From positions 1 to 32,427 of the forward strand of contig CAJXNI010000029.1 in the NCBI GenBank assembly GCA_913057235.1: a DNA stretch of 32,427 nt. Direction: 5' to 3'. The DNA is from an uncultured Bacteroidota bacterium (GTDB lineage Bacteria > Bacteroidota > Bacteroidia > Flavobacteriales > Schleiferiaceae). Positions within the stretch are counted from its first letter, which is position 1; every line of letters starts with the position of its first letter. The position numbers were made by a program, and so were the translations under genes. This document shows, one piece after another, positions 1 to 32,427 of the stretch. The notes beneath the pieces are model-generated. The model ran no database searches. It was not told the DNA's origin and saw only the letters and a list, made by a program, of their open reading frames with translations.

Positions 1-443
1 ACATCTGTACCCACAGATTCACTCACGTACACGTTAGAAGCAACAAAAGTGCCCGTCATACCGGCAATTTCATCCAACACATTGGTTAGCAGATCATCAA
101 TATCACTGGCAACTATATTCCCGGCATCGGCTGTATAGGTGAAACTTGAGGAGATAACGGTAGTTCCGGTGTAGCCTAACTCATCGGCATAGCGGTTGGC
201 ATAATTAGCACCGCCCTCTACGTACCATACCACCTCATTAATGGCCCGGTCACCCAGGGATACTCCGTTTTCGTAATCGTCAATGAAGTCGCTTAAGGCA
301 TCCTCTACATTGGTGGGCGCCTCATAATCTTCATAGGTAGTACTACTTTTTAAAACCGTAGCCGGGTTTTCTTGCATGGATTCTTCTTTCTGGCAGGCCA
401 CTAGTGCGGAAATTGCCAGCAAAGTTAAAATTGATTTTTTCAT
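1..443 (-). CDS. Lipoprotein of unknown function, 3' end cut by window edge
   Basis: Reading leftward from an ATG at 443-441, an open frame of 147 codons runs off the window edge without a stop. The N-terminus MKKSILTLLAISALVACQKEE is a lipoprotein signal peptide with lipobox LVAC, so Cys17 would be lipidated and the protein anchored in the envelope. The visible part is acidic and rich in Asp, Thr and Val, with several Tyr-containing stretches; I recognise no domain. It is transcribed away from ilvE, and the terminator at 589-622 lies between them, so it probably has its own promoter. The lipoprotein call is firm; the function is unknown. Confidence 0.8.
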   Translation of the reverse strand, partial: MKKSILTLLAISALVACQKEESMQENPATVLKSSTTYEDYEAPTNVEDALSDFIDDYENGVSLGDRAINEVVWYVEGGANYANRYADELGYTGTTVISSSFTYTADAGNIVASDIDDLLTNVLDEIAGMTGTFVASNVYVSESVGTD

Positions 444-588
444 GATTTATTATTCAAATGACGCCTACTCGTTGTGCTTTTCGGCTTGCGCAGTAATTAA
501 ATCTTAGGCCTAAAAAAACAGAATTACCCTACAAAGCAAAAAAAAAAAATGAAGGCACAAAACTTTAGAGTCTTTTTCCTTAAAAACC

Positions 589-622
589 AAAACCCCGTGC
601 AGGTAATCCTGCACGGGGTTTT
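589..622 (-). terminator. Intrinsic terminator of ilvE
   Basis: A perfect inverted repeat with about 15 bp per arm (AAAACCCCGTGCAGG and its complement) and a TAAT loop lies about 50 bp past the ilvE stop. On the minus strand it is followed by GGTTTTTAAGG, a short U-run. It separates ilvE from the lipoprotein gene further left. Confidence 0.85.
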
Positions 623-673
623 AAAATTCACGTTACCAGTTGCTTAACAACTGTTATAGCACAGCTTAGAGTC

Positions 674-1720
674 TTACAAAATCTCCATCCACCCGTAAGG
701 GTCTGCTACCTTACCCTGGCGAATGTCTGTAAGGGCTTTTTTAATTTTTAGCGCGTAGCCATCGGCTGGGGTGGCTATTTCAAAGTCTTCACCTCTAAAG
801 CCAATGGTAGAAATTTGACTCACCACCGCTGCGGTGCCCATACCAAAGGCTTCCTGTAAAGTACCCTTGCGGGCGGCTTCCACTACTTCTTCTACTTTTA
901 TGGGGCGCTCCTCTACTTTAAGCATTTCCGTATCGCGCAAAAGCGTAAGTATGGAATCACGGGTGATGCCCGCTAAAATTCTGTCGCTGAGGGGTGGGGT
1001 AATAAAGGTGTCGTTAATCACAAAGGCAATGTTCATGGTGCCGCTTTCCTCTACCAGCTCGTGGTTCTTATGGTCGGTCCAAATCACCTGAGTGTAACCC
1101 TCTTTGCGGGCTTCATTGGTAGGGAAGAAAGCCCCCGCATAGTTGCCGGCACATTTGGTAGAGCCTACGCCTCCGGTGGCGCTGCGCGTGTACTGCTCCT
1201 CTACCTTTACCTTAACGTTGCCCGCATAATAGGGGCCTACAGGCGAAAGAATCACACAAAAGGTAAAGTCTTCTGAGGGACGGGCCGCCACAAACTCAGA
1301 GCTCCCAAACATAAAAGGCCTAATGTACAAAGCCGAGTTTTCATCATCGGGTACCCAGGCCTTATCCAGCTCAATCAATTTTTTAATACCGTCTACAAAC
1401 CACTCTTCGGGAAACTCGGGCATAAACATTCTCCGGGCCGAGTGATTGAGGCGCTTGGCATTGGCCTCCAGTCTAAAAATGCCCACTTTACCATCGCCCA
1501 TGTGGTAGGCCTTTTGGCCTTCAAAAAGCGCCTGGCCGTAGTGCAGGGTATGCATGGCCGGGGTAAACGTAAAGGGGCCGTAAGGTTTTATTTCGGGTTC
1601 TTCCCAGGCGCCATTGCGGTAATTACATACCAGCATGTGGTCGCTAAACTTGGCGCCAAACACCAGGTTGTTAAAATCTACACTGTCAATTTTTGTACTA
1701 TCGGCCTTAGTAACTTTCAT
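674..1720 (-). CDS. ilvE: Branched-chain-amino-acid aminotransferase
   Basis: This is a PLP-dependent fold-type IV aminotransferase that moves the amino group between glutamate and the 2-oxo acids of Leu, Ile and Val, acting in the cytosol. The family's Lys motif is seen as GGVGSTKCAGNYA, with the Schiff-base Lys at residue 189 (201 if the longer frame is used). HYGQALFEGQKAY, RPFMFGS and EESGTMNIAFV also match the family. The length of about 350 residues suits the type II (eukaryote-like) IlvE common in Bacteroidota. I chose the ATG at 1720-1718; a GTG at 1756 would add 12 residues and cannot be excluded. The gene stands alone, ends at a strong hairpin terminator, and diverges from the DUF4920 lipoprotein gene. 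Confidence 0.95.
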   Translation of the reverse strand: MKVTKADSTKIDSVDFNNLVFGAKFSDHMLVCNYRNGAWEEPEIKPYGPFTFTPAMHTLHYGQALFEGQKAYHMGDGKVGIFRLEANAKRLNHSARRMFMPEFPEEWFVDGIKKLIELDKAWVPDDENSALYIRPFMFGSSEFVAARPSEDFTFCVILSPVGPYYAGNVKVKVEEQYTRSATGGVGSTKCAGNYAGAFFPTNEARKEGYTQVIWTDHKNHELVEESGTMNIAFVINDTFITPPLSDRILAGITRDSILTLLRDTEMLKVEERPIKVEEVVEAARKGTLQEAFGMGTAAVVSQISTIGFRGEDFEIATPADGYALKIKKALTDIRQGKVADPYGWMEIL

Positions 1721-1789
1721 ATCTATGGGTTTGTTGAAGGGGGCTACCTTTTCCACTCCTTTTACTAGGCTTGGCCCCGATCAGATTTA

Positions 1790-1797
1790 TATCTTTG
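1790..1797 (+). promoter_or_regulatory. Bacteroidota -7 promoter box TATCTTTG
   Basis: TATCTTTG matches the TAnnTTTG consensus of the housekeeping sigma factor in Bacteroidota and lies 24 bp before the ATG of the lipoprotein gene at 1822. No clear TTTG -33 box stands at the usual spacing. A TTG at 1771-1773 is somewhat too close. Confidence 0.55.
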
Positions 1798-1821
1798 CTA
1801 CAAATAATTCATAATTAAGCA

Positions 1822-2346
1822 ATGAAAAAGATCTTATTTTTCTTAGCAGCAACTGCCTTGGTAAGCGCTTGCAAAAATAGTACAAACCAAAACGAAGAAA
1901 AAGCCCAGGAAGAAACAGATTCTTTGGCCGTAGAAACTACTGAAAGCCAAATGGATGTAACCTTTTACGGGGATACCATAAACGATGAGGGTGCCATTTC
2001 TACCGCCAAATTAGCGGCTCTTATGGCCGAAAATGATTCTGTTCCGGTAAAATTAGTAGGCACCGTAAACTCTTCTTGCCAGAAGAAGGGCTGCTGGATG
2101 AAAATGGATATAGGCAATGGCGAAGAAATGCGCGTAAGCTTTAAAGACTACGGCTTTTTTGTACCCAAAAACCTCAACGGTGAAACAGCCATTGTAGATG
2201 GTTACGCTTTTGTAGACACCATTGACGTAGATTTCCTGAAGCACCTGGCTGAGGATGCCGGAAAATCAGAAGAAGAAATTGCCGCCATTACTGAGCCGGA
2301 GGTAAGTGTAAACTTTGTGGCCAACGGAGTAATTATAAAAAGCTAA
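1822..2346 (+). CDS. DUF4920-family lipoprotein
   Basis: A 174-residue lipoprotein whose signal peptide ends in lipobox VSAC, giving Cys17 as the lipidated residue. After a Glu/Thr-rich linker to about residue 45, the body carries CQKKGCWMKM (Cys86 and Cys91) and then MRVSFKDYGFFVPKNLNG. These are marks of the DUF4920 family, whose biochemical role is not known. The two cysteines spaced C-x4-C could bind a metal or form a disulfide, which is inference. The next gene, a heme lipoprotein, starts 2 bp after the stop, so the two are likely co-transcribed from the TATCTTTG promoter upstream and may act together in a periplasmic redox or metal task. Confidence 0.85.
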   Translation: MKKILFFLAATALVSACKNSTNQNEEKAQEETDSLAVETTESQMDVTFYGDTINDEGAISTAKLAALMAENDSVPVKLVGTVNSSCQKKGCWMKMDIGNGEEMRVSFKDYGFFVPKNLNGETAIVDGYAFVDTIDVDFLKHLAEDAGKSEEEIAAITEPEVSVNFVANGVIIKS

Positions 2347-2348
2347 GG

Positions 2349-2843
2349 ATGCTTAAACGATTCATAGTACTAGGATGCCTCACCGGGGCATCCTTTTTTG
2401 TGGCCTGCAACCAAATCGAGCAGCCTCAAGAAGACCAAGCGGCTGAAAGCGCTAAGTCTGAAAAAGCGGAGAAGAAACTGGAGATGTACGAAGAGAGCGA
2501 GCTGGCTTTGCTCATGCGCAAAATGTACGAGGACAATCTGGCTATAGGGGAAGAAATTAAAAAAGGGAACCTGCCGGAAAGTTTCCCCGAAGATTTTAAA
2601 ACCATTCACACCGCTGTAGCCACCAACCCCGAGGAGTTGGACGCCACCTTTGATGCCCTGGCTAAGGAATACCTAAAAAATATGGAGGCCATTACCGCTG
2701 CTGAAAATCAAATGGAGGCTACCGAAGCCTACAATAACATGATTGGCACTTGTGCCAGCTGCCATCAGATTTATTGCCAGGGCCCTTTGGCTAAAATCCG
2801 CAAAATGCGCATCAAAGACATTATGCCGGCCAGTGGAACGTAA
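2349..2843 (+). CDS. c-type cytochrome lipoprotein (cytochrome c'-like)
   Basis: A 164-residue lipoprotein (lipobox FVAC, Cys20) with one heme c site, CASCH at residues 135-139, close to the C-terminus. The middle is mostly helical and charged, with MRKMYEDN near residue 55. A four-helix layout with the CxxCH in the last helix, and a Met-containing first helix, resembles class II (c'-type) cytochromes. The tail after the heme site (QIYCQGPLAKIRKM) is like many unannotated Bacteroidota cytochromes. It sits 2 bp after the DUF4920 gene and overlaps mnmD by 11 bp. Likely a membrane-anchored periplasmic electron carrier or gas-binding protein; the heme site is certain, the role is inferred. Confidence 0.82.
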   Translation: MLKRFIVLGCLTGASFFVACNQIEQPQEDQAAESAKSEKAEKKLEMYEESELALLMRKMYEDNLAIGEEIKKGNLPESFPEDFKTIHTAVATNPEELDATFDALAKEYLKNMEAITAAENQMEATEAYNNMIGTCASCHQIYCQGPLAKIRKMRIKDIMPASGT

Positions 2844-3516
2844 AATCGTTACTACTAAAGATCAATCGGCTACGCTGTTTGTGCCCGGTTTAGATGAAAC
2901 CTACCACTCCATTCATGGCGCCTTGCAAGAATCGCAGCACGTGTTTATTGAGGCGGGCCTACAGCAATTTAATTACCTCAGCCAAATCCATATTTTAGAA
3001 ATTGGTTTCGGCACCGGCCTTAATGCCTGGCTAAGTGCCCTGGAGGCGCAAAAGCAAGACTTCAAGCTGCACTACACCGGTTTGGAAAAGTATCCGGTGC
3101 AACCGGAAGAGTGGTCGGCTCTAAATTATACCCAAGCCCTGAACTTGCCCCAATCGGCCGCAGACCTTTTTGAGGCCCTGCATGAGAGCGCCTGGGAAAA
3201 TGAACAGGCTATTTCGCCCCATTTCAAACTCACAAAAAGGCAGGCCGACTTTAGAACCGCTCCCCTAACCCCCAATCACTACCACCTTATTTACTTTGAT
3301 GCCTTTGCTCCATCCGCGCAAGCGTATTTGTGGACGCGGGAAGTGTTTGAGCGCATGTTTGCCTGCCTGCAGGAAGATGGTCTTTTGGTGACCTACTGCG
3401 TAAAAGGAGAGGTGCGCAGAAACATGCAAGCGGCTGGTTTTGAGGTGGAAAAAATTCCCGGCCCACCGGGCAAACGCGAAATGGCCCGCGCCCGCAAACC
3501 GATTACTAAGTTGTAA
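2833..3516 (+). CDS. mnmD: tRNA mnm5s2U34 methyltransferase MnmD
   Basis: A stand-alone, SAM-dependent methyltransferase matching the N-terminal half of the bifunctional MnmC; it would make the last methyl transfer giving mnm5s2U at the wobble base of tRNAs. Visible motifs are YHSIHGALQESQHVFIEAG near the N-terminus, SAM motif I ILEIGFGTGLNAW at about residues 54-66, YFDAFAPSAQAYLWT, and the C-terminal GPPGKREMARA. The open frame extends upstream to 2743, but homology begins at the GTG at 2833, giving 227 residues and an 11-bp overlap with the cytochrome gene. No MnmC oxidase half follows, as is usual in Bacteroidota. Pairing with envelope genes looks like chance operon packing. Confidence 0.9.
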   Translation: MERKIVTTKDQSATLFVPGLDETYHSIHGALQESQHVFIEAGLQQFNYLSQIHILEIGFGTGLNAWLSALEAQKQDFKLHYTGLEKYPVQPEEWSALNYTQALNLPQSAADLFEALHESAWENEQAISPHFKLTKRQADFRTAPLTPNHYHLIYFDAFAPSAQAYLWTREVFERMFACLQEDGLLVTYCVKGEVRRNMQAAGFEVEKIPGPPGKREMARARKPITKL

Positions 3517-3560
3517 AGGTCTTTAGCAATTTCTTAACCCTACTGGCCTTAAGCTTCTTG

Positions 3561-3568
3561 TACCTTTG
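3561..3568 (+). promoter_or_regulatory. -7 promoter box TACCTTTG directly before a start codon
   Basis: TACCTTTG fits TAnnTTTG exactly and ends only 5 bp before the ATG at 3574. With the usual distance to the start site, transcription would begin at or next to the start codon, giving a leaderless or nearly leaderless mRNA. No good -33 box is visible, so the site is moderately supported. Confidence 0.45.
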
Positions 3569-3573
3569 TGTTT

Positions 3574-5565
3574 ATGCAGCGGTGGCGCCTATTATTTAAA
3601 GTTTTATCCTTTTGTCTTTTTGGGGCCTTTGCGCCTCAACTTGGGGCACAGCAGTTTTTTCATGCTTCCTTTCAAGGCCTAGGCCCGGGTCAACCACCAG
3701 CGGTGGTGCATTTGCCTAATGGCGATGTGGTTCAGGCCTTTCTAAGAGGCGCTGGCACCCAAGAGCTTACCCTGGTTAAAACCGATGCCTGCGATGAAAT
3801 ACTTTGGTCAAAACGTTTGAGCACGCCTCAAACCCCCAGCCGCCTCATAAATATGGTGGCGCATGAAAATGAAATTTACCTGGCGGTGGTTTTAGGTCCC
3901 CAACTCCCCGATTCCAGCTTGACGCTTTTTAAATTTACGACTGCCGGAAACCTGGTTTGGAGTCAAGAGCTGAAGGGCCCACCCATGTACTGGTACAGTC
4001 TGGGTATTAATGAGCAGGGGTATTTATTCTTGAATGGCAATAGCTCAAGCAGCGCTTCATTGGCCAATGTAGTGGTGAAGCTAGACCCTACGGACACTAT
4101 TTTTTGGAGCAACTCTTATACGCAAAGGCAAATCTGGGGCATGGGTGTGCCCGATAAAAATGGCGGCTTCCTGAAACTCACGGGCAATGTGGCCTATTTG
4201 CTAGACGCCAATGGTCAGCCGCAATGGATCCAAAATTACGATGCCGGTTATCAATCGGGGATTTCTCCGCTAGTCTTAGATGACGGCTTTGTCATCTTCT
4301 CCACCACCACCGCTGGTCAGAATCAATCGCAGGCCTACAAAATTGACCTCAATGGCAATGTAGTTTGGAGCAGTCCCGCTTTTTCAGGGAGCTTTTTTAG
4401 TGATGCTATTTTGCTTGAGAATCAAGAAATCCTCATTGCCAGTTCCGGTGCGGGTCCTGCCTTTGACCAAACCCAGCTGCTTTGGCTAGATGCCAGCACT
4501 GGCGCGGTGAGCAACAGCAAGTGGATACCGCCTAACAGCCAAGCTACTAACCAACCTACCCTTTCAAGCAACGGCCAGGGCCATCTGTTTTTGCATAGTC
4601 AATTGGCTACGGCTACCGCCACCAACGTAGATTTTCTACGGATTAAACCACAACTTGTAGGCACCGAGGCATGCCAATGGCAAAATGCCAACCTCAACAC
4701 AAGGAATGAGGCAGTTACGGCCTTAGGCAACGTGTCCTTACCGCCTATGCAAGCGCTGAGTTTTAACCAAGAACCGGTAAACGCCAGCCTGCAAAACGCC
4801 ACCGTGGCCATGCTGAAGGGCTGCTCTAATGTGCCTCAGCCAGAAGATATTGAGCTGGGCAACGACACTACCCTGTGCCCGGGTGAAACCCTGGTGCTGA
4901 ACCCTAACCTTACGGTAGAAGGCAGCTACCGGTGGAGCAATGGTCAGCAGGGAGCTAGTCTTACCGTAACCCAAGCAGGCCGCTATTGGCTGGAAGTAGA
5001 GCCCACTTGTGGTCAAGCCTTTTTTAGTGATACCATCCAGGTTGACTTTTACGATGGCATGGCGCCCCAAATTTTAGCCGATCAATTTCAGTATCAATTG
5101 GGTGAAACGGCCGCTTTTACCTTACAGAACCTGCCCGACACCACCGTTTTCTGGCAAAATGCCTTTGGAGACACCAATCGTGGAAACAGCTGGAACCTGG
5201 AACTTTCTAAACCGGGCCAGCAATGGGTAAAGGCCTGTTGGTACAGCCCTGCCTCTTGCTTACTGTGCGATTCGCTGTCCTTTAGCGTTGAAGCGCCTCA
5301 GCTACAATTGCCCAATGCCTTCACGCCCAACGGAGATGGGCTCAATGATTTTTTCGGTCCGGCCGATGGCGCTTTGGTGCACTACGATTTGTGGGTGAAA
5401 GATCGCTTTGGAAAAACCCTTAGCTACACCCAGAATCATCCGTGGAATGGGGATGTAAAAGGACAAAGAGCTTTGGGTGGCGTGTATGTGTATGAATTGC
5501 ACTACCAAATCTACAGGGGCCAACCCACCCAGGTTTTAGTGGGAAGCTTTACTTTGCTGCGATGA
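3574..5565 (+). CDS. Secreted protein with T9SS type-B C-terminal sorting domain
   Basis: A 663-residue exported protein. The start has a Sec signal peptide (MQRWRLLFKVLSFCLFGAFA, then APQLGAQ). The N-terminal two thirds contain repeating short blocks with Trp and Gly (such as GNLVWSQELKG, DTIFWSNSY, GNVVWSS), suggesting a beta-propeller. A domain with DTTLCPGETLVLNP and YRWSNGQQG (about 425-480) is an Ig-like module common in such proteins. From about residue 580, LPNAFTPNGDGLNDFF and the following 80 residues form the type-B (gliding motility-associated) sorting domain recognised by T9SS. The ATG at 3574 was chosen over an in-frame GTG at 3568, which lies inside the promoter box. The stop overlaps the next ATG by 4 bp, so translation is probably coupled. 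Substrate and role are unknown. Confidence 0.87.
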   Translation: MQRWRLLFKVLSFCLFGAFAPQLGAQQFFHASFQGLGPGQPPAVVHLPNGDVVQAFLRGAGTQELTLVKTDACDEILWSKRLSTPQTPSRLINMVAHENEIYLAVVLGPQLPDSSLTLFKFTTAGNLVWSQELKGPPMYWYSLGINEQGYLFLNGNSSSSASLANVVVKLDPTDTIFWSNSYTQRQIWGMGVPDKNGGFLKLTGNVAYLLDANGQPQWIQNYDAGYQSGISPLVLDDGFVIFSTTTAGQNQSQAYKIDLNGNVVWSSPAFSGSFFSDAILLENQEILIASSGAGPAFDQTQLLWLDASTGAVSNSKWIPPNSQATNQPTLSSNGQGHLFLHSQLATATATNVDFLRIKPQLVGTEACQWQNANLNTRNEAVTALGNVSLPPMQALSFNQEPVNASLQNATVAMLKGCSNVPQPEDIELGNDTTLCPGETLVLNPNLTVEGSYRWSNGQQGASLTVTQAGRYWLEVEPTCGQAFFSDTIQVDFYDGMAPQILADQFQYQLGETAAFTLQNLPDTTVFWQNAFGDTNRGNSWNLELSKPGQQWVKACWYSPASCLLCDSLSFSVEAPQLQLPNAFTPNGDGLNDFFGPADGALVHYDLWVKDRFGKTLSYTQNHPWNGDVKGQRALGGVYVYELHYQIYRGQPTQVLVGSFTLLR

Positions 5566-6014
5566 ATCTAAAACCCAATCGCTTTACCATACGTGTGTAC
5601 GGACTGCTCATTGACAACGAGGCCCTTTTGCTCTCTACTGAAAATATTAAGGGCAAGGTTTACACCAAGCTACCGGGCGGTGGTTTAGAGTTTGGGGAAG
5701 GCACGCTTGACTGCCTGCGGAGAGAGTTTCAGGAAGAGGCGCAAATTCAAGTGGAGCCCCAGGAGCATTTCTACACTACCGAACATTTTGTGGCAAGCGC
5801 CTTTGATGCCCGCACCCAGGTGATGAGCATTTACTACCGGGTAACATCGGCTGAAAGCCACCAAATAAAGACCGGAGATTTTAGCCAGAGGCAGAGCCTC
5901 AAAAAGCCGAGCGACCAACTACTTCACTGGAAAAAGCTAGCGCAACTAACTAGCCAGGATGTGGACTTACCCATTGATAAAGTAGTGATTGAAAAGCTTT
6001 TGCAGCAGCTTTAG
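5562..6014 (+). CDS. NUDIX hydrolase
   Basis: A 150-residue NUDIX-fold pyrophosphohydrolase. The Nudix box runs from Gly40 to Ile62 with Glu46, Arg54, Glu55, Glu58 and Glu59 in the expected spacing (G-x5-E-x7-REUxEExGU); the usual late Gly is Gln61. Family members cleave nucleoside diphosphates linked to another group; the N-terminal RFTIRVYGLLIDNEALLLS is like ADP-ribose or nucleotide-cleaning members, but the substrate cannot be read from sequence. Its ATG overlaps the stop of the T9SS protein gene (ATGA), suggesting translational coupling, though a shared function is not evident. Its 3' end overlaps the opposing gene at 6011 by 4 bp. Confidence 0.9.
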   Translation: MNLKPNRFTIRVYGLLIDNEALLLSTENIKGKVYTKLPGGGLEFGEGTLDCLRREFQEEAQIQVEPQEHFYTTEHFVASAFDARTQVMSIYYRVTSAESHQIKTGDFSQRQSLKKPSDQLLHWKKLAQLTSQDVDLPIDKVVIEKLLQQL

Positions 6015-6577
6015 TACAGCCTGCGGGAAACCAGCTCCTGCACTTTGCGCCAGAGTTTTTTGGGGCTCCAGGTATGCCACTCTAAATCATCCAGCTCTCC
6101 CCCAAAGAGAAAGTACGCATCCAGATAGTAATCCTTCAATTCCTGTAATACATGGGGTCTGCAATTAATCAGGGCCACCCAGCCTTCTTCCAGTTCATCA
6201 AACCACTCCTCGTAGTAATCCGTTTCATCGGCATGAAAATTAAGCAGGTTTTCACCGATGAAAATAAAGTGCTGAATTCCCTCCTGCATGATAGGCTCCA
6301 GCACGTCTCGTTTCAAAGTCATAATGTCATTGTGCAGCACGTCATTCCATTCCCCTATAAACTCCAGTACGGTGTAACCTTCTTCGTAATCGGCATACAG
6401 CTGTTTCAGGAAAAGCGTCTCTGCACCAAAATTATCCCACTGGGGGTGAATGATGTGGTCGTAAATTTTATCAGTAAAATAGACCTCACTATTTTGATAG
6501 CCGTAAAAAGGCGAGCGCTCATCTTCACTGGCTATGTACAAATGTCGCCAATTAAAATGAGGCTCAAGGGTGTGCAC
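6011..6577 (-). CDS. Hypothetical acidic, aromatic-rich protein
   Basis: A 188-residue soluble protein without signal peptide or membrane segment. It is rich in Tyr, Trp, Asp and Glu, with clusters such as ADETDYYEEWFDELEEGW (about residues 115-132) and WHTWSPKKLWRKV near the end. I do not recognise a named family, but the look is that of a conserved cytosolic protein. The start is GTG at 6577; a copied fragment at 14456-14605 has ATG at the matching position, which supports this start. No upstream promoter box is clear. It converges on the NUDIX gene with a 4-bp tail overlap and no terminator between them. Confidence 0.75.
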   Translation of the reverse strand: MHTLEPHFNWRHLYIASEDERSPFYGYQNSEVYFTDKIYDHIIHPQWDNFGAETLFLKQLYADYEEGYTVLEFIGEWNDVLHNDIMTLKRDVLEPIMQEGIQHFIFIGENLLNFHADETDYYEEWFDELEEGWVALINCRPHVLQELKDYYLDAYFLFGGELDDLEWHTWSPKKLWRKVQELVSRRLY

Positions 6578-6702
6578 TATAAAGTTGATTTTTGTTTTTG
6601 AGCAGTAGTGGAAATTAAGGTAATTTTAGAGATAATTTGTAAGCTAGCCAAGCCTTGAAACAGGTGGAAGAATGTATTAGAAGAGGTTGTTGAATAAAAA
6701 AA

Positions 6703-6730
6703 CAGCCGCTTCATTGAAATGAAACGGCTG
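6703..6730 (-). terminator. Intrinsic terminator of the large hydrolase gene
   Basis: On the minus strand CAGCCGTTTCAT, a short loop and ATGAAGCGGCTG form a 12-bp stem with one mismatch, followed at once by TTTTTTTATTC. It lies 25 bp past the stop of the gene ending at 6756. A textbook rho-independent terminator. Confidence 0.9.
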
Positions 6731-6755
6731 CTAATAATGCTAGGAAAGGAAAGTT

Positions 6756-9700
6756 TTACTCTTTGGTAATCTTGTAGGTCCTTCGTCCTAACTCGCCAAA
6801 ATCTAGCGTTATAAAATAAAGTCCTGGGGTTAGGGCGCTTAAATTAATCTGCTCTATAGATGTACCCTTCCAATTGATTTTGTCTCTTACAACTAATTGA
6901 CCACTATTATTAAGAATGGTGTAATCTGATGCCCCATAAAAACCTCCAGAAAAGTTTACAGTAAGCTTTTCATTTACAGGCTGGGGATACAAACTAACAT
7001 TACTCAAAACAACTTCTGCAGGAATGCCAGAGCCTTCCGCTACATCTTCCGCTCTTTTGTAATTAAATCCGGCAAAATCTATATCACATTGCTCGGTTAA
7101 ATAACCAAAATCTTCAATGCCAATGGTTTCATCGTACAGTTGCTCTTCGGCATCACATATACATTCCCAGTATTGGGCGCGCATGCTTTGGGTATTGTTG
7201 AAAGTCCAGTTAGTGTAGTTACCAAAAAGCGCCATGGCTTGTGAGTAATTACCCGCTACCCGGTACACTTGCGTTTTATTTAAGGTATACCTAAAAATGG
7301 CATTCTGGTCATTACTATCAATATCGCTCAATGAATCTAATTCATTGTCTAAAATATTAATAAAGCGCTGCACTTCTGGTAACACAGCTCCCCCCTCAGC
7401 ATGGGTTAGTTGTTCATATTGGAAGCTGTTTTCAAGGGCGCTCATACTGGCGCCAATGGCCATGTGTCTTAAGGGATGGTAAGAAGCATCTCTATTTGTG
7501 AAGGTTGCTTCTAGCAAGTCCATTAAGTCTACATAGGCCGACAAATCATCAGCTTCATTCTCGGTAAAAGTAATATTAGCCACGGCATTGCTTAACCCTG
7601 TTTTAAAGTTGCCAATTGAATAGGGACCATCGCCACCTACCCCGCTTTGCATGGTAATAGGGGTTTGCATAGGGTGCTCTAATTCCAAAACTGGATTATC
7701 GCAATCGGTATTGTTTTGAAAATTATTTTGGACACTGAGACTTAAAGCAGACGTAGTGTTATTAATACCGAAACGAACGGGAAAAGTCCAACCGCGGTCT
7801 GAGCTATGTTTCATTGGCATTTCATTAAAATCAGCATTTACAGTAGTGGAATTAAGATAATTGGTGAGCAAGCCGCCACCTTGGGTGCGTCCGCTAATAT
7901 ACCACGAGCCATTGGTGCCTAGGTTAAATTTATTGTGACCTTCTAATAAGTAGATACCCGTTTCGGTAGAATTACCGTCATAGAGGATTCCTACATTATT
8001 ATTAATAAATTCATTACCAGCATCTTCATCTAGGTAAAGAATGCCGTCCCAAATATTGATGCCCACATCATTGTTGAGTAACCCTGAACAAGTTACTCTT
8101 GCGTCAACGCCAACCATGTCTATACCGTTACCTGAGCCTGCGCTGTGGTCTTTAATGGTTGTGGCGGTAATATTAACCAAAGCTCCGTTTTGGCTGCTTA
8201 AACCTACACCTAGCCAGCCATTGCTACCAGCAGTTACTTGGCAGTTACCAAGGGTAGAGGTGCCTGACAAAGCACTACCTACTACCCCCCGACCATTGTT
8301 GTTGAGCTGATTGTTGGTTATTTGAAAATTGCCACCATTTACGGATATACCTGTTGTATTGTTAGTAAAATGAGAATTTCGTATTTGTATGGCAGGGCCT
8401 CCGCCTAGCCAATCGGCCATTACCCCAAAGTTGCCATTGGAAAAACTACAATTATTAAATAAAGCCCCTGCGCCATTTCCATTCCAAATTCTAATTCCTG
8501 CATGTTTACCGCCTCCGGTTGAGTTTACGGTAATATGGTGAAAATCGGTTTTACCGTAAAAATACATCAGTGCGCCAGGGGCTAAGTCAACCGCGCCATA
8601 GCGCATGTCTACTTCTGTAAAAGTATTGTTATTGCCGTCTATAAAATAAACGGGCTTGCGCACTTCTACCAACTTTTGGGTGAAAGGGGGAGTACCAGCC
8701 GGACCGCTTAAATCTAGTTTGGCGTTTGCGCCAATTTCCATATAATCGCCAAATTGAAGAGAAGTACCATCAAATACTTCTTGATCAAATATTACTTTAC
8801 CAATGCCTGTGAAAGTGAAGGTAGCATTGGCTAAAACGTTCAGCTTTCCTTGAACTACAAGTTCTGAACTTAAAGTGTTTAGTTGTAAATCAGCAGTGCT
8901 TTCATAAATAAGCTTACCGCCATCTTCTACTATTATTTGGCTTGAATTAATTTGAGCTTCATCGGCTATTTTTAAAACACCTCCGCTTTGTACATAAAGT
9001 TTTGAACCAGGGTTTATTTTTAAAAGCCCCCCACTATTTAAGTTTACTGTAGCTCCTTCCCCAATAAATAAATAGGCGGTATTACTTTGTACTGGATCTC
9101 CTAAATGCATTTCGCCCCCTTGGTTTATATTCAAGGTAAGATTTGAACCGCAGCTGCCACCAAGAAAAACTCTTGCTAAGCCGCCCGTTTCATCAAAATT
9201 AGCTGGATCTCCCGCTGGTAAATCATAGCGCGGTAAATTTGCATTTAAGTACAGGCGGCCGCCTTGATTTATATCTTGCCCGCCTAAGGTACTCACCACT
9301 AGTGGTACATTCCAAGTTTTAGTTAATGCACCGCCTTGTTGGGTTAATAAACTGGTACCGTTTACTATTTGATTCCATAACCAAGCCGTATTGCCACCGC
9401 CTGGGCTGGTGGTAGCCATAACATGCTCTTTTTCATCAACATCAGAATGGTAAGCATCAAAATGGGTGAGGCCGCTATTACGAGGATTAAACTCATCAAT
9501 TCCATTTGGACCGGAGATATCAAAATTTAAGTTTGATGTATTAATAGCCAAGGCCGAAATGGAAGGTATAAAATTCGCATAAGCTTGTGGCATATTTACT
9601 GAGCCAACTTGGCCGCAGACAGGCAGAAAGAAACTGTTAGCGGCCAGCTCATCGTGTATTCCTCTTTTAATAGCTGTGCCAAGGTCTTCCACATCGTATC

Positions 9701-11615
9701 TCAAAGACCCTGGTGCGTTGTCTAAGTTTCTTTGCCCAGTAATATAAGTACGCTCCCATTTTTTACCTGGCTTATCCAAGCTCGTAACTAAATTATCTGC
9801 CCTACCATTACTGTGCACATCAAAACGCATGCGCAGAAAAACGGGGTAGTTTCTAATACCTAAAAAGGTGGCCCAACAAGTAATGGTTTTGTCATATTGG
9901 GTGAAGGAACTACCGTTTCCAAAGAGATTGCTGCCATCGTCATTGCCGTTCACTAGGGCTACATTTCGGCAATTTTTGGGATAATTGCCCAGTGCCATAA
10001 CCTCAGCTTGAAAAGCATCATAATGCGGATCACTAGACTTTTTGATATTTGCAGGATAGGATATGTGGCGATATTTTTTTCCGCTGTTTTCTGAAACTAC
10101 ACCTAGGTTTTGAGTCCAGTGCCACAGCAGAAGTTGTTTTGAGGCAGGTGTGTTTAGGGAGGCTAGTTTCTCGTCTGCTTCATCATCATTGCTATCCCAG
10201 CTGGAGACTCTTTTTAAAAACCATTGTATGCCTAAAGGCACATGTGCGCCCTTCCACGGACTGTCAAAAGATGCAAATAACCGTGTACAATGCTCTGGCC
10301 CATACTTTTCCATGTGGGTAAGAGCATAACGGGCTACTTGCCCACCCATACTAGCGCCAATTACAACGTTTTGCTCTTCACCTAACTTGTAATAATTTAT
10401 TTGTTCAATTAGGCCCGCTAAAAGCAGTCCGTTTCGTTGCATATAATCGGCACCATCCATAAAATCCAACATAATAATGTCATATCCTTCATCATGTAAG
10501 TCGGTAAGAAAATTGGGGAAGTTTTCAAAAGGGTAGTCGTCTGGTTGACAATTCCATAAAGTAGGCCAACCCGCACTCCCTAAATGAATAGACTGAGTTT
10601 GAGCTCGGCCATCGCCAGGCACAGCTCCCCCAAAGTCAATACCTTCTACAATTATAAGTGGTTTCCTGAAGTGATTTTCTTCACCCGGTGCTATATCTGG
10701 TCGGTACCATACATAGGCATTACCCAAGCCTTTTATGCCGTTCCAAGCCGAAATGTGTTGTGGTGGTAATAAATACTGAAAGCTATTGTTATTGATTAAG
10801 GTGCTACCCCAAGGTCCAGTTACCGGGAAAGGCATATCACCGCAACCAAGCGTTGTAACCACCTGCATTTTGGTGTAAAGTATGCCAGAGTTTTGGGTAT
10901 TCATTTTTATGCTCCATAGCAATGTATCTTCTGCTGCGCCATAAAGTACTTTAACCACTTGGTCAAAATTTATTGTTCTGAAGCCTAGATCGTCTCCAAA
11001 ATCTATTTCTAAACTTATAATGCTATCGTCTAAATTGCTAAACACAAGACTACTTGGAAACACAAAAGGAAGTGTATCAGCATAGGCTAAATTGTTTAAA
11101 TTATTGCCAGACCCCACCGCAAAAAAGCGTTTCTTTTCTAAAAAGTTATTACTGCCGTTTGGATTGGGAATAAAGTTGCCTGAGGCATCTAATAACAGTG
11201 TGCTATCGACAAAGGCAGTTTGCTGCACTCTATCGTATTCAAAATAATTTAGATAAATAGGAGTAGCGTCAAACTGGGCATACAGCGCTTGTTCTTGTTT
11301 CACCAAACTATCAAAGGGCGGGATTATGTTGGTATCATTGAGAGCTCTGTCTACCAATTGTAGTAAGCTTCGGCCTGTTTGGCGGCCACCAACGCCTGGG
11401 CTATCATTAAACCCCTGAAATTGATCCCAGGCGGTTATAAGATTTACCCTGTCTAGCAGCATATTGGTTTGCCTTGAACTACTACTATCAATGTGCTGCA
11501 ATGGGTTATCGCTTAGCAAGCTATCGGGCACTTGCCAAGTTAAAGGTAAGTATTGGGCAAAGCTACTAATGCTTAGGCTCAGGCTTATTAAAATTAGGCT
11601 TACTGCTTTTTTCAT
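6756..11615 (-). CDS. Giant secreted serine hydrolase with beta-helix region and T9SS type-A signal
   Basis: A 1619-residue exported protein. A Sec signal peptide (MKKAVSLILISLSLSISSFA) is followed by an N-terminal region and then an alpha/beta-hydrolase core: KPLIIVEGIDFGG, DEGYDIIMLDFMDGADYMQ, and the nucleophile elbow VIGASMGGQVARYAL with Ser422 as the likely nucleophile. Candidate acid and His residues lie in VNGNDDGSN and in the His-rich stretch around LTHFDAYHSDVDEKEHVM. Residues from about 850 to 1350 are Gly/Asn-rich short repeats (NNNTGISVNGGNFQ-like) typical of a right-handed parallel beta-helix. The last 80 residues (SLYPQPVNEKLTV to YKITKE) are a type-A T9SS sorting domain. It may be a cell-surface lipase, esterase or peptidase; substrate unknown. 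It stands alone, with its own terminator at 6703-6730. Confidence 0.85.
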   Translation of the reverse strand: MKKAVSLILISLSLSISSFAQYLPLTWQVPDSLLSDNPLQHIDSSSSRQTNMLLDRVNLITAWDQFQGFNDSPGVGGRQTGRSLLQLVDRALNDTNIIPPFDSLVKQEQALYAQFDATPIYLNYFEYDRVQQTAFVDSTLLLDASGNFIPNPNGSNNFLEKKRFFAVGSGNNLNNLAYADTLPFVFPSSLVFSNLDDSIISLEIDFGDDLGFRTINFDQVVKVLYGAAEDTLLWSIKMNTQNSGILYTKMQVVTTLGCGDMPFPVTGPWGSTLINNNSFQYLLPPQHISAWNGIKGLGNAYVWYRPDIAPGEENHFRKPLIIVEGIDFGGAVPGDGRAQTQSIHLGSAGWPTLWNCQPDDYPFENFPNFLTDLHDEGYDIIMLDFMDGADYMQRNGLLLAGLIEQINYYKLGEEQNVVIGASMGGQVARYALTHMEKYGPEHCTRLFASFDSPWKGAHVPLGIQWFLKRVSSWDSNDDEADEKLASLNTPASKQLLLWHWTQNLGVVSENSGKKYRHISYPANIKKSSDPHYDAFQAEVMALGNYPKNCRNVALVNGNDDGSNLFGNGSSFTQYDKTITCWATFLGIRNYPVFLRMRFDVHSNGRADNLVTSLDKPGKKWERTYITGQRNLDNAPGSLRYDVEDLGTAIKRGIHDELAANSFFLPVCGQVGSVNMPQAYANFIPSISALAINTSNLNFDISGPNGIDEFNPRNSGLTHFDAYHSDVDEKEHVMATTSPGGGNTAWLWNQIVNGTSLLTQQGGALTKTWNVPLVVSTLGGQDINQGGRLYLNANLPRYDLPAGDPANFDETGGLARVFLGGSCGSNLTLNINQGGEMHLGDPVQSNTAYLFIGEGATVNLNSGGLLKINPGSKLYVQSGGVLKIADEAQINSSQIIVEDGGKLIYESTADLQLNTLSSELVVQGKLNVLANATFTFTGIGKVIFDQEVFDGTSLQFGDYMEIGANAKLDLSGPAGTPPFTQKLVEVRKPVYFIDGNNNTFTEVDMRYGAVDLAPGALMYFYGKTDFHHITVNSTGGGKHAGIRIWNGNGAGALFNNCSFSNGNFGVMADWLGGGPAIQIRNSHFTNNTTGISVNGGNFQITNNQLNNNGRGVVGSALSGTSTLGNCQVTAGSNGWLGVGLSSQNGALVNITATTIKDHSAGSGNGIDMVGVDARVTCSGLLNNDVGINIWDGILYLDEDAGNEFINNNVGILYDGNSTETGIYLLEGHNKFNLGTNGSWYISGRTQGGGLLTNYLNSTTVNADFNEMPMKHSSDRGWTFPVRFGINNTTSALSLSVQNNFQNNTDCDNPVLELEHPMQTPITMQSGVGGDGPYSIGNFKTGLSNAVANITFTENEADDLSAYVDLMDLLEATFTNRDASYHPLRHMAIGASMSALENSFQYEQLTHAEGGAVLPEVQRFINILDNELDSLSDIDSNDQNAIFRYTLNKTQVYRVAGNYSQAMALFGNYTNWTFNNTQSMRAQYWECICDAEEQLYDETIGIEDFGYLTEQCDIDFAGFNYKRAEDVAEGSGIPAEVVLSNVSLYPQPVNEKLTVNFSGGFYGASDYTILNNSGQLVVRDKINWKGTSIEQINLSALTPGLYFITLDFGELGRRTYKITKE

Positions 11616-11691
11616 GGGGTAACTATTAGAGGTTAAACAAATTAATTAAAGGGTTCTAAACTAAATCTTAAAAGATTATTTGGTCAAGAAT

Positions 11692-12328
11692 TTAATAAGT
11701 AATTTCTATGTAGGAAGTATCGTGGGCCGGACAATAAACACTATCTACATATCCAGTGTACAAATCACCACGTTGTATTGTCACAAAATATCCAATTTTA
11801 TTCACCGCGTTACCTAAGCAAATACTTTTTACCGTTTCATCTTGGCGCATATAAAGTCCAAATCCCCTATTTGTTCCAAATAATGGATTTGTTTCAACAC
11901 TGTAAGCCCCAGACTGATTAATAAACCGTATCTTTAACCAAGCGTGAGAGCCAAAGCTCTACGTTTTGCGTTTGGGTTTTTCCTACTTGCAGGTAATTTT
12001 GCGGCTCTCCTGCCGTGCCTCCTTTAGCATCTAAAGAGTAATATAAAGGCGCTTCCGCTTTTACCCGAAAGCCCCCGGGGTTAGGCGCAGGGCCGTAATC
12101 AAAACTAAAGGTGTAATAACCATTTTCATCCGCTCGGATAGAATCCATAACAATTTGGTTGCGAGATCTCTTGATGACTTGCTTAATAAGATATACGCGG
12201 GCATTGGGTATAATAGCCTCTCCGTTACGGGCTTTTACCACTCCACTTACTGTGGTTAGGGTACTTTGCTCTTTTTCGCAGCTAACAAAAAAAACACACA
12301 GTGCGAATAGAAATACTAGATTTTTCAT
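11692..12328 (-). pseudogene. Lipoprotein with carboxypeptidase-regulatory-like domain, frameshifted
   Basis: The frame starting at ATG 12328 encodes a lipoprotein (lipobox FVSC) with a small beta-sandwich of the carboxypeptidase-regulatory type: VSGVVKARNGEAIIPNARVYL, then DENGYYTFSFDY. It stops at 11918 after VELWLSRLVKDTVY. A second frame, shifted by one base, opens just after a TAG and continues AWLKIRFINQSGAYSVET through to a TAA at 11692, adding about 75 residues with no start codon of its own. AWLK after a beta-sandwich is a usual continuation in such lipoproteins. The shift lies within about 30 bp before 11918. This is therefore either a broken gene or a sequencing error in one gene of about 210 residues. 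Confidence 0.7.
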
Positions 12329-12428
12329 TGGCTAGGTTTTTTAAAATGCCTATTGTTTAATTACGAAGTTAAGGTAATAAATGTAAAGCTGTGTTAAGCA
12401 GGTGTAAACTAATTAAGCTGTAATTAAA

Positions 12429-12519
12429 GAAATTGATTCCAAGCGGTTATAAGATTTACCCTATCTAGGAACATATTGGTTTGTCTAGTGCTACTACTAT
12501 CTATAAACTGCAATGGGTT
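12429..12519 (-). pseudogene. 91-bp copied fragment of the 5' end of the large hydrolase gene
   Basis: These 91 bp match 11417-11507 without gaps, with about 13 differences by eye. They encode NPLQFIDSSSTRQTNM and on to NLITAWNQF, against NPLQHIDSSSSRQTNM in the intact gene (residues about 37-66). The frame then hits a stop. There is no start, signal peptide or catalytic domain, so it is a dead fragment of a paralogue or of the gene itself. On its upstream side it is joined directly to the transposase stub. Confidence 0.75.
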
Positions 12520-12625
12520 CTCTCTCTGTGTACTGAGGTTTTATAAATAAATCAACCCAATCAATAAGGGTTAGGGTTACAAAAGTGGGCACCCCAGAAT
12601 CAATTACTTTAAAACGTTCAGACAT
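12497..12625 (-). pseudogene. Truncated REP-associated (Y1 / IS200-like) transposase stub
   Basis: From ATG 12625 the frame reads MSERFKVIDSGVPTFVTLTL and IDWVDLFIKPQYTE. This is the N-terminus of Bacteroidota Y1 transposases of the REP-associated kind, in which a VTFTVVDWVDVF-like stretch precedes the HUH motif. After about 34 residues the similarity ends, at roughly 12523, and the frame enters the hydrolase fragment, stopping at 12497. The HUH motif and the catalytic Tyr are missing, so it cannot be active. A GC-rich hairpin just upstream (12666-12688) suits the end of such an element. Confidence 0.65.
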
Positions 12626-12634
12626 GTCGCTAAT

Positions 12635-12883
12635 TTAAAAAATGGCCTTGGTTAGTTGTACAATCCGCACGCGGTGCAACCGCGCGCGAGTGGGGGAAAA
12701 ACCTCTGTCTGTATGAAAACCGGTGGTAATATCGGCCGTATCAAGTAAACCGAAATACTGTTCAATTTTCTCGTCCCATTCGGGCAGCGTATCGTATTCT
12801 ACCGTAATGGAATCTTGCTGGCTTAGGGCCATACTGCCCCACAGCATTGAAATAGCTGTAAAAAGTGTAAATTTGCAATTCAT
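12635..12883 (-). pseudogene. Secreted protein gene truncated by transposon end
   Basis: The 82-residue frame begins with a signal peptide (MNCKFTLFTAISMLWGSMALSQQ) and continues DTLPEWDEKIEQYFGLLDTA and ITTGFHTDRGFSPT. This resembles the first residues of large T9SS-exported Bacteroidota proteins, where an ITTG-L-DRG segment precedes the mature body. After SPT the reading becomes RARLHRVRIVQ, which is the translation of the GC-rich hairpin next to the transposase stub, and soon stops. I read it as the 5' end of a large gene replaced by the end of a mobile element. A real short secreted protein is the less likely alternative. Confidence 0.6.
12666..12688. repeat. REP-like GC-rich hairpin at transposase end
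   Basis: CGCACGCGGT, loop GCA, ACCGCGCGCG: a 10-bp stem with one mismatch and a 3-nt loop. It sits about 40 bp upstream of the transposase start, much richer in G and C than its surroundings. This is what REP-associated transposases recognise at element ends. Confidence 0.6.
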
Positions 12884-12928
12884 AGCGTGGTTGTTTATAT
12901 AGATTAAATAATTACGCGGTTTTCAGAG

Positions 12929-12961
12929 AGGCTGACCGGGCCGCCAAGCTATGGTTAGCCT
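12929..12961. repeat. Inverted repeat after lipoprotein copy A (possible terminator)
   Basis: AGGCTGACC and GGTTAGCCT form a 9-bp stem with one G-T pair around a loop containing GGGCCGCCAAGCTA. The T-rich flank lies on the plus-strand side (TTTCTTTCTTATT), so as a terminator it would fit rightward transcripts better than the leftward gene it follows. Confidence 0.5.
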
Positions 12962-12971
12962 TTCTTTCTTA

Positions 12972-13538
12972 TTATTCACTACTAAAAGTTTTTAAACTCA
13001 TATCAAAGCTTCCATCGGTAATATGCACGGTGTCCCCCAGGTCATTTAAAAGGGTGGCCCAAAAAGTGCCTTGCACACGGCCCGATTTGCGCTTGGGGTT
13101 ATCATAGCCGTCTTCCTGTAAGAAGGTTACTTTGATCTGCCCGGCTATGGGTTTGTCATAAAAGTAACCTGACCTGGTGGAATCACGCCAATGGAAATAA
13201 TTTGTTGTATCAATTAGGTCGAAGGTACCGGTATCATAAATGGAAGCAAACCAAAAACCCATATCGAAATAATCTTTACAACGACTGGTCGCGATAGATA
13301 AAAAGCCTGGTTCAATGTTTTTACTGCCTATTGGATAATAATTGGCCCAATAATCATCGCAATGGAGCCCCCCCCCGGTTGCATCAGGGATGAAAGTAAG
13401 CTGATACGCTGCGGTTTTCACCTTAGCTGAAAAAGAAGATAGGCAAGGGACTTCTACGCAGCGGTTGGGATTTTTGTATTCATCCTCGCAGGAGCTGAGA
13501 ATAGCGCAAAGGACAAAAAGAGTGAGTAAGTTTTTCAT
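12972..13538 (-). CDS. Lipoprotein, tandem copy A (DUF6252-like)
   Basis: A 188-residue lipoprotein with lipobox LSSC (Cys17). After CVEVPCLSSFSAKV, the body holds FWFASIYDTGTFDLIDTTNY, HWRDSTRSGYFYD and a C-terminal GRVQGTFWATLLNDLGDTVH followed by ITDGSFDMSL. This looks like the family of Bacteroidota lipoproteins with an FSAKVNG start and a G-x-F-x-A/ITDG-F-x end (DUF6252-like); function unknown. Copy B at 13660 shares both ends almost exactly. The region around residue 55 contains a run of nine G (coding strand, 13376-13368) giving GGG; a slip there would shift the frame. Start ATG at 13538. Confidence 0.8.
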   Translation of the reverse strand: MKNLLTLFVLCAILSSCEDEYKNPNRCVEVPCLSSFSAKVKTAAYQLTFIPDATGGGLHCDDYWANYYPIGSKNIEPGFLSIATSRCKDYFDMGFWFASIYDTGTFDLIDTTNYFHWRDSTRSGYFYDKPIAGQIKVTFLQEDGYDNPKRKSGRVQGTFWATLLNDLGDTVHITDGSFDMSLKTFSSE

Positions 13539-13617
13539 AGTAAAGGGGATTTGAATGTTTTTAATTTTATGCCTGCTAAGGGCGTTATTTATAGATTAAA
13601 TAATTACGTGGTTTTCA

Positions 13618-13656
13618 GAAAGGCTGACCGGGCCGCCAAGCTATGGTCAGCCTTTC
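13618..13656. repeat. Perfect 12-bp inverted repeat after lipoprotein copy B (possible terminator)
   Basis: GAAAGGCTGACC and GGTCAGCCTTTC flank a 15-base loop GGGCCGCCAAGCTAT. It is the equivalent of the repeat at 12929-12961 and here the stem is perfect. It lies 3 bp beyond the stop of the gene at 13660; the minus-strand flank is not a U-run. Confidence 0.55.
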
Positions 13657-13659
13657 TTT

Positions 13660-14205
13660 CTACTTACTACTAAAGGTCTTTAGACTCAAATCAAACTTCC
13701 CATCGGTAATATACACGGTGTCCCCCAATTCATTTAAAAGGGTGGCCCAAAAAGTGCCTTTAACGCGTCCCCATTTTTTATCGGGATGGTCGTAACCCCG
13801 TGCCTGTAAATGAGTCAACTTAATTTGCCCGGCTATGGGATTGTCATACAACTCACCTGTTATGGTAGAATCCCGCCAATAAATATAGTTGGAGGTATCA
13901 GAAACGGAGAAAGTCCCTGTGTCGTAGATACTGGCGAACCACATTCCTAACCTCAGGAAATCCGGACAGTCGGTTCCTCTTAGAGTTAAAAAACCCGCTT
14001 CTACATTTTTATCACCTTCGGGGTAGTAAGAAGCCGATGTTCCATCACATACGCTTTGAGTCTCTGGCAAAAAGGACTTACCATTCACCTTGGCAGAAAA
14101 GGAAGATGGGCAGGGCACCTCTACGCATCGGTTGGGATTTTTGTATTCATCCTCGCAGGAGCTGAGAATAGCGCAAAGGACAAGGAGAGAGAGTATATTT
14201 TTCAT
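13660..14205 (-). CDS. Lipoprotein, tandem copy B (DUF6252-like)
   Basis: A 181-residue lipoprotein from ATG 14205, where MKNILSLLVLCAILSSC gives a lipobox and matches copy A; the open frame extends further upstream to 14325 but that part is unlikely to be translated. FSAKVNGKSFLPETQ follows the lipid anchor, then FASIYDTGTFSVSDTSNYIY, WRDSTITGELYD and GRVKGTFWATLLNELGDTVY with ITDGKFDLSL. The FSAKVNGK segment is intact here but altered in copy A (FSAKVKTAAYQ), so copy B looks closer to the family form. The two copies are probably recent duplicates that are diverging in the middle. Function unknown. Confidence 0.8.
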   Translation of the reverse strand: MKNILSLLVLCAILSSCEDEYKNPNRCVEVPCPSSFSAKVNGKSFLPETQSVCDGTSASYYPEGDKNVEAGFLTLRGTDCPDFLRLGMWFASIYDTGTFSVSDTSNYIYWRDSTITGELYDNPIAGQIKLTHLQARGYDHPDKKWGRVKGTFWATLLNELGDTVYITDGKFDLSLKTFSSK

Positions 14206-14455
14206 AATAAGAGGTTTTAATAAAGGTGAAGTTTTCCTTTTGCTAGGCAGGTGGAACAGAGAAAAGCTGTTAGGTTTATGCACTGGTTTGGATTTTTGTT
14301 CATTAAACTTATAAAACTTTTGCAAGCAAAATAACTGTGGAGGGGGGTAATTTATATTTATTCTAAATAGTTTTTGTATTTAAAAAAATACGACTGGCAT
14401 CTAGTTGCGTTTAAAACTGCCACCACCAGCATTAGCTTGGCTGTTGTGCTTCAAG
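14206..14455. other. Non-coding stretch with an unexplained ORF tail
   Basis: No convincing gene is seen in these 250 bp. The part at 14340-14400 is AT-rich with long A and T runs. On the minus strand a frame running from the fragment at 14456-14605 (in a different phase) ends PNSLKHNSQANAGGGSFKRN and stop at about 14403. It may be the 3' tail of a lost gene or a dispersed intergenic repeat; I cannot name it. Confidence 0.35.
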
Positions 14456-14605
14456 CTATTTGGCAAACACTGTGGGGGAATCGTGGTCGTAGATTTTATC
14501 AGTAAAATAGACCTCACTATTTTGATAGCCGTAAAAAGGCGAGCGCTCATCTTCACTGGCTATATACAAATGTCGCCAGCGATAGTGCGGTTCAAGGGTG
14601 TGCAT
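14456..14605 (-). pseudogene. Copied 5' fragment of the gene at 6011-6577
   Basis: 14483-14604 matches 6455-6576 without gaps over 122 bp, with about nine differences by eye. The frame from ATG 14605 reads MHTLEPHYRWRHLYIASEDE and on to YGYQNSEVYFTDKIYDH, 41 residues shared with the intact gene. It then leaves homology (DSPTVFAK) and stops at 14456. The intact copy begins with GTG. No promoter or downstream part is present, so it is a dead fragment. It ends 17 bp from the start of the gene at 14622, which is read in the other direction. Confidence 0.8.
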
Positions 14606-14621
14606 TAATTCTTCTATTTGT

Positions 14622-14864
14622 ATGGGTTACATCGGTGATTGGAGCAACTTAAAGGAAAATTTAGAACGTAGCAAGCACCGCATGGCCCAATTAAAAAAGC
14701 GCCAACAAAAACGGGTTGCTAAAAACAGTCCTAATTCTAAAAGAACTGCGGAATTTACCAGTCTTAGTTTGGTAGAAAAACGCAACCGGCTGATAAACAA
14801 AATCCGCTGGGTAATGCTTTTGATAGTTTTAGTTTTAACTCTTCTGTTGCTATACCTTTTATGA
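14622..14864 (+). CDS. Small single-pass membrane protein
   Basis: An 80-residue protein from ATG 14622 (MGYIGDWSNLKENLERSKHR); an internal ATG at 14682 (MAQLKK) would give 60 residues. The first two thirds are highly basic (KKRQQKRVAKN), and the last 20 residues are a hydrophobic helix (VMLLIVLVLTLLLLYLL) that reaches the C-terminus, so it is likely tail-anchored with its charged part in the cytosol. The stop overlaps the next ATG (ATGA at 14861-14864), so it is coupled to the TIGR01777 gene. No family recognised; the coupling and composition argue for a real gene. Confidence 0.7.
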   Translation: MGYIGDWSNLKENLERSKHRMAQLKKRQQKRVAKNSPNSKRTAEFTSLSLVEKRNRLINKIRWVMLLIVLVLTLLLLYLL

Positions 14865-15763
14865 TAGTACTACTAAGCGGAGGTTCGGGTCTGGTGGGTA
14901 CAGCCTTAAGTGCGCAACTCCAGGCTCAAGGCCATGAGGTGCGCTGGTTAAGTCGCTCACCAGGCAAGAATGACCTGGATATCCAGGAATATGCCTGGAA
15001 TGTGGAGAGCGGAAAAATAGATGAAGCCGCTTTTGCGGATTTAGAGGCCATCATCAATTTGGCGGGTGCGCCCATTAGCGACCGCTGGACCCCCCAACAC
15101 AAAAGCGCTATTTTACGCAGCCGGGTAGATGGCACGCGCTTGCTTTTTAATACGGTGCAAAAATTAAAAACACCGCTAAAAGCTTTTATATCGGCTTCTG
15201 CGGTGGGTTACTACCCCAATAGTTTTGAGCAGGAGTTTACCGAAGAAGATCCACCGGGTAGTGACTTCCTCTCCTTGGTTTGTCAGAAATGGGAGCAGGA
15301 GGCCGAAAACTTTCAAGAGCTGAATATCAGAACTGCCATTTTAAGAGTGGGCATAGTGCTTAGTGAAAAGGGAGGAGCTCTGCCCAAAATGGCTATGCCC
15401 GTAAAATTAGGGCTAGGGGCTCCCCTCGCCTCTGGTAAACAATGGATGCCTTGGGTACACTTGCAAGATTTAGCCGCCATGTTTGTGCATGCCCTGGAAA
15501 ATGAAAAAATAAAAGGCGTTTACAATGCGGTGGGGCCGTACAATGCGACCAATGCCGAGCTTACATCGGCCATAGCCAAGGTTTTAAAAAGACCCCTACT
15601 CCTGCCTAAAGTACCGGCCTTTGCCTTAAAATTGCTCTTAGGTGAAATGGCTGAAACTGTCCTAGCCAGCAATAAAGCCAGTAGTGCTAAAATTCAAAAA
15701 TCAGGGTTCAGGCATGAATTTCAGGATTTAAGCCAGGCCCTTACAGCCATTTATCACAATTAA
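14861..15763 (+). CDS. TIGR01777-family epimerase / SDR oxidoreductase
   Basis: A 300-residue member of the extended short-chain dehydrogenase family. The nucleotide-binding Gly motif is GGSGLVG at residues 7-13, and INLAGAPISDRWTPQHK with SRVDGTRLL and SASAVGYYPN (Tyr of the catalytic pair region) mark the TIGR01777 / YfcH group. The C-terminal PKVPAFALKLLLGEMAETVL is the DUF1731 tail usual in this group. The substrate is not established for the family. Translation is coupled to the small membrane protein upstream. A new promoter for the M1 peptidase begins 2 bp after the stop. Confidence 0.93.
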   Translation: MIVLLSGGSGLVGTALSAQLQAQGHEVRWLSRSPGKNDLDIQEYAWNVESGKIDEAAFADLEAIINLAGAPISDRWTPQHKSAILRSRVDGTRLLFNTVQKLKTPLKAFISASAVGYYPNSFEQEFTEEDPPGSDFLSLVCQKWEQEAENFQELNIRTAILRVGIVLSEKGGALPKMAMPVKLGLGAPLASGKQWMPWVHLQDLAAMFVHALENEKIKGVYNAVGPYNATNAELTSAIAKVLKRPLLLPKVPAFALKLLLGEMAETVLASNKASSAKIQKSGFRHEFQDLSQALTAIYHN

Positions 15764-15765
15764 AA

Positions 15766-15773
15766 TATCTTTG
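15766..15773 (+). promoter_or_regulatory. -7 promoter box TATCTTTG
   Basis: TATCTTTG matches TAnnTTTG and lies 27 bp before the ATG at 15801. It explains why the in-frame TTG at 15771 cannot be the start, since it lies inside the box. A TTTA at about 15748 is a weak -33 candidate. Confidence 0.55.
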
Positions 15774-15800
15774 ACGCCCTTGAAAATTTCCCCCAAAAAT

Positions 15801-18092
15801 ATGAGAAGTCTTTTTACCAGTGTTTTGGCCTTGTGGGCTGGTCTTATGGTGGCCCAATCTGGTTACAACCAGAGCAAGTTTAAGCAGTTAAAAGAAGAAT
15901 TACCCACTCCCAATATGTACCGCACCGGTAGCGGAGCCCCGGGTGCTTTCTATTACCAGCAGCAGGCCAATTACAAGATGGACATCCGGCTGGATGATGC
16001 TAAGCAGCGCATTTATGGTGAGCAAACCATTACCTACATCAACAATGCCCCTGAAGCCCTGGAATACCTGTGGGTGCAATTGGACCAAAACATGCGGGCG
16101 CAGAATAGTCTCACCCAGCAAATGAAAAAGGGCAGCATAGACCAGCGTGAGTCGTACCGCAGTCTTAAAAGTCTTTTTTATGATTTTGACGGAGGTTTTA
16201 AAATTGACCAGGTAAAAGACCAGGAAGGCAAGCCCATGGATATTTTGATCAATTACACCATGATGCGCATTGCCCTGGATAAACCTTTGCAAAGTGGCGA
16301 TAGCATCAGCTTTAGCATGAGCTGGTGGTACAACATAAATGACCGGGCTAAATACGGGGGCCGCTCGGGTTTAGAGTATTTTGAAGAAGAAGATAACTAC
16401 CTCTACACCATTGCGCAGTTCTTTCCGCGTATGGCCGTGTATAATGATGTGGAAGGTTGGCAAAACAAACAGTTTTTAGGTCGCGGTGAGTTTGCCTTAC
16501 CTTTTGGCGATTATGACGTTAAAATTACCGCACCAGACGATCACGTGGTTGGCTCTACGGGTATGCTAATGAATGCGGAAGAGGTGCTTTCTGAAGAACA
16601 GTTAGAGCGCTTGGAGGAAGCTAAAAAAGATTCGGTAGACCCGGTTTTTATTGTCACCCAAAAAGAAGCAGAAAAAGCAGAGCGATCTAAAAGTAAGGAA
16701 ACCAAAACCTGGCATTTTAAGGCCGAGAACGTACGCGATTTTGCCTTTTGCTCATCACGCAAGTTTATCTGGGACGCCATGGCCGTGCAGCTAGGCGACC
16801 GTACTGTTTTGGCCATGAGCTATTACCCCAAAGAAGGTAACCCCTTGTGGGAGCGCTACAGCACGCGCGTGGTGGCCCACACCCTAAAAGTATACAGCAA
16901 GTACACGTTCAATTATCCCTACCAAAAGGCCATTTCGGTGCACACCGATAGAATTGGCATGGAGTACCCCATGATCTGCTTTAACGGTGGCCGCCCAGAG
17001 GCCGATGGCACCTACAGCAAGCGCACCAAATACGGCATGATTGGCGTAATTATTCATGAGGTAGGCCATAACTTCTTCCCCATGATTGTGAATTCAGATG
17101 AGCGCCAATGGACCTGGATGGATGAAGGACTGAACACCTTTGTGCAGTACCTCACCGAGCAAGAGTGGGAAGAAAACTACCCCAGCCGCAGAGGCCCCGC
17201 CTATAAAATTGCCGATTATATGCGGTCGCAGCCGGATGAAATGGTGCCGATTATGACCAACTCTGAAAGCATTTTGCAATTTGGCAACAATGCTTACGGC
17301 AAGCCGGCCACCGCCCTAAACATTTTGCGCGAAACGGTAATGGGCCGAGAGCTATTTGATTACGCCTTTAAACGCTACGCCCAGCGTTGGATGTTTAAGC
17401 ACCCTACTCCGGCTGACTTCTTCCGTACCATGGAAGATGCCTCGGCTGTAGATCTGGACTGGTTTTTTAGAGGCTGGTTCTACACCACTGATCATGTTGA
17501 CATTGCTTTAACCGATGTAAAGTGGTATAAACTAGACAGCCAAAACCCAGACGTGGAAAATCCGCGGAAGCGCAAAGAAGCGCAAAATGAGTTTATTGGC
17601 GACAGCCGCAATGACACGGCCCTGGAGGGCAAGCGCTATGCCGATGCCCACCCAGAAATGCTGGATTTCTACAATAAAAATGACGACTTTACAGTGTTCC
17701 CCATTGACCGTGAACGTTATGAGCGCTACCGCAATTCTTTAAGCGCGGAAGAAAAAGAGCTCTTAGATGAGGGCTATAACTTCTACGAGCTAAGCTTTGA
17801 AAATATAGGTGGGCTGGTAATGCCGGTAATTGTGCGCTTTACCTTTACTGATGGCACCCAGGTGGTTAAAAGAGCGCCCGCTCAAATATGGCTTAAAAAT
17901 GAAAAGGCTTTTTCCAAAGTGTACGCCTTTAAAAAAGAGGTAGAAAAGGTAGAACTCGATCCTTTTTTAGAGACTGCTGATACGGATTTGGATAATAATC
18001 ACTGGCCAGAAGCCAATAAACCCAGCCGCTTTGAGCTTTACAAGCGTAGATCTTATTCGCGCAAAAACAGAATGCAAGAGGCTGAGGAGTAG
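15801..18092 (+). CDS. M1-family metallopeptidase, secreted
   Basis: A 763-residue exported zinc peptidase. A signal peptide (MRSLFTSVLALWAGLMVAQS) precedes an N-terminal beta domain (DIRLDDAKQRIYGEQTITYI). The zinc site is HEVGH at residues 419-423 with the third ligand Glu442 in WTWMDEGLN, the HExxH-x18-E spacing of clan MA family M1. GMEYPMICF stands where the M1 exopeptidase motif GxMEN is normally found, so N-terminal binding may differ from classical aminopeptidases. A Glu/Lys/Asp-rich C-terminal part continues to residue 763 without a sorting domain. The protein is likely periplasmic or released. It has its own promoter box and no obvious partner. Confidence 0.93.
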   Translation: MRSLFTSVLALWAGLMVAQSGYNQSKFKQLKEELPTPNMYRTGSGAPGAFYYQQQANYKMDIRLDDAKQRIYGEQTITYINNAPEALEYLWVQLDQNMRAQNSLTQQMKKGSIDQRESYRSLKSLFYDFDGGFKIDQVKDQEGKPMDILINYTMMRIALDKPLQSGDSISFSMSWWYNINDRAKYGGRSGLEYFEEEDNYLYTIAQFFPRMAVYNDVEGWQNKQFLGRGEFALPFGDYDVKITAPDDHVVGSTGMLMNAEEVLSEEQLERLEEAKKDSVDPVFIVTQKEAEKAERSKSKETKTWHFKAENVRDFAFCSSRKFIWDAMAVQLGDRTVLAMSYYPKEGNPLWERYSTRVVAHTLKVYSKYTFNYPYQKAISVHTDRIGMEYPMICFNGGRPEADGTYSKRTKYGMIGVIIHEVGHNFFPMIVNSDERQWTWMDEGLNTFVQYLTEQEWEENYPSRRGPAYKIADYMRSQPDEMVPIMTNSESILQFGNNAYGKPATALNILRETVMGRELFDYAFKRYAQRWMFKHPTPADFFRTMEDASAVDLDWFFRGWFYTTDHVDIALTDVKWYKLDSQNPDVENPRKRKEAQNEFIGDSRNDTALEGKRYADAHPEMLDFYNKNDDFTVFPIDRERYERYRNSLSAEEKELLDEGYNFYELSFENIGGLVMPVIVRFTFTDGTQVVKRAPAQIWLKNEKAFSKVYAFKKEVEKVELDPFLETADTDLDNNHWPEANKPSRFELYKRRSYSRKNRMQEAEE

Positions 18093-18178
18093 AAATACGT
18101 AGTACTGCGTATTGTTAGGCGGTTGTTTTTACAAGATGTTTGCTTCAGAAATTTTAGTAAACGTAAAACAACCACACT

Positions 18179-18925
18179 ATGAAAAAGTACCTTTTAGCTC
18201 TTTCAGCCTGCTTAGTTTTAGTAGCCTGTGAAGAAGAAGAGAACCAAGACAACAACCAAAATGATCAGCCCACTACTCCTACGGCTTTAAACCCCACCCC
18301 TAGCGGAGATGTAGACGCTGTTTTTGTGGCCCTAAATACGGCCAGTACTATTGATGTGCCCATTTTTGGTGAGCAAACCGTTCAAATAGGCACCGCCACT
18401 GCCAACTCTTTAGATGGCACCGATATGGGCACGGTTACAGCTGAGGACCAGGAATTAAGGAATAACGGAGGCGGCTCTTATTTTTATCAGCCAGGGCCCA
18501 CCAATACAGAGGGCATATCTTATGACCGCAGCGTAGAATGGAGTGTAGGCGGGGGCAGCAATGTAGGGAGCTTTACCTACAACTACCTAAGAGAAGTACC
18601 CGAAATGCAGGGTGTATCAGGCGACATTGAAGGCGAATTGGATCTTTCGCAAAATGTGACCATCAGCTACAGCAGCGCCTCAGACCTGGGAGACGCAGAT
18701 AGTCTCTATTTTGCCATTTACGATGCCAAAGGCAATTACGTACTAAAGCGCAGCGGAGCCAACCAAAGGTCTATGGAATTTACCACTGCTGAGACCAGTT
18801 CATTAAGCAGTGGGTTTGGCTACATTCAAGTAAATGCTTTCACCTACTCTATTGTAAACCAAGGTGGTGCAGATTGTGCCTTTATTGTGCAAGGCTCTAA
18901 CACAAAATCGGTAACTATTAAGTAA
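18179..18925 (+). CDS. Lipoprotein of unknown function
   Basis: A 248-residue lipoprotein. The signal peptide MKKYLLALSACLVLVAC gives lipobox LVAC and Cys17, followed by an acidic, Asn/Gln/Pro-rich linker (EEEENQDNNQNDQPTTP) reaching about residue 45. The body is rich in Ser, Gly, Thr and aromatic residues, consistent with a beta-rich surface domain; one Cys lies near the end (GGADCAFIVQG). I recognise no family. The M1 peptidase gene ends 86 bp before it, and a near-palindrome at 18094-18113 may end that transcript. Two hairpin terminators follow its stop. Surface exposure is inferred from the acidic start after the lipid Cys. Confidence 0.8.
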   Translation: MKKYLLALSACLVLVACEEEENQDNNQNDQPTTPTALNPTPSGDVDAVFVALNTASTIDVPIFGEQTVQIGTATANSLDGTDMGTVTAEDQELRNNGGGSYFYQPGPTNTEGISYDRSVEWSVGGGSNVGSFTYNYLREVPEMQGVSGDIEGELDLSQNVTISYSSASDLGDADSLYFAIYDAKGNYVLKRSGANQRSMEFTTAETSSLSSGFGYIQVNAFTYSIVNQGGADCAFIVQGSNTKSVTIK

Positions 18926-18939
18926 GTGTGGTTACCCTA

Positions 18940-18977
18940 AGCCAGCAGATATACCCCCTCCATCTGCTGGCTTTTTT
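18940..18977 (+). terminator. Intrinsic terminator after the lipoprotein gene
   Basis: AGCCAGCAGAT, loop, ATCTGCTGGCT: an 11-bp perfect stem followed by TTTTT. It lies 15 bp beyond the stop at 18925. Confidence 0.9.
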
Positions 18978-18984
18978 AACACCG

Positions 18985-19020
18985 GGCCGTTGGTTTTTAG
19001 TAAGCCAGCGGCCTTTTTTT
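18985..19020 (+). terminator. Second hairpin terminator in tandem
   Basis: GGCCGTTGG and CCAGCGGCC form a 9-bp stem with one G-T pair and are followed by seven T. It lies 8 bp after the first terminator. Confidence 0.75.
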
Positions 19021-19046
19021 GCGCTAAAAGCACCCAAATTTGTACC

Positions 19047-19637
19047 ATGCAAAAAAGGGCTTTCATTCTGTTCATACTTTTAGGTACGCTTGTAAGCGGA
19101 TGCGGTGGCGGCCCCAAAAAACTGAGCCAGAAGAGTGAAGCCCCGCAGGTAGAACATGAGTTACTTACCAACACTACACCCAGGTCAAAGCCCGAAAATT
19201 TAGAGCGCGAATCAGCTGAAAGCAAGCCCGGAAAATCTTCCCGAGTGAACACTTTAGAGCAAGCGCGGGTGAACCGTGCTTTTGAACTCTTTACCCAAGA
19301 ATGGGAAGGAGTGCCGCATCGCATGGGCGGTAGCACTAAAAAAGGGGTAGACTGCAGTGGCTTTGTTATTGTAGCTTACCGCGAAGTATTAAATCATGAA
19401 TTTGCTGGCCGCAGAGCTGAGGATATTTTTGCTGAACTAAAACCTATTGAACGCGAAGACCTGCAGTATGGCGACCTGGTTTTTTTCAAGATTCGCGGTA
19501 GGCGTATTAGCCACGTGGGCATTTATTTAGGAGCAGACCAATTTGCCCATGCCAGTAGCAGTTCAGGGGTGCGTGTAAGCGCCTTAACCCTGGATTATTG
19601 GGAGAAAAGGTTCTTTAAAGGGGGGGCGCTTTGCTAG
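19047..19637 (+). CDS. NlpC/P60 family cell-wall peptidase lipoprotein
   Basis: A 196-residue lipoprotein (lipobox VSGC, Cys19) with a C-terminal NlpC/P60 cysteine peptidase domain. The catalytic residues are visible: Cys103 in KGVDCSGFV, His156 in ISHVGIYL and His168 in FAHASSSSG. Such enzymes cut peptide bonds in peptidoglycan stems, usually between gamma-D-Glu and the diamino acid. The region between residues 20 and 75 is a charged linker. The ATG at 19047 was preferred to an upstream in-frame GTG because it starts a clean lipoprotein signal. The 3' end overlaps the DUF192 gene on the other strand by 4 bp. Confidence in the domain is high. Confidence 0.93.
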   Translation: MQKRAFILFILLGTLVSGCGGGPKKLSQKSEAPQVEHELLTNTTPRSKPENLERESAESKPGKSSRVNTLEQARVNRAFELFTQEWEGVPHRMGGSTKKGVDCSGFVIVAYREVLNHEFAGRRAEDIFAELKPIEREDLQYGDLVFFKIRGRRISHVGIYLGADQFAHASSSSGVRVSALTLDYWEKRFFKGGALC

Positions 19638-20176
19638 CTCTTAGGCAAGCGGCTCCAGGCTATTTTTTGGCCTTCCTGTATATTGTGTTTAGTGGTAAAG
19701 CCACCTTTTACTTCTAAAACCAGTGAGGCCGGTTTACCACTGGGTAAACTGGTTTCATCCAAGGGCTTCGCATTTTTTTGAATGCTTACTATTTCTTCTT
19801 GGGTATTGATGTAAATGATGTCTAAAGAAACGTAGGTATTTTTCATGTAGAATGATTGGGGCTGTTCAAAGCCCATAATGAAAAGCATGCCGGTTTGCTC
19901 GTCCATGCTCTTGCGGTACATCATGCCATATTCAATCTCATCTCTCCTTTCGGCCAGCTCAATATCTATTTTTTGCAGCGTATCCTGCCCATCAGCGCTC
20001 AGGAAGTAAAGCTCTCCTTCTTTTTCAAATTGAGGCTCAATACTGGTTTTAGGCGCGGTAGCCTTATCGGGCTGTGACCCACCCTTATGAGAGTTGGTAC
20101 AGCCCCCCAGCAGCGCCAGAACCAAAAACCCCATACCTAGGCCAAAAACTATCTTTCTGCTTTCTAGTATTGCCAT
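19634..20176 (-). CDS. DUF192-domain lipoprotein
   Basis: A 180-residue lipoprotein from ATG 20176, which follows the lgt stop by one base (TAGAATG). The signal segment VLALLGGC leads to a mature body with the DUF192 fold: IDIELAERRDEIEYGMMYRK, GMLFIMGFEQPQSFYMKNTY, VSLDIIYINTQEEIVSIQKN and PASLVLEVKGGFTTK. DUF192 proteins are small, secreted or periplasmic, and of unknown biochemical role. Its position right behind lgt suggests co-transcription. An upstream in-frame ATG would overlap lgt by 26 bp and is less likely. Confidence 0.9.
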   Translation of the reverse strand: MAILESRKIVFGLGMGFLVLALLGGCTNSHKGGSQPDKATAPKTSIEPQFEKEGELYFLSADGQDTLQKIDIELAERRDEIEYGMMYRKSMDEQTGMLFIMGFEQPQSFYMKNTYVSLDIIYINTQEEIVSIQKNAKPLDETSLPSGKPASLVLEVKGGFTTKHNIQEGQKIAWSRLPKS

Positions 20177-20177
20177 T

Positions 20178-21254
20178 CTATGCTTTTTTCTTTTTAGCCA
20201 CAAGTGCTATTATTAAACCAAGTGCCACCAGCGGTATGCTCAACCACTGCCCTATGTTCAGCTCCATACCTCCTTCTCTATTCACCTGATTTTCTTTGTA
20301 GAATTCAATAAAAAACCGGAAACCAAAAACTAAAATTAAAAACAGCCCAAAAATAAGTCCTTGGCGCTGGGCTAGGCTTTGGTTCTGAAATACCCGCATG
20401 AGTAGGAAAAAAATCATGAGGTACGCAAAAGCCTCGTAGAGCTGGGTAGGTCTGCGCGGTATGCCGGCCGCCTCTACCGTGGCCTGCAAGCTGTTTTCAC
20501 CTTGCCACTGCAATTGACTATTGGTTATAAACATGGTCCTATCTTCTGGGCTAAGGTCATTCAAGTAGGGCTTAAAATGCAAGCTAGCCAGGCGCTGCGC
20601 CATTTCCTTGTTTTCGGTTTCTGAAGAGAAGCTTAGGTGCATGTCATACAGAGGATAAACAATAGAATCTGTGACCATTTCTTCATCCTTAGGACTTACC
20701 GTAACCTGATCTAGAAATTTATCATAGGCGCTCATCAAACGGTCTCTGGCTGGGTGGGCAAAAACAGTTTGCCAAGAGCTGTTGGCCACTTCGCCATAGA
20801 TTTCACTATTGGCAAAATTGCCCAATCTTATAAGGCATGCCGCCAGCGCCACGGTAATAACCACCCGGTCTAGCATGTAAAGCATTGGCTTTTGGAGCAC
20901 CTTTTTGCTGTAAAAGTAAATGGCAATAATGATGGCAATGGCCGCTCCGTGGCTGGCTAAGCCGCCCTCCCACACTTTAAGAATATCTAACGGATGTTGG
21001 CTGTAATAATCCCATTGGTAGAAGAACACGTGCCCCAAGCGCGCTCCTGCTACGGTAGCAATTACCACGTAGGTAAGCAGCGTGTCTAGCTTCTCTTGAG
21101 GAATACCTTCTTTTTTAAAGATTTTCTTCATGAGCAGATAGCCCAGCACAAAACCTCCGGCAAACAAAAGGCTGTAATAGCGCAGGGTAAAAAAGCCTAA
21201 ATCCAGGCCTCGTTCTAAATCCCAGGTGAGGGTTAATAGTTGGTGCATCAACAA
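20178..21254 (-). CDS. lgt: Prolipoprotein diacylglyceryl transferase
   Basis: Lgt moves a diacylglyceryl group from phosphatidylglycerol to the lipobox Cys of prolipoproteins in the inner membrane, the first step in making the many lipoproteins of this window. The multi-spanning protein has 358 residues, longer than the roughly 290 of E. coli. Key motifs are GARLGHVFFYQ, VWEGGLASHGAA (His102-Gly103) and LIRLGNFANSEIYGE (Arg143, Asn146). The extra length is a polar insert, about residues 165-260, between this signature and PRRPTQLYEA. Two membrane segments and a basic tail close the protein. The DUF192 gene starts one base after its stop. Confidence 0.96.
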   Translation of the reverse strand: MLMHQLLTLTWDLERGLDLGFFTLRYYSLLFAGGFVLGYLLMKKIFKKEGIPQEKLDTLLTYVVIATVAGARLGHVFFYQWDYYSQHPLDILKVWEGGLASHGAAIAIIIAIYFYSKKVLQKPMLYMLDRVVITVALAACLIRLGNFANSEIYGEVANSSWQTVFAHPARDRLMSAYDKFLDQVTVSPKDEEMVTDSIVYPLYDMHLSFSSETENKEMAQRLASLHFKPYLNDLSPEDRTMFITNSQLQWQGENSLQATVEAAGIPRRPTQLYEAFAYLMIFFLLMRVFQNQSLAQRQGLIFGLFLILVFGFRFFIEFYKENQVNREGGMELNIGQWLSIPLVALGLIIALVAKKKKA

Positions 21255-21280
21255 GATTTGAGAGGGTGAAATTACTAATT

Positions 21281-22747
21281 CTACTTTAGGCGCGTAAGAC
21301 CGGTTTTCGCCTTTTGATGAATTCCTTCGTAAAAGGGAAAGTCTTTAAAACTAAGAGCCCGTTGATAGTATTTTTTACTTTGCGGATATTGCCCACGCGC
21401 CTCTAAAACGCCTGCCAACTGCAAAGCACTATTGCCTACCGCATAGGTGGCCGGGGCCTGAGGTACTGCCAAAGCTGCCTCATATGATTCTATAGCTTTA
21501 TCGGTTAAGCCCAGTTCTTGAAAAGCCCTTGCTTTACGGTAATGAAACTCCGCGTGTTCCCAAGGTTTCTGACAATGCTTCTCACGCTGCTCAGCAGCTA
21601 AAAGTCGTACAACTTCGGGGTAAAACCCCCCATCAAATTTAAGACGCGCTTGTATGAGCAGCGCATTAAAACCCCGTTGTGCTTCCACTACAGCCTGCTC
21701 ATCGGCTCCTGCAAAAGTGCTACCCGCACCCAAAATTTTGCTGCGATACAGGGCCACGCTGTCTTCCTGCTGGTTGAGCAGATAATGCCAAGCCATGAAA
21801 CGATAGGTGCTTTTGAAATAGTTTTGATTATGCGCCTTATTTAAATACTGCCTGAAGTAAAAAATGGCCTTAGGATCATCTAGGGTTAAGGCGATCTTTC
21901 CGGTAAGGTAGTGCAGGTAATTGAACTCTAAATAGCCAGGTCCCGCTGGCCTTTGTTGGAGGAGCGCCAGGGCCTTTTGAGTTTTGCCCTGCTCTAAAAG
22001 TATTTTGCTGTGCAGATAAATGAAAAAGCTGCTTTGAGGCACATTGAGCCCCAGTTTATACAAATCTACTTTTTCATTGCCCTCTAACTGGTAATTTACG
22101 TAACAGTATACAAAGCCAAAATACGGTTGGTAAAAGCGATAAGACTCTGAAGCCAGGCAACTGTAATAGCCCTTGCGCACCAAACGAAGACCTAAGGCAA
22201 TATCACCGTTAAATCCTAAAAAGCTGGCAATATTGCGGTAGGCATTGGGCAGGCTGCCTATAGCGGCATTGAGCACCCCCCAGGGTACGTAGGTAGGCGC
22301 AAAATTGGGGTACCGTTGATAGTTCTCTTGAAGCAAGCTGTAAGCCTTATAAAAAAGCCAAGCCGCCTGAATGTTATTTTGAAACTTTCCCTGTAAGCTG
22401 GCCTGAGCCAGGTAAATCTCACCAAGAAAAACCCGTTTAAAGGGTTCCTCATCAGGCAGTTCTTCCAAACGATTAATCAGGGCATTAAGCTCGGGCTCCC
22501 GCTGATTGTAGGTTTCTTCAGTTTCATTTACAAAAAGCTCAATGCAAAGGGCCGCAGCTTCTAAATAATCGGGTACGCGATTACCTTTATTTAAAATGCG
22601 CTCTCGGGTAAGCTTTTCCTGTAAATCTTGGTAGCGTAAATGGGCAATATCGGCCAGGCCTTGTTGCATGACAGGCGTAAACTCGGCTTTTTGCGCCATC
22701 AGGCCCACCGTAAAAAAACAGAGTATTAAAACCAGTGATTTACTCAT
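21281..22747 (-). CDS. Exported TPR-repeat protein
   Basis: A 488-residue protein with a signal peptide (MSKSLVLILCFFTVGLMAQ) and a body that is helical throughout. Helix pairs typical of tetratricopeptide repeats are clear near the C-terminus: YRKARAFQELGLTDKAIESY (about residues 405-425) and AGVLEARGQYPQSKKYYQRA. The middle (QAAWLFYKAYSLLQENYQRY, PNFAPTYVPWGVLNAAIG) is also repeat-like. Such proteins serve as periplasmic scaffolds; no catalytic motif is visible. It lies between lgt (26 bp away) and the zinc-ribbon-type gene, from which a hairpin terminator separates it. No partner is evident. Confidence 0.82.
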   Translation of the reverse strand: MSKSLVLILCFFTVGLMAQKAEFTPVMQQGLADIAHLRYQDLQEKLTRERILNKGNRVPDYLEAAALCIELFVNETEETYNQREPELNALINRLEELPDEEPFKRVFLGEIYLAQASLQGKFQNNIQAAWLFYKAYSLLQENYQRYPNFAPTYVPWGVLNAAIGSLPNAYRNIASFLGFNGDIALGLRLVRKGYYSCLASESYRFYQPYFGFVYCYVNYQLEGNEKVDLYKLGLNVPQSSFFIYLHSKILLEQGKTQKALALLQQRPAGPGYLEFNYLHYLTGKIALTLDDPKAIFYFRQYLNKAHNQNYFKSTYRFMAWHYLLNQQEDSVALYRSKILGAGSTFAGADEQAVVEAQRGFNALLIQARLKFDGGFYPEVVRLLAAEQREKHCQKPWEHAEFHYRKARAFQELGLTDKAIESYEAALAVPQAPATYAVGNSALQLAGVLEARGQYPQSKKYYQRALSFKDFPFYEGIHQKAKTGLTRLK

Positions 22748-22778
22748 AAAAAAAGGGACCTTAAAGATCCCCTTTTTT
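22748..22778 (-). terminator. Intrinsic terminator between the zinc-ribbon-type gene and the TPR gene
   Basis: On the minus strand AAAAAAGGGGATC, loop TTTAA, GGTCCCTTTTTTT pairs (one G-U) and ends in a U-run. It follows the stop at 22790 by about 11 bp and directly touches the ATG of the TPR gene, so it should stop most read-through. Confidence 0.75.
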
Positions 22779-22789
22779 AAATTAAATTC

Positions 22790-23569
22790 TTATTTGCGTG
22801 CCTTTTGGAATAATTTCCCCATGCGCTCTTCCTCTTCACGAGCCAAATCCGGATCCACTAAAATGCGGCCACTGTGCTCATCGGTAATAATTTTTTTGCG
22901 TGCGGCAATTTCAAGCTGCACTTGCGGAGGAATAGTAAAGAAAGAACCTCCAGAGGCCCCACGCTCAATGGGCACCACAGCCAAACCATTACGGGCGCTG
23001 TTACGCAAACGGTGGTAGGCCTTAACCAAGCGTTCTTCAATTTTTTTAGCGTGCTTTTCAGACTCTTTAAGAAGCGTTTCCTCTTCTTTTTGAGTTTCTT
23101 CTAAAATGCCGTCTAATTCTTTCTTTTTAAAATCTAAATGAGACTGGCGCTCCTTTAACTTTACTTCTGAATCTTCTAGCGTTTGGTTTTTCGCGTCAAT
23201 TTTTGCTTTAAATTCTTTGATGCGTTTTTCGGCTAACTCAATTTCAAGTTCTTGAAACTCAATTTCTTTAGAAATGGCGTCAAACTCACGATTGTTGCGT
23301 ACGTTTTTCTGCTGCGTCTGATACTTTTTAATTTTCTCTTCGCATTCCTTGATAAGGTTGCGTTTATTTTTCACCTCGGTATCGAGATCTTCAATATCGT
23401 TTTTCAGCTTGTCTAAACGCGTTTCTAAACCAGCAATTTCATCTTCCAGGTCTTCCACTTCAAGCGGTAATTCACCACGAACGTTTCTGATTTTGTCAAT
23501 CCTTGAGTCAATAAGCTGAAGATCGTAGAGTGCGCGTAGCTTATCTTCAACGGTAACTTCTTTAGCCAT
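22790..23569 (-). CDS. Coiled-coil protein of the C4 zinc-ribbon family with lost cysteines
   Basis: A 259-residue protein. Residues 1-185 form a long coiled coil (EVEDLEDEIAGLETRLDKLK and following). Residues 198-245 correspond to the C4-type zinc ribbon of this family: IERGASGGSFFTIPPQVQLE, then IITDEHSGRILVDPDL. In the common form the ribbon reads CGGCF...CEHCGR; here Ser206, Ser209, Asp230 and Ser233 stand at all four zinc positions while the surroundings are kept. The protein is cytosolic and its exact job is unsettled. It lies 5 bp after the Nif3-family gene, a common neighbour in Bacteroidota, and ends at a terminator. Confidence 0.88.
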   Translation of the reverse strand: MAKEVTVEDKLRALYDLQLIDSRIDKIRNVRGELPLEVEDLEDEIAGLETRLDKLKNDIEDLDTEVKNKRNLIKECEEKIKKYQTQQKNVRNNREFDAISKEIEFQELEIELAEKRIKEFKAKIDAKNQTLEDSEVKLKERQSHLDFKKKELDGILEETQKEEETLLKESEKHAKKIEERLVKAYHRLRNSARNGLAVVPIERGASGGSFFTIPPQVQLEIAARKKIITDEHSGRILVDPDLAREEEERMGKLFQKARK

Positions 23570-23574
23570 AGAGC

Positions 23575-24669
23575 TTATAAATAATTGATCGGGTTTGTAT
23601 TGTACTCCGTTAAAAGAACGGCAAAAGTACTGAATTTTTGCCTAAGTTTTTCAGCCAGCAGTTCTTTTGTAAACTGCTCATTTTCATAGTGCCCAATATC
23701 AGCAATAATCAATTGATTATCGGCCTCAAAAAATTGATGGTATTTGAAATCAGAAGTCAAAAAAACATCGGCCCCTGAGCCAATAGCCTTGGAGAGCAGA
23801 AAACTTCCAGAACCTCCACACCAAGCAATTTTTTGCACCTGATCTTTTACCAAAGCCGTGTAGCGCACCGTACCGCCAAAGGTGTTTTTCACCTGCTTTA
23901 AAAAGTCCATGGCGTACATGGGTTCTGGTAAAAGCCCCACCATGCCCGCACCTATGTTCTGATGGGTATTTTGCAAAGCGTACACATCATAGGCTACTTC
24001 CTCATAGGGGTGAGCCTCTACCATAGCCTCAAGCACCTTGGGCAAGGCATAATTTTCTACCAAAAACTCCAGCCTGGTTTCCGGTTCATGGTGTCTTTCA
24101 CCCTGTACGCCTACCGTGGGGTTGCTGTTTTCGCTTCCGCGGAAGCTTCCCGTACCTTTAAGAGCAAAGCTGCACTCATCATATTCCCCTACTTTTCCGG
24201 CTCCAGCCGAAAATAAGGCGTCTGAAAGTACCGAAGCATGATTATGCGGCACAAAAACTACCAACTTAGAAAGCTGGCCTTTTTTGGGGGCCAATATTTT
24301 GGGATTAGCAATGCCAAGCTTCTGGGCTATTTTGCCGTTTACTCCTGTTTGAATATTGTCTAAATTGGTATGAATGGCGTAAATGGCAATGTTATTTTGA
24401 ATGGCCTTGATGATGGATCTTTCCACCAAATTTTTACCGGTTAAGGATTTCAAGCTCCCAAAAATTAAAGGATGGTGAGCAATTATAAGCTGACAATCGC
24501 GCTCAACGGCCTCTTCTACCAAGGCCTCGGTAACATCTAACGTGACCAAAACCTTTTGCACTTCTTGATTTTTATTACCCACCAAAAGCCGGCTGTTATC
24601 ATAGCTCTCTTGCAGGCTTGGTGGGGCCCAAGCTTCCAGAAAATGTACAATGGTTCCTATCGTTTCCAT
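23575..24669 (-). CDS. Nif3-like dinuclear metal-centre protein
   Basis: A 364-residue member of the Nif3/YbgI/YqfO family, which forms hexameric rings with a two-metal site. Metal-site motifs seen are IIAHHPLIF (His65, His66), AIHTNLDN, and the C-terminal IADIGHYENEQF. The central residues, about 130-235 (KLVVFVPHNHASVLSDALFS; ALPKVLEAMVEAHPYEEVAYDVYAL), are the inserted PII-like domain found in longer members. The family's in vivo role is debated, with GTP cyclohydrolase or hydrolase activity suggested for some. It is co-directional with the zinc-ribbon-type gene 5 bp downstream, so they form an operon. Start ATG at 24669 fits the METIGTIVHFLE start of the family. Confidence 0.93.
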   Translation of the reverse strand: METIGTIVHFLEAWAPPSLQESYDNSRLLVGNKNQEVQKVLVTLDVTEALVEEAVERDCQLIIAHHPLIFGSLKSLTGKNLVERSIIKAIQNNIAIYAIHTNLDNIQTGVNGKIAQKLGIANPKILAPKKGQLSKLVVFVPHNHASVLSDALFSAGAGKVGEYDECSFALKGTGSFRGSENSNPTVGVQGERHHEPETRLEFLVENYALPKVLEAMVEAHPYEEVAYDVYALQNTHQNIGAGMVGLLPEPMYAMDFLKQVKNTFGGTVRYTALVKDQVQKIAWCGGSGSFLLSKAIGSGADVFLTSDFKYHQFFEADNQLIIADIGHYENEQFTKELLAEKLRQKFSTFAVLLTEYNTNPINYL

Positions 24670-24696
24670 ACGGGATTAATTTGAGGCCAAAATACA

Positions 24697-24717
24697 AAGC
24701 CAAATAATGGTTGGCTT
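24697..24717 (-). terminator. Weak hairpin between the histidine-kinase remnant and the Nif3 gene
   Basis: AAGCCAA and TTGGCTT form a perfect 7-bp stem with a 7-base loop. On the minus strand it is followed by TGTATTTTGG, a weak T-run. It lies 7 bp past the kinase stop and may have ended that transcript. Confidence 0.45.
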
Positions 24718-24723
24718 AAAACC

Positions 24724-26509
24724 TCAATTGAAAATTAAGGTGAATACCGTTCCTTCGTTTGGAACACTCTCAATTTCTAAACGACCGCCCAGTTTATCTA
24801 AAGCTTTGGCTACTATTACTAACCCTAAGCTATGCCCTCTTTCCAGCTCAGTGCCAGGCTGAGTTTTGAGCACTTTGCTTGTTAGGTTATCCAAGGTTTG
24901 CGCGTCCATTCCTGTACCACTATCCCGTACAATAATTTTGGTGTGGTCTCCATCACGCTCGCTTTAAATGTAAATTCCACCCTCTTGGGTGTGCATTTTA
25001 GGGCATTATTGAGCAAATTGCGTAAAACCGTTTCTAATAAAAAGGAATCTGTCACCAGGCTTTTGATCTCTAGCTGGGAATTAAACTTTATATTTTTGGC
25101 CGTTATCACTTGCTGGGTTAAATTTTTCACATCCTTTATTAGCTGTTCTAAATCTACCCGTTCTTTTTGCACTTGGAGATCTTCTCGGCTAAGATTAATC
25201 CAACCCACTATACTCTCTAATAAGCCTAGGTTTTTATCGGTTTCTTCTATTAATTGAGGCGCCATCGCGTTAACTTCTTCAATTTTTAAATCACTCCTTT
25301 TAAAAGGATGCAGGACTCCTTTTATTTGGCTTAGAGGAGCTTTAATATCATGCGACAAAATGGAAATCATTTGACCCCGCGCGCTGGCAATTTTGGCCTG
25401 AGCAAAACTTTGCTTTTTGGCGATGCGCTGGTTTTTAAAGTTAAGGGTGCTTAATACCAGTAAAAATGCAATTACTGACAGGGTTATAATCAACTGGTAG
25501 TTAGTACTTGCCAGCTTTTTTTCTAAGGCTTCATTTTGCAATTGTTCGGTTTTTATTCTCAGTAGAATCTCTGCTTTTTGCAACTTTTCTTTACCAGCTA
25601 AGGAATCGGCTTTAAGCCTAAGCTTAGTGTGGTTTGCCAGTACTCTGTAGGCTTGTGCATAGGCTTTATTGTTAAAAAGCGCTAAGCTTTGCTGTTTGTA
25701 ATACGGGGCTTTTTCGGCTAGTGAAATGGTAGCCGTGTCTAAAACTTGCCAACGTGTCTTTACCAGTATGCTCATAGAATCCAGCACCTCTGGCAGCTGA
25801 AGCCGCTGAGCGTTTAAACCTATTTCTAAATAGGTGTGCAGGCGGGCATCATTCCCACTAATTTTGCCCGATATGTTATAGAGAAAATTTGGATAGTTCT
25901 CCAAAAAAGAAAGGCGTTTGAGGTTTTTTAGACTGGATACCCCTAAATTTTGATAAAGCCTACGATTGTTGTCTTTAAAATAGCGTAACAAACTATCCAT
26001 TAAAGCCAAACCTTGTTCATGCTCACCAAACTCTAAGAGCAATAAGTCCTTGGTGTAAGCTATTTTGGCCTGAGCCACAGAATCACTAGACGGCTCGTGA
26101 GCGGCCGCCACTTGTTGGTAGTCAAAAGCCCGGGCCGAATCCTTTAGATAATAATAAACCCGCACAGATTTAATGCGCTGCCCTATATGCCGGTTGAGTC
26201 TTGCAACTGCTCATAAATGCCTAACCCTCTTTTATTGTAATGGGCAGCTTTGTAAAAGGCCTCTAAATTGGCGTAAGAAACACCTATGTTTAAAAGGATA
26301 TGAGCAAAGCCTGTATCTAGCGTGTGTTCCTGGTGCGTTTTAATAAATGACTCACCCAATAAAACTGCCTCTTTGTTAAGCCCCTTGCGGTGCATTTGCT
26401 CCAGTGAATCTGACACCTGCACAGCGCTTAGGGTTTGCGAAAGCATTAACTAAGCCTGAAACGCCATTAAAAAGCCACAGAAAGTAGCTAGTGCATGTAG
26501 GTTTTTCAC
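24724..26509 (-). pseudogene. Sensor histidine kinase with TPR sensor, three inactivating lesions
   Basis: Joined across lesions, the protein would be a TPR-sensor histidine kinase. It has a signal peptide from GTG 26509 (MKNLHALATFCGFLMAFQA), TPR-like helices, a membrane segment (LIITLSVIAFLLVLSTLNF), coiled coil, a HisKA box with ISILSHDIKAPLSQIKGVL, an N box LLETVLRNLLNNALKCT, a G1 box RDSGTGM and a G2 box GHSLGLVIV. Lesions: an in-frame TAG at 26452-26450, a 2-base insertion (ATATAG) near 26185-26180, and a 1-base loss in an A-run near 24965. Any one would stop the protein. The catalytic motifs remain intact, so the decay is recent. No response regulator gene is adjacent. Confidence 0.85.
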
Positions 26510-26533
26510 CAAAAGTACTTGAGTTTAAGCCTC

Positions 26534-26541
26534 CAAAAGTA
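26534..26541 (-). promoter_or_regulatory. -7 promoter box of the histidine kinase gene
   Basis: TACTTTTG on the minus strand matches TAnnTTTG, 24 bp upstream of the GTG at 26509. A second copy at 26517-26510 abuts the start codon and is less likely to be used. Confidence 0.45.
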
Positions 26542-26584
26542 CTATTAAATCTATTTTCTAAAAGTAGGGAAAGGTCCTAAAAAA

Positions 26585-26612
26585 AAGCCCCCCGAATTTC
26601 TTCGGAGGGCTT
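26585..26612 (-). terminator. Intrinsic terminator of rpsA
   Basis: AAGCCC(tCC)GAA, loop, TTCGGGGGGCTT: a GC-rich stem of about 11 bp with one mismatch, followed by TTTTTTTT on the minus strand. It lies 23 bp after the rpsA stop. Confidence 0.9.
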
Positions 26613-26634
26613 AGATTATGAATACTAAAAGGAA

Positions 26635-28740
26635 TTACTTGTCTTCCTTCTCGTCATCTTCCATTTGCTCTTTCAGCTTGCTAAGGGCATCCAAATCGCC
26701 TAGCGTAGAACGCTCAACTTTAGTTTGGATTTTCTTAACCGCTTGTTTGGCTTGCTTCTGTTCAGCCTTGGCTTTGTCAGCTTTCACTTTCTTATGTAAT
26801 TCAGTGTGAGAAGCCACTACTCTGCGGTTTTCAGCACTAAACTCAATAATCTTAAAGTCGGCTTTTTCATCAGCGCCAAGCTCAGAACCATCTTCTTTTA
26901 CCATGTGACGCTTAGGCACAAAGGCCTCTACACCCAGGTTTTCAAAAAGTACTTCTGCGCCTTTGTCTACCAAGCGAGCTACTTTTCCTTCCATAACACT
27001 GCCTTCTTCTAGCAAGGTAGCGTAGGTTTCAAAAGGATTATCTTCTACTTGCTTGTGACCCAGGCTTAGTCTGCGGTTTTCAACATCAATGTCTAATACA
27101 ACCACTTCCAGCTCGGCACCAATAGTAGTGAAATCACCAGGATGCTTCACTTTCTTAGTCCAGCTCAAATCGCTGATGTGAATCAAACCATCAATACCTT
27201 CTTCCAACTCTACGAATACACCAAAGTTGGTGAAGTTGCGCACGGTTCCTTTGTGCTTGCTTCCCACAGGGTATTTGGTGGTAATGTCCGTCCAGGGATC
27301 TGGGCTAAGCTGCTTAATACCCAGAGACATTTTGCGCTCATCGCGATCTAGCGTAAGCACTACTGCTTCTACCTCATCACCTACACTCATGAAATCCTGA
27401 GCAGAGCGCAAGTGCGTACTCCAGCTCATTTCACTTACGTGGATTAGACCTTCTACACCAGGAATTACTTCTACAAAGGCACCGTAGTCTGCTAGTACCA
27501 CTACTTTACCTTTCACCTTATCACCTACCGATAGATTCTCATCCAGGTTATCCCACGGATGGGCTTCCAGTTGCTTAAGACCTAACTGAATACGCGTTTT
27601 ATCCTCATCAAAGTCAAGGATTACCACGTTCATGGTTTGGTCTAGTTCCACCACCTCACTGGGGTGATTAATGCGGCTCCAGCTCAGGTCGGTGATGTGG
27701 ATCAATCCGTCTACACCGCCCAGGTCAATAAATACTCCATACGAGGTGATGTTTTTAACCACACCTTCCAGTACCTGACCTTTCTCAAGCTTACCAATGA
27801 TTTCTTTTTTCTGTTCTTCAAGATCGGCTTCAATAAGCGCTTTGTGTGAAACCACCACGTTTTTAAACTCGTGGTTGATTTTTACAATCTTGAATTCCAT
27901 GTTCTTATCTACGTAAGCATCGTAATCACGAATGGGCTTCACGTCAATTTGCGAACCGGGTAAGAAAGCTTCAATGCCAAATACGTCTACAATCATACCG
28001 CCTTTGGTACGACATTTCACGTAACCTTTCACTACTTCCTCGTTGTCGTGTGCTTCGTTTACACGATCCCAAGCCTTAATAGCGCGGGCCTTGCGGTGCG
28101 AAAGAACCAGCTGGCCGTCTTTGTCTTCCTGCTTGTCTACCAACACCTCAACCTTATCGCCTATGGCCAGGTCTGGGTTGTAGCGGAATTCGTTTAGAGA
28201 GATTACCCCTTCAGACTTGTAGTCGATGTCTACAATCACCTCACGATCCGTCATGTTAATGATCTGACCTTCAATCAGGCTGTGCTCATCAACCGTGGTA
28301 ATGGTTTCTTCGTAAAGCTTGGTAAGCTCTTCGCGTTCTTTTTTGCTTTTCGCGGCTAAACCGTACTCAAACTCCTCCCAGTCAAATTCAACGGGCTCAG
28401 CTTCTACACTTTCAGTTTGCTCTTCTTCGGTTTTCACCTCGGTAGGGGCGGGTGATTGCTCACCTTCTTTCTGCTTAGGCTCTTCTGCTTCCTTCACTTC
28501 TTCTGAAGCTTTAGGGGCTACTTCCTCTTCTTTTTGAGTAGAACCAGCGGCCTCTGCATGGGTTTCCTTTTTCACGTCCTCTGCTGATTTATCGGTGCCA
28601 GCCTGGCCGGCATCCGTTTTTTCAGCTTTGGTTTTGGCTTTTTCAGCCTTTTCTTTTACCTCTTTTTGAGAAGTGTCAGTAGTAGCCTCGGGCGTGTTTT
28701 GCTCTTTTTCCTCGGCTGCTTTTTTAGTTTCTTCTGACAT
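26635..28740 (-). CDS. rpsA: 30S ribosomal protein S1
   Basis: A 701-residue ribosomal protein with six S1 (OB-fold RNA-binding) domains in order: IEGQIINMTDREVIVDIDY, VKGYVKCRTKGGMIVDVFG, LEGVVKNITSYGVFIDLGG, VKGKVVVLADYGAFVEVIPG, HKGTVRNFTNFGVFVELEEG and MEGKVARLVDKGAEVLFENL. Before them lies a low-complexity N-terminal extension of about 115 residues, rich in Lys, Glu, Ala, Thr and Gln, and after them a basic/acidic tail ending EQMEDDEKEDK. E. coli S1 has about 557 residues, so this is long. S1 binds mRNA at the 30S subunit and matters where Shine-Dalgarno sequences are rare, as here. The gene has a strong promoter, a leader of about 115 nt and a terminator. Confidence 0.97.
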   Translation of the reverse strand: MSEETKKAAEEKEQNTPEATTDTSQKEVKEKAEKAKTKAEKTDAGQAGTDKSAEDVKKETHAEAAGSTQKEEEVAPKASEEVKEAEEPKQKEGEQSPAPTEVKTEEEQTESVEAEPVEFDWEEFEYGLAAKSKKEREELTKLYEETITTVDEHSLIEGQIINMTDREVIVDIDYKSEGVISLNEFRYNPDLAIGDKVEVLVDKQEDKDGQLVLSHRKARAIKAWDRVNEAHDNEEVVKGYVKCRTKGGMIVDVFGIEAFLPGSQIDVKPIRDYDAYVDKNMEFKIVKINHEFKNVVVSHKALIEADLEEQKKEIIGKLEKGQVLEGVVKNITSYGVFIDLGGVDGLIHITDLSWSRINHPSEVVELDQTMNVVILDFDEDKTRIQLGLKQLEAHPWDNLDENLSVGDKVKGKVVVLADYGAFVEVIPGVEGLIHVSEMSWSTHLRSAQDFMSVGDEVEAVVLTLDRDERKMSLGIKQLSPDPWTDITTKYPVGSKHKGTVRNFTNFGVFVELEEGIDGLIHISDLSWTKKVKHPGDFTTIGAELEVVVLDIDVENRRLSLGHKQVEDNPFETYATLLEEGSVMEGKVARLVDKGAEVLFENLGVEAFVPKRHMVKEDGSELGADEKADFKIIEFSAENRRVVASHTELHKKVKADKAKAEQKQAKQAVKKIQTKVERSTLGDLDALSKLKEQMEDDEKEDK

Positions 28741-28862
28741 TCAAAAAATGTTTGTATTCCGCACCCAGTAAGACTTAACAGGATTTGAGTAACGAAAGAT
28801 GTTATTTTAAAATATTGATTTACAAACCTTTCCAGCGTCTTACCCTCCGCAAAAAAGGGCTG

Positions 28863-28891
28863 CAAAGGTACTGTTTTTCTTTTAGATACAA
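28863..28891 (-). promoter_or_regulatory. Promoter of rpsA (TTG -33, TACCTTTG -7)
   Basis: TACCTTTG (28870-28863, minus strand) fits TAnnTTTG; a TTG at 28891-28889 lies 18 bp upstream, close to the -33 box. Transcription would start near 28856, leaving a leader of about 115 nt before the rpsA ATG. Confidence 0.7.
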
Positions 28892-29007
28892 GATGTTGGA
28901 TGCGAGATGTTGGAGGTTGGATGTCCGATGTTTGGTGTCGGATGTTTAAAGACTGCCGCTTAAGTTAACACCTCCAAATCTGCGGACTGTAAACTGCGGA
29001 CTGTAGA
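28892..29007. repeat. Short imperfect direct repeats in the gap between rpsA and the VOC gene
   Basis: 28892-28947 is built of variants of GATGTTGGAT (GATGTTGGAT, GATGTTGGAGG, GGATGTCCGATGTTTGG, GGATGTTT). 28980-29007 has CTGCGGACTGTAAACTGCGGACTGTAGACT, an 11-base unit repeated with 3-base spacers. The stretch 28871-29021 is otherwise empty of genes and of a recognisable RNA. Confidence 0.7.
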
Positions 29008-29021
29008 CTCTACATTAGGTC

Positions 29022-30083
29022 CTAATCCTTTACCCTACTCCAGCCCATGGTGTTGATCATCCAGCGGGGCAGGGGCTTAGTGGCATCGCGTTTTTGCAGG
29101 TTTAAATACCAGTTCAGTTTTTTCAGGATGGGCACTTTGTGGGTTTCTACAAATTCCAGCAAGGTGCCATCGGGATCTTCAATGTAGGCAAAGCGTCCGG
29201 CTGCTTCCCCCATGTCAAAGCTCTCAGCTGAATCTACCGTAAAGGGATGGCCTAAGTCGGTTAAATGCTTTTGCAGAGCATCCATACCAATGGTGTCAAA
29301 GCAAAGATGAATGTAGCCCGGGTCGCCCCAAAAGCGATCTTTGTACAACTGCTTGGAGCTTTTGCCCTCTACCTGAATCAGCTCTAGCTGAGCGGGACCC
29401 AACAAGGGTGAAAAGGCCCCTTGATAAGGCTCAGCTCGCTCTAAAATCACCCGTTGGTACTGACGGGGCTCATCGTCCCAAAGGGCTAAATCTTCCAGCG
29501 CGCCTTTTTCTTGAAAAATCACTTGCGAAAAGCCTAAAGCTTGCTTGTAAAACTCCATGCTTTTTTCCAGGTTACTCACCCCTAGCGCGGCCCCGGCCAC
29601 TCCGCCAAACAAGCCGCCTTGATTTTTATACCAGGCATCAAAATAGGTGATTTCTACCACGTTGTTGTGGAGATCACGCAAGTAAAAATGCGAAGGGCGT
29701 CCGTAGCGGTATTGCACTTTGCCCAAAAGGTTTAAGCCCTTTTGCTGGCAATGGCGGTAGGCTTGCTCCACATCGCGGGTTTTTATTTTTAAGACGCCAA
29801 TGCCTAAATCTCCCGGACGGGAAAGACTTTCGGGCCAAATCAATTCGCGTTGGGTGTACTGCCAGATTTCCAGACCGCCCCCGCCATTCATGTTTAGCGC
29901 CAATACGGCCTTACGGGCGTGCTTTTCGCCTCCCGTGTAGGGCAACATCAGGCCGGCCTCGGCTTCTTCTTCAAACACCGGGGTATCAAAGCCAAAATTT
30001 TGGCGGTACCATTTCCAGGTGGCGTCTGTATTGGGGTTGCCAATGCCTATTTGCTGAATGCCGCTAAAGTGAAAGGCGCTCAT
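29022..30083 (-). CDS. Two-domain VOC (vicinal oxygen chelate) family protein
   Basis: A 353-residue protein with two VOC modules, about residues 5-150 and 160-320, each of the glyoxalase/extradiol-dioxygenase fold. In module 1 the usual His at the first strand is absent (FSGIQQIGIGNP, Gln10-Gln11), and module 2 begins AALGVSNLEKSMEFY, also without His. Module 2 does keep YIHLCFD and DPDGTLLEFVE, positions often used for metal binding, and module 1 keeps VVEITYFD. So metal binding may be reduced or shared. Its start overlaps the preceding oxoamine-synthase gene by 4 bp, so it is the third gene of a tight operon. Family VOC is certain; the reaction is unknown. Confidence 0.88.
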   Translation of the reverse strand: MSAFHFSGIQQIGIGNPNTDATWKWYRQNFGFDTPVFEEEAEAGLMLPYTGGEKHARKAVLALNMNGGGGLEIWQYTQRELIWPESLSRPGDLGIGVLKIKTRDVEQAYRHCQQKGLNLLGKVQYRYGRPSHFYLRDLHNNVVEITYFDAWYKNQGGLFGGVAGAALGVSNLEKSMEFYKQALGFSQVIFQEKGALEDLALWDDEPRQYQRVILERAEPYQGAFSPLLGPAQLELIQVEGKSSKQLYKDRFWGDPGYIHLCFDTIGMDALQKHLTDLGHPFTVDSAESFDMGEAAGRFAYIEDPDGTLLEFVETHKVPILKKLNWYLNLQKRDATKPLPRWMINTMGWSRVKD

Positions 30084-31324
30084 GCGATTTTGCTTTCAGT
30101 TTGGGCGTAGGCTCCCTGGGTAAGCTTAGCGCGGATGGCTTTAAATGCTTTCAAAGTCAATTCTACATCTTCCAGCGTGTGCGCTGCCGTGGGAATTAAA
30201 CGCAATAGAATCTCACCTTTCGGGATAACCGGATAAATTACAATGGAGCAAAAAATACGGTGGTTGTTGCGTAAATCGGCCGTGAGAGCCATAGCTTCTT
30301 GCACGCTGCCTTTTAAGAATACGGGGGTTACGCAGGAATTGGTAGCGCCAATTTCAAACCCGGCTTCTTTTAAGCCGCCTTGCAAAGCGGTTACATTCTG
30401 CCACAGCTTGGCACGCATTTCGCTTTTTTCTTTGAGCAGCTTTAAGCGGTATAAGTTCCCTTGCACAAAAGGCATGGGTAAACTTTTGGCGAAGATTTGC
30501 GAGCGCATGTTGTAGCGCAAAAAGTCCATCACTTTTTTAGGCCCCGCTAAAAAGGCGCCTATGCTGGCCATGCTTTTCGCGAAGGTGGCAAAGTAGATGT
30601 CAATTTCATCTTGCACGCCCTGCGCCTCGCCTGCCCCTGCACCGGTTTCACCCAGGGTGCCAAAGCCATGGGCATCGTCTACCAATAATCTAAAGTTGTA
30701 GCGGTCTTTTAGCGCCACTATTTCCTTCAACTTTCCCTGGTCTCCTTTCATGCCAAAAACGCCTTCGGTAATAACCAATAAAGAGGCGTTGGGCGTGCTG
30801 AGCCATTTTTGGGCGCGCTCCAATTGCTCCTGAAAGTGGGGAATATCATTGTGCTTGTAGGCCAGCGATTTGCCATTGTGCATGCGCAGCGCATCCATGA
30901 TACAGGCGTGGCACTCGGCATCATACACCACTACATCATGGCGGGTAACCAGGCTGTCAATGGCGCTCATTATGCCTTGGTAGCCATAATTGAGCAATAC
31001 GGCTGACTCTTTATTCTCTAAGGCAGCTAGTTCTTCTTCCAGTTGATTGTGATATTGGGTTTGGCCGGTCATCATGCGCGAACCCATAGGATAGGCCAAA
31101 CCCCATTCAGCAGAAGCTTTGGCATCGGCTTCAATCACTTCGGGTAAATTGGCCAGGCCTAGATAATTGTTCACACTCCACACAATGTGCTCTTCTCCCT
31201 TAAAGCCCATGCGGTTGCCAATGGGGCCTTCCAATTCCGGAAAGATGAAATAGCCTTCTGCTTCTTGTTGATATTGCCCCAGCGGGCCGGGGTTGTTGGT
31301 GATTTTCTCAAATAAGTCAGTCAT
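30080..31324 (-). CDS. Alpha-oxoamine synthase, likely cysteate fatty acyltransferase (capnine) or serine palmitoyltransferase
   Basis: A 414-residue PLP enzyme of the alpha-oxoamine synthase family (fold type I) that condenses an amino acid with an acyl thioester. Seen: NNYLGLANLPEV, YPMGSRMMTGQTQYH, ECHACIMD with His139 placed to stack on PLP, DDAHGFGTLGETGAG with Asp216 and His219, and the Schiff-base Lys250 in FATFAKSMASIG. In Flavobacterium a relative with a FAKSM core is reported, from memory, to make 3-ketocapnine from cysteate and acyl-CoA and to support gliding. The gene follows the CysK-like gene with an 8-bp overlap, so its amino-acid partner is plausibly made by that neighbour. 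Use of serine instead cannot be excluded. Confidence 0.85.
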   Translation of the reverse strand: MTDLFEKITNNPGPLGQYQQEAEGYFIFPELEGPIGNRMGFKGEEHIVWSVNNYLGLANLPEVIEADAKASAEWGLAYPMGSRMMTGQTQYHNQLEEELAALENKESAVLLNYGYQGIMSAIDSLVTRHDVVVYDAECHACIMDALRMHNGKSLAYKHNDIPHFQEQLERAQKWLSTPNASLLVITEGVFGMKGDQGKLKEIVALKDRYNFRLLVDDAHGFGTLGETGAGAGEAQGVQDEIDIYFATFAKSMASIGAFLAGPKKVMDFLRYNMRSQIFAKSLPMPFVQGNLYRLKLLKEKSEMRAKLWQNVTALQGGLKEAGFEIGATNSCVTPVFLKGSVQEAMALTADLRNNHRIFCSIVIYPVIPKGEILLRLIPTAAHTLEDVELTLKAFKAIRAKLTQGAYAQTESKIA

Positions 31325-32324
31325 GTACTTGTTTTTCTACAACAGGTTCTTTTTCCAATAAATTATTTTGCTGCATCCACTCATCATTGTAAATGGTTTG
31401 CAGGTAACGGCTGCCATGGTCGGCACAAATAACCACGGCACAATCATCAGCGCCTATTTCTGCTTGTTTTTGCCGGGCTACCTGTAGGGCGGCACCACTG
31501 CTGTAACCCATTAACAAGCCCTGCTTGCGGGCGGCTAAGCGCGCCATTAAGGCGGCATCCTGATCGCTTACCTTTACAAATTCATCAATCAAGTCAAAAT
31601 CCAGGGTTTCCGGTATAAACTTTTTACCTACGTTTTCGGCCAGGTAGCTTTTTACGCGGCTGGCGTCAAACACCCGGGTTTGGTGAAAATCGGCTAGAGC
31701 CGAGCCATAGGCATCTGCGGCCCATACTTTGAGCCGGGGATTTTTTTCTTTGAGGTAACGCGCGGTACCGGAAATGGTGCCCCCCGTACTGGCCGAAGCT
31801 ATTAAGTGGCTCACCTGCCCCTGGGTTTGTTCCCAAATTTCGGCCCCGGTGGTGCTATAGTGACTGTTAGGGTTTTCAGGGTTTACGTATTGATTTACCC
31901 AATAGCTATTAGCTATTTCTTGATTAAGCCGGGCCGCCAACCCATGAGAGGACTGCGGATGCTCGCGCGGATATTTTTTATCACTCAAGTGGACCTCGGC
32001 TCCGTAAGCCTCTAATAATTTTATTTTCTCTTTAGAATGGCCGGTGTGCATGCAGCAAATAAAACGGTAGCCCCGTTCTGCCGCTAAAATGGCCAGGCCA
32101 ATTCCGGTGTTTCCTGAGCTGCACTCAATCAGCGTTCCGCCTGGTTTTAGATAACCTTGCGCCTCGGCATGGTTTACAATGCTTAAGGCGATACGGTCTT
32201 TGATGGAAAGGCCGGGGTTCAGGTATTCTATCTTGGCCAAAATGGGCTGCCGGGCAAAGAGGTTGGGTAAAGTGGCCAGCGGGGTGTGACCAATACTAGC
32301 ACTAAGCGGTGAAAACCTGGGCAT
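31317..32324 (-). CDS. CysK-family PLP enzyme, likely cysteate synthase
   Basis: A 335-residue fold-type II PLP enzyme of the cysteine synthase family. Lys42 in EYLNPGLSIKDRIA is the Schiff-base Lys, SSGNTGIGL at 69-77 binds the substrate carboxylate, TGGTISG at 180-186 holds the PLP phosphate, and MGYSSGAAL is near the end. Normal cysteine synthases make Cys from O-acetylserine and sulfide; relatives in sulfonolipid makers make L-cysteate from O-phosphoserine and sulfite. The neighbour downstream, an oxoamine synthase, would use cysteate. The ATG at 32324 was chosen because the open frame's earlier start at 32384 lies upstream of the probable promoter. Confidence 0.83.
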   Translation of the reverse strand: MPRFSPLSASIGHTPLATLPNLFARQPILAKIEYLNPGLSIKDRIALSIVNHAEAQGYLKPGGTLIECSSGNTGIGLAILAAERGYRFICCMHTGHSKEKIKLLEAYGAEVHLSDKKYPREHPQSSHGLAARLNQEIANSYWVNQYVNPENPNSHYSTTGAEIWEQTQGQVSHLIASASTGGTISGTARYLKEKNPRLKVWAADAYGSALADFHQTRVFDASRVKSYLAENVGKKFIPETLDFDLIDEFVKVSDQDAALMARLAARKQGLLMGYSSGAALQVARQKQAEIGADDCAVVICADHGSRYLQTIYNDEWMQQNNLLEKEPVVEKQVHD

Positions 32325-32353
32325 GGTTACGTAGATTCTGTTTACAGCGGGCG

Positions 32354-32384
32354 CTAAGGTAAAGCATGGCTTTGGCACCACCAA
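32354..32384 (-). promoter_or_regulatory. Promoter of the CysK-like / oxoamine synthase / VOC operon
   Basis: On the minus strand TTG (32384-32382), 20 bp, then TACCTTAG (32361-32354), one base off TAnnTTTG. It lies 29 bp before the ATG at 32324 and gives a leader of about 23 nt. Confidence 0.45.
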
Positions 32385-32427
32385 TTTTGCTTTACTCGTT
32401 TATGGGGTTATGAGTTTATTAGGTTTA

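Follow-up and report, generated by a model that had tools for sequence, protein, structure and literature searches.

Three overlapping genes on the reverse strand lie at one end of the window, which is the entire contig C29 (32,427 nucleotides) of an uncultured bacterium of the family Schleiferiaceae (Bacteroidota), and resemble a sulfonolipid (capnine) operon. The first gene (31317..32324, reverse strand) encodes a CysK/CBS-family PLP enzyme of 335 residues from its ATG, a CapA-like candidate cysteate synthase; the frame has an additional upstream TTG at 32384. The second (30080..31324, reverse strand) encodes an alpha-oxoamine synthase of 414 residues, assigned as a cysteate fatty-acyltransferase (CFAT/CapB/SulA). 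The third (29022..30083, reverse strand) encodes a two-domain vicinal oxygen chelate (VOC) protein of 353 residues, assigned from PF00903 and a structural model, and proposed from its co-occurrence with CFAT as a new sulfonolipid-pathway enzyme. The Pfam families (PF00291 for the CysK-like protein, PF00155 for CFAT, and PF00903 in two stretches for the VOC protein) agree with the enzyme families that an earlier, sequence-only reading of this DNA had named. It had also claimed 8-bp and 4-bp overlaps behind one promoter. The overlaps are present on the reverse strand, 8 bp between the CysK-like and CFAT genes (31317..31324) and 4 bp between the CFAT and VOC genes (30080..30083), but the single promoter stays conjectural: a simple pattern for promoters of the Bacteroidota type had no match upstream of the CysK-like gene within the contig, and its 5 matches across the window against 2.48 expected are not a clear excess. 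Just 103 bp of the contig lie ahead of the ATG of the CysK-like gene, so additional upstream operon genes are possible. The identical three-gene order is found in another genus (genome G007, locus L022, where the contig end cuts the VOC gene), and SDR-CFAT-VOC or longer orders, SDR being a short-chain reductase, are found at further loci. Since the gene order is conserved in other genomes, a chance arrangement is excluded.

The assignment of the middle gene as a cysteate fatty-acyltransferase is well supported by its family. In phmmer searches the protein matched the PDB entry 28eh, "Cysteate-C-fatty acyltransferase", with an E-value of 2.2e-169 and, over its whole length, the Alistipes SulA (7u7h) with 3.9e-164, versus 8.1e-63 for the serine palmitoyltransferase 3a2b. 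Lys250 (codon 30575..30577, reverse strand) would be the PLP lysine, corresponding by position to SulA Lys251, and Lys280 (codon 30485..30487, reverse strand) corresponds to SulA Lys281 (PMC9304779). The latter is described as setting SulA apart from serine palmitoyltransferase, which has Ala there (PMC9304779). The Lys280 position is K in all 78 CFAT copies with scores of 300 bits or more, a count in which overlapping loci appear more than once, and also in one copy of 291 bits; it is N or A in five paralogues of lower score. As the sequence-only reading had supposed, the synthase is thus placed outside the serine palmitoyltransferases, an identity that the E-value gap and the SulA lysine rule out. 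KBL and BioF were rejected as well, on the curated models, the structure relatives and the same lysine. The whole-length match and the Lys281 equivalent are common to the window and Alistipes. Unlike Alistipes, for which an archaeal-type cysteate synthase is reported (PMC10191378), the window carries a CBS/CapA-type gene.

The CysK-like gene likely encodes a cysteate synthase. The protein lies apart from E. coli CysK and CysM in a phylogenetic tree, which rules out a CysK/CysM identity. That it would not fall among the O-acetylserine sulfhydrylases was correctly anticipated, but it is not a clean CapA like that of the known capnine pathway, and lies between CapA and CBS. Which side it takes depends on the root, and the branches are long: rooting on E. 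coli CysK/CysM places it in the CBS group (support 95/98), and without the outgroup it sits on a branch between CapA and CBS. The best NCBIfam model is that of CapA cysteate synthase (NF053679), at 357 bits against a cut-off of 600; the CBS model gave 338 bits, also below its cut-off, and the cysteine synthase models 216-302. The NF053679 cut-off is narrow, and scores below it do not separate CapA from CBS, because only one of eight other CapA/CBS-type proteins passes it (653 bits) and seven score 393-548; the genome's own CBS scores 481. The CysK-like protein is 49% identical to that CBS (457 residues, locus L213) versus 43-47% to CapA-like genes that are short or CFAT-linked (G003, G012, G021, G027, G030 and G039). 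When it was used as a profile, CBS was matched widely, in 55 of 60 genomes of the family, so CapA presence is not simply scorable this way.

These scores, the rooted tree and the closer identity to the genome's own CBS are what would be expected of a short CBS-like enzyme, with cysteate supplied by another gene or by uptake. We consider that rather unlikely. The gene overlaps the start of CFAT by 8 bp, a position held by CapA-like genes in many loci, and its product is missing the C-terminal part of the 457-residue CBS. Short second CapA/CBS-type copies are present in 9 of the 12 CFAT-bearing genomes of the family, with one further contig-edge piece (G036); two others (G015 and G017) have the gene in long form only. 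In CFAT-negative genomes of the family the full matches are long (frames of at least 453 residues), except for one 333-residue frame in G002.

The neighbourhoods of VOC genes elsewhere contain further genes of the pathway. Of 80 named VOC loci, with Marivirga, Balneola, Phaeodactylibacter and Carboxylicivirga among the names, 42 had a same-strand reductase of one SDR group, 38 of them at a distance of no more than 300 bp, and 9 had CFAT nearby; 30 of 79 loci had no SDR, CFAT or CapA within the available flank. Coupling to CFAT or SDR genes is tight, with overlaps as short as 8 and 4 bp. Loci L101 and L134 have the order CapA - NAD-epimerase - SDR - CFAT - VOC, and L106 has it with one extra gene; the SDR in these orders is more distant, 31-33% identical to the reference. 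Two genomes (G313 and G278) have CFAT fused to an apparent ligase and a carrier protein, adjoining the VOC gene. CFAT in three spirochaete genomes adjoins an archaeal-type cysteate synthase; two of these exceed the TIGR03844 cut-off of 324.9 bits (497 and 414) and the third (L250) was assigned by 40% identity. None of the three window genes is an SDR, the contig ending just upstream of the first gene, and an SDR homologue is on contig C40 of this genome. An SDR profile matched in 59 of the 60 family genomes. The VOC-type SDR scored 352-419 bits in 11 of 12 VOC genomes (289 in G017), and none of the other 48 genomes exceeded 332; the gap is a soft one and, the profile having been built partly from the VOC neighbours of the same genomes, it was not counted as evidence.

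VOC and CFAT genes co-occur in three genome samples. In the family sample they occupy an identical set of 12 of the 60 genomes (Fisher 7e-13; at genus level 7 of 19, p 2e-5). A sample of 392 Bacteroidota genomes has the VOC gene in 51, all with CFAT, which is present in 148 (genus-level hypergeometric 4.5e-13); the VOC gene is thus absent from 97 of the 148 CFAT genomes. Among 247 genomes of a spirochaete's phylum, VOC is present in 9, all of which belong to the 11 genomes where a CFAT-like sequence was matched; the weakest of these 11 is without the SulA lysine. Three spirochaete VOC loci were also traced to their genomes, each of which gave a CFAT-like match at 431-480 bits; one of these genomes (G452) is also among the 247. 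Because the sampled species share ancestry, all these p-values are too small. Of the 12 family genomes, 3 have the two genes side by side, 2 have them on one contig with more than 100 kb between them, and 7 have them on separate contigs, which in draft assemblies is no proof of distance. The earlier proposal of a capnine operon with the VOC protein as a candidate new function thus gains support from co-occurrence in three samples and two phyla. The VOC protein very probably participates in the sulfonolipid pathway, and since it is found only in sampled bacteria that bear CFAT, it is a probable missing part of the capnine pathway.

The VOC protein matches PF00903 with 60.1 bits (cut-off 20.6). 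One AlphaFold model was predicted (pLDDT 93.2), and it has full-length matches to VOC folds at Z 19-24.5, matches that concern folds and not functions. The top full-length folds are 2,6-dichloro-p-hydroquinone 1,2-dioxygenase (4huz, Z 24.5) and a putative Bacillus dioxygenase (3oaj, Z 23.2), which we take to be of the PcpA/LinE and MhqO-type ring-cleaving dioxygenase families. Maize glyoxalase I, of a fused two-domain type, matches at full length with Z 22, glyoxalase identity being 16-17%. Methylmalonyl-CoA epimerase aligns over 133 residues (Z 11.3) that reach both ends of the model; it has a similar VOC fold but, unlike the window's protein, consists of one domain and takes a CoA thioester as its substrate. 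Single-domain VOC proteins can also be aligned with contiguous halves of the window's protein (for example residues 3..150, Z 10.6, and 158..315, Z 9.7).

Four residues, all encoded on the reverse strand, form a predicted metal site from the first and last of four VOC modules: Gln11 (30051..30053) and Glu72 (29868..29870) from module 1, and His259 (29307..29309) and Glu310 (29154..29156), the latter also a possible base, from module 4. Glu72, His259 and Glu310 are invariant in 118 distinct sequences and Gln11 is Q in 117 and H in one, giving Gln-Glu-His-Glu in 117 and H-E-H-E in one. Four distant spirochaete VOC proteins align as His-Glu-Glu-Glu at these positions. A weak alignment (E 0.036) brings the ligand positions into register with methylmalonyl-CoA epimerase, Gln11 opposite His and Glu72 opposite Gln; in a weak match to FosB, His259 is opposite His and Glu310 opposite the Glu that follows a DPDG motif. 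Modules 1 and 4 were paired because the intact ligands are split in this way and on the fold alignments, not on the score of a composite of the two, which gave 24.9 bits against curated VOC models versus 27.2 for the contiguous C-terminal half. No curated isomerase or epimerase model was matched above cut-off; methylmalonyl-CoA epimerase (TIGR03081) gave 23.2 bits against 114.95 and glyoxalase I (TIGR00068) 25.7 against 120. Human zinc glyoxalase I has Gln-Glu-His-Glu as its metal ligands (PMC8849047). The VOC protein shares this set and the fold with glyoxalase I but differs from it in its conserved arginines and lipid-pathway gene context. Arginines 57, 79, 211 and 250, conserved in 115-118 of the 118 sequences, could hold a sulfonate.

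The described sulfonolipid route consists of cysteate synthase, CFAT, a reductase and N-acylation. The CFAT/CapB family is common to the window and to the CapA-CapB-CapC pathway of Capnocytophaga and the Cys-CFAT-KCR pathway of Chryseobacterium; the window has a CapA-like gene beside CFAT, and an SDR homologue is elsewhere in the genome. In the descriptions consulted (PMC10191378, PMC11211663), neither pathway has a VOC gene. A literature search covering mainly open-access papers found no role of a VOC or glyoxalase protein in capnine synthesis. For roseobacter producers of SAL, a different sulfur lipid, a glyoxalase/bleomycin-resistance protein is listed among the producer-unique gene groups (PMC8319176).

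The first gene product would likely make cysteate, and CFAT would condense it with a fatty acyl group to 3-ketocapnine. The VOC protein would then be a conserved accessory enzyme of sulfonolipid synthesis. Family assignment, gene linkage, co-occurrence and sequence conservation are observations; the part in the pathway, the chemistry and the substrate are inferences. Because of the Gln-Glu-His-Glu site, metal-assisted proton transfer beside a carbonyl is proposed as its chemistry, a possible assignment about which considerable doubt is warranted. The substrate may be 3-ketocapnine, which is an alpha-aminoketone and has an acidic hydrogen at C2, at the stage where the short-chain reductase has yet to convert it to capnine; this exact substrate is the more doubtful of the two assignments. 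As a C2 epimerase or isomerase the protein might set or repair stereochemistry. CFAT with a reductase gave two products, taken for epimers by the authors (PMC11211663), and a stereochemical question therefore exists at this step. A capnine-like compound was reported in E. coli from CFAT and reductases with no VOC protein added (PMC11211663), and, with 97 of 148 CFAT genomes having no VOC gene, the protein is dispensable for capnine as such. The loci without SDR, CFAT or CapA, the nearness of the dioxygenase folds, the sub-threshold scores with isomerase and epimerase models and the His-Glu-Glu-Glu relatives count against the whole reading. This reading, in which the capnine operon includes a metal-dependent epimerase or isomerase for 3-ketocapnine, we put forward tentatively.

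The dioxygenase folds would fit an iron-dependent tailoring oxygenase or lyase, one that would hydroxylate the capnine base or its keto precursor, or cleave either of them, to give a lineage-specific sulfonolipid. The presence of VOC in just 51 of 148 CFAT genomes would also suit a tailoring step, and sulfonolipids with added hydroxyls exist, RIF-1 having extra hydroxyls and a double bond. Oxygen-activating VOC enzymes, however, use two His and one carboxylate as ligands. Compared with the PcpA/LinE and MhqO-type enzymes, the window's protein has Gln where they have their first His, with Glu72 as an additional invariant ligand, and does not have the extradiol-type ligand pattern. Records under the names Spirochaeta, Draconibacterium and Carboxylicivirga, all of them strict or facultative anaerobes, contain the gene too. 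We consider a tailoring oxygenase or lyase unlikely.

A glyoxalase-like repair enzyme that clears reactive dicarbonyls arising from oxidation of 3-ketocapnine would account for the zinc glyoxalase I ligand set and for weak lactoylglutathione lyase profile matches, and aminoketones of related enzymes do oxidise to dicarbonyls. We think it distinctly improbable, given the glyoxalase I model score far below cut-off, the many CFAT genomes that do without VOC and the loci themselves, where incidental inspection showed neither a glyoxalase II-like gene nor one for a thiol cofactor nearby. The close gene coupling could instead reflect a non-catalytic partner that tethers CFAT and the reductase or passes on an intermediate, and the CFAT fusions in G313 and G278 speak for channelling in the sulfonolipid pathway. 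Four near-invariant ligand residues and the conserved arginines nevertheless suggest catalysis, and the VOC gene is not beside CFAT in 9 of the 12 family genomes; we regard a non-catalytic role as very improbable.

Gliding Bacteroidota have sulfonolipids in abundance in their membranes; these lipids reportedly influence inflammation, and one is a trigger of choanoflagellate multicellular development (PMC10191378). At its fullest, the preferred epimerase or isomerase reading would have the VOC protein found a new metal-dependent 3-ketocapnine epimerase/isomerase family, one that operates together with the reductase, and sulfonolipid synthesis extend beyond Bacteroidota into Spirochaetota, a proposal that is speculative and may well fail in part. 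A VOC family found only alongside CFAT in three genome samples is a strong candidate for an overlooked sulfonolipid step, and the spirochaete gene sets call into question the restriction of bacterial sulfonolipids to Bacteroidota.

All three genes are encoded on the minus strand: a CysK-like gene (32324-31317, 335 aa), an alpha-oxoamine synthase gene (31324-30080, 414 aa) and the VOC gene (30083-29022, 353 aa). Their coordinates bear out the overlaps of 8 bp and 4 bp claimed in the sequence-only reading. The window comprises the whole of contig C29 of a 2.83 Mb genome. The first ATG of the locus stands 103 bp from the contig's edge, so the true operon start may lie beyond that edge; those 103 bp hold no match to a simple Bacteroidota-type promoter pattern. 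A reductase homologue of 268 aa is encoded on another contig, C40. At 28880-29015, degenerate short repeats recognized by eye, such as gatgttggatg and ctgcggactgtaaactg, separate the VOC gene from the next gene, which resembles ribosomal protein S1. Elsewhere the window encodes large proteins at 6756-11615 and 3568-5565 with type IX secretion signals (Por_Secre_tail; CHU_C), typical of Bacteroidota.

The second gene encodes a PF00155 protein whose best matches among solved structures are 28eh, a "Cysteate-C-fatty acyltransferase" (2.2e-169), and 7u7h (3.9e-164), with serine palmitoyltransferase 3a2b far behind (8.1e-63). The synthase is thus of the capnine type, as had been claimed, and is called CFAT here. 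SulA of Alistipes finegoldii (7u7h) carries Lys281 where serine palmitoyltransferase has an Ala, and requires it for activity (PMC9304779). The window CFAT has Lys280 at this place. A Lys is found in 78 of 78 CFAT copies scoring at least 300 bits (overlapping loci counted more than once) and in one copy of 291 bits; in five paralogues with lower scores the residue is Asn or Ala. Among CFAT-type rows from spirochaete loci, 10 of 11 have the Lys (two rows are the same gene). The weakest, from genome G486, has Thr and is probably not a CFAT.

The top NCBIfam model for the first gene is the CapA cysteate synthase at 357 bits, under the cut-off of 600, which 1 of 8 other CapA/CBS-type proteins scanned passed. 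Cystathionine beta-synthase (CBS) scores 338 and cysteine synthases 216-302 bits. In a tree with E. coli CysK and CysM the first gene is far from both; its partner there is its positional counterpart in the related genome G007, and it groups with CBS (95/98). Without the outgroup, one split (99/97) separates CBS from all CapA-like genes, that of the window included, and another (100/99) places the window gene and the G007 gene together with CBS. The first gene is therefore intermediate between CapA and CBS, and its side depends on where the root is placed. It lacks the C-terminal part of its own genome's 457-aa CBS. The proposal of a cysteate synthase stands as far as distance from CysK and CysM goes, but the protein is not cleanly CapA; from its context it is likely a cysteate synthase.

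The VOC family goes with CFAT. The tie to capnine genes extends beyond gene order, with CFAT found in all VOC genomes of three samples. In the family of 60 genomes (E up to 1e-10 for VOC, 1e-60 for CFAT), VOC occurs in 12; CFAT is found in exactly these 12, and the other 48 lack it. The two genes are adjacent in 3 of the 12 (G000, G007, G036), share a contig at a distance above 100 kb in 2 (G003, G027) and are on different contigs in 7. The second sample is 392 Bacteroidota genomes at least 90% complete, searched with a VOC profile derived from the VOC proteins of the family. At E limits of 1e-20 for VOC and 1e-100 for CFAT, VOC is present in 51 and CFAT in 148, including 51/51 VOC genomes; 97 of the 148 have no VOC. 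Counted by genus (VOC 25/179, CFAT 66/179), the hypergeometric value is 4.5e-13 if genera are independent; such p-values ignore shared ancestry. In one large Bacteroidota family (f25), VOC occurs in 35 of 47 CFAT genomes. The third sample is 247 genomes from the phylum of the spirochaete G452, searched for VOC with a profile built from 50 broader relatives; the E limits were 1e-20 for VOC and 1e-90 for CFAT. VOC was found in 9, four of them distant (~200 bits), and a CFAT-type match in 11, including 9/9 VOC genomes. The two without VOC are G507 (good CFAT, with the lysine) and G486 (weak, without it). A single contig of at least 2.9 Mb carries both VOC and CFAT in genome G456, one of the 9, which makes a binning error unlikely in that case.

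VOC genes often stand beside reductase or CFAT genes. A profile scan of public genomes gave at least 568 confirmed VOC places, the best 80 of which were kept. A reductase of the type at locus L012 (at least 150 bits, same strand) is found in 42 of these 80, within 300 bp of VOC in 38 of the 42 and sometimes overlapping it, and CFAT (at least 250 bits, same strand) in 9. With a looser cut of 100 bits and 79 of the 80 loci, L146 being without a clean VOC frame, the reductase directly adjoins VOC in 38 and lies near it in 9; CFAT is found in 9 and CapA in 4; any of the three occurs in 49/79, and none within the flank in 30/79. L101 and L134 have, in a row, CapA, an NAD-dependent epimerase-type protein, an SDR, CFAT and VOC, and L106 has the same row plus one gene; these SDRs are only 31-33% identical to the reference reductase. 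The NAD-dependent epimerase/3-beta-HSD-type protein (L101 2343-3329, PF01370; L106 2050-3033; L134 2312-3295) belongs to a BLAST cluster seen in 11 named VOC loci of the best 80, and a protein resembling it precedes VOC at L019. Genomes G123 and G217 have the order SDR-CFAT-VOC. In G313 and G278, CFAT forms the C-terminal region of a larger protein (about 1,100 aa) with VOC next (L174 1646-5077, L175 2571-5897). The N-terminal part resembles, by eye, an acyl-adenylating enzyme and, after it, a carrier protein, an arrangement that suggests acyl-group channelling.

The AlphaFold model of the VOC protein (50 sequences) has a mean pLDDT of 93.2. Its top full-length fold match is dichlorohydroquinone dioxygenase 4huz (Z 24.5, rmsd 3.0, 275 aligned), followed by 3oaj (Z 23.2), 1zsw (23.0), maize glyoxalase I (~22) and GLOD4 (19-20); single-domain methylmalonyl-CoA epimerases reach Z ~11, with alignments spanning both ends of the model. 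Across 118 distinct sequences, 117 read Q,E,H,E at the positions of Gln11, Glu72, His259 and Glu310, and one reads H,E,H,E. When aligned, though weakly (E 0.015-0.036), Gln11 and Glu72 of module 1 match a His and a Gln of methylmalonyl-CoA epimerase, and His259 and Glu310 of module 4 a His and a Glu of FosB, residues that serve as metal ligands in those enzymes. The module 3 counterpart of the His is Gly164 in 118/118, so a full metal site requires modules 1 and 4 to come together. In fused glyoxalases the metal site is formed in this way. Arg57, Arg79, Arg211 and Arg250 are kept in 117, 115, 118 and 118 of the 118. Four distant spirochaete VOC proteins, outside this set, align as H,E,E,E, which may reflect a variant site or a misalignment. 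The predicted set is like that of human glyoxalase I, whose zinc ligands are Gln33, Glu99, His126 and Glu172 (PMC8849047).

In spirochaete genomes G452 and G453, CFAT adjoins a protein that passes the 324.9-bit cut-off of the cysteate synthase model TIGR03844 (497 and 414 bits), and G699 has VOC and CFAT next to a protein with 40% identity to that protein. A review assigns archaeal-type cysteate synthase to Alistipes and Odoribacter and states that, among bacteria, sulfonolipids appear confined to Bacteroidota (PMC10191378). The spirochaete CFATs with the SulA lysine (L170, L176, L178, L233-L251), some beside archaeal-type cysteate synthase, contrast with that limit. At L242, L243, L245, L248 and L249 a gene resembling ketopantoate reductase adjoins the spirochaete CFAT (at L242 and L249 it has PF02558/PF08546, and the others are assigned by similar start only); it could encode an alternative 3-ketocapnine reductase. 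L238-L241 carry distant VOC relatives (28-32% identity, apparent H-E-E-E) in genomes that also have CFAT.

From these associations we infer that the VOC protein acts in sulfonolipid synthesis. It would be placed between the CFAT and reductase steps, where its glyoxalase-type site might, more tentatively, move the proton at C2 of 3-ketocapnine. CFAT and reductases combined gave two reduced products, taken for epimers (PMC11211663), so a step moving the C2 proton would be meaningful. Rival explanations make the VOC protein a tailoring oxygenase, a repair enzyme or a partner protein of the pathway. Among roseobacter producers of SAL, a different sulfur lipid, a glyoxalase-type protein, SPO1287, is in the gene groups unique to them (PMC8319176). 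The earlier statement that no capnine step is assigned to a VOC protein agrees with the searched literature, which includes a minority of subscription papers and in which no VOC-capnine link was found. The 97 CFAT genomes without VOC mean that the VOC protein is not needed for capnine as such. The capnine pathway and the VOC fold are known already; the link between them is absent from the literature searched.
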